A stretch of DNA of 64,000 nucleotides from positions 1 through 64,000 of the forward strand of contig JAFGIP010000029.1 in assembly GCA_016929525.1 (NCBI GenBank), given 5' to 3'. A model generated the notes under the pieces. The model saw nothing but the letters and a program-made list of their open reading frames with translations. It was not told where the DNA came from and made no database searches. The translations under genes were made by a program, and so were the position numbers. This document shows positions 1 through 64,000 of the stretch, in pieces (positions within the stretch are counted from its first letter, which is position 1; each line of letters begins with the position of its first letter). The DNA comes from Bacteroidales bacterium (GTDB lineage: Bacteria > Bacteroidota > Bacteroidia > Bacteroidales > UBA10428).

Positions 1-25
1 ATTTTGTATTTTCTTCTGTTTTCAT
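1..25 (-). CDS. Possible start of a divergent gene cut by the window edge
   Basis: On the minus strand an ATG at 25-23 opens a frame that stays open to the window edge (M-K-T-E-E-N-T-K). Only eight codons are visible, so nothing can be said about function. It would be divergent from the gene at 71, with a gap of about 45 bases. The call rests only on an open frame with a lysine/glutamate-rich start and could be chance. Confidence 0.25.
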
Positions 26-70
26 AATGAGTCAAGTAAATCATTTATCTTTTATACTTGACACACTTTT

Positions 71-628
71 TTGAACAGTCTCAATAAAATAGCAGAGATA
101 TCAAATAAAATTTTGTTGAATATCGATAGTAATGCATTGATAAAAAGCAGTAATATTGAAAATTCAGATTCTATTTTAATGAATTCTGACTTTCAAAATA
201 TTACCGAATCATGTTCTACTTATCTTGATAATAAAGGATTTAATGATTACAATACTGTTAAGGTTCTTTCATTAACTAAAGACAGAAGTGTAACTTCCGG
301 AATTCGGAATCTGTGGTTAAAAGATCATGAAATATACAGCATACAAATAAAAGAGCATAAAGATTTTAAAAGCGCTGAAACTGAATCTGAAAACATTGGG
401 AGAAAATCTTATAGCCCTGTGTGTTTAGTAAACATTGAAGAATCGATAGATAATGCGATTGGTGAATGGATTAATAAATGGAGCAGACACAATTCCATGC
501 ATTATATTTCTGTTATTGGAATAATGGGAAATATATCCATTCATTTTTATCACTACAGCGAGAGTTCCATTAATATTGAATCATTTGAACAACTCATTAA
601 ATCAATAAATGCAGGAGGACAATTATGA
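71..628 (+). CDS. Hypothetical protein, 185 aa
   Basis: I do not recognise this protein. The frame is closed by a stop at 59-61, so the longest form begins at TTG 71; the first in-frame ATG is at about codon 37. There is no signal peptide or membrane segment, and the product is rich in Asn, Ser and Ile. Its last codons overlap the start of the next gene (ATGA at 625-628), so the two are very probably co-transcribed and translationally coupled. The AGGAGG at 612-617 inside this gene serves the downstream start. That the partner is a lipoprotein suggests a joint envelope-related role, but this is inference only. Confidence 0.6.
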   Translation: MNSLNKIAEISNKILLNIDSNALIKSSNIENSDSILMNSDFQNITESCSTYLDNKGFNDYNTVKVLSLTKDRSVTSGIRNLWLKDHEIYSIQIKEHKDFKSAETESENIGRKSYSPVCLVNIEESIDNAIGEWINKWSRHNSMHYISVIGIMGNISIHFYHYSESSINIESFEQLIKSINAGGQL

Positions 629-1137
629 AAAAGTTAATTGTTTTATTAAGTCTTACATGTTTTCTGTATTGTGATAAGGAAAACAAAACACAGGAAACGG
701 AAAAGTATTTCGATCCGGATAAATTGGAACTTCTCGATTTAGCAAATATTGAAGGATTCTGGGAACAGGGAGAATACATAGATACATCTTATTCAATAGG
801 TTCAATCTTTGAGAATCGTCCCGGGTTTCTTGATGGAATCAGATTATATAGTGAAAGTAAAGCAGTCTGGATAACAATTTTTTCAACGCAGGATTCTGCT
901 ATAAATGCGATGGAATACAGAATAAACAATGTCGCAGGTGTTATTTTTGAAGGTACATCAGATATCATTAATGGACTGTGGTGGTATTCCATTAGCTATC
1001 CTGCCGGCGTTTATTTAATTCAGTGGAACACAATATTAGAGATTAAATATTATAATACCAGATTAGATGAAGTAGAACCTGTAATATATAATATAGCAAA
1101 TGAGGTAGCCGGAAGAGTGGATGAATTGAGTGAATGA
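625..1137 (+). CDS. Predicted small lipoprotein, 170 aa
   Basis: The N-terminus is a short lipoprotein signal (MKKLIVLLSLTCFLYC) with a candidate lipidated Cys at residue 16, followed by a charged linker (DKENKTQETEK) and a mixed alpha/beta domain of about 140 residues that I do not recognise. A strong AGGAGG eight bases upstream supports ATG 625, and the start overlaps the stop of the preceding gene by four bases. Probably anchored in the inner leaflet of the outer membrane or the periplasm. An AT-rich hairpin (1149-1165) follows the stop and may end the transcript. Confidence 0.7.
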   Translation: MKKLIVLLSLTCFLYCDKENKTQETEKYFDPDKLELLDLANIEGFWEQGEYIDTSYSIGSIFENRPGFLDGIRLYSESKAVWITIFSTQDSAINAMEYRINNVAGVIFEGTSDIINGLWWYSISYPAGVYLIQWNTILEIKYYNTRLDEVEPVIYNIANEVAGRVDELSE

Positions 1138-1174
1138 CGATTGTATAATAAACAAGGTTTGTTTATACCCCTCC

Positions 1175-1207
1175 TTTGCAAATGATAATTAATTTTTTTT
1201 AATTTTG
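1175..1207 (+). promoter_or_regulatory. Predicted promoter of the TPP-controlled receptor gene
   Basis: TTTG at 1175-1178 and TAATTTTG at 1200-1207 (form TAnnTTTG) are 21 bases apart, close to the Bacteroidota -33/-7 promoter pattern. Transcription would start near 1213, exactly where the riboswitch fold begins. Confidence 0.6.
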
Positions 1208-1213
1208 TATCAA

Positions 1214-1297
1214 CTTCTCTAATGGGGGTGCCTTAATATTACGGGCTGAGATCATACCCATGTACCTGATCCGGATAATGCCGGCGAAGGGAGAAAG
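1214..1297 (+). promoter_or_regulatory. TPP (thi-box) riboswitch
   Basis: The conserved thi-box blocks are present in order: GGGGTGCC (1225-1232), GGGCTGAGATCATACCC (1243-1259), ACCTGATCCGGATAATGCC (1264-1282) and GCGAAGGGA (1284-1292). The P1 helix can form between TTCTCT (1215-1220) and GGAGAA (1290-1295). A small hairpin follows (CAGCGA 1303-1308 with TCGCTG 1312-1317) but has no U-run, so control is more likely at translation of the gene at 1351 than by a classical terminator. Binding of thiamine pyrophosphate is established for this family and normally switches the gene off. Confidence 0.95.
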
Positions 1298-1350
1298 TGA
1301 AGCAGCGAAAATCGCTGTGGATGAGTAGTTAACAAAAATTTTCTTATGTC

Positions 1351-3798
1351 ATGTTACGGATATTATTCGTATTTATACTGGCATCTTTAGCTACCAGTAT
1401 CTTTTCTCAGTTTACCATTCGTGGTAAAGTAGTCGATGAGAAAAATCTGCCCCTTGTCGGGGCAAATGTGATTATTAAAAACTCTTTGGCAGGAACTGTC
1501 ACATCAACAAGCGGTGAGTTTGAATTGAAAATTGCCAGGGAAGGTGTCTATACTCTTGTGATTAGTTACCTTGGTTATGAGACAATAACGAAAGAGATGG
1601 AGGTCAGTTCTGATAAAGAGATTATCATTTCAATGGTAACTACCGAATATCTTGCCGATGAGGTTATGGTTTATGGTACCAGGGCAACTTCTAAAAATCC
1701 GATAGCTTTTACAAACCTTACCAGCGAGGAAATTCAGAGTTATAATACAGGTGATGATATTACCTATATGTTGTCTGTTTTACCTTCTGTTGTTTCTACT
1801 TCGGAAGCGGGTATCGGGTTAGGTTATACTGCAATGAGGATAAGGGGCTCCGATCCGTCCAGGATAAATGTCACTATGAACGGTATTCCTGTAAACGACT
1901 CTGAATCGCAGGGTGTATTCTGGGTAGATATGCCCGATTTTGCATCGTCGGTTGATAATGTACAGGTGCAAAGAGGTGTGGGGACATCAACTCATGGCGC
2001 AGGAGCATTTGGGGCAACTGTCAATTTTCAGACAATCAGTACACCGGAAGAAGCTTATGCAGAATACAATGTTACCTATGGATCGTTCAACACATTAAAA
2101 AATACAGTAAAAGTCGGTTCGGGTTTAATCTCGGATCATTTCTCCATTGATGCGCGGTTATCTAACATGAGAACCGACGGCTACATTCTTCACTCCGGAT
2201 CTGATCACAGCTCTTCATTTATCAGTGCTGCTTATCATGCAAAGAATACAATTGTCCGGTTTACATATCTTGATGGTAAAGAGAGAACAGGGATAAGCTG
2301 GTGGGGTGTACCGCAGGAAATGATTGACAGTATCAGGAACTATAATCCGGCCGGTATTTACTATGACAGAAATGGTATTGAACATTATTACAACGATCAG
2401 ACCGACAATTACCGGCAACAGCACTACCAGCTGCATATATCCCAGAAGCTGGCAAATTCACTTACAATGAATCTGGCAGGTCATTATACAAAAGGAGCAG
2501 GTTATTACCAGCAATACCAGGACGATGCCAACTATTATCATACAACTGCATTTGCAGATTATGGTTTACCCAGTGTTCAGGGTGCAGACACAATAACAAA
2601 TACCGATCTTACCCGTCAGAAGTGGCTCGATAATGATTTTATCGGAGCTATAGGTTCAATAATCTTTAAGAAAGCCAGAACAGAGACTATTTTAGGCGGG
2701 GGCTGGAATTATTATACGGGAGACCACTTTGGCAATATTCTGTGGATGGAACATAATGGAGGTACACCTGAAAACTATGAATGGTATTTCAATGTCGGAG
2801 AAAAAACCGACTGGAATATATATACCAAGGCAAGTTTTCAGGCAACAAATAATATATCTCTGTTTGCCGATCTGCAATTCAGAAGAATCAAATATGAGAT
2901 GAGCGGTATTGATGATGACCTTGTATCACTTGACCAGGAACACGAGTTTAATTTCTTTAACCCCAAGGCAGGAATTTTCTTCGACATTAATCCGGCGAAT
3001 AGCGTTTACGGATCTGTTGCCGTTGCCAACAGGGAACCAACACGTGCCAACTTCAAGGACGCCAAAGGTGACCCTGATGCAACACCAAAACCCGAAAGGT
3101 TGACCGATATTGAGATAGGTTATACTTACTCGCACATGTGGTTTTCCGCAACTGCGAATTTTTTCTATATGCTTTATGATGATCAGCTTGTTCCTACCGG
3201 GGAAAAGAGTAATGTAGGGTATGATATCATGACAAATGTTGAAGACAGTTATCGCAGGGGAGTTGAAATGATCGTTTCTTTCAAACCGTTTACAAACTTT
3301 AGGTGGGATTTGAATCTAACACTTAGCCAGAACAAGATTCGTGATTTTGTTGAGCATTCAGTTAACTACAGGATATGGAATGAAGACATTGGATGGTATG
3401 AGATTGAAGAAGATACGGCTATTACCCTTGGTGAAACAGATATAGCATATTCGCCGTCGATAACGGGAACGAGTAATATAAACTGGCAAATCGTGAATGG
3501 ATTAAACTTAAATCTGATCACGAAATATGTCGGGAAACAATATTTTGACAACACGTCGGGTGAAGACCGGAAGCTTGATCCTTATCTTATCAATAATCTT
3601 AAGATCTCGTATATGGTTCCATTGCGTTTTGCTAAATATCTTGAGTTATATATACAGATAAACAATTTATTCAACACAGAATACATCAACAATGCATATG
3701 GAGGCAACTGGTACGAAGAAGGTAATGAGATGACCTGGGCATATTATTACCCTCAGGCAGGAATTCATTTTTATACAGGGATGCGGATATGTTTCTGA
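1351..3798 (+). CDS. TonB-dependent outer membrane receptor, predicted thiamine uptake
   Basis: 815 aa with a signal peptide (about residues 1-19), a carboxypeptidase-regulatory-like beta domain (about 22-95; GKVVDEKNLPLVGANV), a TonB plug (about 115-235) and a 22-strand-type barrel ending in aromatic-rich strands and a C-terminal Phe. Such receptors import scarce ligands across the outer membrane with energy from TonB-ExbBD. The leader carries a TPP riboswitch, and TPP-riboswitch receptors in Bacteroides are known to take up thiamine, so thiamine or a derivative is the likely ligand. No other thiamine gene is visible nearby and no SusD partner follows, so it is a stand-alone receptor. ATG 1351 is followed directly by a good signal peptide; there is no clear Shine-Dalgarno. 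Confidence 0.9.
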   Translation: MLRILFVFILASLATSIFSQFTIRGKVVDEKNLPLVGANVIIKNSLAGTVTSTSGEFELKIAREGVYTLVISYLGYETITKEMEVSSDKEIIISMVTTEYLADEVMVYGTRATSKNPIAFTNLTSEEIQSYNTGDDITYMLSVLPSVVSTSEAGIGLGYTAMRIRGSDPSRINVTMNGIPVNDSESQGVFWVDMPDFASSVDNVQVQRGVGTSTHGAGAFGATVNFQTISTPEEAYAEYNVTYGSFNTLKNTVKVGSGLISDHFSIDARLSNMRTDGYILHSGSDHSSSFISAAYHAKNTIVRFTYLDGKERTGISWWGVPQEMIDSIRNYNPAGIYYDRNGIEHYYNDQTDNYRQQHYQLHISQKLANSLTMNLAGHYTKGAGYYQQYQDDANYYHTTAFADYGLPSVQGADTITNTDLTRQKWLDNDFIGAIGSIIFKKARTETILGGGWNYYTGDHFGNILWMEHNGGTPENYEWYFNVGEKTDWNIYTKASFQATNNISLFADLQFRRIKYEMSGIDDDLVSLDQEHEFNFFNPKAGIFFDINPANSVYGSVAVANREPTRANFKDAKGDPDATPKPERLTDIEIGYTYSHMWFSATANFFYMLYDDQLVPTGEKSNVGYDIMTNVEDSYRRGVEMIVSFKPFTNFRWDLNLTLSQNKIRDFVEHSVNYRIWNEDIGWYEIEEDTAITLGETDIAYSPSITGTSNINWQIVNGLNLNLITKYVGKQYFDNTSGEDRKLDPYLINNLKISYMVPLRFAKYLELYIQINNLFNTEYINNAYGGNWYEEGNEMTWAYYYPQAGIHFYTGMRICF

Positions 3799-3929
3799 TT
3801 GTTGATAAAAAAAATTGCGCCAAGATGCTTTATTTCTGATCTTGCATACCAGAATGTAGATTAGTTAGCACTTCTCACACTTTTTGCTACAATCGACTTA
3901 TTCTAGGTTTAGTTTTAGGGTTTTAGAGT

Positions 3930-3952
3930 ACCGGGAGTTCTCAGCTCCCGGT
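3930..3952. terminator. Hairpin terminator between convergent genes
   Basis: Perfect 8-bp stem ACCGGGAG (3930-3937) / CTCCCGGT (3945-3952) with a 7-base loop. On the plus strand it is followed by TTTCTATTC, so it can end the receptor transcript; it also lies just past the xseB stop on the minus strand and may serve both. Confidence 0.75.
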
Positions 3953-3954
3953 TT

Positions 3955-4164
3955 CTATTCTTCGGGAGCACCAATATCCTTTATTATTTGTTCAATTTCC
4001 CGGTCAGTTTCATGTAATTTGTCTTTACAGTATTTTATCAGTTCTGCAGAGCGTTTTACATTGGAGATCAGATCATCAACATCGAGTTCTTCGTTTTCGA
4101 ACTTCAGCATAATTTCCTCCAGTTCCTGTAATGCTTCTTTGTATGTTAGTTTCTTGGTAGTCAT
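3955..4164 (-). CDS. xseB: Exodeoxyribonuclease VII small subunit
   Basis: 69 aa, the usual size for XseB. It has the family pattern: an opening segment LTYKEALQELEEIMLKFE followed by a helical hairpin (LDVDDLISNVKRSAELIKYCKDKL). XseB decorates the long helices of XseA, and the complex degrades single-stranded DNA to short acid-soluble pieces in the cytoplasm. It is last in the minus-strand run MORN protein - protease - xseA - xseB, seven bases after xseA, so the two subunits are co-expressed. Confidence 0.93.
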   Translation of the reverse strand: MTTKKLTYKEALQELEEIMLKFENEELDVDDLISNVKRSAELIKYCKDKLHETDREIEQIIKDIGAPEE

Positions 4165-4171
4165 GGCCCTT

Positions 4172-5473
4172 TTATTTAATTATACTTCTTATTTTTCCTT
4201 TAAATAGAACCGTTTCAATTGTATCGCCACTTTCAACTTCATTTTCACTTTTTATTACTTTTCTGTTTTTATATGTTATTGAATATCCTTTTTTTAATAT
4301 TGATTCAGGATTGAGTGCTGCAATATATTCATTATAATGATCAAGTTTTAAATTCCGGGTTGCAAAGTAGTTTTTCGGCAAATAATTTAATGCTGAATAA
4401 ATTTTTGCAAAGCAAATGTGTTTTTTAAAAACCAGTTTTCTGGCTTTGGATATCAGGTTGTGAATGGTGTTCAGAAGTGTACCTTTATTATTAGTTAAAA
4501 TATCTTTCATATAAGTTTGTATCCTGAAAGCTATATCCAGAATTTTATCTTTTTGTTCCCGGATAAATGAAACCGAATTCTGAAAGATGGATTCGGCAGC
4601 ATATTGAATCTCACGATCAAGTTCAGCCAGGTTTTCGATGAGAAACGCGGCAACTGCAGTTGGGGTTTTTAAACGGGTATGAGCAACCAGGTCGGCAACG
4701 GTATCATCCTGTTCGTGACCGATTCCGGTTATCACGGGTAGTGGAAATTGTGTGATATTATAGGCAAGCCAGTAATTGTTAAAGCAACTCAGATCGAATT
4801 GTGAGCCGCCTCCTCTTATTATTACTACAGCATCGAAAATTTCCTCGTGCTGATATACCCTGTCCAGTGCTTTAATAATAGAACCTTCAGCTGCCTCACC
4901 CTGCATTACAGCCGAAAACAAACAGGTATAAAATTTAAAGCCGAAAGAATTATTTTCAATCTGATTTACGAAATCTTCATAACCGGCAGCAGTTTTAGAT
5001 GAAATAACTGCAATTTTATTACACAGCAAAGGCATTTCAACTTCTTTATTCATTTCAAGAACTCCTTCGGCCGTTAGCTTTTCAATGATTTTTTGCTTCC
5101 GTAATGCAATTTCCCCGACGGTATAGGTTGGTTCTATATCGGTAATGTTAAGACTCAGGCCGAATACTTCATGAAATTCAACACCGACCTTAACCATAAT
5201 ATTAAGTCCTTCTGATAATTCCTGCCCGGTGGTCGATTCAAAATAAGCTTTTATCATCCTGAAATTTGAAGCCCATATAGTAGCTCTTGAGCGGGCAACG
5301 ATCTGATCGGATGACTCATCTTTTTGTATGAGCTCGAGATAACAGTGCCCGCTGTAGTTGACTTTCAGTTCACTTATTTCGGCAATAATCCAGTAAAAAG
5401 GTTCACTATGCTCTTTAAGCAATTGCTTAACTGCGCGATTTAGTTCTAAAAGTGATACAGGTTTTACGGACAT
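4172..5473 (-). CDS. xseA: Exodeoxyribonuclease VII large subunit
   Basis: 433 aa. The N-terminal OB-fold (about 1-105; PFYWIIAEISELKVNYSGHCYLEL) is followed by the catalytic domain with VISSKTAAGYEDF, VVIIRGGGS and the metal/active-site region ITGIGHEQDDTVADLVAH, then a long coiled-coil segment that binds XseB and a C-terminal region with NPESILKKGYSI. All family landmarks are present and the length is normal. It starts three bases after the protease stop, so it is translated from a shared mRNA. Role: processive single-strand exonuclease in repair and recombination. Confidence 0.95.
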   Translation of the reverse strand: MSVKPVSLLELNRAVKQLLKEHSEPFYWIIAEISELKVNYSGHCYLELIQKDESSDQIVARSRATIWASNFRMIKAYFESTTGQELSEGLNIMVKVGVEFHEVFGLSLNITDIEPTYTVGEIALRKQKIIEKLTAEGVLEMNKEVEMPLLCNKIAVISSKTAAGYEDFVNQIENNSFGFKFYTCLFSAVMQGEAAEGSIIKALDRVYQHEEIFDAVVIIRGGGSQFDLSCFNNYWLAYNITQFPLPVITGIGHEQDDTVADLVAHTRLKTPTAVAAFLIENLAELDREIQYAAESIFQNSVSFIREQKDKILDIAFRIQTYMKDILTNNKGTLLNTIHNLISKARKLVFKKHICFAKIYSALNYLPKNYFATRNLKLDHYNEYIAALNPESILKKGYSITYKNRKVIKSENEVESGDTIETVLFKGKIRSIIK

Positions 5474-5476
5474 GAA

Positions 5477-7135
5477 TTAATCAATTTTCACAAAAGATGC
5501 AGAATATGCTGTGCCTGAAACTATAATCTGGATCATATATACTCCGTTTGGCAAATAACCGATATCATCAAATTCCATTATTGAATATCTGTTTATGACG
5601 CTTCTGTCCTCGATTTTTATTATCCTGCCTGTAAGATCCGTAAATCGGATCCGGATATTTTCCGGTTCTATACCTACTGTTCTCAGGTATACTTCTAAAA
5701 ATAAATTATCACTGACAGGATTAGGGAATACACTAATTTCTAACGATTTATCAAATTCATGTTGCAGGTTATTCTTAAGTATAAGATTTGCTTTTAAAAA
5801 ATCAGGTATACCGTACCCATAATCCTGATCCGGTGTTAAATATTGCGAGCTGCTTTGTCTTACAGCATCCAGAACCTGTTTATAGTTTGCTTCCGGATTT
5901 GACTGCCACAGACATGCAACCAGTCCGCATACCACCGGAGATGACAGAGAGGTTCCACTGACACCTGCAAATTCTCCGTCGGGTAACTGGCTTGTTGTAT
6001 ATAATCCCTGAGCTACAACATCCGGTTTTACCCGTCCGTCGTAACTTGGTCCGCGTGAACTAAAATCTGTAATGAAACCATCCGCGTCAACAGCACCTAT
6101 TGTAAGATAATCCACAGCATCTGCCGGAGCTGTAATCCTATACCAGGTTGATGCTCCTGCATTGCCTGCACTCCCGACAAGTACAATACCTTTTGATGCT
6201 GCAATATTAGCGGCAATCGTTATTGGGGTGGTTTCACCATCCATATCGGCGTATGTATGGTTCTGTGTAGTATCATCGAAAAGGGAGTATCCCAGTGAAG
6301 TATTGAATACATCGGCACCGATACTATCGGCAAATTCGGCACCACAAATCCAGTTATATTCTTCTATCAGGAATTCCGAAGGCCCGTCTTCGGTTCTGAT
6401 CAGTGCAAAATCAGCATGGGGGGCAGTTCCGTAAAGCAATTGATCCTCAATGCCACCGATTACAGAAAAAACGATTGTCCCATGATTGTGATTTTCAAGA
6501 ATGTTTGTTCCATCCTGTACAAAATCATGTATTCCGATGATCCTGTCGTCGTTCCAGATATGTTGCAGTGAACTTATTTCATTGGTATTCTGAAAACCGG
6601 CGTCAAGAATGGCAATTGTCATATCTTCTCCTGTAAAGCCCTGCTGGTGGAGATAATCACCATTCAGCATTTCAACCTGGTTCGCGGAATAGCCATAATC
6701 AGGTAATACAGGATCGAAGACAGTACGTAACTTTTTTGATGCAACGCTTTCAATACTATCCGATAATGCCGGTTTTACAAAAACTGCGGGACCCTGGATG
6801 AAATCAAGATGATGAATCGTATCCATTAAAACCGAATCGTCAGTTGCAACCAAAACACCGTTAAACCATTTTGAAATATTAATAACAGATAATCCCAAAT
6901 CATTCAGATTTTGGATGTAAACAGGATCAACCGGCAAATCTTCTTCGATAATTTCAATACTTTGCCTGTCTCTTCTTTCTATTGCCTTCTCTGAAAGAAA
7001 ATCTTCAGGATTCTCAACGGAATAAGGTGTATTATCCTTATCTGTAAATGTTATCCAGTATTTTGCCCTGTTGTCCCGGGCTGAAATAAACAAAGTCAGA
7101 AACTGAAAAAAAACTATTAATGCAAGTGTTCTCAT
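5477..7135 (-). CDS. Secreted subtilisin-like (S8) serine protease with T9SS sorting domain
   Basis: 552 aa from ATG 7135, chosen because a signal peptide (MRTLALIVFFQFLTLFISA) follows directly and the frame further upstream lies inside the MORN gene. GGAGGAGG lies about ten bases upstream. The S8 triad is visible: Asp178 (AILDAG), His218 (HNHGT), Ser396 (SGTSLSSP), with oxyanion Asn325 (GSAGNAG). A propeptide-like stretch occupies about 20-150. The C-terminal ~75 residues (VFPNPVSDNLFL ... NGVYMIQI) are a type A sorting domain, so the enzyme should cross the outer membrane by the type IX system. It sits one base after the MORN gene and three bases before xseA; co-transcription with DNA-repair genes is odd and may be fortuitous. 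Confidence 0.92.
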   Translation of the reverse strand: MRTLALIVFFQFLTLFISARDNRAKYWITFTDKDNTPYSVENPEDFLSEKAIERRDRQSIEIIEEDLPVDPVYIQNLNDLGLSVINISKWFNGVLVATDDSVLMDTIHHLDFIQGPAVFVKPALSDSIESVASKKLRTVFDPVLPDYGYSANQVEMLNGDYLHQQGFTGEDMTIAILDAGFQNTNEISSLQHIWNDDRIIGIHDFVQDGTNILENHNHGTIVFSVIGGIEDQLLYGTAPHADFALIRTEDGPSEFLIEEYNWICGAEFADSIGADVFNTSLGYSLFDDTTQNHTYADMDGETTPITIAANIAASKGIVLVGSAGNAGASTWYRITAPADAVDYLTIGAVDADGFITDFSSRGPSYDGRVKPDVVAQGLYTTSQLPDGEFAGVSGTSLSSPVVCGLVACLWQSNPEANYKQVLDAVRQSSSQYLTPDQDYGYGIPDFLKANLILKNNLQHEFDKSLEISVFPNPVSDNLFLEVYLRTVGIEPENIRIRFTDLTGRIIKIEDRSVINRYSIMEFDDIGYLPNGVYMIQIIVSGTAYSASFVKID

Positions 7136-7136
7136 C

Positions 7137-7940
7137 TCAATACATACCTCCTCCTGGCATAACGTCTTCAATTGTGGGATCTTCAAACTTCCCGAGATTT
7201 TCCTCGACCATTTTAAAATACTCCTGGTTTTGTTCAATAATTTTATCTTCGTTTTCCGCTTTGCCATAGTTGTATTTAATCTCGGTTTTCTTTTTTCCGT
7301 CATCGGTAAAGAATGTCCAGTTGCCATGTCTTTTATTATCGACGTAATGTCCTAATATAAATAAATTGCCATTAGGCCAGTAAAAGGAATAAGGCCCGTT
7401 TACCTTATTGAAAGAATAGCGGGTTTTAAGTTTTATGGTTCCATCGTCGAAATACTGGTTCCAGATGCCATGCTTAGCGTTGTTGACCCATTCAATCTCT
7501 TCCGATACCTGGCCATTTTCATAGAAATGTTTTTCCAGTCCGTTTTTAAATCCCTTAGTATAATTCTCGGTAGTTGTTATAGTCCCGGTATAATAACTGT
7601 AATAAGTCCACAAACTGTCTTTCTGTTCTTTATAATATAGTCCTTCTGCCGCAGGTTCTCCGGTGTCATAGAAAAATTTCACCCCTGCCGACTCGCCGCT
7701 TTCATTAAAATCAAGTATTACCCTTAATTCACCTGTCTCGTAATATCTTTTCATTTTCCCGACAGGTTTCCCGTTTTTAAAATAGCCTTCATATACCGGG
7801 TTACCATTAGGGTGATTTTTTGTCCAGTATCCCTGGCGCAGACCATTTTCATCTGTCTGGTTTATTGTATCAGACTGGGCGAATGAATTTATTGCAATGA
7901 ATACAAATGCTAATAAAATTATATCTCTATACTTCATCAT
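7137..7940 (-). CDS. Periplasmic/secreted MORN-type repeat protein
   Basis: 267 aa with a signal peptide (residues 1-21, ending NSFAQ). It is built of about eight repeats of the MORN_2 type (pattern xGxWxxYYxxGxLxxxxxYxxG), for example GLRQGYWTKNHPNGN and HGIWNQYFDDG. The family (annotated in databases also as YwqK-like) is common and of uncertain function; the repeats form a beta-sheet scaffold. The C-terminal 50 residues are acidic and unlike the repeats, ending in a GGGMY tail. First gene of the run leading to the protease and xseAB. Confidence 0.85.
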   Translation of the reverse strand: MMKYRDIILLAFVFIAINSFAQSDTINQTDENGLRQGYWTKNHPNGNPVYEGYFKNGKPVGKMKRYYETGELRVILDFNESGESAGVKFFYDTGEPAAEGLYYKEQKDSLWTYYSYYTGTITTTENYTKGFKNGLEKHFYENGQVSEEIEWVNNAKHGIWNQYFDDGTIKLKTRYSFNKVNGPYSFYWPNGNLFILGHYVDNKRHGNWTFFTDDGKKKTEIKYNYGKAENEDKIIEQNQEYFKMVEENLGKFEDPTIEDVMPGGGMY

Positions 7941-7996
7941 AATAATTATATTATGATAAATGTAACGAAATTATTTTGCCTGTACCAAAATAAAAA

Positions 7997-8020
7997 ATGG
8001 ATCCCCGGAAAGGGATCCAT
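7997..8020 (-). terminator. Intrinsic terminator of the secreted-protein gene at 8058
   Basis: Perfect 9-bp stem ATGGATCCC / GGGATCCAT (7997-8005 and 8012-8020) with a six-base loop; read on the minus strand it runs into TTTTTTATTTT. Confidence 0.85.
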
Positions 8021-8057
8021 AAAACACAGACGTCTACACTAACTACTAATTACTAAA

Positions 8058-8870
8058 CTACTGAGACTTCGTGAATTTGGAGACATAAACATTATTCAAT
8101 GCATCTGTTGCCTTAAGAAAATAAATGCCTGCATTCAGCGTTGATACATTGATCAGGTTGTTACTTTGATTTTCAGAATAAACAGGTTGGCCTAAAAGAT
8201 TAAGTATTTCTATTTTTCTTACACTTATATCATCCGGGATATGGAGTGTTTCGTATGCGGGATTCGGATAAGCATTAAAAGAGGATACTGAAATAATATT
8301 AATTCCTGTAGTTTCGTCTTGCAAACTTACATCGTCGATATAAACAACATCTGTGGTGGCTCCGTACAGGAATCCGAACTTTACCGCAGTATTCTCCATA
8401 ACACTGTCAATGGTTACAGTTCTGGTGTATACTGTTTCCTCGGTAGTGATATTGACCGACCATTTAGAACGAACATAATCACCACGGACTTCACCGTCTT
8501 CGTCAGGAGTTTCCCCAAGTCGCCTGTAATTATTATTTGGATCTTCAATAGTCAGCTGAAGGATTTTATCCGCATCGGCCCATGCTTTAAATTTAACGAG
8601 GTAAGTAACATCGTTTTCAAGAGGTGCTTCCCACTGTTCCAATTGAGCATGCCAGGGTTCCTCCGGTGTTGCAGCACCTGGAGTACACACAGCAACACCT
8701 TCAACAACTTCAACCACTGATCCGTTGTCTGTCCAGGCTCCCCACTCGTCGGATGTACGACCTGCCAGCACACCGTTGTAAGTATCAAATGCCCCGTCAT
8801 TGATAAGATTCTGAGCATTAAGTGTGAAAGTAAAGAAAAAGAGTGCGAGAATTTGTAAAACTTTTTTCAT
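8058..8870 (-). CDS. Secreted carbohydrate-binding-like protein with T9SS sorting domain (paralogue 1)
   Basis: 270 aa: signal peptide (1-19, ending TLNAQ), a jelly-roll-like domain (about 20-190) resembling carbohydrate-binding modules of the CBM4/9 type (LINDGAFDTYNG at the start, YIDDVSLQ at the end), and a type A sorting domain (about 197-270; NAYPNPAYETLHI ... NAGIYFLKATD). No catalytic residues are evident, so it probably binds a glycan or builds the cell surface. It is clearly paralogous to the gene at 10137: the segments around NNYRRLGETPD, VRSKW and VTIDSVMENT are near identical. Expression likely ends at the hairpin at 7997. The ligand is unknown. Confidence 0.85.
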   Translation of the reverse strand: MKKVLQILALFFFTFTLNAQNLINDGAFDTYNGVLAGRTSDEWGAWTDNGSVVEVVEGVAVCTPGAATPEEPWHAQLEQWEAPLENDVTYLVKFKAWADADKILQLTIEDPNNNYRRLGETPDEDGEVRGDYVRSKWSVNITTEETVYTRTVTIDSVMENTAVKFGFLYGATTDVVYIDDVSLQDETTGINIISVSSFNAYPNPAYETLHIPDDISVRKIEILNLLGQPVYSENQSNNLINVSTLNAGIYFLKATDALNNVYVSKFTKSQ

Positions 8871-8878
8871 AGCTGTTT

Positions 8879-8902
8879 AATTTTAGGTTAACAAATAGCA
8901 AT
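8879..8902 (-). promoter_or_regulatory. Conserved leader box upstream of paralogue 1
   Basis: On the minus strand ATTGCTATTTGTTAACCT leads into AAAATT and the ATG a few bases later. Near-identical boxes precede the genes at 10137 (10955-10978) and 11448 (12394-12421), at the same distance from the start. There is no Shine-Dalgarno. It may be a shared translation or regulatory element, or simply retained after duplication. Confidence 0.5.
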
Positions 8903-9085
8903 TATTAGTTTTGAAAAAGGGTAATTAGGTGTATACTTCTTTAACTACAAATAAATTTGTTAGTACGGTTGCAGCGTATTGATCAGATTGGTAGAGTACT
9001 TAAAAGTACACATGGAAAGCAATTTAGATTTTCACTATTTATTTTTTCATTTTCAGTATTTTCCGGGAATGAACATAGAATATTG

Positions 9086-9119
9086 CTGAAAGAGACATGA
9101 TGCATCACATCTCTTTCAG
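9086..9119. repeat. Perfect 10-bp inverted repeat hairpin
   Basis: CTGAAAGAGA (9086-9095) pairs with TCTCTTTCAG (9110-9119) around a 14-base loop containing CATGATGCATCA. There is no U-run on either side, so a terminator role is doubtful. It borders the 21-bp repeat region. Confidence 0.6.
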
Positions 9120-9204
9120 ATAATAATCAATTAAACAATTCAACAAACTCCCAGCCTTCCTCAGGGTATCTCTTATCGTTGTCTGCGACTTTGACCCTTC
9201 CTCT

Positions 9205-9312
9205 GGGTACTTCTCATCCGAGCAGGAAAAATTGGTGTACGAGCAACTTTTCATGGCATCCGAGTAAAGAATATTGGCCTTCGAGTAACCATTTATGGCA
9301 TCCGGGTATGAA
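9205..9312. repeat. Degenerate 21-bp tandem repeat, family A (five units)
   Basis: Units such as CATCCGAGTAAAGAATATTGG and CCTTCGAGTAACCATTTATGG follow each other at a 20-21 base period, with conserved CATCCGAGTA and trailing TGG. Because 21 is a multiple of three, the minus-strand frame here codes for a seven-residue repeat of the form (F/L)SYxDAx. A real protein is unlikely: that frame has no ATG start and the neighbouring repeat block closes it with stops. Confidence 0.7.
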
Positions 9313-9351
9313 AAAATGCCTCCCTGTAGGAAATTTACCCTCTCCTGTTTA

Positions 9352-9545
9352 ACAGGAAGCAATAAAACTGCAACAGGAAAGGCAAAATGGTTAACAGGAA
9401 GGGATTAGAACCCTACAGGACAGGGTAAATATTAACAGGAACAGGTAAAACGCTAACAGGAAGCGGTAAACTTCTTACAGGAGAGGAAAAATAATAACAG
9501 GAAGCGGTAAATTACTTACAGGAAACAATAAAATACGCATAGGGA
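9352..9545. repeat. Degenerate 19-22-bp tandem repeat, family B (about nine units)
   Basis: Recurring ACAGGAAGCGGTAAA-like units: AACAGGAAGCAATAAA, AACAGGAAAGGCAAAA, AACAGGAAGGGATTAG, ACAGGACAGGGTAAAT, AACAGGAACAGGTAAA, AACAGGAAGCGGTAAA (twice), ACAGGAGAGGAAAAAT, ACAGGAAACAATAAAA. The ACAGGA core is kept in every unit, while the distal half drifts. Spacing is 19-22 bases, with no unique spacers of CRISPR length. It lies next to family A and has the same period, so the two blocks may share an origin. Confidence 0.8.
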
Positions 9546-9858
9546 GGCTGCATTGAGCATAGTAGACGTGCTACAAACCTGTACCCGTAAAAATATAAAC
9601 CTTATTTTCAGATAAAACCTTCGTAGATTTATTTCAATACGAATTAATTAACCTTATTAGCTTATTTTTTTATTGAAAAATGCAAATATTAATAACGTAG
9701 TAAGGTTGGAATTATATGCATAATCTGGTTTATTAAAGTTAGGTTTATGGAAATAATGTTAGTTATTACCTTATCATGGTTCAAGTTTTTAACCTGGACC
9801 AAACTACCAACTATATATTTTATATAAAGCAGATTGACGCCTTTAAGGCTTACTTCCA
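9546..9858. other. Gene-free AT-rich stretch
   Basis: Between the tandem repeats and the REP-like pair there is no credible coding frame, hairpin or promoter that I can support. The minus-strand frame that crosses part of it (9689-10111) is a by-product of the palindromes downstream. Confidence 0.6.
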
Positions 9859-10016
9859 GGCACAAGTCACAACTTGTCCCGCCAGAGGCGGGAGACTTGC
9901 GCCATACTAGTGAAAACAACCATTTAGTTGCGACGTAGACGCAGTCTACGCCGGGCAGGGGGGCACAAGTGTGGACACCTGCCTGACTAGCCATAAGGCA
10001 GTCAGGCTTGCGCCAT
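9859..10016. repeat. Pair of REP-like palindromic units in direct orientation
   Basis: Two units share GGCACAAGT at the left (9859-9867, 9962-9970) and CTTGCGCCAT at the right (9896-9905, 10007-10016), but carry different palindromes between them: CCCGCCAGAGGCGGG (9878-9892) in the first and CCTGAC...GTCAGG (9982-9987, 10001-10006) in the second. A third palindrome, GTAGACGCAGTCTAC (9935-9949), lies between the units. G+C is far above the surroundings. This is the form of REP/REPIN-type or MITE-like elements; no transposase gene is present in the window. Confidence 0.75.
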
Positions 10017-10073
10017 GTGGGGGGGTATCTGCCAGAGAGGAAATGAATAAACCGCTGTATGATAAAAAAAATA

Positions 10074-10090
10074 GGCCTCATTACGAGACC
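10074..10090 (-). terminator. Intrinsic terminator of the gene at 10137
   Basis: On the minus strand GGTCTC and GAGGCC pair (one G-U) around GTAAT and are followed by TATTTTTTTT. The flanking bases (GCATGATGCATAAACCTC) resemble those after the gene at 11448, so the 3' regions were duplicated along with the genes. Confidence 0.75.
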
Positions 10091-10136
10091 CACTTTTAAT
10101 GCATGATGCATAAACCTCTATCTAAATGCTATATAA

Positions 10137-10946
10137 TCACATTTTTTTGAATTTCGAAATATAGACATTGTTATTGTCATCTGTTACTTTAATGATGTAA
10201 ACACCACTGGAAAGTGATGACACATCTAAAATATTCGTGCTTTCATTCACAACAATGATCGTTTGCCCGAGTACATTAAGTACTTCTATATTAGCAACAT
10301 TCACCTCATTTGAGATATTAAGTTCACCATCTGTCGGGTTTGGAAAAACATTCATGGACAGTACTGATACTCCATTGATTGAAGAAATTTGCTCCTGCAA
10401 ACTTACATCATCGATATAAACAACGTCTAAAGTCGCTGTGTAAAGGAATGCGAACTTTACTGAAGTATTTTCCATTACACTGTCGATTGTTACTGTTCTG
10501 GTGTATGTTGTTTCTTCAGTTGTGATATCAATTGTCCATTTCGAACGAACAACATCCCCTACTGCCTCTCCGTCTGCATCAGGTGTTTCACCCAGTCGTC
10601 TATAGTTATTACTTGGATCTTCAATAGTAAGTTGCAGGCTTCTGTCAAAATCTGCCCAGGCCAGAAATGAGACAGTATAGGTAAGCCCATTTTCAACAGC
10701 AGCTCCCCATTGTTCCAGTTGACCGTGCCAGGGGTCTTCTGGTGTAGCGGCTCCAGGTGTACATTCAGCAATACCACTGACAACTTCAACAACTGATCCG
10801 TTATCAGACCAGGCTCCCCACTCATCTGCAGTACGTGTTGTTAAAACACCTTCGTATGTATCAAATGCTCCATCGTTAATAAGTTCCTGAGCGTTGAGGC
10901 TAAACGCAAAGGCAACTAATGCCGGAAATAGTAAAGCTTTTTTCAT
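10137..10946 (-). CDS. Secreted carbohydrate-binding-like protein with T9SS sorting domain (paralogue 2)
   Basis: 269 aa with the same plan as the gene at 8058: signal peptide (1-19), CBM4/9-like jelly-roll domain (20-190), type A sorting domain (about 197-269; NVFPNPTDGELNI ... SSGVYIIKVTD). The two proteins align end to end without large gaps, so they stem from a duplication; the repeat-rich DNA between them was acquired before or after it. The sorting domain is closer to that of the gene at 11448 (GQTIIVVNESTNILDVSSL against GQTIISVNENTNTLDVSSL), which suggests gene conversion between the three. No catalytic motif is seen. Confidence 0.85.
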   Translation of the reverse strand: MKKALLFPALVAFAFSLNAQELINDGAFDTYEGVLTTRTADEWGAWSDNGSVVEVVSGIAECTPGAATPEDPWHGQLEQWGAAVENGLTYTVSFLAWADFDRSLQLTIEDPSNNYRRLGETPDADGEAVGDVVRSKWTIDITTEETTYTRTVTIDSVMENTSVKFAFLYTATLDVVYIDDVSLQEQISSINGVSVLSMNVFPNPTDGELNISNEVNVANIEVLNVLGQTIIVVNESTNILDVSSLSSGVYIIKVTDDNNNVYISKFKKM

Positions 10947-10954
10947 ATTCGTAG

Positions 10955-10978
10955 AATTTTGGGTTAATAAATAGCAAT
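10955..10978 (-). promoter_or_regulatory. Conserved leader box upstream of paralogue 2
   Basis: Minus strand: ATTGCTATTTATTAACCC then AAAATT, ending about nine bases before the ATG. It matches the boxes at 8879 and 12394. Confidence 0.5.
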
Positions 10979-11379
10979 GATTAATTGTGTTACGGGCATT
11001 ATGGTGTATGCTTCATGCATCATTTTTATTGAGTTTAAAATGTTATTTAACAGGTTAGTATTCTTATAAATGTACCTTTAAAACGCAGCCACGATCTTAT
11101 AATTATCGTATAATCTCCTACATACAAATATATACATATCAATATATAAGAATATATGGATAAATATAAAAAAAACATTGCAGAATTATATCATAGAAAT
11201 TTCTAATTAGCAATTTTGTCCTTTAAAAATTGCAGCGTGCACATCCATGATTGAAAAAAAAACTTATTAATTCTGCAGTGTCTCTGGAGATCTGAATGAC
11301 TTACTAATACGGCTTATGGAAAACCAAACCTTAAAACAAAATATTATTCGGTAAAAACAACTACCATTAAGAATAAAAA
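10979..11379. other. Intergenic AT-rich stretch
   Basis: No gene or structured RNA is supported here. The stretch around 11120-11180 is very AT-rich (runs of TATA), which would suit the upstream region of the gene at 10137, but I cannot place a -33/-7 pair with confidence. Confidence 0.5.
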
Positions 11380-11403
11380 TGGGTCCCAAAATGTTGAGAC
11401 CCA
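11380..11403 (-). terminator. Intrinsic terminator of the gene at 11448
   Basis: TGGGTC (11380-11385) pairs with GACCCA (11398-11403); on the minus strand the hairpin is followed by ATTTTTATTC. Confidence 0.75.
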
Positions 11404-11447
11404 CCTTCAGTGCAGGATGAATAAACCTCTGGCTAATTACTAAACTA

Positions 11448-12386
11448 TCAGATTTTCCTGAACTTTGTAACAAGGATATTATTATTAGCATCTGTTACTT
11501 TAATGATGTAAATACCATCCGTTAGAGAAGATACATCTAATGTGTTGGTATTTTCGTTAACAGAAATGATTGTCTGTCCGAGTACGCTAAGTACCTCTAT
11601 TCCGGTAACATTTATTTCATCTGAAATATTTAATGTGCCGTCAGTCGGGTTTGGAAATACGTTAAGTGAAGCAACCTGTGATGAGGGTATTCCAACGGGA
11701 GCATACTCTGTCAACGTTACATTATCCATTACAATTGTTAAAACTGCATCCATACCCCAGATACCGGTTTTGATTAAGAGATAAAAATTGGCTACATCAT
11801 CTTCTATGCCCAAATCGTTAAAAAGTGAATCTCCATCGATTGTTTCAGGACCATCTCCAATACAACCAATTTCACTGAATAAACCATCAAAACTGTTACC
11901 CGGCCCACCTTCAGCTTCACTGCAGGATGATTCCCATCCGTCAAATTTAAAGCCGCTTATTGCTGCAGCTGAGTCGGAAGCAACATAGTCTGCAGGTGCT
12001 GCCTGTTCAGCTGGATCCCATAAACCTAAGTAGTTCTCGATCCAGGAATTGTTCATTATTTCTTCGCCAACTGTTGCAACCGCATAGTCAAGAACATATT
12101 CACTATCTTTGCGTAATGTAACTTCCTGATATATTGCCACATGTCTTGTGCCTGCAGAAGAACCATTGATTGTAATGCGCAATGCCGCGCCAGTTCCATC
12201 GTATGGAACATCAAGATCGTATCCAAATTCGTAATCACCTGAACCGGCATCGGAGTTCAATTCAGAAACCATCCATGAATCTTCATCATCAATTTCCATA
12301 GAACTGCCCAAAAGTATATTCTCCTGTGCAGTGAGATTCAGGCTTAGCAAAGTCGCTGTAAAAATTAGTGTGTAAAATTTTTTCAT
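11448..12386 (-). CDS. Secreted protein with T9SS sorting domain (paralogue 3)
   Basis: 312 aa from ATG 12386, chosen because the signal peptide MKKFYTLIFTATLLSLNLTAQ begins there; the upstream frame extension overlaps the conserved leader box. The middle domain (about 22-235) starts ENILLGSSMEIDDEDSWMV and ends DNVTLTEYAP, again the look of a CBM-like jelly roll, but the sequence differs from the other two. The C-terminus (about 240-312; NVFPNPTDGTLNI ... TDGIYIIKVTD) is a type A sorting domain nearly identical to that of the gene at 10137. Several Cys and a Gly-rich loop sit mid-domain. Ligand unknown. Confidence 0.85.
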   Translation of the reverse strand: MKKFYTLIFTATLLSLNLTAQENILLGSSMEIDDEDSWMVSELNSDAGSGDYEFGYDLDVPYDGTGAALRITINGSSAGTRHVAIYQEVTLRKDSEYVLDYAVATVGEEIMNNSWIENYLGLWDPAEQAAPADYVASDSAAAISGFKFDGWESSCSEAEGGPGNSFDGLFSEIGCIGDGPETIDGDSLFNDLGIEDDVANFYLLIKTGIWGMDAVLTIVMDNVTLTEYAPVGIPSSQVASLNVFPNPTDGTLNISDEINVTGIEVLSVLGQTIISVNENTNTLDVSSLTDGIYIIKVTDANNNILVTKFRKI

Positions 12387-12393
12387 GTTGTTA

Positions 12394-12421
12394 AATTTTG
12401 GGTTAAACAATAAATAGCAAT
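12394..12421 (-). promoter_or_regulatory. Conserved leader box upstream of paralogue 3
   Basis: Minus strand: ATTGCTATTTATTG, TTTAACCC, AAAATT. Same block and distance to ATG as at 8879 and 10955, with four extra bases in the middle. Confidence 0.5.
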
Positions 12422-12679
12422 TAGTTATAGAAAAAGGTTTTAGGTGCAAAAAACTTCAACGAAACAAAAATACTCGTGACACAGTGCCGCTGTTAATTTC
12501 AAACCCCCTCAAAAACACTCACGATGATTTTTATCACCACTTAAAAACACTTAATTGAATAAATATCCACTTTACGGAAACTGCTGATGATGCAGTATAA
12601 AAAAGGTGCAGTTTTCTTACATAAAACACTCAAATTGTAATCGGGGCATTTAAAATGTGCCGGATATTAATAAATCAGT

Positions 12680-15600
12680 TTACAATTTACCGAGGTATTC
12701 GCGCAGTGAACTGTTATTGTCCAGTTCGAGTTTTTTCCTTAAACGGTAACGGTCGTTTTCGACCGCTTTGATTGATTTATGCATGAGTTCCGATAGTTCT
12801 TTGGTGCGCAGTCCCATACGGATATATGCAGCAATTTTTATCTCTGACGAGTTCAGATCGGTATGTTTTTGCCGAAGTCTTAAAAGGAAATCTTTATAAA
12901 CTTTATCGAGTCGTGGTTCTATATATTTCCAGTCTTTCTCTTCATTGATTTCTTCGTCGATTTCCGAAACGATTTTTAATATTTTTTCTTTAAGGTCGGG
13001 GGTTGCTTTATTCGCTAAGCCAATCAGACGGTTCTTTGGATCGATGAGAGATCTGTTTCGATGTAAGATATGGAAAGTAAGATTATTTAAATCGCTCTGG
13101 AGCTTTTCATTTTCAAGTCTTATGAGTTTTCTTTCCTGTTCTATCGAAAGTCTTCTGTATTTCGATTCCTTAAGTTTTAACCGGTACCAGAACCATAACA
13201 GGACAAGCAGGAAACAGAAGGCAATGATGATTGCTTTAAACCATAGTGTTTTCCAGTATGGGGGCAGAATATGAATTGTTATTTCTGCCGTACTGTTACT
13301 CCAAACGCCGTTGTTATTGGCCCCTCTGACTTTAAATATATAGGTTTCCGGGTCAAGGTTCGTATAGGTAGCTGATCGTCTGTCGGCACTTGTCGTTATC
13401 CAGTCAGTGTCAAATCCTTCAAGTTTGTATTGATAAATATTTTTCTCGGGCAGGGTATAGTTTAACAAAGAAAACTCTATTGTAAACATATTTTCTTTAT
13501 GTGTAAGTGTAATATCACTGGCATAAGTAATATTCTTTGTGAGTATGGTATGGCGGGTAAAGGTATCTCTGGGGTTAACCGCCCGGTTCAATACCTTAAG
13601 ATTGGTTAAATAAACTTTTGCATCATTAATATCTTTTTTAGTCAAACTGTCGGAGTGGAAAACAGAAAAGCCTTCGGTTCCTCCAAAATATAGCATTCCA
13701 TCACGGGTTTTCAGTACAGAGTTCAGATTGAACTCCAGCCCCTGCAGTCCTTCCCGGTTATCATAGACAATTATATCTTTCATATTCTGACTGATTCGCG
13801 CCAATCCGTTGGTAGTTCCGATCCATATATTATTACTGTTATCTTCGGCAATACTTTGAATGATATTACCCGGCAAACCATCTGAGACAGTCAGAACTTC
13901 AGAATTTTTTGTTTTTTTATTGTACCGGATCAATCCTTTACCTTCGCTTCCGATCCAGACGAAACCGGCTTCATCCTGATAAATGCAGTTGACTATTCTC
14001 CTTACCAGCGGATTGTCAGGATTGACTACCGAAAAAGAATAGAATTCATTGGTTTCATGATCCAGGATCTTTATTCCGTCTCCCTCGGTTCCTATCCAGA
14101 TATCACCATCCCTGTCTTCATAAACAACCATCACATTTCTGAAATTCACAGAACTAACCGGATCAAGTTTCGATTCAAAATGAGTGAATGACTGATGAAC
14201 CGGATCAAATAAATCCAGGCCGGTATCGAGCAGACCTAACCATATCCTGTTTTTACTGTCCCTGAGTATAGACCATACACTGGGAGATGATATTGAATTT
14301 GGATCATCTGTGCTGGGGGAGTAATGTTTAAATATATTCTGTTCGACATTAAAAGACATAAATCCACCGGCAAAAGTACCAAGCAGTAGATTTCCAAACT
14401 GATCTTCACCGATACTTACAATTACATCGGAGCTTAACGAATTTTTATTATCCGGATTATGTCTATAATTTTTAAACTTACCATTCTTGAATAGACTTAA
14501 TCCCCCTCCATCGGTCCCAAACCAAATTCTGTTCTTTGAATCCCGGAAAATTGCAGTTACCGATTTACCTCCAAGAGAATATGGGTCATCATTTTTGTGC
14601 CTGTATGTTTGAAATTTAATTCTGTTTGGGTCATGTATATTAATTCCTTCACCAAAAGTTCCTACCCAGACCAGTCCTTTGCTGTCGAAAAAAATAGAAT
14701 AGATATGATTTGTGGTAAGCGAATTATTTATATTGTTGTTATGGGTCAGATAATAAAATTTTCCCGAAGCTTTATCGTAAATGTTAATTCCACCACCGTC
14801 GGTTGCTATCCATAATTGATTATCGGGCGACAGGTACATACTTCCACTTAAAATATTACTGTTAGGGCCGTTAACTGATTTGGGATAATAGATCGATTGA
14901 CCCGTCTGCCGGTTATAATTATACAAACCATGTAACTCAGCAGCTATCCATAAACTTCCATCAGTATCTTCAATAATATGTTTTTTATAATTACCGTTTA
15001 AAGAAGGGTCTTTATTATAATCAATATTAACAAACTTACCATCGGGGGAGATTAGTTTTTGAATATATTGCGATTCTGTTGCTATGTATATTTCCTTATC
15101 GGAAGTTTCAAGTATGTCATAAACTGTATAAGAGTTCAATGAAAACTCTTTGTTACTATCAGGTTCAAAATAAAATATACTGTCTTCACTTTTAGTATAT
15201 CTTGCCAGTCCATTGTTAGTGCAAATCCAGATAGTATTATCGGAGAATTGTTTTACCTGATTTACTCTTTCATTAATAATATTACCGGATTCATCAAGAT
15301 GGGGGTAACCGTAGAATTTATCATACTTTCTGTCTAATTTATTTACTCCGTTCATGAAAGTACCAATCCACAAATTGCCATCAGTATCTTCAGTGACACA
15401 TAAGATTCTGTTTCCTGAAATTGATAAAGAATCAATAATGTTGTTACGGTAAACTTTGAATTCGTATCCGTCGTATCTGTTTAGTCCGTCACGGGTTCCA
15501 ATCCAGATAAATCCGTCGCTGTCCTGAAAGATGCACTCAACATTACTATGCGATAACCCGTCACTTTGACCTATCTGGTAAAAACCGATATTTTCAGGAT

Positions 15601-15694
15601 CAAAGACGTCTGCATTTGAAACAGAGACGAAAATATGTAACAGAGCAATTGTAAATAAATTTCGGGACAATATTTTATTTATACTATTACGCAT
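12680..15694 (-). CDS. Membrane sensor-regulator: two-component-type propeller, Y_Y_Y domain, HTH
   Basis: 1004 aa. After a signal/anchor (1-28) come about twelve Reg_prop blades (recurring W-I-G-T, for example DGFIWIGTRDGLNRYDGY), a Y_Y_Y domain (about 715-800; YQYKLEGFDTDW), one membrane helix (about 817-837), a coiled coil, and a C-terminal LuxR-type HTH (about 945-1004; SEIKIAAYIRMGLRTKELSELM, KSIKAVENDRYRLRKKL). The periplasmic half is like that of hybrid two-component systems for glycan sensing, but histidine kinase and receiver domains are absent, so the HTH is fused straight to the sensor: a membrane-bound one-component regulator. It lies upstream of the three secreted-protein genes on the same strand, which makes them candidate targets (inference). 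Confidence 0.9.
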   Translation of the reverse strand: MRNSINKILSRNLFTIALLHIFVSVSNADVFDPENIGFYQIGQSDGLSHSNVECIFQDSDGFIWIGTRDGLNRYDGYEFKVYRNNIIDSLSISGNRILCVTEDTDGNLWIGTFMNGVNKLDRKYDKFYGYPHLDESGNIINERVNQVKQFSDNTIWICTNNGLARYTKSEDSIFYFEPDSNKEFSLNSYTVYDILETSDKEIYIATESQYIQKLISPDGKFVNIDYNKDPSLNGNYKKHIIEDTDGSLWIAAELHGLYNYNRQTGQSIYYPKSVNGPNSNILSGSMYLSPDNQLWIATDGGGINIYDKASGKFYYLTHNNNINNSLTTNHIYSIFFDSKGLVWVGTFGEGINIHDPNRIKFQTYRHKNDDPYSLGGKSVTAIFRDSKNRIWFGTDGGGLSLFKNGKFKNYRHNPDNKNSLSSDVIVSIGEDQFGNLLLGTFAGGFMSFNVEQNIFKHYSPSTDDPNSISSPSVWSILRDSKNRIWLGLLDTGLDLFDPVHQSFTHFESKLDPVSSVNFRNVMVVYEDRDGDIWIGTEGDGIKILDHETNEFYSFSVVNPDNPLVRRIVNCIYQDEAGFVWIGSEGKGLIRYNKKTKNSEVLTVSDGLPGNIIQSIAEDNSNNIWIGTTNGLARISQNMKDIIVYDNREGLQGLEFNLNSVLKTRDGMLYFGGTEGFSVFHSDSLTKKDINDAKVYLTNLKVLNRAVNPRDTFTRHTILTKNITYASDITLTHKENMFTIEFSLLNYTLPEKNIYQYKLEGFDTDWITTSADRRSATYTNLDPETYIFKVRGANNNGVWSNSTAEITIHILPPYWKTLWFKAIIIAFCFLLVLLWFWYRLKLKESKYRRLSIEQERKLIRLENEKLQSDLNNLTFHILHRNRSLIDPKNRLIGLANKATPDLKEKILKIVSEIDEEINEEKDWKYIEPRLDKVYKDFLLRLRQKHTDLNSSEIKIAAYIRMGLRTKELSELMHKSIKAVENDRYRLRKKLELDNNSSLREYLGKL

Positions 15695-15789
15695 TTTTGG
15701 AAATGGTGGTTTAAGCAGAGAAATATAATAAAAATAATTAGTTTGAAAAGAAATATAAGCAGTAAGAGCTTATTAAGAGGACAAAAAAA

Positions 15790-15811
15790 GACCGTCATGA
15801 TAATGGCGGCC
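15790..15811 (-). terminator. Terminator downstream of dnaK
   Basis: GACCGTC (15790-15796) and GGCGGCC (15805-15811) form a stem with one mismatch; on the minus strand a run TTTTTTTG follows. Confidence 0.75.
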
Positions 15812-15838
15812 TTAAACTAATCATCAATATTTAACTGT

Positions 15839-17746
15839 TTATTTTACTTCTTCAAAATCCACATCTGTAACTTCCTGATCGCCCCCTTTATCATCACCGG
15901 CTTTATTATCAGCTCCAGGCTGTTGTTGTCCGCCTTGTGCCTGCTGGCTTGCATTGTATAAATCCTGTGATGCTGCCTGCCATACATTATTAAGTTCTGC
16001 AGTAGCTTTATCAATGGCTTCGATATCCTGTTTTTTATGAGCTTCTTTAAGTTCATTCAAAGCTTTTTCAATAGCTTCTTTTTTATCAGCAGGAATTTTA
16101 TCTCCAAACTCTTTAAGTTGTTTGTCAGTTTGGAAAATCAGGCTATCGGCGGTATTAAGCTTATCAACTCTTTCCCTGGCTTCTTTATCAGTTGCCTCAT
16201 TTGCCTTTGCTTCTTCACGCATACGCTTGATCTCTTCATCACTTAACCCTGACGAAGCTTCAATACGAATACTTTGTTCTTTACCGGTACCTTTATCTTT
16301 AGCATTTACATGGAGTATACCATTTGCGTCAATATCGAATGTAACTTCTATCTGAGGCACACCTCTTGGTGCCGGCGGGATACCGTCGAGGTGAAAACGT
16401 CCTATCGTTTTATTTCCGCTAGCCATGGGCCTTTCTCCTTGGAGAACATGAATTTCTACCGACGGCTGGTTATCTGCAGCAGTAGTAAATGTCTCTGCTT
16501 TTTTCGTTGGAATAGTCGTGTTTGCTTCTATCAGTTTGGTCATTACTCCACCCATGGTTTCAATTCCAAGGGATAATGGAGTAACGTCTAAAAGAAGTAC
16601 ATCTTTTACCTCGCCGGTAAGCACGCCACCCTGAATAGCAGCACCAACAGCCACAACTTCATCTGGATTCACTCCTTTTGAAGGTTTTTTGCCGAAGAAT
16701 TTTTCAACTACCTCCTGTATTGCCGGAATACGAGTTGAACCACCTACCAGGATTACTTCATTAATATCCGATGCTGTCATGCCGGCATCTTTCAGTGCCT
16801 TTTTACATGGTTCAACAGTAGATTGTATAAGAGAGTCGGCAAGCTGTTCAAACTGAGCACGCGTTAATGTTTTAACAAGGTGTTTTGGTATTCCGTCAAC
16901 CGGCATTATATATGGCAAGTTAATTTCTGTCTGGGTAGAACTTGAAAGTTCAATTTTAGCCTTCTCGGCAGCTTCTTTCAGTCTTTGAAGTGCCATGGGA
17001 TCTTTTTTAAGATCTATACCCTCATCTTTTTTAAATTCATCTGCCAGCCAGTCGATAATCACCTGGTCAAAATCATCGCCACCAAGGTGAGTATCTCCGT
17101 TGGTTGATTTAACTTCAAAAACACCATCACCGAGTTCCAGTATTGAGATATCGAATGTACCGCCACCAAGGTCGAAAACAGCAATTTTCAAATCCTGGTT
17201 TTTTTTGTCAAGACCATAAGCTAATGATGCTGCTGTAGGCTCATTTATTATACGTTTCACCTCAAGTCCTGCAATTTCACCGGCTTCTTTTGTTGCCTGA
17301 CGCTGTGAATCATTAAAGTAAGCAGGAACAGTAATAACCGCCTCTGTTACTTCCTGGCCAAGATAATCTTCTGCTGTTTTCTTCATTTTCTGAAGGACCA
17401 TAGCAGATATTTCCTGCGGAGTATATGTGCGATCATCGATTTTAACTCTGGGAGTATTATTATCCCCTTTAATTACTTTATAAGGAACCCGGTTAATTTC
17501 TTTCTGGGTATTGTCGAAAGTTTCTCCCATGAATCGCTTAATGGAAGAAACAGTTTTTTGGGGGTTTGTAATTGCCTGACGTTTGGCAGGATCTCCAACC
17601 TTGCGTTCGCCATTTTCAACGAAAGCAACCATTGAAGGTGTGGTACGTTTCCCTTCGCTGTTTGGAATCACTACAGGCTCATTACCTTCCATAACCGATA
17701 CGCAACTGTTGGTGGTTCCTAAATCGATTCCTATTATTTTACCCAT
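15839..17746 (-). CDS. dnaK: Chaperone protein DnaK (Hsp70)
   Basis: 635 aa, full length. ATPase domain: [16 protein letters not shown] at the N-terminus, phosphate-2 loop [15 protein letters not shown], and [10 protein letters not shown]. Substrate domain begins near residue 385 ([15 protein letters not shown]) and the lid follows from about 505. The C-terminus has a QQ/G-rich linker and ends in VDFEEVK, close to the usual EEVD-like tail. It folds and protects proteins in the cytoplasm with DnaJ and GrpE, neither of which is nearby. A directly repeated CTGACA box upstream (17828-17844) may be its heat-shock control site. Confidence 0.98.
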
Positions 17747-18112
17747 TGCTAAATATATTTTTTAAGTTATTATTTATTTTTTCTGTTTTGTGCCAACACG
17801 GTCAATCATTATGCCATTAGGGTTATATGTCAGTTTTCTGTCAGCATGCATGATTTTTTGTATGGGGTTTACATTACTTTGTGACAAATAGTCAGAATGG
17901 CAGATTGAATTTGAGTAACAGGTTCTGTTAAGAGATCTTATGCTGAAAAATCAAGTACAACTGATATTTGCAAATTCAATTAAAGTACCTGAATCATGAT
18001 TATGTATAATAATATTTAAATTATGTTCTAAAAGAGCAACAGATTCTTATTAATAATACAGGTTATATAAATATATTTTTCAAATTTGTACACTCATAAT
18101 AAACTCAGTGCT
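17747..18112. other. Divergent intergenic region between dnaK and panB
   Basis: 366 bases hold the upstream regions of both genes. The only distinct element I see is the CTGACA direct repeat on the dnaK side; the half next to panB is AT-rich without a clear -33/-7 pair. No HrcA-type CIRCE inverted repeat is visible. Confidence 0.55.
17828..17844 (-). promoter_or_regulatory. CTGACA direct repeat upstream of dnaK
   Basis: On the minus strand CTGACA-GAAAA-CTGACA lies about 80-100 bases before the dnaK start; the two hexamers are 11 bases apart start to start, about one helical turn. This suits a site bound on one DNA face or a specialised sigma-factor promoter. Confidence 0.4.
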
Positions 18113-18928
18113 ATGTCGGAACATATAAAAGCTAAACGAGTAACTACACATGTTTTGAATGAAATGAAGCTGCGCGGTGAGAAAATCGCCATGCTTACAG
18201 CTTATGATTATTCTATGGCAAGAATTATTGATGGAGCCGGCATTGATGTTATTTTGGTCGGTGATTCCGCTTCGAATGTCATGGCAGGACATGAAACAAC
18301 TGTTCCCATTACGCTGAATGAAATGATCTACCATGCAAGCAGTGTTGTAAGAGGAGTGAAAAGAGCATTGGTGGTTGTCGATCTGCCTTTTGGAACGTAT
18401 CAGGGCAATTCAAAAGAGGCTCTCTCATCGGCTATCAGAATAATGAAAGAAACGGGAGCCCATGCTATCAAGATGGAGGGCGGTCGAGAAATTCAGGAAT
18501 CTGTTACCAGGATACTTTCAGCCGGCATACCGGTTATGGGGCACCTGGGACTTACTCCGCAGTCGATCCATAAATTTGGAACTTATGTTGTCAGGGCACA
18601 GGAAGAAGAAGAAGCAAAAAAGCTCATTGAAGATGCCCATTTGCTGGAGAAAACCGGGGTATTTGGAATTGTATTGGAGAAAATTCCTGCAAAACTTGCC
18701 GAAGAAGTCGCAGGCTCTTTAAAGATACCGGTTATCGGAATTGGTGCAGGCAGCAAAGTTGACGGGCAGGTTCTGGTAATACATGATATGCTGGGAATTA
18801 CACAGGAATTTTCACCCCGGTTTTTAAGGAGGTATCATAATTTAAACCGGGAAATTCATGGTGCTGTAGAGAAATATATAAATGACATAAAAAATGTAGA
18901 TTTTCCGAATGATAAGGAGCAATATTAA
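18113..18928 (+). CDS. panB: 3-methyl-2-oxobutanoate hydroxymethyltransferase (pantothenate synthesis)
   Basis: 271 aa from ATG 18113; an earlier TTG at 18086 would add nine residues without homology. PanB transfers a hydroxymethyl group from methylene-tetrahydrofolate to alpha-ketoisovalerate, giving ketopantoate. Family motifs are clear: [60 protein letters not shown] and IGIGAG. Length matches the (beta/alpha)8 family. The other pan genes are not in the window; a pseudouridine synthase gene follows, as often in Bacteroidota. Confidence 0.97.
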
Positions 18929-18991
18929 TTTTTAGATGTGAGAAGTGAGATATGAGATGTGTTAATAATTAGCTCAAAACAAAAATAAAGC

Positions 18992-19675
18992 TTGACTCAT
19001 AAATTGGAAATTCTATACGAAGATAACCATCTGATTGCGGTTAATAAAACCTGTCACGACCTGGTACAGAAAGATAAGACAGGTGATGATTCACTGATTG
19101 AGAAGATTAAGCAGTATCTTAAAAAGAAGTATAAAAAGCCTGGGAATGTATTTCTCGGTGTTCCACATCGATTGGACAGGCCGGTTTCAGGTGTTGTAAT
19201 TTTTGCAAAGACCAGTAAAGCACTTACCCGCATGAGTAATAAATTCCGTGACGGCGAGATTCAAAAGACATACTGGGCTATTGTAAAACAGCTTCCTGTA
19301 AAAACAGAGGAAACATTAAGCCATTTTATTGTCCGCGATACAAAAAAGAACAAATCATTTTGCTTCGATACGGAAGTTAAGAATTCGAAGCTGGCACAGC
19401 TGCATTACAGGGTTATTGCCAATTCAGAACGTTATCATCTTCTTGAAATAGATCTGATGACAGGGCGCCATCACCAGATAAGGGCTCAACTTTCGTGTAT
19501 CGGCAGCCCTGTTAAAGGTGATTTGAAATACGGATATCCGCGTTCAAACCCCGATGGAGGGATCAGTCTGCATGCATGTAAAATTCAATTTGAACACCCT
19601 GTAACAAAAGAAAATATTACTATTGAAGCTCCCCTGCCCGAATCAGATACGTTTTGGAAATACTTTGATTTGTAA
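18992..19675 (+). CDS. RluA-family RNA pseudouridine synthase
   Basis: 227 aa. The catalytic motif HRLDRPVSG holds the Asp that attacks uridine; LLEIDLMTGRHHQIRAQLS and GDLKYGYP are the family's other landmarks. There is no S4 domain, so it belongs to the shorter RluA/RluC-type group; rRNA or tRNA target unknown. The start is TTG 18992; no ATG gives a better N-terminus, because the beta strand LEILYEDNHLIAVNK has to be kept. Confidence 0.9.
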   Translation: MTHKLEILYEDNHLIAVNKTCHDLVQKDKTGDDSLIEKIKQYLKKKYKKPGNVFLGVPHRLDRPVSGVVIFAKTSKALTRMSNKFRDGEIQKTYWAIVKQLPVKTEETLSHFIVRDTKKNKSFCFDTEVKNSKLAQLHYRVIANSERYHLLEIDLMTGRHHQIRAQLSCIGSPVKGDLKYGYPRSNPDGGISLHACKIQFEHPVTKENITIEAPLPESDTFWKYFDL

Positions 19676-19769
19676 TTGATATCTGCGACATTTGTTGAAA
19701 AGTTGAATTGCTGAACAATAAAACAGATGTCTTGTGAGTATATTTTTGCAATTACAGAGACTTATTGAT

Positions 19770-20771
19770 ATGAGGTACATAACAGTTATTCTTTTATTTA
19801 TTTACACTGCATTAACTGCCCAGGAAAGTAAGATGAGCAGGGAAGAGTATATTGATACTTATAAGGAATTGTCTATGCAGGAAATGAAACGCACAGGAAT
19901 TCCTGCAAGTATTACACTTGCTCAGGGGATACTTGAATCAGGGAACGGTAACAGCAGGCTTGCCAGAAAGGCTAACAATCATTTTGGGATCAAGTGCCAC
20001 GACTGGAAAGGAAAAAGTATTCGACATGACGATGATGCCAGAAGAGAATGCTTCAGAAAGTATAAGTCGGTTGAGGAGTCTTATCAAGATCATTCAGAGT
20101 TTCTGAAGACTCGTGAACGCTATGCTTTTCTTTTTGATTATTCCCCTGACGATTATAAATCCTGGGCGAAAGGATTAAAAAAAGCGGGATACGCAACCAG
20201 TCCCTCTTATGCTGATGCACTCATCAGGATAATTGATGAAAATGAATTATACCAGTATGATGAAGTTGTGATTGCCGGTATGGGTAGGGATGGAATAAAA
20301 AACAGTTTTGAGGACACAGAATATGCAGGTAACAGAAAGGTTATGTATAACAATCGTGTTAAATACGTTTTGGCACGTAAAGGAGACAGTTTTACATCCC
20401 TTGCGGAAGAAATGTATTTGTTCAACTGGCAGCTGCCAAAATATAATGATATAAACGACGTTACAAATCTGACTGACGGACAAAAGATATATATCCAGCC
20501 TAAGCGCAATAAAGCAGAAACAGGTAAGAATATTCATATAGCTAATGAGGGTGAAACCATTATGGAATTATCCCAGATGTATGCCGTTAAAGCTGAAAAG
20601 CTGGCTGCCAGAAATAATTTAACTGTTGATGCTGAACTGGAAAATGGTCAGGAAATTTATTTAAGGAAGAAAAATAAGGATAAAGGAGATAAACTGACAT
20701 TACCTTCGATAGCACTTGAGGAAGAACCTTCTGATGAGGAATTCCAGGTTGAATTTGATCTAGACGATTAG
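19770..20771 (+). CDS. Secreted glucosaminidase with two LysM domains
   Basis: 333 aa from ATG 19770, where the signal peptide MRYITVILLFIYTALTAQ begins. The N-terminal domain (about 25-175) is a peptidoglycan N-acetylglucosaminidase (FlgJ/Mannosyl-glycoprotein endo-beta-N-acetylglucosaminidase family): ASITLAQGILESGNGNSRLA with the catalytic Glu, NNHFGIKC, YKSVEESYQDHS and AGYATSPSYADAL. Two LysM-like repeats follow (about 200-255 and 263-308). It should cut cell-wall glycan in the periplasm or at division sites. The last 12 bases overlap fmt on the other strand. Confidence 0.92.
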   Translation: MRYITVILLFIYTALTAQESKMSREEYIDTYKELSMQEMKRTGIPASITLAQGILESGNGNSRLARKANNHFGIKCHDWKGKSIRHDDDARRECFRKYKSVEESYQDHSEFLKTRERYAFLFDYSPDDYKSWAKGLKKAGYATSPSYADALIRIIDENELYQYDEVVIAGMGRDGIKNSFEDTEYAGNRKVMYNNRVKYVLARKGDSFTSLAEEMYLFNWQLPKYNDINDVTNLTDGQKIYIQPKRNKAETGKNIHIANEGETIMELSQMYAVKAEKLAARNNLTVDAELENGQEIYLRKKNKDKGDKLTLPSIALEEEPSDEEFQVEFDLDD

Positions 20772-21728
20772 ACTTAGTTTATTTACATCCTGAATTCCAC
20801 GAAGAAACTCTTCAGTCGACATCCTTTTTTTACCAGCCTGCTGTAAGATTAGTATTTTTATAAAACCATCGGGAACAGCAATCTGAAGATTTGTTTTACC
20901 GTCAGAAAAAAGTTTACCTGGTGGATAGGTGTGATTTTGTGATTTGAATTTTGATCTGAATATTTTTATGGTGGTAGGATAATCATTAATAATTAAATCT
21001 GTCCATGCAGCGGGAAATGGGCTTAATCCGCGAATGAAGTTGTGAATTGGCTCCCCGTTTTTAGTCCAGTCTATTTTACAATCTTCTTTAAAGATTTTTG
21101 GGGCACTATGAACAGGTTTGTTTAGATCAACTGTTGACTGAGGTGTTGATTTATGGTTTCCATCTGCTATGGCATTAACAGTTTTTACGATAAGTTTTGC
21201 ACCTGATTCCATCAGTATATCATGCAGTTCACCAGCCAGCATATCCGGGGTAATTTCCACCTTAATCTGATCGATAATATTTCCGGCATCAATTTCTTTC
21301 TCAATGAAGAATGTTGTTGCACCCGATTCTTTTTCTCCATTTATAATTGCCCGGTTAATTGGTGCAGCTCCTCTGTAATTTGGCAGCAGTGAAGCGTGCA
21401 GGTTAATTGTACCTTTAGGGGGCATAGACCAGACAACCTCGGGCAGCATCCGGAAAGCTACAACTACCTGCAGGTCGGCATTCAGGTTCTTTAGTTCTTC
21501 AATGAATCGCTGATCTTTCAGATTTGACGGCTGTAATATCGGGGAGATTTCGTTTTTCAATGCGAATTCCTTAACAGGAGAGGGCATGATCTTTTTTCCC
21601 CGGCCAGCAGGTTTATCCGCAGCGGTTATAACACCCACTATTTTATGTTTTGATTTGAGAAGCGCATCGAGCGATGCAACTGCAAACTCGGGGGTGCCCA
21701 TAAATACTATACGAAGCTTTTCCGGCAT
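20760..21728 (-). CDS. fmt: Methionyl-tRNA formyltransferase
   Basis: 322 aa. N-terminal formyltransferase fold (RIVFMGTPEFAVASLDALL) with the active-site region INLHASLLPNYRGAAPINRAI (Asn-His-Asp type) and a C-terminal OB-like domain from about 205. It adds formyl to initiator Met-tRNA. It lies 16 bases downstream of ribBA and is convergent with, and overlaps, the glucosaminidase gene by 12 bases. Confidence 0.97.
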   Translation of the reverse strand: MPEKLRIVFMGTPEFAVASLDALLKSKHKIVGVITAADKPAGRGKKIMPSPVKEFALKNEISPILQPSNLKDQRFIEELKNLNADLQVVVAFRMLPEVVWSMPPKGTINLHASLLPNYRGAAPINRAIINGEKESGATTFFIEKEIDAGNIIDQIKVEITPDMLAGELHDILMESGAKLIVKTVNAIADGNHKSTPQSTVDLNKPVHSAPKIFKEDCKIDWTKNGEPIHNFIRGLSPFPAAWTDLIINDYPTTIKIFRSKFKSQNHTYPPGKLFSDGKTNLQIAVPDGFIKILILQQAGKKRMSTEEFLRGIQDVNKLSLIV

Positions 21729-21744
21729 AAAACGGACATTTTAT

Positions 21745-23001
21745 TTACTCTTTTTTGTTATTCTTTTCCTCTGGGATTAACTCAAGGAAGTGCCCCATTT
21801 TAGATTTTTTTGTTTCCAGGTAGAATTTATTGTGTTTATTCGGAGGTATTACCAGGGGAACATTTTCAACTATTGTAAGACCATATCCTTCAAGACCTGC
21901 AAGTTTAACAGGATTATTTGTCATAAGCCGGATTTTGCCAAGTCCAAGTTCACGGAGTATACTTGCACCAACGCCATAATCACGCTCGTCATCTTTAAAT
22001 CCCAGATCGAGGTTGGCTTCTACTGTATCCCTGCCTTGTTCCTGAAGTTTATAAGCTTTTATTTTATTAAACAGACCAATACCTCTTCCTTCCTGGTTTA
22101 AATACACCAATACTCCTTTGCCTTCCTTTTCTATCAGTCGCATTGCTTCATGAAGCTGCGGTCCGCAATCGCAACGGTAAGAATGAAAAATATCACCGGT
22201 TACACATGATGAATGTACACGAACAAGTACAGGTTCATCTCTGCTGAACTTACCTTTGATCAGTGCCACATGTTCCATATTATTTGATTCCTGTATAAAA
22301 GGAATAAGTTCAAAGTCGCCAAATTCAGTGGGAAGTTTTACTCTTTCGCCACGGATAACAATAATATCTTTATCGAGTTGATAAGCTATCAGACTCTTGA
22401 TAGTAATAATCTTCAGATCATATTCGTTAGCAATGTCAATCAGTTGAGGGAGGCGGGCCATTGAACCATCTTCGTTCATGATTTCCACGAGTACTCCTCC
22501 CGGTTTTAAGCCGGCAAGTCTGGCAAGGTCAACGGCGGCTTCTGTATGTCCGGCTCTGCGTAAAACCCCTTTCCCTTTTGCCTTCAGGGGGAAAATATGC
22601 CCGGGGCGCCCGAGATTCTCTGGTTGAGTTTCAGGATCAACAAGTGCCCTGATAGTTTTAGCGCGGTCACTTGCCGAAATACCGGTGGTACATCCTTTAC
22701 CTAACAGATCAACAGAAACCGTAAATGGGGTTGAGTGCAGTGACGTATTTACAGGCACCATCATCTCGAGTTCAAGTTCCTCGCATCGTTTTTCCAGAAT
22801 GGGAGCACAAATTAATCCACGGCCGTGAGTGGCCATGAAATTTACAATTTCTGGTGTTACAAGTTCAGCTGCACAAATAAAATCACCTTCATTTTCGCGA
22901 TCTTCATCATCGACAACAATTACAATCCTGCCGTTTTTAATATCTTCGATAGCATCTTCAACGCTGTTAAGGCGATTTTTTATATCTGAATTTTCAAACA
23001 T
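21745..23001 (-). CDS. ribBA: Bifunctional riboflavin enzyme: DHBP synthase / GTP cyclohydrolase II
   Basis: 418 aa. The N-terminal half (1-205) is 3,4-dihydroxy-2-butanone-4-phosphate synthase, with the metal-binding motif [11 protein letters not shown] and [15 protein letters not shown]. The C-terminal half (210-405) is GTP cyclohydrolase II, with zinc cysteines in [17 protein letters not shown] and the RGIGL loop. Together they make both precursors of the lumazine step in riboflavin synthesis. No FMN riboswitch is visible upstream. Probably co-transcribed with fmt. Confidence 0.97.
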
Positions 23002-23135
23002 GAATTTAATTCCTTATGGGAGAACTGTATTTAACATGGCAAAAGTAAGATTGTTATTAAAATTCCCCAAGAATATTTAGCAGTACCTTTTTTACATTAT
23101 GACATATGAAATAATAACTGAAATTATAACTGAAA

Positions 23136-24314
23136 TTATCTGCGACGGGCTTTTTCCCAGACAACTGTTTGTGATCTGTTTAAAAACCTTATAAAACCGG
23201 CCATTTGTGCATAATTCATCATGCAGAGATAATAGGGTAGGTATAGAATTTTTAATCTTAAGCTGAGCTTTTCCATCCAGAAACCAAATATAGAGATGAA
23301 ATAGAAGATACTTTGCAGTATAAGTATTGAATTAAAAAGACCAGAGCTCCACCCCGAGTTGTTACAAATTGCAATATTGATGCACAAAATGGCAGGTAAT
23401 GAGATCGGTACTACCGTCCATCGTAACACTTTATGAGAAATAAATTCAAAACTTAAAAGTCCGTGTTTAAATATATTTAAAAGTGAAGGAATTTTTGCGA
23501 TAGTCTGAAAACCCCCGGTTGCAATTCTGATTTTCCTTTTTAATTCTTCTTTAATATTGAATGAGGGATATTCTGTTGCATAAGCGTTAGGAGTATATTT
23601 TATTTTATATCCTTTTAATGCAATCTTCAATGAATTGACAAAGTCGTCAACGATAAAATCTGTGTCGATAGGAGAAAACAATTCAGTTCTGATCGCATAT
23701 AATTCTCCGGCTGCTCCCAGGGTAGAATAGAACCATGATTCCAGTTTTTTAATAAACGATTCATACTTCCAGTAAATTCCTTCACCGGTTCCGCTTGCAA
23801 GACCACTGGCAGACCGGATAATTCTTTTTTCTCCTGCAACACAACCGACTTTTGGATCTGCAAAATGACTTAAAAGTTCATGAACAGAATTTGAAGCTAA
23901 CATTGCATTGGCATCACAGAATATAACGTAGGGAGTATTAACATGTTGCATAGCTCTGTTTAATGCTGCTGTTTTTCCTTCACGTTCAATGCGGTGTAAA
24001 ACACTGATATTTTTAAAAGTTGCCAGTTTTTCGGGAGTTCCGTCATCTGATCCATCAGTTACCCATAAAACCTTCAGTCTGTCTTTCGGATAATTAATAT
24101 CCCCGGTATTCCTCATTTTCTTCTCAACAATGTCAATCTCATTGTATGCCGCAATCAGCAAAGTAACCTCAGGAAGTAATTCCGGCTTATATGGATATCG
24201 CTTCTCAATTCGAAAGATAAATTTAAATCCGTTTAATAAAAGCAACAATGCCGTATATCCGAAATAAGTATACAATATGATACCAACAAGTATCCAGAAA
24301 ATTGTTATTAACAT
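23136..24314 (-). CDS. Membrane glycosyltransferase, family 2
   Basis: 392 aa. One N-terminal membrane helix (1-25), a GT2 domain (about 45-270) with TLLIAAYNE, WVTDGSDDGTPE, the DxD-type FCDANAML and VVDDFVNS, then three or four C-terminal helices. This is the layout of processive polysaccharide synthases and related transferases. Its start overlaps the end of the GT4 gene by seven bases, so both are translated together and probably act on the same surface glycan. Donor and acceptor are unknown. Confidence 0.9.
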   Translation of the reverse strand: MLITIFWILVGIILYTYFGYTALLLLLNGFKFIFRIEKRYPYKPELLPEVTLLIAAYNEIDIVEKKMRNTGDINYPKDRLKVLWVTDGSDDGTPEKLATFKNISVLHRIEREGKTAALNRAMQHVNTPYVIFCDANAMLASNSVHELLSHFADPKVGCVAGEKRIIRSASGLASGTGEGIYWKYESFIKKLESWFYSTLGAAGELYAIRTELFSPIDTDFIVDDFVNSLKIALKGYKIKYTPNAYATEYPSFNIKEELKRKIRIATGGFQTIAKIPSLLNIFKHGLLSFEFISHKVLRWTVVPISLPAILCINIAICNNSGWSSGLFNSILILQSIFYFISIFGFWMEKLSLRLKILYLPYYLCMMNYAQMAGFIRFLNRSQTVVWEKARRR

Positions 24315-25516
24315 GCTTTATACTTATCGTAAAAATCCAGAAGATCTTTTGATATTGAATTATTATTATATTTCATTTTCACCAGGGCAAATGAATTTCC
24401 TTCAATGTTTGTTAAAAAAATATTGTTTTCCAAGAGTTTTTTTAAGCTTTCATAGAATTCATTGGCATTATTTGCTATTATTCCATGTACACCATTTTGG
24501 ATATCAATACCTTCAGCACCGACAGAAGTAGTTACAATCACTTTTGAACGTGCCATAGCTTCGATTATTTTAACTCTCATTCCGCTTCCGGCAAACAGAG
24601 GAACAATCATAATCTGGTATTTGTCGACGAAATCGCCGGCACTGTCAACCTCACCATGAAAATGTATCTGCGACATTACCAGTTTCTTCGATAACCATCT
24701 CGGAGAATTTCTGCCTGCTACATGAAACCTTACTTCAGGAAATTCCTTATTAATCTTAAGCCAGACATTATCAATAAACCATAATAAACCTTCTTGATTG
24801 GGTATCCAGTCAAGCGATCCGATGTAAAAGAAAGTTTTATTATCTACGTTAGATTTAACATGCTTTAATTGTTCATCGGGGATGCCGGCAGGAGTTACAT
24901 GTGCAGGTTTTGTATTACCCATTGTCTGAAAATGTTCCAGGTCTCTTGAAGTTATTGGTATTAGCAGATCATATTTGTTTATCAGGTTCTTCTCAAGATG
25001 TTCAATTCTTTTTGAAAGGTTCTTTAAATAGATTTTCTTAACGGGATTTTTTGAATAAGTTGCTAAACGTTTCCATATCTCACTTTCCAGATTGTGGGCA
25101 CGATAGGCGATTACAGATTTAGTGTATCTTCTTATAGTTTTAATATGTGGGGTTACATATAGTCCCTCAAGCTGAATTACATCAAATTTATTTGTCTGAA
25201 AAATATCTTCTAATGCTTTATTAAAACCCTTATTGATAAACCGTTTGGCATTATACGGATATTTTGAGAATAAATAATTTAAAAGAAGTTTCAGTAAGCT
25301 GATTTTTATGTTTACAGGTACATAATGCAATTTAATTTTTTCGGATATATTCTCTTCTTCTGTTTTAGTTTCAACACGATGCTTACTTGTGTTCATTGCC
25401 AATATAGTAACATTATGCCCCTTGCTTGCCATCCCATTTGCTAGATTCCAGATTGCTATTGCACCTCCATCCTTTGGCGGGAAGGGCACCTTGTTACATA
25501 TTTGCAATATATTCAT
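24308..25516 (-). CDS. Glycosyltransferase, GT4-like
   Basis: 402 aa with the GT-B layout. The N-terminal domain has KVPFPPKDGGAIAIWNLANGM and VTILAMNT; the C-terminal domain has FFYIGSLDWIPNQEGLLWF, IVPLFAGSGMRVKIIEAMA and VVTTSVGAEGID, the sugar-nucleotide site of the family. Likely a cytoplasmic step of an exopolysaccharide or glycolipid pathway. It is the first gene of a two-gene unit with the GT2 gene. Confidence 0.92.
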   Translation of the reverse strand: MNILQICNKVPFPPKDGGAIAIWNLANGMASKGHNVTILAMNTSKHRVETKTEEENISEKIKLHYVPVNIKISLLKLLLNYLFSKYPYNAKRFINKGFNKALEDIFQTNKFDVIQLEGLYVTPHIKTIRRYTKSVIAYRAHNLESEIWKRLATYSKNPVKKIYLKNLSKRIEHLEKNLINKYDLLIPITSRDLEHFQTMGNTKPAHVTPAGIPDEQLKHVKSNVDNKTFFYIGSLDWIPNQEGLLWFIDNVWLKINKEFPEVRFHVAGRNSPRWLSKKLVMSQIHFHGEVDSAGDFVDKYQIMIVPLFAGSGMRVKIIEAMARSKVIVTTSVGAEGIDIQNGVHGIIANNANEFYESLKKLLENNIFLTNIEGNSFALVKMKYNNNSISKDLLDFYDKYKAC

Positions 25517-25680
25517 ATAGGGTTTAGTTATGCTGGTTTCTGTAATCGATTAATTTAAAGAATTGACGCAGTAAATATATTAACATAAAGAGGTTGTGTT
25601 TTATATATTATGTGTTTCATAATTAACATTTAAGAGTTTCGGTAAAAAACTGATTTTCTTTTATTTCTAAAATATTGGCA

Positions 25681-27768
25681 TTAACCGACATTATCAAATG
25701 TATCTGCTTTTTTTACCATTTGGATAAGATCAGTAGTGAGCTGACTTATATTTTTCATCCTTGCTTTAAGCGATAAAAGCTGTATATAATGCCTTGCTGC
25801 AATCAATATTGTTAATGGCGGAACCAAAAGAAGAACAAGCTTAATGTAAAGTATAGCTTTAAGATCAAGATAGTATTTATAATTAAAATTAGGGAATTCC
25901 GAAAGTTTATTTCTCACTGACAGATTACCATACAAATCAGACATTCTGATACTACGCATAATATTCTTATAGAGCCTGTCTAAAAGCACTATGTTACTAC
26001 TTTCGCGAATACCAACCAGTGAGACCAGGAAACCTGAAAATTTAAGCTGTGTATTTACATCCTCAATTGATTCTTCAACCGAATCATGAAATGAACCAAG
26101 GGTTGCGAGAAGTTTATCATGATTGACCGGTTTAATTCTATTGATTTCCGAATCTTTTTCAATAACATCCAGAACCGTCAGCTTACGAATTCCAAGAAAA
26201 TTCCTTACTGCATTGGCATACAATTCAAAATTTAACATCGAAGAATCGGTTGTAGCTTTATATGTCAGAAATATACCAACCGTAAAAAATAAACCTGATG
26301 CCAACCACATACCCTGGTAATCGGGTAATATACTTTCACGTACAACTTTCTCACCCAATAATGAAATAATATAATAGAAAATGAAAAAGAGTGTTGATAT
26401 CACAAGAGGCAGGCCCAATCCTCCCTTTCTTATAATAGCTCCCAGAGGTGCACCAATTAAAAGAAATACAAAACATGCAAAAGCAATGGTAAATTTTCTG
26501 TGCCATTCAATTTCGAATCGGCGTAACTTCTGAATTTTGATATCCATATTCTGAGAAGAACCGTCTACATAACTTCTTGCCGATCTGGCATAAGATAACG
26601 CAGCATCAAGAATACTCAACTGTTCTTTAAAATTTAGCTTTTCAAAAAGAGACTTATAGATTTCCGGGTCAGTATTCAATTCATCGGTTACTTCTTCGGT
26701 TATTTCAGATTGCGTTTCAGGTTCATTTATTTTTTCGGTAATATTTTTTTTGATTAACTCAGGTGCATGACTTTTATCTGGCCTTACCCAATGCGGGTTA
26801 ATAGCCGATTTCATCATCGAATCACGTTTTTCAATAATATGTTTCTTGGGATTAGGTCTCGTTCGTTTTTTAAAATAATTTCCGTCTAGCAAAGTATGAA
26901 CAAGCAGGTCTTTCTTATCTTCTATTACATTCTTTATTGAATCTTTCATGTGATCAAGCTGATCAAGATTTAACATGGAATAGTGATTCCTGAAAAGATT
27001 TTCATCGGTTCTGGTAAGTGAAAATCCTACAAGTTCGATAACCATCTGCTGTTCGTCGAACTTATCAAATCGGTGCGGATAGGTATTATATCTTTTATTG
27101 CGTCTGTCGCTTTCAATTTCATTATAACTAAATCCATGATATAATGTAAAAATAAGGTTCCTGTTATCACTGGTTACAATCATTTTGCCTGAGTCTGCTA
27201 TAATGACATTTGTATTTCCCCTTGAGGCTGAATGATCATAAATCTTAACATCATAAAGTATATTGGTTTCGGGATCCTTTTTTTCCACGCGCACACTATA
27301 TCCTTCAATACCATTATAAAACGAACCGGGAATTATCTGTATCTCCGGTCGCTGATGTTGCACATCGTAGAGGAGTGATCTCATTTTAAGGTTAGTATAG
27401 GGCAGTATGTCATTAGCAAAAAAGAATGCACCAATGCTAATTCCAATTACAAGGACCATTAATGGTAACATTATGCGCTGAAGTGATATTCCTGACGCTT
27501 TAATAGCGGTGAGTTCATAAAATTCACCCATATTACCAAAAGTCATCAGAGACGACATAAGTATTGAAAGTGGCAGAGCCATCGGTACCAGGCTCGATGA
27601 AGTATACAGCAGAAGTTCTGCAATAACCTTAATTTCTAATCCCTTTCCAACAAGATCATCGATATATCGCCACAGGAACTGCATCAACAAAATGAACAGT
27701 ACGATAAAAAATATCAGTACGAAAGGCCCGATAAAAGATTTTAATACCAGAATATGTAAGCGTCTCAC
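25681..27768 (-). CDS. YjgP/YjgQ (LptF/LptG) family permease
   Basis: 695 aa. N-terminal helices RLHILVLKSFIGPFVLIFFIVLFILLM and the segment SLVPMALPLSILMSSLMTFGNMGE are diagnostic of LptF/LptG, the inner-membrane half of the lipopolysaccharide exporter. A periplasmic domain (about 100-270), a long charged insert (about 285-385) and further membrane helices (from about 420) follow. The C-terminal ~170 residues form an extra region ending in one hydrophobic helix (LVLLLVPPLTILIAARHYI), common in Bacteroidota homologues. Single-gene permeases of this length are usual in the phylum. Confidence 0.93.
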   Translation of the reverse strand: MRRLHILVLKSFIGPFVLIFFIVLFILLMQFLWRYIDDLVGKGLEIKVIAELLLYTSSSLVPMALPLSILMSSLMTFGNMGEFYELTAIKASGISLQRIMLPLMVLVIGISIGAFFFANDILPYTNLKMRSLLYDVQHQRPEIQIIPGSFYNGIEGYSVRVEKKDPETNILYDVKIYDHSASRGNTNVIIADSGKMIVTSDNRNLIFTLYHGFSYNEIESDRRNKRYNTYPHRFDKFDEQQMVIELVGFSLTRTDENLFRNHYSMLNLDQLDHMKDSIKNVIEDKKDLLVHTLLDGNYFKKRTRPNPKKHIIEKRDSMMKSAINPHWVRPDKSHAPELIKKNITEKINEPETQSEITEEVTDELNTDPEIYKSLFEKLNFKEQLSILDAALSYARSARSYVDGSSQNMDIKIQKLRRFEIEWHRKFTIAFACFVFLLIGAPLGAIIRKGGLGLPLVISTLFFIFYYIISLLGEKVVRESILPDYQGMWLASGLFFTVGIFLTYKATTDSSMLNFELYANAVRNFLGIRKLTVLDVIEKDSEINRIKPVNHDKLLATLGSFHDSVEESIEDVNTQLKFSGFLVSLVGIRESSNIVLLDRLYKNIMRSIRMSDLYGNLSVRNKLSEFPNFNYKYYLDLKAILYIKLVLLLVPPLTILIAARHYIQLLSLKARMKNISQLTTDLIQMVKKADTFDNVG

Positions 27769-27845
27769 ATCTGTTAATTTTTATCAGTACAAAGAAATAT
27801 CATCTGTATGAAAGTACGAAAAAATGAGATTTAAATTGCGGTGAA

Positions 27846-28220
27846 TCAGGATCCCAGTACATGTTTTAATTCGGAAATCTGAGAATCCCAAAGGCTGACT
27901 GCATCATCTTCATCATCTTCATCTATTGTATCAGAAATTACAAGGGCAACATCACCAGTTAATTCGTCAACATTGATTCTGAATTCAAAAACGGGTTCTT
28001 CAGGATCATCGATCCATTTAAAACGTATATATTTATTTTCTTTACGGTGCACTAATTCTGCACGTTGTTCGGTGCCTTCCCAAATAAAGAAATAGATATT
28101 TCCTTTCAGGTTAACATCATCAGCAAACCACTCTGCCAGTCCTCCCGGTGTACTCAATCTCGGATACAATACTTTTGGCGATGAATTAAGGGGATATTCT
28201 AAAACGATTTTCTTCTTCAT
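27846..28220 (-). CDS. START-like (AHSA1-type) domain protein
   Basis: 124 aa, one SRPBCC/START-like domain: KIVLEYPLNSSPKVLYPRLSTP, LAEWFADDVN and IRFKWIDDPEEP. These form a lipid- or ligand-binding helix-grip fold. The gene is next to the YjgP/YjgQ permease, a pairing conserved in Bacteroidota. The role is unknown; an acidic loop (DEDDEDD) is notable. Confidence 0.88.
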   Translation of the reverse strand: MKKKIVLEYPLNSSPKVLYPRLSTPGGLAEWFADDVNLKGNIYFFIWEGTEQRAELVHRKENKYIRFKWIDDPEEPVFEFRINVDELTGDVALVISDTIDEDDEDDAVSLWDSQISELKHVLGS

Positions 28221-28404
28221 AGAAAAATTATTTCGGGCATAACAAATACATTGCTATATCCTTTTAATAAAAGTCTGGTTACAGATATCAGGCAACCAAT
28301 GTATTAAAAATTAATTTATCTGTAAAAAAAAATAACAGATCAAGTTTTTAAGGTGCGTGCAAATATAAAAGAATTTAACTTCTAGATCGGCAACTTAAAA
28401 AAAA

Positions 28405-28435
28405 TTGTCATTATTTAAAAAGAAATATATCTTTG
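28405..28435 (+). promoter_or_regulatory. Predicted promoter of the tRNA-Met transcript
   Basis: TATCTTTG (28428-28435) fits TAnnTTTG and a TTG (28405-28407) lies 20 bases upstream, the form of strong Bacteroidota stable-RNA promoters. The start would be near 28442, about 260 bases before the intact tRNA, so the transcript would also hold two hairpins and an interrupted tRNA copy. Confidence 0.6.
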
Positions 28436-28446
28436 CATCCGTTTTT

Positions 28447-28527
28447 ATCCACCGTAGCTATGAACATTATGAATAGCGAAGGTGGATTTTATTAATTAGA
28501 TACCGCCTGCGCATGAAGCTATGGCGG
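28447..28527. repeat. Two palindromic units upstream of tRNA-Met
   Basis: Unit 1 (28447-28487): ATCCACC / GGTGGAT with inner GCTAT / ATAGC. Unit 2 (28503-28527): CCGCC / GGCGG around TGCGCATGAAGCTAT. Both have the look of one REP-type family (outer G/C arms, inner AGCTAT). They sit within the predicted tRNA-Met leader. Confidence 0.65.
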
Positions 28528-28533
28528 ACAAAG

Positions 28534-28662
28534 GGCGAGGTAGCTCAATCCCGATAAACCAGAAATCCCTGCTTGAAGCAGGCAAGTGTGATTTCATAGT
28601 TTATCGAGGATTCTTGAAAATCAGGCAAATCGGAGATTTGTGATTTTCGGGATTAGAGCGCG
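28534..28662 (+). pseudogene. tRNA-Met 5' copy interrupted in the D-loop by a double-hairpin element
   Basis: GGCGAGGTAGCTCA (28534-28547) is identical to the first 14 bases of the intact tRNA-Met at 28704, and TTAGAGCGCG (28653-28662) is identical to its D-stem/anticodon-stem junction. Between them the D-loop GCTGG is replaced by about 105 bases: ATCCCG, hairpin 1 (GATAAAC/GTTTATC with inner CCTGCTTGAAGCAGG at 28568-28582), linker TCGAGGATTC (28604-28613), hairpin 2 (GAAAATCA/TGATTTTC, inner CAAATC/GATTTG), CGGGAT. Downstream of 28662 the anticodon arm decays (ATAATTCAGAAGTCGCG). It cannot give a working tRNA. Confidence 0.75.
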
Positions 28663-28703
28663 ATAATTCAGAAGTCGCGTTCATATAGCTGAAAATATAT
28701 AAT

Positions 28704-28777
28704 GGCGAGGTAGCTCAGCTGGTTAGAGCGCGTGATTCATAATCACGAGGTCGAGGGTTCAAGTCCCTCTCTCGCTA
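28704..28777 (+). tRNA. tRNA-Met (anticodon CAT)
   Basis: 74 bases, full cloverleaf: acceptor GGCGAGG / TCTCGCT (two G-U pairs), D-arm GCTC...GAGC, anticodon stem CGTGA / TCACG with loop TTCATAA, variable AGGTC, T-arm GAGGG TTCAAGT CCCTC, discriminator A. CCA is not encoded (CAT follows). The paired first base and the D-arm fit elongator Met; a lysidine-modified Ile tRNA also has CAT but I judge it less likely. Confidence 0.93.
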
Positions 28778-28798
28778 CATATTGATAAACAATAAGTT

Positions 28799-28825
28799 AG
28801 TCAGTCTTTATAGGCTGGCTTTTTT
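28799..28825 (+). terminator. Terminator of the tRNA-Met transcript
   Basis: AGTCAGTC (28799-28806) pairs with GGCTGGCT (28813-28820) with two G-U pairs, followed by a T-run (28819-28825). Confidence 0.8.
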
Positions 28826-28839
28826 ATTTAAATTACTTT

Positions 28840-28853
28840 GGAGTCTGATTTTG
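28840..28853. repeat. Left 14-bp direct repeat flanking the hip module
   Basis: GGAGTCTGATTTTG, identical to 30571-30584, lies four bases from the hipT stop. At the right end the core TGGAGTCTGATT occurs once more (30583-30594). The pair encloses hipBST. Confidence 0.75.
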
Positions 28854-28856
28854 CTT

Positions 28857-29864
28857 TTAATACATATTTAGCTTCTTCAAACGTTCAATATAATGATCTT
28901 TATAAAGCTTCTTAGTCTTCTCGTTTAAAAATGATCTTTCAATTAAAGCTGCTACCTCTGTTTGATCTTTCAAAAATGGTTCAAGTAATTTTTCAACTCT
29001 CTGTCTATCAATACCTATTTTTTTACCGAACTCGATAAAATCTTCTTTGCATGGATGATGTTCTGGATTTTCTATTCTGCATTTGGACCAGTTCCATTTT
29101 TTAAACAAATCATCTTCTAATGCAAATGGACTTTCTTCTTCAACATGGATTCTCGTATTTAAAAGATCGTATGCCGGACTTAAGATATAGTCTCCGTTTT
29201 TTGTTTCCAGTACCGAAAAATTTTTTAAATGAGCATCACCATTTGAAAAAAGGAAGTTGAAAATAATAAGATTGTAATATTTTTCTATTTCAACTTTCCA
29301 GGCTCCTATGTACTTTTTTATCATTTCTGCTATGCCTTCATAAGAGTAGTTATACTTAAAGTTTGTACCTGCGTTTTCTTCAGTTTTCCCTGCTAATGAG
29401 GCAAAATCTTCTTTACCTAATTTGGTTCCATCCAAACCTACATCAAATCGTTTTGTAAGGTATGCAGCTTCATTATTTCTAAAAAATACTAAACCGTTTT
29501 CTGCTGTTTGTATTTTATATACCTGTGAAGCAATTTGCATGGTTAAATGCTCATTAGCAGGAATCATATCTGTCCTCTTTAATCCATGTGGTATGGGTTT
29601 TAGTATATAGGTTCCACGTTCATTTTCCTCAGTTAATCGAAGATTGTTTTTATCAAGTATTATTGAATACTTTTCTTGAACACCTGAGATAGAAATTTGT
29701 TTCTGGTTCTGCATGAATTTCTTTTGATCTTCTTCGTCAAGTTCCGGGGCATTATAAGGCAGGAAATGGCTAACCTTTTTTCCATTAAACATTCTTCGAA
29801 GAAAAAGAGGGCTGTAGTCTGTGTAACCCTCTAATAGCAAACCTGGGCAGTTTTTAATTTCCAT
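28857..29864 (-). CDS. hipT: HipT-type serine/threonine kinase toxin
   Basis: 335 aa, the HipA kinase core without the N-subdomain 1, as in HipBST systems. The S-I-S motif that carries autophosphorylation sites in HipT is at Ser58/Ser60 (QISISGVQEKYS); ATP-site Lys89 (YILKP); catalytic Asp210 with His212 and Asn215 (NGDAHLKN); metal Asp233 (YDLLNT). Characterised relatives phosphorylate an aminoacyl-tRNA synthetase and stop growth; the target here is not known. It follows hipS by 11 bases. All key residues are present, so the toxin looks functional. Confidence 0.9.
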   Translation of the reverse strand: MEIKNCPGLLLEGYTDYSPLFLRRMFNGKKVSHFLPYNAPELDEEDQKKFMQNQKQISISGVQEKYSIILDKNNLRLTEENERGTYILKPIPHGLKRTDMIPANEHLTMQIASQVYKIQTAENGLVFFRNNEAAYLTKRFDVGLDGTKLGKEDFASLAGKTEENAGTNFKYNYSYEGIAEMIKKYIGAWKVEIEKYYNLIIFNFLFSNGDAHLKNFSVLETKNGDYILSPAYDLLNTRIHVEEESPFALEDDLFKKWNWSKCRIENPEHHPCKEDFIEFGKKIGIDRQRVEKLLEPFLKDQTEVAALIERSFLNEKTKKLYKDHYIERLKKLNMY

Positions 29865-29875
29865 GAAAGCTGTGT

Positions 29876-30199
29876 TTAGTCAATTTGCTTTATTGTTATC
29901 GCACCAGTAGTATCGTATTTTGCAGTGGCTAATAGCAGACCAAAGAAATCTTGCTCGTCAATTCTAAGATGCTTGGATTGAACCAGTCTATTTGTCCCTT
30001 CAGAAAGCATATTATAGAAGAAAGGAAACAAATATTCTGAAGTATATGTTTGTTGCGATTTGGGCAGTGTTAGACTGATGGCAGGCATAGATGAATCATT
30101 GTAATAATTGTTATCATATGTAAATTCAAATCTGCCTTGATCCGTTTCGATAAGAGTCCCTGCCAAGTTTCCATTTCTATAAACTTCTGCACATCTCAT
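29876..30199 (-). CDS. hipS: HipS-like small protein (HipA N-subdomain 1)
   Basis: 107 aa matching the N-terminal subdomain of HipA: AEVYRNGNLAGTLIE, ISLTLPKS, EYLFPFFYNMLSEG and DEQDFFGLLLATAKYDTTGAI. In HipBST this piece is a separate protein and acts as the antitoxin. Its ATG overlaps the hipB stop (30196-30199), coupling their translation. Confidence 0.88.
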   Translation of the reverse strand: MRCAEVYRNGNLAGTLIETDQGRFEFTYDNNYYNDSSMPAISLTLPKSQQTYTSEYLFPFFYNMLSEGTNRLVQSKHLRIDEQDFFGLLLATAKYDTTGAITIKQID

Positions 30200-30408
30200 T
30201 GTTTAGGCTTTTTTGGTTCAAGTTTTATCTCCAGACCTAACACATCTGCAATCTTTTGCATATTATTCAAGGTGATATTTCCTTTTCCACTCTCAAATCT
30301 TCTTAAAGTTGCAACTCCAACCTTAGAAAGTTCAGCAAGATGCACCTGATTTATTCCAAGTACCTCTTTTCTTTCTTTAAGCATTCTGATTATCTCGTTA
30401 TTTGTCAT
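30196..30408 (-). CDS. hipB: HipB-like XRE-family DNA-binding protein
   Basis: 70 aa, one HTH_3/XRE domain: IRMLKERKEVLGINQVHLAELSKVGVATLRRFESGKGNITLNNMQKIADVLGL, with a short basic tail (KKPKQ). It should repress the hip operon by binding the two operators upstream, helped by HipS/HipT. First gene of the operon. Confidence 0.9.
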   Translation of the reverse strand: MTNNEIIRMLKERKEVLGINQVHLAELSKVGVATLRRFESGKGNITLNNMQKIADVLGLEIKLEPKKPKQ

Positions 30409-30422
30409 TTTATTAGCTATTA

Positions 30423-30440
30423 AATATCATATATGATATT
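30423..30440. promoter_or_regulatory. HipB operator 1
   Basis: AATATCATATATGATATT, a perfect 18-bp palindrome 15 bases before the hipB start. Confidence 0.75.
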
Positions 30441-30483
30441 ATTTGATGAAATTAGGTTGTTTTTCAATCGAAAACAAATAAAA

Positions 30484-30501
30484 AATACCATATATGATAT
30501 T
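30484..30501. promoter_or_regulatory. HipB operator 2
   Basis: AATACCATATATGATATT, the same 18-mer with one change; centre-to-centre distance to operator 1 is 61 bp, close to six helical turns, which would allow cooperative or looped binding. Confidence 0.75.
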
Positions 30502-30570
30502 ATTTAGATAAAGAAAGAACATTAATTTGATTTTCAAATCTATTTAATAAGCAAAATATTGGCTGTATCT

Positions 30571-30594
30571 GGAGTCTGATTTTGGAGTCTGATT
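30571..30594. repeat. Right direct repeat flanking the hip module
   Basis: GGAGTCTGATTTTG (30571-30584) repeats 28840-28853 exactly, and TGGAGTCTGATT (30583-30594) overlaps it as a second partial copy. Together they bracket a 1.7-kb cargo holding hipBST and its operators. Confidence 0.75.
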
Positions 30595-30662
30595 CACCTA
30601 AAATATCTACCCTAAAATCCAAAAATTGTAACCTAAAAACAGGCTCTCCAGCGGGGGTAAAA

Positions 30663-30736
30663 CGATTCATAATCACGAGGTCGCGAGTTTCTTCCTTCGC
30701 TAGCGCTTCGGAGGACAGGCAAGTCTCTGTATTGCT
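30663..30736 (+). pseudogene. tRNA-Met 3' copy interrupted in the T-loop by a hairpin
   Basis: 30663-30688 matches 24 of 26 bases of the tRNA-Met anticodon-to-T-arm region (28734-28759; the first 20 bases are identical), and 30719-30736 matches 14 of 18 bases of the tRNA 3' end (28760-28777) with no length change. The match is split inside the T-loop, between TT and CAAG, by 30 bases (30689-30718) containing a stem of the form TCCTTCG / CGGAGGA. Only the 3' half is present. Confidence 0.7.
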
Positions 30737-30867
30737 AGACTACACTCAGAAAATCAACAACTTCCATTAATCCCTTCAATAATTCCAAGTTAGATATTTC
30801 ACCACACCACGCTACGAACAGAAGAAGGGGGAATTAATTTCCACTTTTCGTTAAATGTAAGTTTATC

Positions 30868-31126
30868 ATGTACTACTTATACATTCTTTATAGTGATTCT
30901 GAAGAAAGATACTACATCGGCTCCTGCTTTGATCCAAAAAAAAAGATTAGAAAAACACAATGCCGGTGCAACAAAGTCAACGAGACCATATCGTCCATGG
31001 ATAACTGTGTATTTTGAAGAATTTATTACAAAGTAGGAAGCAATTAAACTGGAGTTAGAATTGAAACGAAAGAAGAGTCGTAATTATCTGGAAAGTTTAA
31101 TCGAAAAACATGGCCCCGATTTTTAG
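30868..31126 (+). pseudogene. GIY-YIG nuclease-like gene, frameshifted and stopped
   Basis: ATG 30868 starts MYYLYILYSDSEERYYIGSC, the GIY-YIG signature of short UPF0213-type nucleases. A run of nine A (30936-30944) holds one base too many; in the next frame the protein continues as RLEKHNAGATKSTRPYRPW and VYFEEF, then meets TAG at 31034-31036 where the family has a Thr/Ser before EAI, and reads through to ...EKHGPDF and a final TAG at 31124. Two independent lesions mean it is dead. It lies just beyond the tRNA-Met fragment, so the locus may have been a repeated insertion site. Confidence 0.85.
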
Positions 31127-31378
31127 CAAACAAGGTTTGCGTAAAAAATAGAGAGTTCTCGTTTCGAAGAATTGTAGTTTGGAAAACTTTGAAAAGCAGC
31201 AGAGAATAAACCACGTCTCTTGAATGAAGGTTCAAGAATATGTCTCATGAAAGGTTGATGGGAATAAGGGTTAAATGTAGAAGCGACTGCAAAGAACGAT
31301 AAACTTTGTTATCTCTGTCAGTATTATTAAATCTGAATTTTTATAAATTCCCAATTGTTGTGAATATTAAAATTTTCG

Positions 31379-31885
31379 TTATTTATCTCCGGTTTTTAAT
31401 TCCTCAGAAGTCTCTTCGATAATAGGTAACTGGCGGTCAACCATTACTTCTAATGAAATGAAGGTTTCTGTTCTCATAATACCATTGATGGCCTGAATTT
31501 TTTCGGCAAGGACCTTTCTAAGGTGCTCATTATCTTTGGCAAATACCTTAACGAACATCGCATACTGGCCTGTCGTATAATGACACTGGGTAATTTCAGG
31601 AATTTTAAATAGTCGTTCCGAAACATCAGCGAATAGTGCTGCATTATCGAGAAAGATTCCAATATAGGCACAAGTATGATAACCTAGTTTTTTAGGTTCT
31701 ACAATAAACTGTGAGCCTGAAATAATACCTATTTTGGTTAATCGTTGCACTCGCTGATGAATCGCAGCTCCAGAAACGTTACATTCACGTGCAACTTCAA
31801 GGAACGGAATTCTAGCATTTCTGGTTAGAATCGATAATATTTTACGGTCCAACTTATCAATCTGAGTATAATTTTCTGTCTTCAT
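31379..31885 (-). CDS. Lrp/AsnC-family transcriptional regulator
   Basis: 168 aa. N-terminal HTH (about 8-65; LDRKILSILTRNARIPFLEVARECNVSGAAIHQRVQRLTKIGII) and C-terminal RAM/AsnC ligand domain (about 75-150; YIGIFL, ITQCHYTTGQYAMFVKVFA). It is divergent from asnB, as asnC is from asnA in E. coli, so it probably controls asnB in response to asparagine or another amino acid. The shared intergenic DNA has a 30-bp palindrome suited to a dimeric or octameric regulator. Confidence 0.92.
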   Translation of the reverse strand: MKTENYTQIDKLDRKILSILTRNARIPFLEVARECNVSGAAIHQRVQRLTKIGIISGSQFIVEPKKLGYHTCAYIGIFLDNAALFADVSERLFKIPEITQCHYTTGQYAMFVKVFAKDNEHLRKVLAEKIQAINGIMRTETFISLEVMVDRQLPIIEETSEELKTGDK

Positions 31886-31964
31886 AGTTAATTATTGTAG
31901 AATTTAAATAAAATATAATAATAACTAACAGTCTGTAAGCAAATATATAAAATAAATACTAAAG

Positions 31965-32007
31965 TATAAAAATTAATTTGAATTAATTTCTATATTTAAT
32001 ATATTTG
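31965..32007 (+). promoter_or_regulatory. asnB promoter within a palindromic operator
   Basis: TTTG (31977-31980), 19 bases, then TATATTTG (32000-32007): a full Bacteroidota promoter. The -33 element is centred in a near-perfect 30-bp palindrome (31965-31994) made of TATA, two AATTAATTT blocks and TATA. A bound Lrp/AsnC protein would cover the promoter; the palindrome also lies about 80 bases from the regulator's own start. Confidence 0.7.
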
Positions 32008-32124
32008 CCATAGTAAGGTTACAAATTTTAGGTTTTATAACATACTGATTTAACAATTTTATAATAAATATGTTAAAGATATAATGAATGTAAACCAGCA
32101 ACCTAAATTAAATAAATACCAGGC

Positions 32125-33795
32125 ATGTGTGGAATAATTGGAGTGTTTGATTTAAAAGTACCATCGGCAGAATTAAGACAGCAGGCTCTTGACATGTCAA
32201 AGAGGTTGCGACATCGCGGGCCGGACTGGTCGGGTATTTACTGCGGCGATAATGCAGTACTTGCTCATGAGCGTCTATCGATAGTAGATCCGCAATCTGG
32301 AAATCAACCTTTATATAGTAAAGACAGAAAACATATCCTTGCAGTGAATGGAGAGATATATAATTTTCAGGAGTTAAGACAGAAAACAGAATCGATCTAT
32401 GAGTTCCAGACACATTCCGACTGCGAGGTAATTCTTTCGCTATACAAGCAGAAAGGAATAAATTTTCTCGAAGATCTTAATGGGATATTTGCATTTGCGC
32501 TTTATGATGAAGAAAAGGATGTATACCTTATTGCACGTGACCATATTGGAGTTATTCCACTTTATATAGGTTGGGACAGGCACGGAAATATTTATGTCTC
32601 TTCGGAATTAAAGGGTCTCGAAGGTATTTGCAATAAAATTGAGGAATTCAAGCCAGGCCATTATTTATATAGCGAGGAAGGAGTAATTAAAAAATGGTAT
32701 AATCGCGACTGGGAAAGCTATGATGCAGTTAAAGATAATATAACAGACATACAGCAACTGCGTGAGGCTCTTGAAAGAGCAGTTCATCGTCAACTGATGT
32801 CGGATGTACCATATGGAGTTTTACTTTCAGGCGGGCTAGATTCTTCTGTAACCTCGGCACTGGCAAAAAAATATTCAAAGATGCGTGTTGAAGAAGGCGA
32901 CCTAAAAGAAGCATGGTGGCCGCAGTTACATTCTTTCGCAATTGGACTTGAAGGCTCGCCGGATCTTGCTGCTGCAAGAAAGGTGGCAGATCATATAGGA
33001 ACAATTCATCACGAGATAAATTTTACAGTGCAGGAAGGCCTTGATGCTCTCAGGGATGTGATCTATCATATTGAAACATATGATGTGACAACCATTCGCG
33101 CATCCACACCAATGTTTTTACTGGCAAGGGTAATTAAATCAATGGGAATTAAAATGGTGCTTTCCGGCGAAGGTGCCGACGAACTTTTTGGAGGATACTT
33201 ATATTTTCATAAAGCACCCAATGCTAAAGAATTTCACGAAGAAACTGTACGTAAGTTAGGTAAATTACATATGTACGATTGTCTGCGTGCAAATAAAACC
33301 CTGGCAGCCTGGGGTGTTGAAGGACGAGTGCCCTTCCTTGATAAGGAATTTATTGATGTGGCCATGCGATTGAATCCGGAAGATAAAATGATTAAGAATG
33401 GACGGATTGAGAAATGGGTTGTTCGAAAAGCTTTTGAAGATTATCTTCCTGAAAGTGTAGCATGGAGACAAAAAGAGCAGTTTTCGGACGGAGTTGGTTA
33501 TAACTGGATTGATACACTGAAGGAAATCACTGAGAAACAGATTACTGATAAACAAATGGAGAACGCGGCTTATCGTTTTCCTATCAATACACCAAAGACG
33601 AAGGAGGAGTATTACTACAGAAGTATTTTCAGCGATCATTTCCCTTCTGATACAGCTGCCCTGTGTGTGCCTTCGATACCATCAATTGCATGCAGTACTG
33701 CTGAAGCACTTGAGTGGGACGAATCATTTAAAAACAATGCCGATCCTTCCGGACGTGCTATGAGGACGGTACATATTGAAGGTTATAAAAATTAA
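32125..33795 (+). CDS. asnB: Asparagine synthase (glutamine-hydrolysing)
   Basis: 556 aa. N-terminal class II glutaminase: Cys2 (MCGIIGVFD), RHRGPDWSG, VNGEIYNFQELR. C-terminal synthetase: the ATP pyrophosphatase loop YGVLLSGGLDSSVTSALA, VVLSGEGADELFGGYLYFH-like region and VEGRVPFLD. It converts aspartate, glutamine and ATP to asparagine in the cytoplasm. Length and motifs match the AsnB of E. coli. A strong promoter precedes it and a terminator follows. Confidence 0.97.
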   Translation: MCGIIGVFDLKVPSAELRQQALDMSKRLRHRGPDWSGIYCGDNAVLAHERLSIVDPQSGNQPLYSKDRKHILAVNGEIYNFQELRQKTESIYEFQTHSDCEVILSLYKQKGINFLEDLNGIFAFALYDEEKDVYLIARDHIGVIPLYIGWDRHGNIYVSSELKGLEGICNKIEEFKPGHYLYSEEGVIKKWYNRDWESYDAVKDNITDIQQLREALERAVHRQLMSDVPYGVLLSGGLDSSVTSALAKKYSKMRVEEGDLKEAWWPQLHSFAIGLEGSPDLAAARKVADHIGTIHHEINFTVQEGLDALRDVIYHIETYDVTTIRASTPMFLLARVIKSMGIKMVLSGEGADELFGGYLYFHKAPNAKEFHEETVRKLGKLHMYDCLRANKTLAAWGVEGRVPFLDKEFIDVAMRLNPEDKMIKNGRIEKWVVRKAFEDYLPESVAWRQKEQFSDGVGYNWIDTLKEITEKQITDKQMENAAYRFPINTPKTKEEYYYRSIFSDHFPSDTAALCVPSIPSIACSTAEALEWDESFKNNADPSGRAMRTVHIEGYKN

Positions 33796-33855
33796 ATTGA
33801 ACTATGATTCTTTGTTGTCTGACTTAAGATGGGCGTCTTAATATAAATGCATGGG

Positions 33856-33878
33856 GGCAACATATGTTGCCTCTTTTT
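33856..33878 (+). terminator. asnB terminator
   Basis: Perfect palindrome GGCAACATATGTTGCC (33856-33871) followed by TCTTTTTATT. Confidence 0.8.
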
Positions 33879-33976
33879 ATTGTTTTAGTACTATTATGCT
33901 AAATATTTACCGATTTATGGACGAATAAGTACAATTTGTATATTAGCGAATTCTTTTAAATACAATCTTTTATACT

Positions 33977-35014
33977 ATGAAAAATCTTATACAACCTAAA
34001 AAATATAAAAGCCTGCTGGATCTGAAAAGAACAGAAAAAGCTATAAAACTTGTCAAAGATACATTTCAGGAGAATTTATCAGCGGAACTCAGGCTGCGAC
34101 GTGTTACAGCTCCATTATTTGTATTAAAAGGAACAGGGATAAATGATGATTTGAATGGTATTGAAAGAAAAGTTACTTTCCCGATAAAAGACCTTAGCGA
34201 CAGGGAAGCTGAAGTAGTAAACAGTCTGGCAAAATGGAAGAGACTTGCACTGGCTGACTATAACATTGAAAATGGTTATGGCATCTACACAGATATGAAT
34301 GCCATCAGGCCTGACGAAGAACTTGATAACCTGCACTCACTTTATGTAGATCAATGGGACTGGGAACTTGTAATCAATGAATCGGATCGAAATTTAAGAT
34401 TTCTTAAATCTGTTGTTACAAGAATTTACGAAGTTTTAAAACGAACTGAATTTGTCATGTATGAAAATTATCCGGAACTGGAACCTGTGCTTCCTGAAAA
34501 GATAACTTTTATTCATGCCGAAGATATGCAAAAAGAATTCCCAAAGCTGGTCTCTAAAGAAAGGGAGAAAGTTTATGCTGAAAAATATGGAGTAATATTT
34601 ATTATCGGAATTGGAGGAAAACTGGCAGATGGTAATTCTCATGACGGAAGAGCTCCTGATTATGATGATTGGATTACTTCCACAGAAAACGGCTATAAAG
34701 GACTCAACGGAGATATAGTACTTTGGCATCCTGTTTTGAAAATTCCTTTTGAAATTTCATCTATGGGAATAAGGGTAAATAAGGAATCATTGATCAGGCA
34801 ACTCGTTGAAACAGGAAATGAAAACCGTAAAGAGCTCTATTTTCATAAAAGATTAATCAATGGAGAATTACCTCAAAGTATAGGTGGGGGAATTGGTCAG
34901 TCGAGATTGTGCATGTACTTTCTGCGCAAAGCACATATTGGAGAAATACAGTCGGGTATATGGTCTGAACAAATGGTTACTGAATGCAGGAAGACAGGTA
35001 TTGACCTGGTGTAA
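33977..35014 (+). CDS. asnA: Aspartate-ammonia ligase
   Basis: 345 aa, the usual length. AsnA is a class II tRNA-synthetase-like enzyme making asparagine from aspartate, ammonia and ATP. Landmarks: RVTAPLFVLKGTGINDDLNG, the segment MNAIRPDEELDNLHSLYVDQWDWE, IGGKLADGNSHDGRAPDYDDW and the motif-3-like GGGIGQSRLCMYFLRKAHIGEIQ. It works when ammonia is plentiful, while AsnB uses glutamine; having both next to amt is notable. Confidence 0.96.
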   Translation: MKNLIQPKKYKSLLDLKRTEKAIKLVKDTFQENLSAELRLRRVTAPLFVLKGTGINDDLNGIERKVTFPIKDLSDREAEVVNSLAKWKRLALADYNIENGYGIYTDMNAIRPDEELDNLHSLYVDQWDWELVINESDRNLRFLKSVVTRIYEVLKRTEFVMYENYPELEPVLPEKITFIHAEDMQKEFPKLVSKEREKVYAEKYGVIFIIGIGGKLADGNSHDGRAPDYDDWITSTENGYKGLNGDIVLWHPVLKIPFEISSMGIRVNKESLIRQLVETGNENRKELYFHKRLINGELPQSIGGGIGQSRLCMYFLRKAHIGEIQSGIWSEQMVTECRKTGIDLV

Positions 35015-35037
35015 TATTTTATAGAAATATTGTTTAA

Positions 35038-35064
35038 AGCCTCCTTTTTAAGGGGGCTTTTTTT
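35038..35064 (+). terminator. asnA terminator
   Basis: AGCCTCCTT (35038-35046) pairs with AAGGGGGCT (35050-35058, one G-U), then a T-run to 35064. Confidence 0.85.
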
Positions 35065-35192
35065 AATATTGTTTGTTTTAATAATTATAAACTTACCCCC
35101 TAAAATATATCAAGGTAATTAATAGAAATATATATAAATATTGAGATAACCCCTATAAAAATAAGGGTAAAAACTATAAATAATATATAATA

Positions 35193-35223
35193 TTTGAAAA
35201 TAACTATCATTTTTATACATTTG
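35193..35223 (+). promoter_or_regulatory. amt-glnK promoter
   Basis: TTTG (35193-35196), 19 bases, then TACATTTG (35216-35223), an exact match to TTTG-N19-TAnnTTTG. Start would be near 35230, about 50 bases before the amt ATG. Confidence 0.7.
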
Positions 35224-35281
35224 CATATCAATTATTAATAAATTAACACACTAATCAATCAATAACTTTAATTAAAACAAT

Positions 35282-36574
35282 ATGAAGATCAGAATTCGTG
35301 CACTTTTTGTATTAATAGCCCTGTTTGTTACATCTGGAAGCATATGGGCTGGTGAGGGTAATGCTGTGGATACAGGTATTACCTCATGGATGTTAACTTC
35401 AACCGCACTGGTATTACTTATGATACCAGGACTTGCTATGTTTTACGGTGGCCTTGTCCGTACAAAAAACGTTCTGGGTACCATGATGCATAGTTTCGTT
35501 GCAATGGGAGTTATGGCAGTTTTATGGGTACTTCTTGGATATGCTATGAGTTTTGGAGACAATGTTTTGGGTGGATGGTTTGGATGGAAACCGGAGTATT
35601 TCGGGTTAAAAGGAATTGACAATGAAATTATGGATGCAGGTGTACCAGAATATGTATTCTCCATGTTCCAGGGTAAATTCGCCATAATTACACCGGCTCT
35701 CATAGCTGGTGCGTTTGCAGAAAGAGTGACTTTTAAAGGTTATGTGCTATTCATTGCCTTATGGGGGATACTGGTTTATAATCCTCTTTGCCACTGGGTA
35801 TGGTCAGAAGGTGGTTTCTTATACCAGATGGGTGCGATAGATTTTGCAGGAGGAACTGTAGTACATATCTCTGCAGGTATTAGCGGTCTGATTGCTGCAA
35901 TTTATTTAGGTGCTCGCAGGGGGCATCCGAAAACTGCCATGCCACCCAGTAACCTTGTTATGACAATTACGGGAGCAGGTCTTCTTTGGGTAGGATGGTT
36001 TGGTTTTAATGCAGGAAGCTCTGTAAATAGCGGTCTTGATACAGCCCAGGCTCTGACTGCCACCCAGACAGCAGCGGCTTCAGGTGCCCTGGTTTGGATG
36101 ATTGTTGAAGGTATCCATCATGGGAAAGCTACAGCACTGGGATTTGCTTCAGGTATTTTAGCAGGACTTGTAGCCGTTACCCCGGCAGCCGGTGTTGTTC
36201 AACCTTTAGGTGCGCTTGCACTAGGAGCCATCGCTTCAATAATTTGCTACACAGCCATTATGATGAAAAACCGTTTGGGTTATGATGATAGCCTTGATGC
36301 ATTTGGTGTGCATGGCATTGGAGGAATAGTAGGGGCAATATTCCTGGTATTCTTTATGAGAGGCAATCATACATCGGCTGAAGTACTCTCACAACTCGGG
36401 GTACAGGCTCTGGCAGTGGTAATTGCTATTGTGTATGCTGCAGTTATGACATTTATTCTGGTCATTTTACTGAATAAAACTATAGGCTTACGATCTTCTG
36501 AAAAAGCAGAGATGCGTGGTTTAGATGCTTCGTATCATGGTGAGCATGGTTATGGTTTGCTTAATCTTGGTTAA
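35282..36574 (+). CDS. amt: Ammonium transporter
   Basis: 430 aa. A cleavable signal peptide (1-23) precedes 11 membrane helices. Family motifs: MLTSTALVLLMIPGLAMFYGGLVRTKN, FAGGTVVHISAGISGL with the pore His, NAGSSVNSG and FGVHGIGG with the second pore His. Amt trimers conduct ammonium across the inner membrane and are shut by PII proteins, whose gene follows 32 bases downstream. Confidence 0.97.
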   Translation: MKIRIRALFVLIALFVTSGSIWAGEGNAVDTGITSWMLTSTALVLLMIPGLAMFYGGLVRTKNVLGTMMHSFVAMGVMAVLWVLLGYAMSFGDNVLGGWFGWKPEYFGLKGIDNEIMDAGVPEYVFSMFQGKFAIITPALIAGAFAERVTFKGYVLFIALWGILVYNPLCHWVWSEGGFLYQMGAIDFAGGTVVHISAGISGLIAAIYLGARRGHPKTAMPPSNLVMTITGAGLLWVGWFGFNAGSSVNSGLDTAQALTATQTAAASGALVWMIVEGIHHGKATALGFASGILAGLVAVTPAAGVVQPLGALALGAIASIICYTAIMMKNRLGYDDSLDAFGVHGIGGIVGAIFLVFFMRGNHTSAEVLSQLGVQALAVVIAIVYAAVMTFILVILLNKTIGLRSSEKAEMRGLDASYHGEHGYGLLNLG

Positions 36575-36606
36575 TCTTTAATTTGTAACTTTTAAATCGG
36601 AATAAA

Positions 36607-36951
36607 ATGAAATTAATAACTGCAATAATCAGAGAAAGTAAATTAGATGAGGTTCGTGAGTCACTCATCGAGAATGATATCACACGAATTACAATCGTAC
36701 GTGTGTCAGGTCATGGACAACAGATTGACCAGGATATATACAGGGGTAAGAAGGTTGTCCCTAATCTTATACCAAAGGTTAAAATTGAAATAGCTGTAAA
36801 TGAAGAATTTGTTGATATAACTGTTAATGCCATTATTAAAGCAGCAAAAACAAATTCCAAAGGTGAAGTTGGTGATGGGAAGATCTTTATTGCCAACCTG
36901 GAAGAAGTTATAAGAATTCGAACCGAAGAAAGGGGAGGTAAGGCGATTTAA
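36607..36951 (+). CDS. glnK: PII nitrogen regulatory protein, GlnK type
   Basis: 114 aa. The PII fold is clear (MKLITAIIRESKLDEVRESL; VGDGKIFI B-loop; VIRIRTEERG). The T-loop reads GHGQQIDQDIYRGKKVVPNLIPK: it is one residue shorter than in E. coli and the position of the uridylylated Tyr51 is Val50, so GlnD-type modification is not possible there. It probably senses ATP/ADP and 2-oxoglutarate directly and blocks Amt. Linkage to amt is typical for GlnK. Confidence 0.95.
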   Translation: MKLITAIIRESKLDEVRESLIENDITRITIVRVSGHGQQIDQDIYRGKKVVPNLIPKVKIEIAVNEEFVDITVNAIIKAAKTNSKGEVGDGKIFIANLEEVIRIRTEERGGKAI

Positions 36952-36976
36952 TTATTACTGACGACAGAATAATTGA

Positions 36977-37006
36977 AGACCTCACAGATTAATACCTGCG
37001 AGGTCT
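36977..37006 (+). terminator. Terminator after glnK
   Basis: AGACCTC (36977-36983) pairs with GAGGTCT (37000-37006); tail TTCTTCG is weak. It also separates glnK from the convergent gene at 37030. Confidence 0.65.
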
Positions 37007-37029
37007 TTCTTCGTATTAGATGAACAAGC

Positions 37030-37806
37030 TTAGCGCAAAATTAGTTTGTACAAAGTTCTGATTCTGTCCATCGTTATTGCAACAAAATAAATACCTTCGG
37101 GGAGATTGTTCGTTTGAAGGTTGACAATATTTTTTCCCTGTTGGTAGAGTTCACCTCTTACTGATAAAACCTTTTTACCATCAACTGATAATAAATCAAT
37201 TCCAACATTTGTTGATTCAGTTAAAGTAAAGCTTACATTAATGTCTGATATAGCCGGATTGGGGTAGATATTTACATTGAACTGCTGGTCATTATGATTA
37301 CTGATACCAGTTACAATTCCTGAAAGCTGTTCATCAATAACGCTCATGGCATTTCCTATTTCAGGGCCGGCTGTATTTGCACCTTTGAATGCAATTTTAC
37401 CCTCCGGATCAATCACAAATAACTTGTCGTAACTTGTACCATATGAACTGGCTACCGATGAAGCCATTAAGCATAGTGGAATAGTTAATCCGGTTGAGTT
37501 TCTGAATGTTTGAACGGAAGACTCATTGCCATCCCAGACATCAAGACCTACAGCAATATAATTTTCATTACCGCTGTATGCCTCAACCAGTTCTTCCTGG
37601 ATAGAAGGACCATACTGCAGGCATGAAGGACATCCATATCCAAAAAAGAATATTAATACCACTTTTCCTTCATGATCGGATAAAGTAAACGTACCACCAT
37701 CCAACGTGTTAAGAGTAAAATCGGGTGCAGTATCTCCTACTCCCTGAGCAAAGACTTCACCTGACATGATCAGGGCTGCAATTATAACAATCAAATTTTG
37801 TTTCAT
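37030..37806 (-). CDS. Secreted thioredoxin-fold protein with T9SS sorting domain
   Basis: 258 aa: signal peptide (1-20), a peroxiredoxin/TlpA-like domain (about 22-165; APDFTLNTLDGG, redox pair Cys59/Cys62 in YGCPSC), and a type A sorting domain (about 180-258; NIYPNPAISDINV ... PEGIYFVAITM). A thiol oxidoreductase exported to the cell surface or medium by T9SS. It is last in a run with a membrane-barrel protein and a periplasmic TlpA-like protein, suggesting a joint thiol/redox task. Confidence 0.9.
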   Translation of the reverse strand: MKQNLIVIIAALIMSGEVFAQGVGDTAPDFTLNTLDGGTFTLSDHEGKVVLIFFFGYGCPSCLQYGPSIQEELVEAYSGNENYIAVGLDVWDGNESSVQTFRNSTGLTIPLCLMASSVASSYGTSYDKLFVIDPEGKIAFKGANTAGPEIGNAMSVIDEQLSGIVTGISNHNDQQFNVNIYPNPAISDINVSFTLTESTNVGIDLLSVDGKKVLSVRGELYQQGKNIVNLQTNNLPEGIYFVAITMDRIRTLYKLILR

Positions 37807-37822
37807 TGAATTAAGGTTTTAA

Positions 37823-39319
37823 TTAGAATTTTAATGTCCATCGTATTTCAAGACCGGAAAAATCGAGCACTTCATAACATATTCCCGAAATACAAGCTGG
37901 CCCGCCTCTTCTTTCACCGGCAAATAAAATGATCGTATTTCTGAAATTTGGTCTGTATGTAAATCCAACTCCATAAAAATACCTTTCGGTTTCTGTTTTT
38001 TCAGTATCAGGTTTATTCGAAACTATCAGATCGGTGGTGAATTCATAATACAGACTAGCACTCAGTTTTGTACTTTTATTAAGACTCAGGCCGCCATAAA
38101 AATTTGTTATCGGGTTACCGGGATAATAACTTCGATTGATTATCTGAACTTCGTTCTCGATTGCTAAAGACCAGGGTCCTTTAATTATATGGGTGTAATA
38201 TAAACCTCCGGCATATCGTTGAACTTCAAGTTTTAATTCATCTCTGGAAAAATCGAAGTATGATTTAATGTTGTCACCATTATTAAATGGCCAGTAATAT
38301 TCAAGGAAGATCTCATTAAAATTGACTTCCTTTATTATTTTATTAGTAGCTTTTGAATTGTTAAGGTTGATTCTTTTTCCGTCGCTGAAAGTATAATAAA
38401 GCTCAACCTGATATCCGCTCTCATTAAATAGTTCCGTAACATGTGTGCTCCTGTTCAGCAATCTGTATGAATGCTCTTTGACAAGAGTTGGCGGATCGGA
38501 TATTCCGCTTCCTATGAAAAGATCCTGGTATTTTTTTAGTTCGAAACTACCGCCAAACCCTTTCAGATTATAATTCAAACTTAGATATGCACCATATGAA
38601 CTCTCTGAAGAATAATTAAAGATTTCAGCATTTTGACTGAAATTACGGGCATATTCTCCATAGTATGAAAAATTCAGAGGAAGATTACCTTCAATGAATA
38701 TACTTCCGTAAGTTGTATTTGTTCCGTTCTGGTTATGTCTCATTGCAACAATACCGATATTCTGATCCCAAAATGAATATTCAGGTTGGATCCCCTCTAT
38801 CAGCTCAGTTCTGCGATCTTCTTCACCCGGAGGTATAAGATTGTATAAAGGTTTCCCGCGGACAATCTTAAATCGGAATTTTTCTCCGGAATAATTCACC
38901 GACACGCCCTGTATGTCTCTGTAGAAACCCTGCCGAACCCTGTAGATCCTGTCTTCTTGTATTGATGAAGGTATTTCAAATGAGCGCAGTAATAGTTCGC
39001 GACCCAGAGTTTCATAAAAATTACCTACTTTAAGTTCAATTTTTTTAAATGAATACTTTAACTGGAATTGGCTTAAACTTACATAATCCCTTTTTATAGA
39101 ATCGGTACTGTAAAACTGTTCTATTCGGGCGAAGGCCCTTAACTGATTTTGCCGGTACTGAATATTAGTCTGATTATATATCGTACTTAAATCTTCCGGA
39201 TCGGCATCAGGGATGTTGCCAAACTGGTACTCCATAATATTCGTGCCATTAACCTGCGCTTCTGTTATTTTACAGGAAGCCGTTATCATAATAAGAATTA
39301 CTATTAAATATTTATTCAT
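37823..39319 (-). CDS. Predicted outer membrane beta-barrel protein (DUF6029-like)
   Basis: 498 aa with a signal peptide (1-21) and alternating amphipathic beta strands rich in Tyr and Asn to the end, closing with RWTLKF (terminal Phe), the mark of an outer membrane barrel. The opening VNGTNIMEYQFGNIPDADPEDLSTIYNQ resembles the DUF6029 family. Its start overlaps the TlpA-like gene by eight bases and the redoxin gene follows 16 bases after it. Function unknown; a channel or surface partner for the redox proteins is possible. Confidence 0.8.
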   Translation of the reverse strand: MNKYLIVILIMITASCKITEAQVNGTNIMEYQFGNIPDADPEDLSTIYNQTNIQYRQNQLRAFARIEQFYSTDSIKRDYVSLSQFQLKYSFKKIELKVGNFYETLGRELLLRSFEIPSSIQEDRIYRVRQGFYRDIQGVSVNYSGEKFRFKIVRGKPLYNLIPPGEEDRRTELIEGIQPEYSFWDQNIGIVAMRHNQNGTNTTYGSIFIEGNLPLNFSYYGEYARNFSQNAEIFNYSSESSYGAYLSLNYNLKGFGGSFELKKYQDLFIGSGISDPPTLVKEHSYRLLNRSTHVTELFNESGYQVELYYTFSDGKRINLNNSKATNKIIKEVNFNEIFLEYYWPFNNGDNIKSYFDFSRDELKLEVQRYAGGLYYTHIIKGPWSLAIENEVQIINRSYYPGNPITNFYGGLSLNKSTKLSASLYYEFTTDLIVSNKPDTEKTETERYFYGVGFTYRPNFRNTIILFAGERRGGPACISGICYEVLDFSGLEIRWTLKF

Positions 39320-39815
39320 ACACGGTCAGCAGTTGTTTAATTTCCTGTTCAATGACATCCTCATCACCAGGTGCAAATCCTTCATGTATATAAACTATCT
39401 CTTTATTGCTGTTAATTATAAGAAGTGTTGGAACTGCCACAACATTCAGTTCACCCATTATTTCCTGTTTGGTATCCAATAAGATCGGATAATTGATACC
39501 AACTGATTTTGTAAATGGTTTTACTTTAGAAATGTTTCGTGGACTGTCAACGCTTATACCAATAAATGCAACTTCCTCTTTATCATATTTTTCAGAAAGC
39601 TCAACAAGCTTGGGTATTGAATTAACACAAGGTTTGCACCATGTTGCCCAGAAATCAATTACAGTAAACTTTTCACCGGTATAATCACTGAAACGTTCTG
39701 TTTTGCCATTGGGATTTTTTAACTGGAAATCATAAACCTTCTGTGCGTTCGCAAATAATGAATGAATTATTATCAAGATGAATATAAAAGCTGAGTATCT
39801 CATGTGTTTTTTCAT
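39312..39815 (-). CDS. Periplasmic TlpA/ResA-like thioredoxin
   Basis: 167 aa. Signal peptide (1-25, ending LFANAQ), thioredoxin fold with Cys60-Lys-Pro-Cys63 (WATWCKPC) and the cis-Pro region VAVPTLLIIN. Such proteins reduce disulfides in the periplasm, for example of apocytochromes. First of a three-gene minus-strand unit. Confidence 0.93.
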   Translation of the reverse strand: MKKHMRYSAFIFILIIIHSLFANAQKVYDFQLKNPNGKTERFSDYTGEKFTVIDFWATWCKPCVNSIPKLVELSEKYDKEEVAFIGISVDSPRNISKVKPFTKSVGINYPILLDTKQEIMGELNVVAVPTLLIINSNKEIVYIHEGFAPGDEDVIEQEIKQLLTVYE

Positions 39816-39958
39816 TTTAGTCGTACAGGATCTATATCCTTACACTTAAAACGAAATAAATACCCTTTTATCTTAAAATATATTATAATTTTGACATGTT
39901 TTGATAACTTTCTTATCAGGACTCGGAAAATGATTTTAAAATGGAAGAATTCAATTCG

Positions 39959-40525
39959 CTAAAAACGATATTTGAAGGCAAACTCAAATATTCCCGAATT
40001 TATTTTGTATTCATCTGTCTGTACCTGGTTAAGCGGCAACAGTACTTCTTCGTCAAGTGCACTTACTAGACTATGTCTGTAATTATAACAACCTTCAAGA
40101 CGAAGTCTTTTGTTAATAAGCCACAATATTCCGGCACCTGCCCGCAGGCCATAGTGGTTATTCAGGGTGTAATCATCCGTATCGTCAAGTATATTAATTG
40201 AATAGTACCCTCCAAATTGTCCAAACATGCGTAAATTATTTCCCAGTGTTACACGAAAATCGAGAGGTATGGATAAATAATTGCCCATTTTTGCCATTTC
40301 ATAATTTGCACCGAATATAATAAAGAATCGTGAATAGTATGGAGAATATTCAAGACTGAGCCCAACAGCCTGTAATTCCTGGCCGGAAATTTTTTCATTA
40401 TCTGATACTTTTTTGTAATCAGATACTCCAATACCATATTTTATGCCTATTGTTAAATCCTGTGCAAGACATGCATATGAAAAAAACAGTAATGAAATTA
40501 ATGTGAGATATTTAATGTGTTTCAT
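39959..40525 (-). CDS. Small outer membrane beta-barrel protein
   Basis: 188 aa. Signal peptide (1-22, ending CLAQD) and an eight-strand-like barrel (IGIKYGIGVSDYKK, GLSLEYSPYYSRFF, LRMFGQFGGYYSI, LRLEGCYNYRHSL) ending FEFAFKYRF. It resembles outer membrane beta-barrel domains of the OmpX/PorT-like type. No specific function can be given. Confidence 0.8.
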   Translation of the reverse strand: MKHIKYLTLISLLFFSYACLAQDLTIGIKYGIGVSDYKKVSDNEKISGQELQAVGLSLEYSPYYSRFFIIFGANYEMAKMGNYLSIPLDFRVTLGNNLRMFGQFGGYYSINILDDTDDYTLNNHYGLRAGAGILWLINKRLRLEGCYNYRHSLVSALDEEVLLPLNQVQTDEYKINSGIFEFAFKYRF

Positions 40526-40554
40526 GACAATTTGAGTTGGTGCAAGATACTAAT

Positions 40555-40923
40555 TTACAAGCATTCTAAAATCTTATCCGCTTGGATTTTGAAATACCTT
40601 AATTCAAATTCAGGGATTACTGCAAGTACATGATCAAAAATATCTGCCTGGATTCCCTCATAATATGCCCATCGCTGATCTTTACTAAAAACATAAATTT
40701 CCATGGGAATTCCTTTTTCTGTAGGTTGCAGGTGACTTACCAGAAAGGTCATATCATTTTTAATAATCGATACCTGAATTTTAAACGTTATAACATCCGA
40801 CAAATAGGCCAATAAAAGTATTACGACCATAAAAAATACTATATTAATTATGAGAGTATATTGATCCTGAACACCCCACTTTGTTAATAATTCTTTAATA
40901 TTGAAAAGAAATCGTATTTCCAT
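40555..40923 (-). pseudogene. MscS-type channel gene with large in-frame internal deletion
   Basis: 122 aa in an open frame. Residues 1-50 (LLTKWGVQDQYTLIINIVFF, one membrane helix) look like the N-terminus, and residues 55-112 (NDMTFLVSHLQPTEKGIPMEIY, FSKDQRWAYYEGIQADIFDH) the C-terminal end, of the roughly 420-residue YbdG-like mechanosensitive channel. The other N-terminal helices, the pore helix and the beta domain are missing. As it stands it cannot form a pore; it may still be translated as a membrane-anchored remnant. Confidence 0.7.
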
Positions 40924-40993
40924 AACAGATGTTTTGTGATAATATTTATTGTAAAACCGTAAAATTACAACGATTAGTCAAACTCCAATATAA

Positions 40994-42274
40994 ATGAAAA
41001 GTATAGTAATTCACTTTATGTTTTTATCAACGATATTGACAAATGCACAATCGAAATTTGATAAATACTTTACCGGAGAAAGATTGCGGTTTGATTATAT
41101 GATTGCCGGCAATTTTAAGGAATGCAACATATATACTTATCAGTTTTATAAAGAGCCATACTGGGGAGGTTCAGAAATTAATTTGATTGATACATTCATG
41201 TATGGTGAAATGCTGATTGAAATATACGATTCAATTTCCGATGAACTGATTTATTCAAGAGGGTACTCAACTCTCTTCAAGGAGTGGCAAACAGTTGGAG
41301 AGTCCAGGTTAACCCAAAGGGCTTTTCTGGAATCGGTTGTTGTCCCGTTTCCGGCAAAAGCAGTAAAAATTGTAATATACGACAGGAAACACAATCTTCA
41401 GTTTAGACTTGTTTACACAACATTTTTCAATCCTGATTCGCGGGATATTATTTGCCTTAAGCAACCTTTAAATGCGGAACTGAAACAGCCTGTTTTAAAC
41501 GGAGATCCTTCTGTAAAACTGGATTTAGTTATTGTTGCCGAGGGATATACCACAGATGAAAAGGAAAAGTTTTTTGAAGATGCAGGTTGGATTGCAGAAA
41601 TAATTTTTGAATGGCAGCCATATAATGATTTCAAATCAGAAATAAATGTATATTCATTATTTATTCCCTCAGATGAAAGCGGTACCGATTTACCCCAGGA
41701 TTCACTCTGGTTAAATACTGCTTTTAATACAACGTTTAATACATTTGGCAGTGAACGTTATCTGACCAGCAAGGAGATGTCGTTAATACGTGATGCAGTA
41801 TCTGATGTTCCATATGACCAGATTTGCATTATGGTGAATTCAGAAAAGTATGGAGGAGGAGGAGTATATAATTACTTTACAGTATTCAGTTCATCAAATG
41901 AGTATTCTGAATTCCTGTTTCATCATGAATTAGGGCATGCATTTGCCGGACTTGCAGATGAATATTATACTTCCGAAGTGGAATTCGATACAATGTTCAG
42001 TCTTAAGTATGAACCTTATCAGCCTAACATTACAACGTTAATCGATTTTAAAAGCAAATGGGAAAGCATGGTTCATGATTCCGTTCCGATACCGACTCCT
42101 GATACAAGTTATTGGCAAAACGTTCTTGGAGTTTTTGAAGGAGCAGGATACAGTGAGAAAGGAGTATACAGGCCTACTTTTAATTGTTCAATGAAATCGG
42201 TTGTAAATGATTCGTTTTGTCCCGTTTGCAGAAAAGCGATAGGAGATATGATCAGATTTTATACCCGGAAGTAA
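40994..42274 (+). CDS. Secreted M64-family metallopeptidase
   Basis: 426 aa with a signal peptide (about 1-18). The N-terminal ~150 residues are a beta domain typical of Bacteroidota M64 proteins; the catalytic domain has the zinc motif H311ELGH315 followed by AFAGLADEYY, whose Asp is the third-ligand region, and the segment DLVIVAEGYTTDEKEKFF near its start. Related IgA-protease-type M64 enzymes cut host or polymer-bound proteins. It lacks a sorting domain, so it is periplasmic or exported otherwise. Confidence 0.9.
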   Translation: MKSIVIHFMFLSTILTNAQSKFDKYFTGERLRFDYMIAGNFKECNIYTYQFYKEPYWGGSEINLIDTFMYGEMLIEIYDSISDELIYSRGYSTLFKEWQTVGESRLTQRAFLESVVVPFPAKAVKIVIYDRKHNLQFRLVYTTFFNPDSRDIICLKQPLNAELKQPVLNGDPSVKLDLVIVAEGYTTDEKEKFFEDAGWIAEIIFEWQPYNDFKSEINVYSLFIPSDESGTDLPQDSLWLNTAFNTTFNTFGSERYLTSKEMSLIRDAVSDVPYDQICIMVNSEKYGGGGVYNYFTVFSSSNEYSEFLFHHELGHAFAGLADEYYTSEVEFDTMFSLKYEPYQPNITTLIDFKSKWESMVHDSVPIPTPDTSYWQNVLGVFEGAGYSEKGVYRPTFNCSMKSVVNDSFCPVCRKAIGDMIRFYTRK

Positions 42275-42279
42275 AAATA

Positions 42280-42307
42280 AAAGCAGCCTTATTAATAAAG
42301 CTGCTTT
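42280..42307. terminator. Bidirectional terminator
   Basis: AAAGCAGC (42280-42287) and GCTGCTTT (42300-42307) form a perfect stem with A/T runs on both sides, between convergent genes. Confidence 0.8.
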
Positions 42308-42329
42308 ATATCTGATTTTATATATTAAT

Positions 42330-42788
42330 TTATTCTTCTATTATCGTAACTCTGTCAATAGTATCTCCTGCACGGATGTTATCAATTACTTCAATGCCTT
42401 CTGTTACCTTTCCAAAACAAGTATGGTTTCTGTCAAGATGTTTTGTATTTTCCCTTCCATGGCAGATAAAGAATTGTGATCCGCCGGTATTTCTTCCTGC
42501 GTGCGCCATTGAGAGCACACCACGGTCATGATACTGATTATTACCGTCAAGTTCGCAACTGATAGTATAACCCGGTCCACCCGTACCAACACGCGGATCG
42601 CTCATATCTTTTGAATAGGGACAGCCTCCCTGGATAACAAAATTGGGGATTACCCTGTGAAATGCAAGTCCGTCGTAATAACCTTCTTTTGATAATTTTA
42701 TAAAATTAGCTACTGTATCAGGGGCATCCTCTTCGAAAAACTTCGCTTTCATTATCCCCTTTGCAGTACTGATAATTGCTTTAATCAT
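42330..42788 (-). CDS. Peptidyl-prolyl cis-trans isomerase, cyclophilin type
   Basis: 152 aa. Family signature: [38 protein letters not shown] and [15 protein letters not shown]. No signal peptide, so cytoplasmic. It starts one base after the FKBP gene, so the two isomerases are co-translated from one mRNA. Confidence 0.95.
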
Positions 42789-42789
42789 A

Positions 42790-43476
42790 CTATTCTTTTG
42801 GAATTACTTCAAGAAGTTCAATTTCAAAAATAAGCGTCGAATTTGGTTCGATACTCCTTGTCCCATTGGTGCCATAACCAAGATATGAGGGAATATAAAC
42901 TTCATATTTTGCACCTTCTTTCATAAGCTGAAGTACTTCGGTCCATCCTCTTATTACTCCTTTTAAACGAAATTCAGCCGGTTGTCCCTTGTCATATGAG
43001 CTGTCGAACTGTTTACCATCGATGGTAGTACCCCGATAATGGCATTTTACTGCATCCTCAACGGTTGGTGTCTTTCCTGTACCTTCTTCAATAACTTTAT
43101 ACTGTAATCCGCTTTCTGTTTCAATGACGCCTTCCTTTTCTTTGTTCTCGGCCAGAAAAGCCTGACCTTTTTCAAGGTTAATCTGTGATGCTTCTTCTCT
43201 TAATTTAGCAATGTATTGGCTAACATACATATTAGCCTGCTGGCTTGAAGGAACAGAGTCACCACTGAGCACTTCATCAATTCCTTTGGCAATTAGATCC
43301 GGATTCATGTTATCCATCTTTTGCATTTTCATGCTGTGACCTACTGATACTCCGATCATATAAGCAACGGAATCGGTATTACTTTCCAGTTTCATCGATT
43401 TATGAGATACAGTATTACAAGAATGTAATGTTATGATGGCAAGCACTATAAGACCTGCATTTCTAAAATTTTTCAT
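42790..43476 (-). CDS. FKBP-type peptidyl-prolyl isomerase lipoprotein
   Basis: 228 aa from ATG 43476; the frame extends upstream but crosses a palindromic repeat and has no signal. The start chosen gives a lipoprotein signal ([20 protein letters not shown]). An N-terminal dimerisation domain of FkpA/Mip type (about 28-110; [16 protein letters not shown]) and the FKBP domain (about 125-228; [40 protein letters not shown]) follow. It folds envelope proteins. Confidence 0.93.
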
Positions 43477-43631
43477 TTGATCTGATGTTAATTGTTTAAT
43501 AAATGCATCGCGAAGATAAGGTAAAATATTTCTAGTGCGATAGTAATAGGATTTTTCTTTGAAAATAAGTATGGAGTGCGGAGTTTGAAGCCATAAGCCA
43601 TAAGCAAGAAAAATGAAGCAGGGAACTTTGA

Positions 43632-43649
43632 ACCTGTCTGCCGACAGGT
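43632..43649. repeat. Short REP-like palindrome
   Basis: ACCTGTCTGCCGACAGGT: arms ACCTGTC / GACAGGT, loop TGCC. G+C is above the surroundings. It lies in the divergent gap between the FKBP gene and the TPR gene. Confidence 0.6.
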
Positions 43650-43744
43650 AGGTTTCATACTTTAAACTTTTTTGTGAATAACTCTTTTTCCACCCTCCCC
43701 GGTTATTCATTAATTTTCCTGATAATTCAAAACTGTGTCGTGTC

Positions 43745-45646
43745 ATGAAATCAACAAACATTTGTTACAGAATTGGCATTCTTTGTTTTTTGGTATTTAT
43801 CCTTCATTCGATAAATACTTCTGGACAGGAATTATCTAAAGATGAATTAGAGAAACAAGCTCTTGATAAATTCAGTGTACAACAATACAGCAACGCATCC
43901 GGAGATTTTAAGGTTCTTCATGAGATGTTCCCGAAAGAACCCGGGTATGCATATTATCTGGGCAGATCATTTCTACATGCAAACCAGAATCTGGATAGTT
44001 CTGCCGAACTTTTAAAATTTGCTGCCACGCGCAATTATGGTGACGATACCTATTTTTTCCTCGGACAGGCATATCATAAGCTATACAGATTTGAAGATGC
44101 CTACCTTGCATTTTCTACTTTTAAGAAAACAGCAAATAACAGATACCTGAAAAAATATAATGTTGATTATTGGCTTGATTGTTCAAACAATGCCAATGAA
44201 TCGGTTACTAATGCACAAAAACTTAATATAAAAGAAAAGGAAACCATCCCAAACAGGGTAATGGAAAGCGCCTTTATGGGCAAATTAAATGGCAATTATA
44301 TTTATTTGCCGGAACAGTTAAAATCGAAGGCTGATATTTCTAAAAACTATCAGACATTAATTTATCTGCCTGCAGAATATGAATTGGGTGAGTTTTTATA
44401 TTTTGCCAGTTATTCAGGTACAAATGAAAGTACGGACCTTTACCGGGTAAAGCGGTTAACAGCTGAAAATTTTAGTTTACCCGAGAAGTTATCCGCATCT
44501 GTTAACACTGAATATGATGAGGATTATCCCTTTTATGATAAATCAACCGGCACATTATATTTTTCTTCAAAAGGTCATAATTCATCAGGCGAATTCGATA
44601 TTTTCCTAGCAAAATATGACTCTACAATTAATGAATGGGAAAACCCGGAAAAGTTGAACTTTCCGATCAACTCAACACATAATGATATTCTATATACGGT
44701 ATATAACAATGGACAGGAGGCTATTTTCTTATCAGACCGGTTAACAGGGAGGAATGAGGTAACTGCATTTACAATAGATATAAGCGGGGAAAAAGATTAT
44801 ATTAATCCGGGTAAATATGAAGAGGTCATTGCGTTGTCAGTTCTAAACCCGGAAGTTACAGAACAGATTACAAGAAACAATGAGACCAGGCCGGAGTTGC
44901 TACCTGTGGAAGAAACAGAGAACCCTGCTGTAAATTACGAGCAAATACTTGCCGAAGGACTTGTGCTACAATCAGAGAGCGATTCACTTTTATGGTTGGA
45001 GAGGGATATACGTAAAAAAATAGATAATGAAGAAAACTATCAGAAAAAGCAGGAGCTTATCGCGAACGCTACAGTACTAAATATGGAATCGAAACGTATC
45101 CAGCAACTTGCCAATAATAAATTCTTACAGGCTGAAGAACTTAGAAAAAAGGAAGAAGAAAATTTAACCAGTAATATTTTACAACCATCTGCATCACGAA
45201 ATGGAATTACAATGTATGAGTATAATATTGAAGAACCTGTAAGTATAGTAACTGATAATAACGATTATTCTGAAGGGCTTAAAGCTGCAAAGTCGTTGGA
45301 AGATGATCTGCCATCATTCTCTATCTTAGGTAGTTCACCGTATTCTGATGAAAATCCCATTCCAGTTGCAAAACTTCCTTCCGGACTTATATACAGAATT
45401 CAGCTTGGTGCATATATAAATCCGGTACCAGAGAGTACATTCAAAGGGCTGACTCCTGTAACGGCTGAAAAATCAGGGGGCAGTACCAAATATCATGTTG
45501 GGTATTTCACATCTGTAAAAGAAGCAAAAAAGGCATTGGGAAAAATTAAAGATTATGGTTTCGCCGATGCATTCATAGTCTCATATTTTAATAATGAAAA
45601 GATACCGATTCAGGAAGCACGTAAGATTGAATTTGCTGAGAAATAG
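43745..45646 (+). CDS. Envelope protein with TPRs, PD40-like repeats and SPOR-like end
   Basis: 633 aa. Signal peptide (about 1-27), TPR-like helices (about 30-140; YYLGRSFLHANQNLDSSAELLKF), a beta-propeller-like segment (about 190-350; YDEDYPFYDKSTGTLYFSSKG, GEFDIFLAKYD), a coiled coil (about 400-490) and a C-terminal SPOR-like domain (about 555-625; IYRIQLGAYINPVP, TKYHVGYFTSVKEAKKAL). SPOR domains bind denuded peptidoglycan. The layout recalls PorE/gliding-type scaffold proteins, but the sequence does not allow that name. Confidence 0.8.
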   Translation: MKSTNICYRIGILCFLVFILHSINTSGQELSKDELEKQALDKFSVQQYSNASGDFKVLHEMFPKEPGYAYYLGRSFLHANQNLDSSAELLKFAATRNYGDDTYFFLGQAYHKLYRFEDAYLAFSTFKKTANNRYLKKYNVDYWLDCSNNANESVTNAQKLNIKEKETIPNRVMESAFMGKLNGNYIYLPEQLKSKADISKNYQTLIYLPAEYELGEFLYFASYSGTNESTDLYRVKRLTAENFSLPEKLSASVNTEYDEDYPFYDKSTGTLYFSSKGHNSSGEFDIFLAKYDSTINEWENPEKLNFPINSTHNDILYTVYNNGQEAIFLSDRLTGRNEVTAFTIDISGEKDYINPGKYEEVIALSVLNPEVTEQITRNNETRPELLPVEETENPAVNYEQILAEGLVLQSESDSLLWLERDIRKKIDNEENYQKKQELIANATVLNMESKRIQQLANNKFLQAEELRKKEEENLTSNILQPSASRNGITMYEYNIEEPVSIVTDNNDYSEGLKAAKSLEDDLPSFSILGSSPYSDENPIPVAKLPSGLIYRIQLGAYINPVPESTFKGLTPVTAEKSGGSTKYHVGYFTSVKEAKKALGKIKDYGFADAFIVSYFNNEKIPIQEARKIEFAEK

Positions 45647-45818
45647 AATATAGAAAGAAATTCGTCTTACTGAAATAACCTCTTGATAATTTTAATACTG
45701 CGGATATAACTTATATTACAATTATTTGGTAACTGTTTTTACCTAATATTTTTTTTTCTAAATTTGAACCACTGAGTGATACTTGAAATCATTGGTCTTT
45801 AATCATTTTAAACAAATT

Positions 45819-46106
45819 ATGGCCGATAAAAAATACACTGAAAATAAACCTGAACTGAGTGAGGTTGCAGAAGAGGAGTTAAAAGATAAGCGGTATCTTG
45901 TTTTGCATAACGATGAGGTTCATTCTTTCGATTATGTGATAGAAACCCTGATCGATGTTTGTGAAATGGAAGCTATGCAGGCTGAGCAGTGTACTTATCT
46001 TGTTCATTACAAGGGGAAATGCGATGTAAAAAAGGGCGATTATAATTATCTTAATCCTTATAGAAAAGGATTGATTGAAAAAGGTTTGGAAGCTACCATT
46101 GATTAA
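45819..46106 (+). CDS. clpS: ClpS adaptor
   Basis: 95 aa from ATG 45819 (an upstream TTG at 45783 adds 12 unlikely residues). The ClpS core is present: LVLHNDEVHSFDYVIETLIDVC and the His-containing EAMQAEQCTYLVHYKGKC. It hands N-degron substrates to the Clp protease. No clp gene is near. Confidence 0.93.
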   Translation: MADKKYTENKPELSEVAEEELKDKRYLVLHNDEVHSFDYVIETLIDVCEMEAMQAEQCTYLVHYKGKCDVKKGDYNYLNPYRKGLIEKGLEATID

Positions 46107-46124
46107 TTTTCACAAATCCTGCAG

Positions 46125-46592
46125 ATGTCGATATTAGCCATAGTCTTTCTTATTGTTCTCGGAATAGTTCTACTGTTAGTTGAATTCCTTGTAATACCGG
46201 GTATAACAATTGCAGGAATAGGTGGTTTTTTACTCATTGCAGGGGGAGTTTTCTGCGGATATTATTTTCATGAACCACGAACCGGTAACATTATATTATT
46301 ATCGACATTAGGTCTCCTGATTATAACAGTAACATTATCTCTCAGATTAAAAACCTGGCAGCGGCTGGGATTGAATGCTACTATCGATGGCAAAGTTGCC
46401 GGTAACATTGATTCAGGTATTGTTGTTGGTGATACAGGTGAGACTATCTCCAGGCTTAACCCTATAGGAAAGGCAATGTTTAACGGGAAAATGTTTGAAG
46501 TTCGTTCCGATGGAAATTATATTGATCAACATAAGGAAATCGTTGTTACAAGGGTCGATAAAAATAAAATTTATGTAGAAACTAAAAACTAA
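46125..46592 (+). CDS. NfeD-family membrane protein
   Basis: 155 aa with two or three N-terminal membrane helices (1-75) and a soluble OB-fold (about 85-155; [14 protein letters not shown] ... [21 protein letters not shown]). Short NfeD proteins pair with flotillins; the next gene, four bases on, is floA. Confidence 0.92.
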
Positions 46593-46596
46593 ACAT

Positions 46597-47580
46597 ATGG
46601 AAGGTATTGGATTAATTCTTATTCTAATTGTTGCGGCAATATTCGTATTGTGGTTATTTTTCTATTTTATTCCGCTGGGTCTTTGGTTTAGTGCTGTTTT
46701 CGCACGTGTTTATGTTCCAATCGGACAACTTATCGGAATGCGAATCAGAAAAGTTCCGCCGGCAATAATATTGAATGCCTTAGTAAGCGCTACTAAAGCA
46801 GGTTTGAAATTAAATCAGAATGAAATGGAAGCGCACTACCTCGCAGGAGGTAATGTTCGGTCGGTTGTGAATGCGCTTATCAGTGCTGATAAAGCAAATA
46901 TTGATCTCGATTTTAAAGCGGCAACAGCGATCGATCTGGCTGGCAGAAATGTTCTTGAAGCAGTCCAGATGTCTGTTAACCCAAAGGTAATTAATACTCC
47001 GCCTGTTACTGCTGTAGCAAAAGATGGTATTCAGCTTATAGCCAAAGCAAGGGTAACTGTCAGGGCAAATATTAAACAACTTGTTGGAGGCGCGGGTGAA
47101 GATACCGTGCTTGCGCGTGTCGGTGAAGGGATTGTATCATCAATAGGTTCCTCTGAATCACATAAAAAAGTTTTAGAAAATCCCGATTTCATCTCGCGTG
47201 TAGTTCTTGAAAAGGGGCTCGATGCAGGAACAGCTTTTGAAATTCTATCTATTGATATTGCTGATATAGATATTGGGAAAAATATTGGTGCAGTACTTCA
47301 AATGGACCAGGCAAATGCCGATAAAAATATCGCACAGGCCAAGGCTGAGGAGCGAAGAGCAATGGCTGTTGCACTTGAGCAGGAAATGAAAGCCAAAGCT
47401 CAGGAAGCCAGGGCCAAGGTCATTGAGGCAGAAGTTAAGATACCACTGGCAATGGCAGAAGCTTTTAAAGCAGGAAACCTTGGAATAATGGACTATTACA
47501 GGATGAAGAATATTGAAGCAGACACCAATATGCGCGATTCAATCTCAGGTGACAGTTCAACCAAAGGATCTAAAAAATAA
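46597..47580 (+). CDS. floA: Flotillin-like protein FloA
   Basis: 327 aa. One hydrophobic N-terminal hairpin (5-35), then the SPFH domain (about 60-230; [37 protein letters not shown]) and a helical tail rich in Ala and Glu ([28 protein letters not shown]). It organises membrane microdomains. Operon with nfeD and clpS. Confidence 0.95.
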
Positions 47581-47604
47581 ATTACAGTCGAAATAGATTT
47601 TAGC

Positions 47605-47635
47605 TTTGCGATTGTGAATTGATTTTATACTTTTG
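47605..47635 (+). promoter_or_regulatory. Predicted promoter of the tRNA-Ser transcript
   Basis: TTTG (47605-47608), 19 bases, TACTTTTG (47628-47635). The start would be near 47642, so the intact tRNA at 47788 has a leader of about 145 bases. Confidence 0.65.
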
Positions 47636-47667
47636 TGCTGCTTTGAAATTAAGGCACACAAACCCCT

Positions 47668-47725
47668 GGTGAGATGTCTTCCTGCTGATTGGGAAGAGGC
47701 ATGGGTGTCCCGATAGATATCGGGA
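47668..47725. repeat. Hairpins after a possible tRNA-Ser 5' relic
   Basis: GGTGAGATG (47668-47676) equals the first nine bases of tRNA-Ser. It is followed at once by a hairpin TCTTCC / GGAAGA (47677-47697), then GGGTG and a perfect palindrome TCCCGATAGATATCGGGA (47708-47725). The nine-base match alone could be chance; its place 27 bases after the predicted start of transcription makes a decayed first tRNA plausible. Confidence 0.45.
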
Positions 47726-47787
47726 GGTTGACCCCGACAGAATCGTTGGGATGCTGGACTGATAAACACTTCATTAATAAATAAAAG

Positions 47788-47879
47788 GGTGAGATGGGTG
47801 AGTGGCTGAAACCATCAGTTTGCTAAACTGACGTACTGGGTAACTGGTACCGGGGGTTCGAATCCCCCTCTCACCGCCA
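47788..47879 (+). tRNA. tRNA-Ser (anticodon GCT)
   Basis: 92 bases with encoded CCA. Acceptor GGTGAGA / TCTCACC, anticodon stem TCAGT / ACTGA with loop TTGCTAA, long type II variable arm (GTACTGGGTAACTGGTAC), T-arm GGGGG TTCGAAT CCCCC, discriminator G. Confidence 0.95.
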
Positions 47880-47964
47880 CTTAATTGAAACAACCACTAT
47901 AGACAAGACGCTTGCAGTAATGCAGGCGTTTTGCATTTATGGGGGATGAGAACAGAAGGGCAGG
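47868..47964 (+). repeat. 97-bp direct duplication, copy 1
   Basis: Runs from the 3' acceptor strand of tRNA-Ser through its terminator to GCAGG. Copy 2 (48079-48175) differs at only four of 97 positions, exactly 211 bases on, so the duplication is recent. Confidence 0.9.
47908..47934 (+). terminator. tRNA-Ser terminator
   Basis: ACGCTTGCA (47908-47916) pairs with TGCAGGCGT (47921-47929, one mismatch), then TTT. Repeated at 48119-48145 within copy 2. Confidence 0.7.
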
Positions 47965-47966
47965 AA

Positions 47967-48090
47967 GGGTTCGAACACCCGCCAAGGCGGGGCTCATGAG
48001 GAACAGAGTGATGAATAATCCCCTCCCGAAAATCTTTAGATTTTCGAGGATGCACGAATCCGGTTTACGGATTCGGCACTCTCACCGCCA
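47967..48090 (+). pseudogene. tRNA-Ser 3' copy interrupted in the T-loop
   Basis: GGGTTCGAA (47967-47975), the T-stem/T-loop of tRNA-Ser, is cut off after TTCGAA by about 103 bases; the tRNA then resumes as CTCTCACCGCCA (48079-48090), ending with CCA. The insert contains CCCGCCAAGGCGGG (47978-47991), a hairpin CGAAAATCT / AGATTTTCG (48027-48046), linker TCGAGGATGC (48044-48053) and a hairpin CGAATCCG / CGGATTCG (48055-48075). The TCCCGA-hairpin-TCGAGGATKC-hairpin order is the same as in the element in the tRNA-Met copy at 28548. Confidence 0.7.
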
Positions 48091-48175
48091 CCTAATTGAA
48101 ACAACCACTATAGTCAAGACGCTTGCAGCAATGCAGGCGTTTTGCAATTATGGGGGATGAGAACAGAAGGGCAGG
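48079..48175 (+). repeat. 97-bp direct duplication, copy 2
   Basis: Second copy of 47868-47964. Its right edge, GCAGG, is also where a truncated secreted-protein frame begins. Confidence 0.9.
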
Positions 48176-48297
48176 TAGTGCGTACATTTAATAAAAATGA
48201 AACCGTTCTTAATTTGGATGGTATTTTTCATGGCTTGTACTTACTAAAGGTTGCAACAATAGAAGGGGTAGGAGTTAATAAAGTGGTTGTAAGATAA
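48157..48297 (+). pseudogene. Relic of a T9SS-sorted protein gene (C-terminal end only)
   Basis: The frame reads EGQVVRTFNKNETVLNLDG, then HGLYLLKVATIEG and ends NKVVVR-stop, the last ~45 residues of a type A sorting domain. Everything upstream is replaced by duplicated tRNA-Ser flank. A proper terminator follows, so a real gene once ended here and was cut off when the tRNA region was rearranged. Confidence 0.75.
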
Positions 48298-48318
48298 GTT
48301 TCCTTTTTTAATGAGTAG

Positions 48319-48351
48319 AGGTGTTCCATATTATGAATGGGACACCTTTTT
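48319..48351 (+). terminator. Terminator of the truncated gene
   Basis: AGGTGTTCCA (48319-48328) pairs with TGGGACACCT (48338-48347, one G-U), followed by TTTTTT. Confidence 0.85.
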
Positions 48352-48799
48352 TATTTTTTTGCCCTTCATATCAGATATTTAATTTGAGTTTAAATTCGGA
48401 AACGAGTAAGGATAACAAGACAATTTTCATATAATTAGTTTATTCAGGTAGAACAAGGCAATGCGGATATAAAAAATTAATGGCGTGTTTTAACATATGT
48501 TCTGCTTTTTTAAACAATTGTCATCTATCCATTCTGATGTCCACCTCTATTTTTATTCTGTCCTTAAAATACAGTAAACAAATTTTTCAGCAAAATAACA
48601 TTGATTAAATTGGTAATATCAGAGCATGAAAAAGGGATATAATTTAAACTTATTTAGGGGCAGTGGTTAAGATTGTTGTTTAATAATTTGAAATTAGTAT
48701 AATAACAAACGAAGTAAGATTTATCATATCACAACTAAGGATATAAATAACAATAATTTTACTAATCGAATTTTTTCAATTCGACATAAAAATAAACCG
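48352..48799. other. Gene-free AT-rich stretch upstream of the glycosidase
   Basis: About 450 bases without a credible frame, RNA or repeat. It presumably contains the promoter of the genes at 48800 and 49932, but I cannot place it. Confidence 0.5.
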
Positions 48800-49900
48800 A
48801 TGAATAAAAACAGACTATTATCAAAGTGTATTTTAGGCATAGCAACGATTTTCATTTTAGGCTGCGGAAATACAAAAAATAACAGTTCAAATCTGGAAAC
48901 AAGATGGGATACTTCCAGGGCAAAGCATTGGTATTCGAAGTATAGCTGGCTTGCAGGGGCAAATTTTAATCCCAGTACTGCAATTAACCAGTTGGAAACG
49001 TGGCAGGCAGAAACATTCGATCCGGAGACAATTGACAGAGAGTTGAGCTGGGCAAGTAGTATTGGTTTCAATTGCATGCGGGTTTATCTGCATCATTTGG
49101 TTTGGGAGATTGATAAAGAAGGGTTTAAGTCAAGGATGGATCAATTTCTTTCAATAGCTTATAAGCATGGGATATATACAATCTTTGTATTCTTTGATGA
49201 TTGTTGGAATGATGAATATGAAGCTGGTGAGCAGCCTGAGCCAAAAATCGGTATTCATAATTCTGGTTGGGTTCAGGACCCGGGTAAAGCACTGTATGAT
49301 GAAGAAGGCAATGTTGACCAGGAGTTGGCAGATATTTTGGAAGAATATGTCAAGGATGTTTTATCAACTTTTGAAAAGGATGAGAGAATTCTGGCCTGGG
49401 ATTTATATAATGAACCCGGTAATTCAGGATATGGAAACCGTTCTATGTTTTTACTAAAGAAAGTTTTTTTATGGGCAAGAGAGATATCCCCTGAACAGCC
49501 TGTATCTGCTGGTGTTTGGAATATTAAACTGACCTATCTGAATAAATTCCAGATTGAAAATTCCGATATTATTACATACCATAACTACAACGATGCAGCT
49601 GACCATCAAAAAACTATAGATACATTAAAACTATTAAATCGTCCGATGATCTGTACCGAGTATATGGCCAGAACAAGAAATAGCCGTTTCGATAACATAA
49701 TGCCATTATTAAAAGAAAATAATATTGGAGCGATAAATTGGGGACTTGTATCAGGAAAGTCAAATACAATATATGCTTGGAATATGCCAATTCCGGATGG
49801 ATCTGAACCGGAAATTTGGTTTCACGATATCTTTCGAAAAGATGGTTCTGTATATGATAAAAATGAGATAGAACTAATTATGAAATTAACAGGTGATTAA
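48800..49900 (+). CDS. Lipoprotein glycoside hydrolase, clan GH-A (GH5-like)
   Basis: 366 aa. Lipoprotein signal with Cys22 (FILGCGN), then a (beta/alpha)8 domain. Catalytic residues as in clan GH-A: acid/base Glu205 (DLYNEPGN) and nucleophile Glu287 (ICTEYMAR); also NCMRVYLHHLVWE and YHNYNDA. Such enzymes cut beta-1,4-linked mannans, glucans or xylans at the surface. A galM-type gene follows 31 bases later and galactose genes lie beyond, so a galactose-bearing glycan is a fair guess for the substrate. Confidence 0.85.
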   Translation: MNKNRLLSKCILGIATIFILGCGNTKNNSSNLETRWDTSRAKHWYSKYSWLAGANFNPSTAINQLETWQAETFDPETIDRELSWASSIGFNCMRVYLHHLVWEIDKEGFKSRMDQFLSIAYKHGIYTIFVFFDDCWNDEYEAGEQPEPKIGIHNSGWVQDPGKALYDEEGNVDQELADILEEYVKDVLSTFEKDERILAWDLYNEPGNSGYGNRSMFLLKKVFLWAREISPEQPVSAGVWNIKLTYLNKFQIENSDIITYHNYNDAADHQKTIDTLKLLNRPMICTEYMARTRNSRFDNIMPLLKENNIGAINWGLVSGKSNTIYAWNMPIPDGSEPEIWFHDIFRKDGSVYDKNEIELIMKLTGD

Positions 49901-49931
49901 TTAAAGTAAAGCCTGATTAAAAAGTATTAAT

Positions 49932-51083
49932 ATGAAGAAATTAATAATAATACAAATCTTTTTAACCGTATTTCTGATTTATGGTTGTAAGTCCTTTAAA
50001 AATGATAAAGAAGAAAAATCCTGTATAGCTGAGCAAAACAGTTTTGATACCGTCCTCGATGGTAAGACAATTTCCCTGAATACAATATCAAATAAGAATG
50101 GCATGGAGGTAAGTATAACAAATTATGGTGCCAGGGTTGTAAGCATTCACGTACCTGACAAAAATGGAAAACCTGTAGATGTAGTTTTAGGATTCAACAC
50201 TATTAAAAATTATTTAGATTCACCGGACCCTTATTTTGGCCCATGTATTGGAAGGGTGGCTAACAGGATAGCCAAAGGTAAATTTTCAATTGATGGTGAA
50301 GAATATAATTTAGCAATTAATAACGGTCCAAATCATTTACATGGTGGGTTGAAAGGATTGCATAATGTAGTATGGGATATTGATACGGTAAGTAATAATA
50401 ATATAATACTTCATTATTTGTCGCCACATTTAGAAGAAGGATACCCAGGAAATTTAAATATAAGTTTAACATATAGCATTTCAGAAGATAATGAACTAAT
50501 TATAGAGTATTCAGCAACGTCAGATAAGAAAACTCCCGTTAATTTAAGCAACCATTCGTATTTTAACCTATCAGGGAACAGCAGTACAACCATAAATAAG
50601 CATATTCTTACCATAAGTGCAGGTAGTTACACTCCAGTTGATTCAACATTAATTCCGCTTGGTATTATTGAACCGGTAGAAGGCACTCCTTTTGATTTTC
50701 GAAAGGCGAAGGCTATAGGTGCCGATCTAGGATTAGAGAATAAACAGATTAAATATGGTGCCGGGTACGATCATAATTTTGTATTGAATAAGACATATGA
50801 CGATTCACTATTAATTGCTGCAAGAGTATATTCTCCAGAAACCGGAATTCAGATGGAGATCTATACAACGGAACCAGGAATTCAGTTCTATGGGGGTAAT
50901 TTTTTTACAGGAGAGATTACCGGAAGAGACGGGGAAAAAATAGGATACAGATGCGGATTTTGCCTTGAACCACAGCACTTTCCCGATACTCCCAATCAGC
51001 CTAATTTTAATAGCATTTTTATTGAACCAGGGGAATTGTACCATTCGACTAGTAAGTATGTGTTTAGTATTGTTTCTAATTAA
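49932..51083 (+). CDS. galM: Aldose 1-epimerase (mutarotase), lipoprotein
   Basis: 383 aa. Lipoprotein signal with Cys19 (FLIYGCKS) and a galactose mutarotase domain: NYGARVVSIHVPDKNGK, PYFGPCIGRVANRIAKGKF, NGPNHLHGG with a catalytic His, SNHSYFNLSG with the second, and LEPQHFPDTPNQP with the catalytic Glu. It interconverts alpha and beta anomers, here outside the cytoplasm, and shares a transcript with the GH gene. Confidence 0.95.
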   Translation: MKKLIIIQIFLTVFLIYGCKSFKNDKEEKSCIAEQNSFDTVLDGKTISLNTISNKNGMEVSITNYGARVVSIHVPDKNGKPVDVVLGFNTIKNYLDSPDPYFGPCIGRVANRIAKGKFSIDGEEYNLAINNGPNHLHGGLKGLHNVVWDIDTVSNNNIILHYLSPHLEEGYPGNLNISLTYSISEDNELIIEYSATSDKKTPVNLSNHSYFNLSGNSSTTINKHILTISAGSYTPVDSTLIPLGIIEPVEGTPFDFRKAKAIGADLGLENKQIKYGAGYDHNFVLNKTYDDSLLIAARVYSPETGIQMEIYTTEPGIQFYGGNFFTGEITGRDGEKIGYRCGFCLEPQHFPDTPNQPNFNSIFIEPGELYHSTSKYVFSIVSN

Positions 51084-51218
51084 GGAACTGATCAGTAAGA
51101 TCGTTCAGGCCAGCTGAAAGATACACTTTAATAGGTAAATGAAGGTTATTTGTATGCTCTTATGGCTTATTAATATCAAATAACTTAAACGGTTCTTGGT
51201 ACAGTTATCAGGATTTAC

Positions 51219-53141
51219 TTATGGTTTTTTTTCTAATTCCTCCAATGTTTTTCTTGCCATTTCCAGGTTTGGATTTAGTTGAAGAGCATATTTTAGATTT
51301 TTAATAGCCATATCTGATTCACCATGTTCAAATTTTATCATCCCGATCATTTCATATGAAAGTGCATGGTTAGGGTGACTAGCAATTATTTTATTAAACT
51401 GGATCTCAGCTTCAGAAAACTGTTTTTGATAGGCCAGAACAACCCCCAGATGGTAATTGGCCTTTAAGTCTAAAGGCTCTACCTCTAAAATATCCTTGTA
51501 CTTTTTCTCAGCTTCCTTATATTTTCCAAGTTTGATTAATTGTATTCCTTCCCAATCGAGTAAAGCTTTGTAATCAAGACCAATCCTGTCTGTAGAGATT
51601 TTATCAATAAAAGCTTCATTTATTCTTCTTATTGCGCCGGCCTTCTTCGAAACAAACTCAGGAATATTTGCTGCCATATCGGATGATGTGAAGTTTTCCA
51701 GTAAAATAGGGGGTGAATCATTTCCATTTTCATCGATATGGGTAATAAAAAGCTGTGTGTAAGGTCCGTTTGCTTTGGATGAAAAAACAATCCATCTGCT
51801 GTTTGAAGACCAGCTATGCCACGAATTCATTCTGTCTGTATTATATTTCAGCATTCGTGCATCTCCGCCTTCTGCAGGAATGATAAATAGTTTGCTGTCT
51901 GGTTGCAGTAACATAAAACTGCTGGCCTGGCAAAAGACGATCCATTTTCCATCGGGTGAGTATTTGGCAAAATAGTTACTTTTCCCGTTTTCTGATGCTC
52001 CTTTAATTGGTTCGGGCTTTCCTCCCTTACCATTATTGAAAGGTACGCGGTATAAATCGTAGAGAAATAATTGGTTCCGATTTATAAAATCGCTGCATTC
52101 CTCGGGAGATAACAATACAGTGCTTCTGTTACCCAGGTCTTTATTTTCATAAACCTTACTTCGCGCAAACATAATATATTTTCCATCCGGGCTCCATGAA
52201 GGACTGCTTTGAACAAAATTCGGATCATCGGCACCGGGGAGTGACCTGAATTTTTTATCTGACCTTGAGTATACCGTAAGTATCCCTTTTATTGGGAAAA
52301 AGAGTTGTGAAAATTCCAGATTATCTACAGGGACAAATACAGAACGATCTTTCACCGTACTGACCGCATAATTGCCATCAGGCGATACCTGTGATAATAA
52401 ACCAAAAGTCAGTGTTTTATCTTCTTTTCTGTAATTACTCCATGAAATAATACTTTTTAGATTCAGGTTAATCTCTTCTTTAACGTCAACCATGGCATAC
52501 GAACCTTTGTCGTTGGCATAATCTATATCCATACCCAGTATATTACCATTTCGTGAAAAAGAGTGACAGTTGCCGCAAACAGGTAATTTTTCGAGTACAA
52601 CAGGTGGTTGTTCCTCAGAGCTTATGCTTCCATATCTCCACCTGATCTTTGAAGGGTCTTTCACTGCTTCGATAAAAGGTAAAGTTACTTCTCTGTAAAA
52701 AATGCAATCGCCCACTTCATCTTCGGATGTGGAAATGGTAATTTGGTACCCGGATAATTGTTTTCCTGGTTTCTTTTTGTTAACGCCATAAAGGTTAACC
52801 GTTGCTGTTCTTCCTGTAGTTTGTGTTTTAATGAATTCCCATTCATCATCGTCAGGCTTCCAGCTTTTGGTTGCTCTTTCGGCCTTTATGGTATCACCAT
52901 TCGGCAGTTCTATAATAATGATCCAGAGATCTGCCCTTTTTGTATTATCTTTCCACCGGAAAACGGGTGATGTGATATCTGGTGGAAAGAGGCTCTTATC
53001 TGACGGATATGTTATTACTAAACCTTTTAAGCCCGCATCGGTATCTATACTGATCCGGTCATTTCGTTTATCCTGCTTTAGACCCGGTTGACAGGTAAAT
53101 AGTAAAAAAGAAAAGACGATCAAAAAAAACTCTTTTCTCAT
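51219..53141 (-). CDS. Lipoprotein with c-type heme motif, PD40 propeller and TPRs
   Basis: 640 aa. Lipoprotein signal with Cys17 (LLFTCQPG), a beta-rich region (about 30-180), a heme-attachment motif C189GNCH193 (LPVCGNCHSFS), PD40/WD40-like strands (about 200-500; SPSWSPDGKYIMFARS, YSPDGKWIVFCQAS, WSSNSRWIVFSSKA) and three TPRs at the end (about 535-635; KANYHLGVVLAYQKQFSEAE). TolB-like proteins with this mix occur widely in Bacteroidota. One CxxCH suggests a single c-type heme, but no axial partner is obvious. Function unknown. Confidence 0.85.
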   Translation of the reverse strand: MRKEFFLIVFSFLLFTCQPGLKQDKRNDRISIDTDAGLKGLVITYPSDKSLFPPDITSPVFRWKDNTKRADLWIIIIELPNGDTIKAERATKSWKPDDDEWEFIKTQTTGRTATVNLYGVNKKKPGKQLSGYQITISTSEDEVGDCIFYREVTLPFIEAVKDPSKIRWRYGSISSEEQPPVVLEKLPVCGNCHSFSRNGNILGMDIDYANDKGSYAMVDVKEEINLNLKSIISWSNYRKEDKTLTFGLLSQVSPDGNYAVSTVKDRSVFVPVDNLEFSQLFFPIKGILTVYSRSDKKFRSLPGADDPNFVQSSPSWSPDGKYIMFARSKVYENKDLGNRSTVLLSPEECSDFINRNQLFLYDLYRVPFNNGKGGKPEPIKGASENGKSNYFAKYSPDGKWIVFCQASSFMLLQPDSKLFIIPAEGGDARMLKYNTDRMNSWHSWSSNSRWIVFSSKANGPYTQLFITHIDENGNDSPPILLENFTSSDMAANIPEFVSKKAGAIRRINEAFIDKISTDRIGLDYKALLDWEGIQLIKLGKYKEAEKKYKDILEVEPLDLKANYHLGVVLAYQKQFSEAEIQFNKIIASHPNHALSYEMIGMIKFEHGESDMAIKNLKYALQLNPNLEMARKTLEELEKKP

Positions 53142-53279
53142 CTCTCAGTAAATTTTTACAAAAACAATTTAAAAATTATTTTAAAACTGTCCAAAACGAT
53201 AAGAGATCTTACCCGGGATTAAGGTATCTATTTAATTAGTAAATGATTTGGAGTTAATTTGTTTAAATGAATAAGTTTA

Positions 53280-54233
53280 TTAATCATTTAATATTTTTAT
53301 TCCAAATGTAAATTCTTTCTTTTCTTTAGGTTTCAAATGTATTAATCCTAAACCGTTATTAATTGCATTAGGTGCGCAGCTCATGGGTTCAACCGCTATG
53401 CTCTTCCTGTTATCCGGAGTATAGTATTGTACATAATTGTATTTATCATTGCCTGTTTCCTGCCAGATATCGATCTTCAATTGCTTTACCGGGTCATAGA
53501 TTATGGTTGATGCTTTATTCTCCTTTGTGTCGATGATAAAACAATTATCAAAAGAAGTGTCTTTCACTATATTCAGTTGCAGGAAATCTTCATTAACACC
53601 TTTTTTCATTGTTGGAATCAACACTTCATCAACCTCCAGAAATGTTCCGGAGGGTATCTGAACAGACAGTTTGTCTATTTTTGTTCCGGTACTGATATAG
53701 GGGTGCCATCCGTCGCCAAAGGGAATATCAGAACCGCCTGTATTTGTGATAACGGTTTTAATAACAACTCCCTGGTTTATCAACTGAACCGTTATACTCA
53801 TTGAAAAAGGGAACGGGTAATAGTCGAACAAACCATCATTATTGTAGATAAATTCCGTGGTTCCTGTTATCTTATCGAAACTGATCAGTGAGAACGGCTG
53901 ATCATAAATAAAATGATGAAGTGAATGATTCCTGGGCGGATCGTTTTGCGGAAGCTTGTATTTTACTTTGTTATATTGATACTTACCATCTTTAACCCTG
54001 TTAGGAAAAGGAAATAATTTTACCCCTGAGAACATAGGTTTGAAAATAGTCTTAAAATCGTTGGGATTATCATTATTCAAAAGAATACTTTCAAGTCTGC
54101 CATTACTTTCAAGTACAATTTCATTCAGGCACAATCCGTATTCAGGGATTACACTAATATATTCACCGGTATCACGGTTTTTAATTTTTACTATCTGGTA
54201 ATTACCAAAAAGTTCATTTGCGATTTCAAACAT
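53280..54233 (-). CDS. Aldose 1-epimerase-like protein
   Basis: 317 aa, no signal peptide. Galactose mutarotase-like fold: YGLCLNEIVLES, KLFPFPNRVKDGKYQYN, NHSLHHFIYD, FGDGWHPYIS and VEPMSCAPNAIN. The His and Glu positions are kept in degenerate form, so it may act on another sugar or as a hexose-6-phosphate epimerase. It lies 25 bases downstream of galT and shares its operon; unlike the lipoprotein at 49932 it is cytoplasmic. Confidence 0.88.
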   Translation of the reverse strand: MFEIANELFGNYQIVKIKNRDTGEYISVIPEYGLCLNEIVLESNGRLESILLNNDNPNDFKTIFKPMFSGVKLFPFPNRVKDGKYQYNKVKYKLPQNDPPRNHSLHHFIYDQPFSLISFDKITGTTEFIYNNDGLFDYYPFPFSMSITVQLINQGVVIKTVITNTGGSDIPFGDGWHPYISTGTKIDKLSVQIPSGTFLEVDEVLIPTMKKGVNEDFLQLNIVKDTSFDNCFIIDTKENKASTIIYDPVKQLKIDIWQETGNDKYNYVQYYTPDNRKSIAVEPMSCAPNAINNGLGLIHLKPKEKKEFTFGIKILND

Positions 54234-54258
54234 TGTTATTTCTGTTTTGAGAATTTAA

Positions 54259-55308
54259 TTATTTCTTTTTATAATGAATATCAGGCAATGCTCTTAATTT
54301 TTCAGCTGCCTGTTCAGGTGTAATATCGCGCTGGGCATTGGCCAGCATTTCATAACCGACCATAAATTTCTTTACGGTTGCCGACCTTAAAAGAGGAGGG
54401 TAGAAATGCATATGCAGGTGCCAGTGTCGATGAATATCTCCATCGGTAGGGCACTGATGAATTCCTGCTGAATATGGAAATGAGATCTCAAAAAGATTGT
54501 CATACAATATTGTCAGTCCTTTGTATGCCCTGGCAAAGTCATATCTTTCCTCTTCAGATAATTCAGAAATGCCGGGGATAGGCCGTTTGCTTATGATCAT
54601 TGTTTCAAACGGCCAAGTTGTCCAAAAGGGGACTAATACAACAAAGTGAATGGTTTCAAGGATAATCCTTTCTTTTAATGCAAGTTCTTTTTTCAGGTAA
54701 TCGCTCAGTAATGTATTTCCGTTATGTTCCACATAGTATTTTTTTTGCAAATTATCTTCTTTTAGTGGCAGGTCCGGGATTGACTCCTGTGCCCAAATCT
54801 GACCATGAGGATGAGGATTGCTGCATCCCATAACGCTACCCTTATTTTCAAATATCTGGACATAGTTTATAAAAGGCTGAGCTCCCAAAGTTTCATTTTC
54901 ATCAATCCACAAATCAATAACCATTTTAATTTCTTCAATCTCCATTTCAGGAATTGTAAGATTGTGATTGGGTGAGAAACATATTACCCGGCAGATACCT
55001 TTTTCACTTTTTGCTTTAAATAAGTCAGCATCTTTGTTCAAACCATCCGGTGTATCTTTGATAAGTGCACTGAAATCATTGGTAAATACGAAGGTGTTCT
55101 TATACTTCGGATTTTTCGAACCACCTGCTCTTTTATTTCCGGGGCATAAATAACAGTCGGGTTCATATTTTGGTCGCTTTTGTTCAGTGATTTTTTCAAC
55201 CTGTCCCTGCCAGGGCCTCTGTGAACGGTGGGGAGAAACCAGCACCCAGTCGCCGGTTAGAGGATTATACCTGCGATGCGGATGTTGCTTTATATCGAAT
55301 TTTCCCAT
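54259..55308 (-). CDS. galT: Galactose-1-phosphate uridylyltransferase
   Basis: 349 aa. HIT-superfamily motifs: [28 protein letters not shown] with zinc Cys, and the active-site [29 protein letters not shown] in the second half. It exchanges UMP between UDP-glucose and galactose-1-phosphate. Second gene of the galK-galT-epimerase unit. Confidence 0.97.
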
Positions 55309-55326
55309 ACAAATATACTTTTCCGG

Positions 55327-56493
55327 TCAGTGAAGCATTTGCACACCATTGCCAATTTCAGCGATATAAAAATCAGCTTTGAGACCAGTTTTGATTTCAT
55401 AGTTTTTCCCGACTTTTTGCTGAAACTCATCAACTTTGTCTTCTGCAACTATGGAAACTGTGCATCCTCCAAAACCGGCACCTGTCATGCGCGAGCCAAT
55501 TACACCTTCGCACTTTTGCGCCTCTTCTACCAGAGTATCCAGTTCGAGACAGGTGACTTCATAATCATATCGGAGTGATTCGTGCGATGCATACATTAAT
55601 TCTCCAAACTGACTTAAGTTATTACTGTTTAATGCTTTTATTGCTTTTAGTACGCGGTTGTTTTCAGTTATTACATGTCTTGCCCTGTTTCTGACCGTTT
55701 CGTCGCGGATAAGTTTCTGAAGTTCGGTGAATTGTCCGACGCTTATTTCGCTCAGGTTTTTAAATGAATTTTCTCCTTCATTGATAGCATCCAAAGCTGA
55801 CTGGCACTCACCTCTTCGTTCGTTGTACTTGGAATCGGTTAATTTTCGACCTTTATTGGTATTGGTGATCACAATTTTATATCCGTCAATTTTTACAGGT
55901 ACAAGTGAATATTCTAATGTATCGCAATTAAGGAAAATTGCTGTATTCGATTTTCCCATGGCAACAGCAAACTGGTCCATGATTCCGCAGTTCATACCCA
56001 CGAACTCATTTTCTGCTTTTTGACCTATAAGGGCCAGTTCAGTTCGGTTAATATTTAAAGCATACAAGTCATTAATGGCATAAGCAGTGACCAGCTCAAT
56101 AGAGGCAGAAGAAGATAAACCTGCTCCATTTGGGATGTTTCCGTGATAAAGTATATCCATTCCGGCAACCTCATATCCTTTTTTCTTTAGCTCGTTTATT
56201 ACACCCAGCGGATAATTTATCCATTCACCGTCATGCTTATGCTCTAATTCGGAAAGTTTTACGGAACTTGAATAATCAAAGTTTGTTGAAGCAAACCTGA
56301 TAACCTGGTCGGAATTCTTCCTCACTAACATATATGTTCCAAAACTAAGTGCACAGGGGAATACATAACCACCGTTGTAATCGGTGTGTTCTCCTATTAA
56401 ATTTACTCTTCCCGGGGCAAAATATGTAAGAGTGGTTTCTTCAGAAGAACCATGTTTTTCATTAAATATTTTCTGTAGCCTGTTTAATTCCAT
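55327..56493 (-). CDS. galK: Galactokinase
   Basis: 388 aa, GHMP kinase: FAPGRVNLIGEHTDYNGGYVF, the phosphate loop PNGAGLSSSASIELVTAYA, CGIMDQFAVAMG and MTGAGFGGCTVSIV. It phosphorylates galactose at C1. First gene of the gal run; a 19-bp inverted repeat sits just upstream. Confidence 0.97.
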   Translation of the reverse strand: MELNRLQKIFNEKHGSSEETTLTYFAPGRVNLIGEHTDYNGGYVFPCALSFGTYMLVRKNSDQVIRFASTNFDYSSSVKLSELEHKHDGEWINYPLGVINELKKKGYEVAGMDILYHGNIPNGAGLSSSASIELVTAYAINDLYALNINRTELALIGQKAENEFVGMNCGIMDQFAVAMGKSNTAIFLNCDTLEYSLVPVKIDGYKIVITNTNKGRKLTDSKYNERRGECQSALDAINEGENSFKNLSEISVGQFTELQKLIRDETVRNRARHVITENNRVLKAIKALNSNNLSQFGELMYASHESLRYDYEVTCLELDTLVEEAQKCEGVIGSRMTGAGFGGCTVSIVAEDKVDEFQQKVGKNYEIKTGLKADFYIAEIGNGVQMLH

Positions 56494-56506
56494 ATCCTTT
56501 TATTTT

Positions 56507-56525
56507 ATTAGTATAAAATACTTTT
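56507..56525. promoter_or_regulatory. Candidate operator upstream of galK
   Basis: ATTAGTATAAAATACTTTT, with arms AGTAT / ATACT, 14 bases before the galK start. It agrees at 14 of 19 positions with the palindrome upstream of the Nudix regulator (57249). Confidence 0.55.
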
Positions 56526-56536
56526 AATATTCATGA

Positions 56537-57223
56537 TTAAACTATCTTGATCTTTTTTCCCATATTGATCTTACTATCGGTTTTGAATTTATAGTAAAAG
56601 GCTCCTTTTTTGGAACCACTCGTATCTTTCCTGTTTGTTTTCTTCAGGGCATCAAGTGTAAGCATTTTTTTCCTGAAATTGCCGGGATCAAATTCCGTCT
56701 GAAAAATAGCATTATAAAGTGTACGCAGGTCTGAGATCGTAAAGTATTCAGGTAATAGTCTATCCCCGATAATTTCGTAGCTGGCCTTTTGACGGAGTTT
56801 TTCCAGAGCTTTACTAACCATCTGGTCATGATCGAAAATCAGTTTGGGTAACTCCGATATTCCCCACCAGTGGGCGCCATGCTCCCTAACAAGTTCTTTA
56901 TTGTGTTTTTTAATATCTACCAATGCATTGAAGGCAATACTTATTACCCTTCCACCCGGATCTCTTTCCGGCTCTGAAAAAACATGAACCTGCTCAAGAT
57001 AAATATCTTTTAATCCAGTTGTTTGCATTAAGACTCTTTCTGCTGCATCTTCTATTGTTTCGTCTGTATTCACCCAACCCCCCAGTAACGACCATTCTCC
57101 TTTGGCAGGTACAATGCCTCTGTGAAAAAGTAATAATTTCAGCTCCCCGTCTTCATACCCGAAAATAATACAATCTACAGCTACTAAGTGGCGTTCCTGA
57201 TTATTATATAATTCAGCTGACAT
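56537..57223 (-). CDS. Nudix-domain transcriptional regulator (NrtR/AraR-like)
   Basis: 228 aa from ATG 57223 (GTG 57241 would add six residues). A Nudix-type domain (about 12-145; AVDCIIFGYEDGELKLLLFHRG, GEWSLLGGWVN) is joined to a winged helix (about 150-228; YFTISDLRTLYNAIFQTEFDPGNFRKKML). The Nudix box is broken: in GWVNTDETIEDAAERVLMQT the REuxEE catalytic glutamates are lost, as in sugar-sensing regulators of this family in Bacteroides. Placed directly upstream of galK on the same strand, it very probably controls the gal genes. Confidence 0.9.
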   Translation of the reverse strand: MSAELYNNQERHLVAVDCIIFGYEDGELKLLLFHRGIVPAKGEWSLLGGWVNTDETIEDAAERVLMQTTGLKDIYLEQVHVFSEPERDPGGRVISIAFNALVDIKKHNKELVREHGAHWWGISELPKLIFDHDQMVSKALEKLRQKASYEIIGDRLLPEYFTISDLRTLYNAIFQTEFDPGNFRKKMLTLDALKKTNRKDTSGSKKGAFYYKFKTDSKINMGKKIKIV

Positions 57224-57248
57224 TAAAGAATAATTATACACAAATATT

Positions 57249-57267
57249 AAAAGTAAAATTTACTTTT
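57249..57267. promoter_or_regulatory. Candidate operator upstream of the Nudix regulator
   Basis: AAAAGTAAAATTTACTTTT: perfect 9-bp arms around one base, 26 bases from the regulator's start. It resembles the site before galK, suggesting autoregulation. Confidence 0.6.
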
Positions 57268-57437
57268 TAAAGAAATTAGCTATATATTTTTATATCGGTT
57301 ATATTAATTCGCTTCTAAAATAATTGTAGTTATTATCACCACAGTAACCTGATTCTTATCGGATTTCTTATATTTCTGTAATCCGTTCAATTCTGGATTT
57401 CATAAAATCATCTATTTTCGGTGAAAATTAAAGTTAG

Positions 57438-58322
57438 ATGAATGAGCGTAAAAATCTTTCAGGAATAAAAGTGTACATGGCACTTCTTGTTGGACTGTCA
57501 TTTATGTGTTTTGCTGCAATTTTTATAAAAGCGTCTCACGCTCCGGGAATTGTTACGGCATTTTACAGAATGGCTATTGCATCGGTAGTGCTGGTTATTC
57601 CATTTATGATCAGATTAAAAATATCGGGGGAAAGCTTAAACAAAAAAGGAATTTTATTAGCTGTTTTGGCTGGACTGTGCTTTGGCATTGATTTATCACT
57701 ATGGTCGACCGGAGTTGTTATGAGCAATGCAACTTTACCGACGCTTACAGCTAATTTAGCTCCTGTATGGGTGGGATTTGGATCGATAATTATTTTTAAG
57801 GAGAAACACAGGGTTGGTTTCTGGATTGGATTGATAATCGCTTTTACAGGAGTATGTCTTCTTATAAGCAATGATCTTGATCAGTCGAACAGAGTTCTGG
57901 CAGGTGTATTATTAGGAGTAGGTGCAGGGATATTTTACGGCATCTTCTATTTATTTTCTCAGTCGGGCAGGAAGTTGGTTAATACGCTTAGTTTTCTATT
58001 CTTTAGTACGCTTTCTTCAGCAATTTATTTATTGGTGATGATGCTTATTTTACAATACGACTTCATAGGATATGACAGGCAGACTTATCTTATATTTTTT
58101 GGCATTAGCTTGGGAGTGCAGGTTTGCGGGTGGATGTTGATCAACTATTCACAGGGCTATCTTCCGGCTTCAATTGTAGCACCTACGCTTCTTGGTCAAC
58201 CTGTTCTGACGGCAGTTCTGGCTGCATTACTGCTTCATGAAGCGCTTACTTTATGGCATATTTCTGGAGGTTTGGTAGTTGTTGCCGGCATTTATATTGT
58301 TCATTATAGTAGACGACGTTAG
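57438..58322 (+). CDS. EamA/DMT-family transporter
   Basis: 294 aa with ten membrane helices in two EamA halves (about 10-135 and 150-290). Typical segments: VTAFYRMAIASVVLVIPF, TLPTLTANLAPVWVGFGSIIIFKEK, APTLLGQPVLTAVLAALLLHEALT. Members export amino acids or metabolites; substrate unknown. Divergent from the Nudix gene. Confidence 0.92.
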   Translation: MNERKNLSGIKVYMALLVGLSFMCFAAIFIKASHAPGIVTAFYRMAIASVVLVIPFMIRLKISGESLNKKGILLAVLAGLCFGIDLSLWSTGVVMSNATLPTLTANLAPVWVGFGSIIIFKEKHRVGFWIGLIIAFTGVCLLISNDLDQSNRVLAGVLLGVGAGIFYGIFYLFSQSGRKLVNTLSFLFFSTLSSAIYLLVMMLILQYDFIGYDRQTYLIFFGISLGVQVCGWMLINYSQGYLPASIVAPTLLGQPVLTAVLAALLLHEALTLWHISGGLVVVAGIYIVHYSRRR

Positions 58323-58360
58323 TTGCGCATATTGATCCGGATTCTTCTTACAATTATAGG

Positions 58361-59560
58361 TTACAAAACAAACCCGATGTTCATTCCTACATAATCGGCT
58401 TTACCAAAATTCGCTTTTACATAAGCTCCTATAAATATGTTTTTAGCCGAATTCATCTTTGGATCGAAAAAATAATACTGAAATCCTATCCTTGTACTGG
58501 TTATTGATTCAAGAAAAGTAAATATGGTTTTCTCACTATCTGTTAACTCATGCCATTTGTTATAAAATGGGTTATATAAATCCAGACCACCCTGGACCAG
58601 AAATCCTACCTTATTTATCATCAGTTCATGTGCCAGCAGGAATGTAAGTACACCTGACTTGAGATGTTGATTCTCTGTGTAAATGCTGTCTTTAATAATT
58701 TTATTATAAAAATCATTGTAATATTTCACAGCGAAACCGCAGTGAATATTACTTACCGGTCCGAAACGTTTCGACACATATAAGCTGGAGGTATAGATAC
58801 CCCATTTAGATGTACCAACAGGACCATTGGTCCCTGCAAATTCATGTACGCCCATCCCCACTCTGAAATTAAATTTCAAAGGTCCTCTTCTTTCGTAAAT
58901 ATTATTTCGTTCAGCAATTTTATAATCACCATTCGGTCTGTACTTTATTCCAAGATGAACAGCAGGGAAATTGAGTCCGTAATTAGGTACCTTGTAATGA
59001 CCGTTTGAACAGTGAAAAGCTGTTAATCCCATTAACATGTCGAAATGCTTATTCAGATAACGATGAATATAAAATGAAGCCATCGACATGTTGGCAACTG
59101 CTGAACCAACAAGCCTGTTTTCGGTATTGGTTTCTTCGTCGAAAGGTCTGGTAAAATATGCCAGTCCCATGCCCAGTGTTACCTTAACATTAAAAGGTTT
59201 ATAACTTGACGGGCTAAATGTGATGTTTGGTATGATGGCAAAGTTTTGTCCCAGAACATTGTCATTGCCAAAATCGCTGTAAAGGAAGGAAGCTCCTACT
59301 TCAGGAAAATTATACAGATGATGCCATTGTTTGCTGCCATTTGTAACAATACCAAAATGGAATTCATGAATAAAAGAAGCTGTGCGGTCGGGCATATTGC
59401 CATAATTTTTGACTATTTTCCCAAAGTGCGAAGTCAGCGATAACTGCCAGTTTCTTTTTTCATTAAATGTGAATAAGGAATCCGCATCGCGTGCAAAGAT
59501 CTCACATGCATTGAAAGTGCAGGACCACATGAAAATCAATAGCGCAATCGACTTATTCAT
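58361..59560 (-). CDS. PagL-like lipid A 3-O-deacylase
   Basis: 399 aa from ATG 59560 (TTG 59578 adds six residues). After a signal peptide the protein is a barrel; the PagL active-site region reads AFHCSNGHYKVPNYGLNFP, with the His-Ser pair as in acyloxyacyl hydrolases. It would remove an acyl chain from lipid A in the outer membrane. At about twice the size of Pseudomonas PagL, it belongs to the longer acyloxyacyl-hydrolase family common in Bacteroidota. The end of the chain (MNIGFVL) is a closing beta strand. Confidence 0.85.
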   Translation of the reverse strand: MNKSIALLIFMWSCTFNACEIFARDADSLFTFNEKRNWQLSLTSHFGKIVKNYGNMPDRTASFIHEFHFGIVTNGSKQWHHLYNFPEVGASFLYSDFGNDNVLGQNFAIIPNITFSPSSYKPFNVKVTLGMGLAYFTRPFDEETNTENRLVGSAVANMSMASFYIHRYLNKHFDMLMGLTAFHCSNGHYKVPNYGLNFPAVHLGIKYRPNGDYKIAERNNIYERRGPLKFNFRVGMGVHEFAGTNGPVGTSKWGIYTSSLYVSKRFGPVSNIHCGFAVKYYNDFYNKIIKDSIYTENQHLKSGVLTFLLAHELMINKVGFLVQGGLDLYNPFYNKWHELTDSEKTIFTFLESITSTRIGFQYYFFDPKMNSAKNIFIGAYVKANFGKADYVGMNIGFVL

Positions 59561-59660
59561 GCAGTCAAAAATAATCAAATAGGAAAAATCTGAAACAGTA
59601 TGAAGTTTAAAGAATTCAATAAGATATTGACAAGAAAATCTTTGAAGTTTAAGTTATGAA

Positions 59661-59716
59661 GAGGCTGTATCAAAAGATATTAATTGTGGCGTAGAAAACA
59701 CTTTTGATACAGCCTC
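59661..59716. repeat. Perfect 16-bp inverted repeat
   Basis: GAGGCTGTATCAAAAG (59661-59676) and CTTTTGATACAGCCTC (59701-59716) with a 24-base loop. It lies between two minus-strand genes and may act as a factor-independent stop, but it has no U-run; long GAGGCTGT...ACAGCCTC hairpins recur in genomes of this phylum, often at ends of mobile units. Confidence 0.75.
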
Positions 59717-59757
59717 AGCAGAATATCATTTACTTATATTACTCACTTTAATAAATG

Positions 59758-60312
59758 TTATTTGATTGGAAAATAAATAACTGTCTCATTTTTCTCAGGA
59801 TCATCAATTTCTTCCGGGTCGGTAAGATATACCTCCCAGCTGACACCCGTTGTTTCAAGTTTATTCTCTTTGATATACTTTTGAATTTTAGAATAAACTA
59901 TAGCCATGTTGTCATACGAACCGGTATACTTAGCAGAAACTACTTTCATGGCAGGGTACTCCTTATAACCAATTTCGTCGGCAGGCGTAATTGTGTCAGA
60001 TATTGGAACCAGGGCTTCAAACAAAGTATTTCCATTCGGATCGAATGAATAGTAGACAGCCATGGGATATCCTGCAGGTTCAATTTTATTCTGACCAAGA
60101 TAACCATAGAGTTTCCCATACATTTCACCCATTTTTCCCCCGATCGACTGAATTGGTACATCGGCTTTCAGATATAAGGCCTTTGTTGCCTTTACATTAA
60201 TAATTTCAATATCCGTCATAATAACCTCCTGAGCATTTAACAGATTAAACAAAGAGATTGTACTTAAACAAATGCCGGGAAGTAAATTTTTAAACAGAGA
60301 TTTGGTTTTCAT
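59758..60312 (-). CDS. Secreted GyrI-like ligand-binding protein
   Basis: 184 aa. Signal peptide (about 1-27, ending NLLNAQ), then a GyrI-like/AraC effector-binding domain (about 30-184; KADVPIQSIGGKMGEMYGKLYGYL, PAMKVVSAKYTGSYDNMAIVYSKIQKYI, WEVYLTDPEE). These domains bind small molecules and are mostly cytoplasmic; export is unusual. Function unknown. Confidence 0.85.
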   Translation of the reverse strand: MKTKSLFKNLLPGICLSTISLFNLLNAQEVIMTDIEIINVKATKALYLKADVPIQSIGGKMGEMYGKLYGYLGQNKIEPAGYPMAVYYSFDPNGNTLFEALVPISDTITPADEIGYKEYPAMKVVSAKYTGSYDNMAIVYSKIQKYIKENKLETTGVSWEVYLTDPEEIDDPEKNETVIYFPIK

Positions 60313-60438
60313 TTTGAATTGAATTAATAGTTAAACTTAATTTTCTTTTATGATCAAAGTTATAGGGTTGTTATGACAACCCTATGTCAGTATGGTCAAA
60401 GAAAATCCAACTATCAGAATAAATATCCTGCCGTTTTG

Positions 60439-60972
60439 TTATTTAGGTCTGAAAACAGAGATGTTATCTGTGTTACATTCAAGGTAGGGGCCGCCAATCA
60501 GATCGATACAATACGGAATTGCAGGAAATACAGCCTGCATGCATTCCCTTATCGATTTAGGTTTACCGGGCAAATTGACAATAAGCGATTGATTGCGTAT
60601 ACCGGCTGTTTGCCTGCTCAGTATGGCTGTCGGTACATATTTAAGGCTTTCATAACGCATGAGCTCACCAAAACCGGGAAGCATTCTTCCGCAAACAACT
60701 TCAGTAGCTTCAGGGGTTATATCACGTGCTGCGGGACCCGTACCGCCTGTAGTAAATACTAGGCAGCAATCTTCTTTATCGGTCATCTGCATTAATTTAA
60801 ACTTGATATCTTCATAACTATCTGGAATAATTGCAGTAACGGCATTCCATTTACTTGTCAGGTATTCGTCAAGGACTTTAAGAATCTCCTTACCGGAGAT
60901 ATCTTCATAAATTCCCTGGCTGGCACGGTCAGAGACTGTCAGTATACCGATGTTAATTATTTTATTATTCAT
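60439..60972 (-). CDS. mog: Molybdopterin adenylyltransferase (Mog type)
   Basis: 177 aa, MoaB/Mog fold: IGILTVSDRASQGIYEDISG, FTTGGTGPAARDITPEAT and LIVNLPGKPKSIRECM. It activates molybdopterin by adenylation before metal insertion. No other molybdenum cofactor genes are in the window. Confidence 0.93.
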   Translation of the reverse strand: MNNKIINIGILTVSDRASQGIYEDISGKEILKVLDEYLTSKWNAVTAIIPDSYEDIKFKLMQMTDKEDCCLVFTTGGTGPAARDITPEATEVVCGRMLPGFGELMRYESLKYVPTAILSRQTAGIRNQSLIVNLPGKPKSIRECMQAVFPAIPYCIDLIGGPYLECNTDNISVFRPK

Positions 60973-61072
60973 GCATTAAAAATCTCTTTTATAAAGATTG
61001 TTTTTTGTAATTTAAGGTGATATATATCAACATTCTTTGCATTTCAATATAAGAATTGTTTTTATAACTTAA

Positions 61073-61423
61073 ATGTCGCTGAAATTAAATGACTTTAAAT
61101 TATCTGAAGACACTATTTTATTGGTAATGGTAAAGAAAAAGAAATTATCCATAAAGTTAAAAAAGGCATTGAAAATTGATCAGGTTTCAGAATTAAAACA
61201 GAAATTCGATGAAGGGATTTCAAATGCGGATTCCATAAGTATTGTTTCTGATACTATTGAATCTATCGACCTGGCCGGAATTCAGTTAATTCAATATTTT
61301 ATTAAACAGTCGGAATTATCAGGTAAGGAAATCGTATTTGATTTGAAAATGAATGAAGAGCAGGTTTCTGTGCTTAAAAAATGCGGATTTGATCAATTAG
61401 CAGCTAAATCTCACATAAAATGA
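61073..61423 (+). CDS. STAS-domain protein
   Basis: 116 aa with a STAS fold from about residue 20 (KALKIDQVSELKQKFDEG ... SIDLAGIQLIQYFIKQSEL). The usual phospho-acceptor Ser of anti-sigma antagonists is Asp/Leu here (IDLAGIQ), so it probably does not work by Ser phosphorylation. Its stop overlaps the receiver gene by four bases, and the CheA-like kinase follows: one signalling unit. Confidence 0.88.
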   Translation: MSLKLNDFKLSEDTILLVMVKKKKLSIKLKKALKIDQVSELKQKFDEGISNADSISIVSDTIESIDLAGIQLIQYFIKQSELSGKEIVFDLKMNEEQVSVLKKCGFDQLAAKSHIK

Positions 61424-61785
61424 AATTAAAAAAGATTGTAATTGTAGATGATTTTACAGGGGTACGAAGTATTATCAGAGAATCACTCCAAAAAAGAGGT
61501 TATCAGGTTCTGGAGGCATCGAATGGTGAAGAAGCACTTAAGTATTTCGATGGAACTCAGGTTGATTTATTGATTACGGACTATGACATGCCTGATATGA
61601 ATGGAGCAGGATTAGTTAAAAAAATAAGAGAGATGACGCGGTATACTTATACACCGGTGATAATGCTTAGCGGGATCAGAAAGGAAAGGGTAGAAGAACA
61701 TATTGCTGATCTTAACATTGCATGCTATCTGCAAAAACCATTTGAAATAAAACAATTCTATTCAATAATTGAACGTCTGACTTAA
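61420..61785 (+). CDS. Single-domain response regulator (CheY-like)
   Basis: 121 aa receiver domain: acidic pocket VIVDDFTG, phospho-acceptor Asp54 (LITDYDMPDMNG), MLSG with the conserved Ser, and Lys in YLQKPFE. No output domain. Probable partner of the downstream CheA-like kinase. Confidence 0.95.
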   Translation: MKLKKIVIVDDFTGVRSIIRESLQKRGYQVLEASNGEEALKYFDGTQVDLLITDYDMPDMNGAGLVKKIREMTRYTYTPVIMLSGIRKERVEEHIADLNIACYLQKPFEIKQFYSIIERLT

Positions 61786-61887
61786 TAGCTGGAATAATCT
61801 TTTATAAGTAAGGTTATTCAATTGCAGTTAACAGGAAGGTATAAGATTTTTTATAAGGAATTATTTTAAAGAAATACGTTGGTTAAA

Positions 61888-64000
61888 ATGACAGATTCGG
61901 GAAAGTACCTTGCTGAAGCCCAGTCAATAATGCTGAATCTGAAAAAATCAGTTCATGAATTTGAAAAAAATCCAGATCAGAAGGGAAACATAGTTGCTAT
62001 TCATGAAGCTCTTAGTCAGTTAGGCGATTTGGCCATAATATATGGAATGAATTCTGTTGAAAAACTTACCTCAAAATTCGGAAGTTTATTGTTGATTGTC
62101 AGTAATAGTGAAATTGAAGCAAACGATGAGTTGATCGATATTTCAGCAGAGATTGAAAATCTGATCCCAAAGATTGCAGCAGATCCGTTATTAAAAGAAC
62201 CAAAACTGAGGTTGAAATATGATCATGCTGTTGTAAATATTGAAAGCTTAATGGTGTCAGGAGGAAGAGAATCTGACGAAGATGCCGAAGCAGAAAATAA
62301 ATGTTTTCAGGATATTTTTTCAGAAGAAGCATTTGACGTGATAAATCAGCTGGAAGAAAAAATGTTACAGCTTGAAAGCGATCCTAAGGATGAGCAAATG
62401 ATTGACGATATTTTTAGAATAATGCATACGCTTAAGGGCAATAGTAATATGTTTGGTTATGAACATCTTGGCGAAATAACACATCAACTTGAGAATGTAT
62501 ACGATAATATCAGATCAAAAAAAGAAAAACTCACAAGATCGGTTCTTGAGATTACATTGTTGTGTATTGATCATTTCAGGAACCTGATAGACGACATGCA
62601 GCTTAACGATCCGGGAAACAGAACACAGCAGGAAACAATACTGGATAATATATCTGCAATTCTGGGTGGTGATTCTTCTGCCAGTAAAAAGACCAAAAAA
62701 GACGATATAAAATCTGAAGAATATGTAAATGAAACGGAAAAACTGAAAACCTACTATATATTCTTCAAACCGTCAAAGGATGTTTTCAACGATGGTACAA
62801 GTCCTCTTTATATTGTTTACGATCTTCACGATCTTGGCGATTGCAGACCATTCACGGTATTTGGCCAGGAGTTGGATAAGAAGACATTCAGTCCGGATCA
62901 GTGTGTTTGTACCTGGCATATTTTGGTTTGCACAAAAAGCAGTAAGACGGAATTAGAAGAGCATTTTATGTTTCTGGCCGACGAAAGTAAACCGAAAATA
63001 AAGGTACTTGATAATTCAGATCTTATAAAAAATGAGGAGTTCTTTAAATATTTCCGGAGTTTAGCTACAGCAGGTAATTTTCTCGATGATATAGAAGTGA
63101 AAAAGTATATCAGAAATAAAAAGCAAGACAATAGAAATGGCAACAGTAAATCTATGACCACAGTTGGTAAGGAAGCTATTTCCAGTGTCAGGGTGGCATC
63201 GCAAAAAATTGATTCGATGATGAACCTGATAAGCGAGCTGTTAACAAAACAGGCAGAGCTTGCTTTGCTGTCGGATGAATTTGAAAACCAGAAACTAACA
63301 GAAGTAGCAGAAAGCATTGAAAACATATCCCGCGACCTGCGTGATTTGGTTTTCAGTATATCTCTGATACCTTTGGATAAATCGGTGCTTCGTTTTCAGA
63401 GGCTTGTCAGAGATGTGTCGAACAGGTTTAATAAGAAAGTCGATTTTATTGTAGAAGGGAAAGAAACCGAGTTGGATAAAACCATCATTGAAAAGATCAT
63501 TGATCCTATCATGCATATATTGCGTAACAGCATTGATCACGGAATTGAAAGTCCGGAAGAAAGGAAGAAGAAAGGAAAACCCGAGACCGGAACCATTGTG
63601 CTGAAAGCATACCCTTCAGGAGCGTATGTAGTTATTGAAATTTCAGATGATGGATCGGGCATCAATCTTAACAAGGTTAAATCAACGGCACTTGAACGCG
63701 GGATGATCGATGATAAAGAATCGGTAAGTCGCGAAGACCTGTTACATATGATCGTATCTCCCGGTTTTTCAACGGCAGAAAATATCTCAGAAGTTTCGGG
63801 CCGGGGAGTGGGAATGGACGTTGTAAATCATAAGATCTCTGAAATACGCGGGGAACTTGAAATTAAAACTAAGGAAGGCAAGGGTACTACAGTTACCATT
63901 AAATTACCGCTAACCATCTCAATTATTGATTCATTGCTGGTAACAATTTTAAAAGATCATTATATCATACCGTTGTCGGTTGTTGAAAAGTGCGATAAAA
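61888..64000 (+). CDS. CheA-like histidine kinase (3' end outside the window)
   Basis: Starts at ATG 61888 and stays open for over 700 codons to the window edge. Domains: a degenerate Hpt-like bundle (about 1-115; His in IHEALSQ, Lys-Gly lost), a true Hpt with His180 (IMHTLKGNSNMFGY), a middle P2-like domain (about 285-380), dimerisation helices (about 425-500; VASQKIDSMMNLISELLTKQAEL), and the HATPase domain with N-box N547 (HILRNSIDHGIES), DDGSGIN and SGRGVGMDVV. A CheW-like domain begins at the end (LLVTILKDHYIIPLSVVEKC). Linked STAS and CheY genes, but no receptor genes in view. Confidence 0.93.
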   Translation, partial: MTDSGKYLAEAQSIMLNLKKSVHEFEKNPDQKGNIVAIHEALSQLGDLAIIYGMNSVEKLTSKFGSLLLIVSNSEIEANDELIDISAEIENLIPKIAADPLLKEPKLRLKYDHAVVNIESLMVSGGRESDEDAEAENKCFQDIFSEEAFDVINQLEEKMLQLESDPKDEQMIDDIFRIMHTLKGNSNMFGYEHLGEITHQLENVYDNIRSKKEKLTRSVLEITLLCIDHFRNLIDDMQLNDPGNRTQQETILDNISAILGGDSSASKKTKKDDIKSEEYVNETEKLKTYYIFFKPSKDVFNDGTSPLYIVYDLHDLGDCRPFTVFGQELDKKTFSPDQCVCTWHILVCTKSSKTELEEHFMFLADESKPKIKVLDNSDLIKNEEFFKYFRSLATAGNFLDDIEVKKYIRNKKQDNRNGNSKSMTTVGKEAISSVRVASQKIDSMMNLISELLTKQAELALLSDEFENQKLTEVAESIENISRDLRDLVFSISLIPLDKSVLRFQRLVRDVSNRFNKKVDFIVEGKETELDKTIIEKIIDPIMHILRNSIDHGIESPEERKKKGKPETGTIVLKAYPSGAYVVIEISDDGSGINLNKVKSTALERGMIDDKESVSREDLLHMIVSPGFSTAENISEVSGRGVGMDVVNHKISEIRGELEIKTKEGKGTTVTIKLPLTISIIDSLLVTILKDHYIIPLSVVEKCDK

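Follow-up and report, generated by a model that had tools for sequence, protein, structure and literature searches.

Upstream of its intact tRNA-Met gene, the window (the whole 64,000-nucleotide stretch analysed) carries a partial copy of the same gene with a palindromic element, here termed E, lodged in its D-loop. E consists of two hairpins in head-to-head arrangement; a 3-bp foot closes each of them, usually with one bulged base. The initial annotation had described a tRNA 5' copy broken in the D-loop; this holds for the tRNA-Met locus but is incomplete, as E forms a widespread family that extends beyond tRNA-Met and also sits in 3' half-copies. We consider it probable, with moderate confidence, that E is a non-autonomous, REPIN-like mobile palindrome whose insertions survive in redundant tRNA half-copies. 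Essential single-copy tRNA genes would be expected to be closed to insertion, yet in the window's genome E lies in partial copies beside 11 of 39 tRNA genes. Across the order it reaches at least 19 genera, the cultured hosts being Draconibacterium orientale and D. sediminis. These loci provide a natural system for the joint action of partial tRNA duplication and hairpin mobility, and for the persistence of such copies, and tRNA annotation will meet many half-copies in E-bearing bacteria. No published description of the half-tRNA plus E arrangement was found in the full-text literature, the coverage of which excludes most subscription journals.

The features of the window are listed in Table 1. 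The half-copy begins with GGCGAGGTAGCTCA, every base of which, from the sequence read against the tRNA call, equals its counterpart in the intact gene. Direct reading thus confirmed the 14- and 10-base matches reported around a palindromic element upstream of tRNA-Met. Where the intact gene has D-loop bases 28718-28722 (GCTGG), the half-copy has A28548 followed by E (28549-28652). The sequences ATCCCG (28548-28553) and CGGGAT (28648-28653), proposed as the bounds of the element, are present; their pairing as one outer stem is absent from the predicted folds, where each belongs to the foot of a different one of two neighbouring hairpins. Folded as DNA, 28548-28655 forms this pair of hairpins at -26.0 kcal/mol (z -6.7, equalled by 0 of 200 shuffles), and the RNA fold of 28534-28662 has a z of -4.0. 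The covariance model score of this copy is 92.6 bits, but the copy is one of the five seeds of the model. A small hairpin is possible at the edge of the spacer (CGCGA...TCGCG, 28659-28679). The spacer is 0.59 identical to that of the same locus in G003 (shuffles 0.55). A search of 28300-28900 against Rfam (E-values up to 1) placed no family on E and returned the intact tRNA and two weak antisense plastid matches to the tRNA; the window's copy of E was therefore rejected as an RNA element known to Rfam. Just downstream of tRNA-Met, on the minus strand, lie genes for HipA C-terminal and N-terminal domains (28857-30199; PF07804, PF13657).

Table 1. Features of the tRNA-Met and tRNA-Ser loci of the window
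Feature	Position	Strand	Basis or remark
Promoter-like sequence, Bacteroidota-type	28405-28435	+	TTG 28405-28407, TATCTTTG 28428-28435
tRNA-Met 5' half-copy (acceptor 5' strand and D-stem 5' strand)	28534-28547	+	14/14 identity to 28704-28717
E hairpin 1	28549-28610	+	Foot TCC/GGA, bulged A28607, apical hairpin extended in window copy; DNA fold
E hairpin 2	28611-28652	+	Foot TTC/GGA, bulged T28614; DNA fold, model match, compensatory changes among copies
Half-copy remainder (rest of D-loop and D-stem 3' strand), TTAGAGCGCG	28653-28662	+	10/10 identity to 28723-28732
Spacer, half-copy to intact tRNA-Met	28663-28703	+	No visible trace of other tRNA arms
Intact tRNA-Met (CAT)	28704-28778	+	ARAGORN; Rfam tRNA 70.6 bits
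Intact tRNA-Ser (GCT)	47788-47879	+	tRNA call
First copy of 100-base tandem duplication (tRNA-Ser 3' end, terminator-like hairpin, downstream DNA)	47868-47967	+	
Second E, short form	48023-48078	+	At T-stem/acceptor border of tRNA-Ser 3' half-copy, not in T-loop
Second copy of 100-base duplication	48079-48178	+	95% identical, directly right of E

A single TANNTTTG box is present on the + strand between 28250 and 28703, at 28428-28435, in keeping with the Bacteroidota promoter consensus. The sequence GAAATATATCTTTG is common to four relatives (G004, G006, G007 and G008) upstream of the same tRNA-Met, its end lying 42 to 146 bases from the gene in these genomes versus 268 in the window. Because there is one such box upstream and GAAATATATCTTTG is shared, E is probably transcribed together with the working tRNA-Met, in line with the promoter prediction of the initial annotation.

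The second E of the window, at tRNA-Ser, scored 28.9 bits (E-value 0.015) with a model of five copies (R1) and reached an E-value of 9.8e-5 with a larger model (R2), though this copy is among R2's 27 rows.

The structure of E was consistent among copies. Its median length was 87 bases, it comprises two 43-base hairpins, and alignment and consensus fold of 27 copies agreed on two adjacent inverted palindromes. The base at the bulge position was A or T in 69 of 71 copies for one hairpin and 68 of 71 for the other. One foot is nearly always TCC/GGA; the second is variable yet complementary in nearly all copies (feet seen were TCC/GGA, TGC/GCA, CTC/GAG, CCC/GGG, TTC/GAA and a few others). In the 27-copy alignment 96.2% of 682 stem cells were paired, falling to 63% or 47% when the partner was shifted by one column, and two-sided changes numbered 126 against a shuffle mean of 35.6 (0 of 500 shuffles reached 126). 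G-U pairs made up 9 of 656 paired cells in E versus 28 of 369 in the acceptor and T stems of tRNAs from the same genome; single-sequence folds gave a weaker contrast (5.4% in tRNA-linked E, 10.5% in tRNAs). Since wobble pairs are rare and two-sided change is frequent, DNA-level pairing or palindrome correction, rather than RNA folding, is indicated, and the combination of few G-U pairs with covarying stems suggests a constraint on E at the DNA level. The case for an RNA-level constraint was lowered by the scarcity of G-U pairs in the alignment. In genome G001 hairpin 1 is identical at tRNA-Gly (L050) and tRNA-Phe (L051) and hairpin 2 differs, as if hairpins had been exchanged singly.

The genome from which the window comes (G000; 4.06 Mb, 122 contigs) contains many further copies. 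When the half-copy together with its element served as the query of a DNA search, related sequences appeared upstream of tRNA-Asn, tRNA-Trp, tRNA-Glu and a second tRNA-Met. R1, built on the element and one or two flanking bases, identified 13 distinct places with 150 of 2283 candidates scored, and 13 of 13 are in partial tRNA copies; five are its own seeds, which came from a query that included the half-tRNA, and the other eight came from the element-only model. Eleven adjoin the intact gene of their own tRNA type: two Met, fMet, Asn, Trp, Glu, Ala, Val, Ser-GGA, Ser-GCT and Pro ('fMet' and the numbering of Met genes are labels given in this analysis). Of the remaining two, one shares the Pro half-copy with the E already counted, and the other, where its contig stops, lies in what reads as a half-copy of tRNA-Asp; no tRNA-Asp is among the 39 tRNAs found in the genome. 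A further fragment of E in a tRNA-like stretch (L006) was seen by BLAST only.

Partial copies of a tRNA close to itself (at least 12 identical bases, within 400 bp) were found for 12 of the 39 tRNAs, where a cross-tRNA control expects 0.17 and the antisense count is 0. Chance is thus excluded as the source of these copies. Half-copies that lack E do exist, as they would if a duplicated tRNA had decayed and acquired a palindrome by accident, but with 13 of 13 copies of one genome at tRNA copies against that control, we give such an origin a negligible probability; recurrence of E in 19 genera refutes it.

Within the family E was matched in 4 of 23 genomes (19 had no match at an E-value of 1e-4), and across the order in 26 of 393 genomes and 19 of 206 genera, a search in which 11 candidates were scored per genome under stricter filters, so that copy numbers are lower bounds. 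R2, the model of 27 rows, includes 23 tRNA-linked copies with two flanking bases on each side and may favour tRNA sites. By eye, the best match per genome was in a tRNA copy in 15 of the 26 genomes. Among 52 places printed, 34 are tRNA copies, 29 of them with some intact tRNA within 400 bp, and 18 are not in tRNA copies, the sample being non-random as places L231-L250 were hand-picked. Several of the non-tRNA places lie in mini-repeats such as GGTTCCTGGTTCC.

The matches flanking E are not part of the element, since they follow the neighbouring tRNA (Gly, Glu, Leu, Pro and others) with E constant, and E was also found without tRNA sequence at the 18 places just mentioned. The tRNA-Gly genes, for example, start with GCGGAAA in G001 and G003, GCGAAAA in G302 and GCGAGAA in G234, and the half-copies match (that of G001 differs at its first base). 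Similarly, the D-loops of tRNA-Glu differ among G000, G284 and G088 and the half-copies track them, some with one or two mismatches.

A pattern joining D-loop and E matched 22 stretches in named genomes, including the complete genome of Draconibacterium orientale FH5T (three places, in D-loop copies at tRNA-Val, tRNA-Thr and tRNA-Met) and D. sediminis, as well as metagenome-assembled genomes titled Prolixibacteraceae, Salinivirgaceae, Bacteroidales, Bacteroidota, Bacteroidetes, Chlorobiota and Chitinophagales. One hairpin pattern gave no exact match in viral contigs, and one E copy used as query gave no match in plasmids, both being narrow tests. In D. sediminis a tRNA-Val-like sequence (L271, 3618-3800) has E in its D-loop and a palindrome replacing the anticodon arm, the T-arm and 3' end being kept; no intact tRNA-Val was called within about 500 bases. 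Tandem arrays of E occur at L257, L217, L235 (four E in tRNA-Leu 3' copies) and L245. At L257 (4900-5329) three nearly identical 138-bp units of half-tRNA and E continue right up to the edge of a 229-kb contig, and the array is perhaps longer; no intact tRNA was called there. The intact partner was not seen at L257, at L271 or for copies at contig ends.

The position of E relative to the tRNA is regular. In upstream cases a promoter-like box and a leader precede the 5' half-copy, whose D-arm holds E; a short remainder of loop and stem, a spacer and the intact tRNA follow. Downstream loci show the reverse order, E occupying the T-loop or, at L039, L040 and L042, the border between T-stem and acceptor. 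The mapping covered 48 of 51 tRNA-linked copies, tandem copies being counted singly and L044 (at a contig end), L240 and L249 left out. With the D-arm taken as bases 12 to 26 and the T-arm as 10 to 28 bases from the 3' end, E falls in the D-arm at 30 of 32 upstream copies and in the T-arm region at all 16 downstream ones, 13 of which have it within the T-loop itself. The upstream outliers are L248, which sits in the acceptor stem, and L038, which lies next to a nested palindrome and was probably mis-scored. The commonest junctions among the 48 were GG^TT (15), AG^TT (13) and AG^CT (6). RG^TT or RG^CT accounts for 35 of the 48, and for 11 of 20 non-tRNA copies (on one strand). Direct repeats at the junctions of 71 copies measured 0 bases in 59, one base in ten, two bases in one and seven in one. 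All placements seen were in partial tRNA copies or intergenic DNA.

E lies 15 to 68 bases from the intact tRNA in 29 of the 32 upstream copies and 133 to 340 bases in the other three; in the 16 downstream copies the distance is 42 to 470. These distances bear on whether the half-copies might be old att remnants left by tRNA-targeting integrative elements (with tyrosine integrases), E being a later arrival. Partial tRNA copies are a known outcome of such integration, according to PMC9897764, but the gaps are too small for an integrase gene between copy and gene, and the breaks, found both before and after genes, fall within D- or T-arms. Such scars are accordingly a very unlikely source.

Comparison of the tRNA-Met locus among relatives, which the initial annotation had suggested, covered 19 loci, with the tRNA visible in 11. 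Ten other genomes show the window's locus together with its tRNA (and with the START-domain neighbour following), and E is absent from it in all ten. In seven of them (G004, G006, G007, G008, G009, G010 and G014) the locus is clean, with neither half-copy nor E. G015 and G022 have an upstream half-copy with other palindromes, and G012 has downstream 3' copies. Partial copies within 400 bp were found for 3 of 31 tRNAs in G005, 0 of 14 in G007 and 7 of 34 in G022 (tRNAs covered were 31 of 35, 14 of 34 and 34 of 41, respectively), with 0.1 to 0.4 expected over these genomes and G000; the antisense control gave 0 in G000, G005 and G007 and 2 in G022. As half-copies occur in G005 and G022, which lack E, partial tRNA duplication proceeds without it.

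Some half-copies have the anticodon arm replaced by an unrelated palindrome, at L142 (G022, 24-105), L178 (G005, upstream of tRNA-Pro), L037, L047 and L111; the palindrome at L142 is, for example, TCCCGACACCTGGTGTCGGGA, and ARAGORN calls the L142 sequence a tRNA. In G000 the plain palindromes TCCCGATAGTTATCGGGA (L117) and TCACGATAGCTATCGTGA (L162) are in the D-loop and T-loop of partial tRNA copies, so E is not the sole palindrome lodged in such copies.

Two populations of E can be distinguished by similarity. Copies away from tRNAs had a mean identity of 0.94 within a genome (over 16 pairs; G208 and G232, picked after equal scores were noticed, supply 12) versus 0.72 between genomes (174 pairs); three non-tRNA pairs of G049 were 0.79 to 0.88 identical. 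For tRNA-linked copies identity was 0.68 both within one genome and between genomes. Since these are equally unlike within and between genomes, no recent spread among tRNA genes is seen. Copies at the same tRNA type in different families reached 0.73 (22 pairs) versus 0.68 (904 pairs; label permutation p 0.01, led by tRNA-Gly), a difference which, coming mostly from tRNA-Gly, weakly suggests tRNA-type-specific lineages of E. At tRNA-Gly of G001 and G003, which belong to the window's genus, E is 0.95 identical, the spacer 0.72 (0.62 shuffled), and the upstream and downstream flanks are at the shuffled level.

If E is a REPIN-like mobile palindrome, it would be inserted by a trans-acting enzyme for single-stranded hairpins, most likely of the HUH/Y1 kind, and would go mostly between RG and TT or CT with no target duplication. 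D-loops (AG^TT, GG^TT) and T-loops (GG^TTC) fit this target. In E-bearing bacteria and their relatives tRNA genes are often partly duplicated in tandem, the 5' part upstream or the 3' part downstream. A hit in the sole working copy of a tRNA would presumably be lethal, and surviving insertions would be those in a redundant half-copy beside an intact gene. There E might persist for long, diverging with compensatory changes and sometimes amplifying in tandem. In the window, the original promoter would read leader, half-copy, E and spacer before the working tRNA-Met.

Passive survival alone leaves two observations unexplained. RG^TT by itself fails to account for the placement of 13 of 13 own-genome copies at tRNAs, and E outlasts the spacer at some loci (tRNA-Gly of G001 and G003), which passive persistence would not predict. 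The alternatives are that E acts as a rescue cassette or has a leader function.

As a rescue cassette, E joined to a tRNA's inner half (in the order E, remainder of the loop, spacer and a new 5' half) would insert as a unit into the loop of the working tRNA gene and rebuild the gene downstream; the half-copy would be the cut-off end of the original gene, and mirror-image units would act at the T-loop. The order half-copy, E, loop remainder, spacer and intact gene is expected from this in both 5' and 3' versions, and tRNA-Gly of G001 has a 5' unit (L050) as well as a 3' unit (L090). The arrays at L257 (three 138-bp units), L235 (four E), L217 and L245 could be tandem units, and the slight excess of likeness between same-type copies in different families points the same way. 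Against this, relatives without E also have half-copies, the spacers of same-type units are near the shuffled level in most pairs compared, and tRNA-specific units would be needed; we know of no enzyme for such tRNA-specific insertion. We regard the rescue cassette as rather unlikely. No likelier, in our estimate, is the related reading that half-tRNA and E together form a gene-less parasite of tRNA genes, which enters a working D- or T-loop and rebuilds the gene beside itself from the target's own sequence; if this were true, essential single-copy tRNA genes could be colonised with the host not killed.

Retention of half-copy and E as a leader or trailer, with hairpins that regulate or process the adjoining pre-tRNA, would agree with the single promoter-like box from which E is probably transcribed. 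It would also agree with the better conservation of E than of the spacer at pairs of tRNA-Gly, Pro, Leu, fMet and Glu, and with a GTTCTTTAA-like stretch, presumably resembling boxA, that is often found between E and the gene. The few G-U pairs, however, are unlike selection for RNA pairing, E is also found downstream of genes and away from tRNAs, and 19 of the family's 23 genomes gave no match to it, so a functional leader appears unlikely.

No mobilising enzyme for E was found at the loci covered. Y1_Tnp searches of 15 and then 10 further genomes gave 79 matches in 24 of 25 genomes, and among the 62 loci examined none has E on its flanks (the E model was run over 60 loci and a single-hairpin scan over 62, up to 1.5 kb on each side, some cut by contig ends). 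A weak Y1 locus, L295, lies about 1.2 kb from an E, and another (L276) has a doubtful E match (E-value 0.14). A REPIN borne by a RAYT was accordingly rejected for the loci examined. In G000, two identical palindromes, AAGCGTAGTTGCAAACTACGCTT, unlike E, flank a Y1_Tnp gene (L096, contig C51, 40-62 and 974-996). A transposase beside the non-tRNA copies was likewise set aside, on the length and first residues of the open frames at 19 loci.

Among known systems, Rickettsia palindromic elements are palindromes that insert into genes. They are mentioned in PMC3733652. E differs from them in having been seen only in partial tRNA copies or intergenic DNA. Like the scars of tRNA-targeting integrative elements, E loci pair a partial with a complete copy of one tRNA gene; unlike these, the copies are tens to hundreds of bases apart, the break in the D- or T-arm is filled by a palindrome, and the 15 to 470 bases between E and the intact tRNA in 48 copies leave no room for an integrase gene or kilobase element. 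Miniature elements derived from IS200/IS605 have hairpin ends with an extrahelical base and insert beside a short target without duplication. E shares the extrahelical base, the adjoining short target and the lack of a target-site duplication; its hairpins are mutually inverted, however, making it nearly strand-symmetric, and no transposase was found.

REPs, described in PMC3733652 as palindromes with a GTAG or CGTC tag at the end, are treated together with the Y1 superfamily there and in PMC6006769. REPINs or BIMEs are pairs of REP palindromes whose presumed mobiliser is RAYT, a Y1 HUH transposase. Copies of E lack the GTAG and CGTC tags of described REPs, are lodged in tRNA loops, where they are old and diverged, and have one foot nearly constant (TCC/GGA) and the other variable. 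On the favoured reading E works like a REPIN but is not classed as one, because end tags are missing and no E-flanked Y1 gene was found at the 62 of 79 matches examined. Near-identical dispersed copies, a REPIN trait, were seen among non-tRNA copies of some genomes, mainly G208 and G232, but not among tRNA-linked ones. What E has in common with REPINs and BIMEs is two inverted hairpins of about 40 bases with a bulged base near the foot, insertion without target duplication and the absence of a gene of its own.
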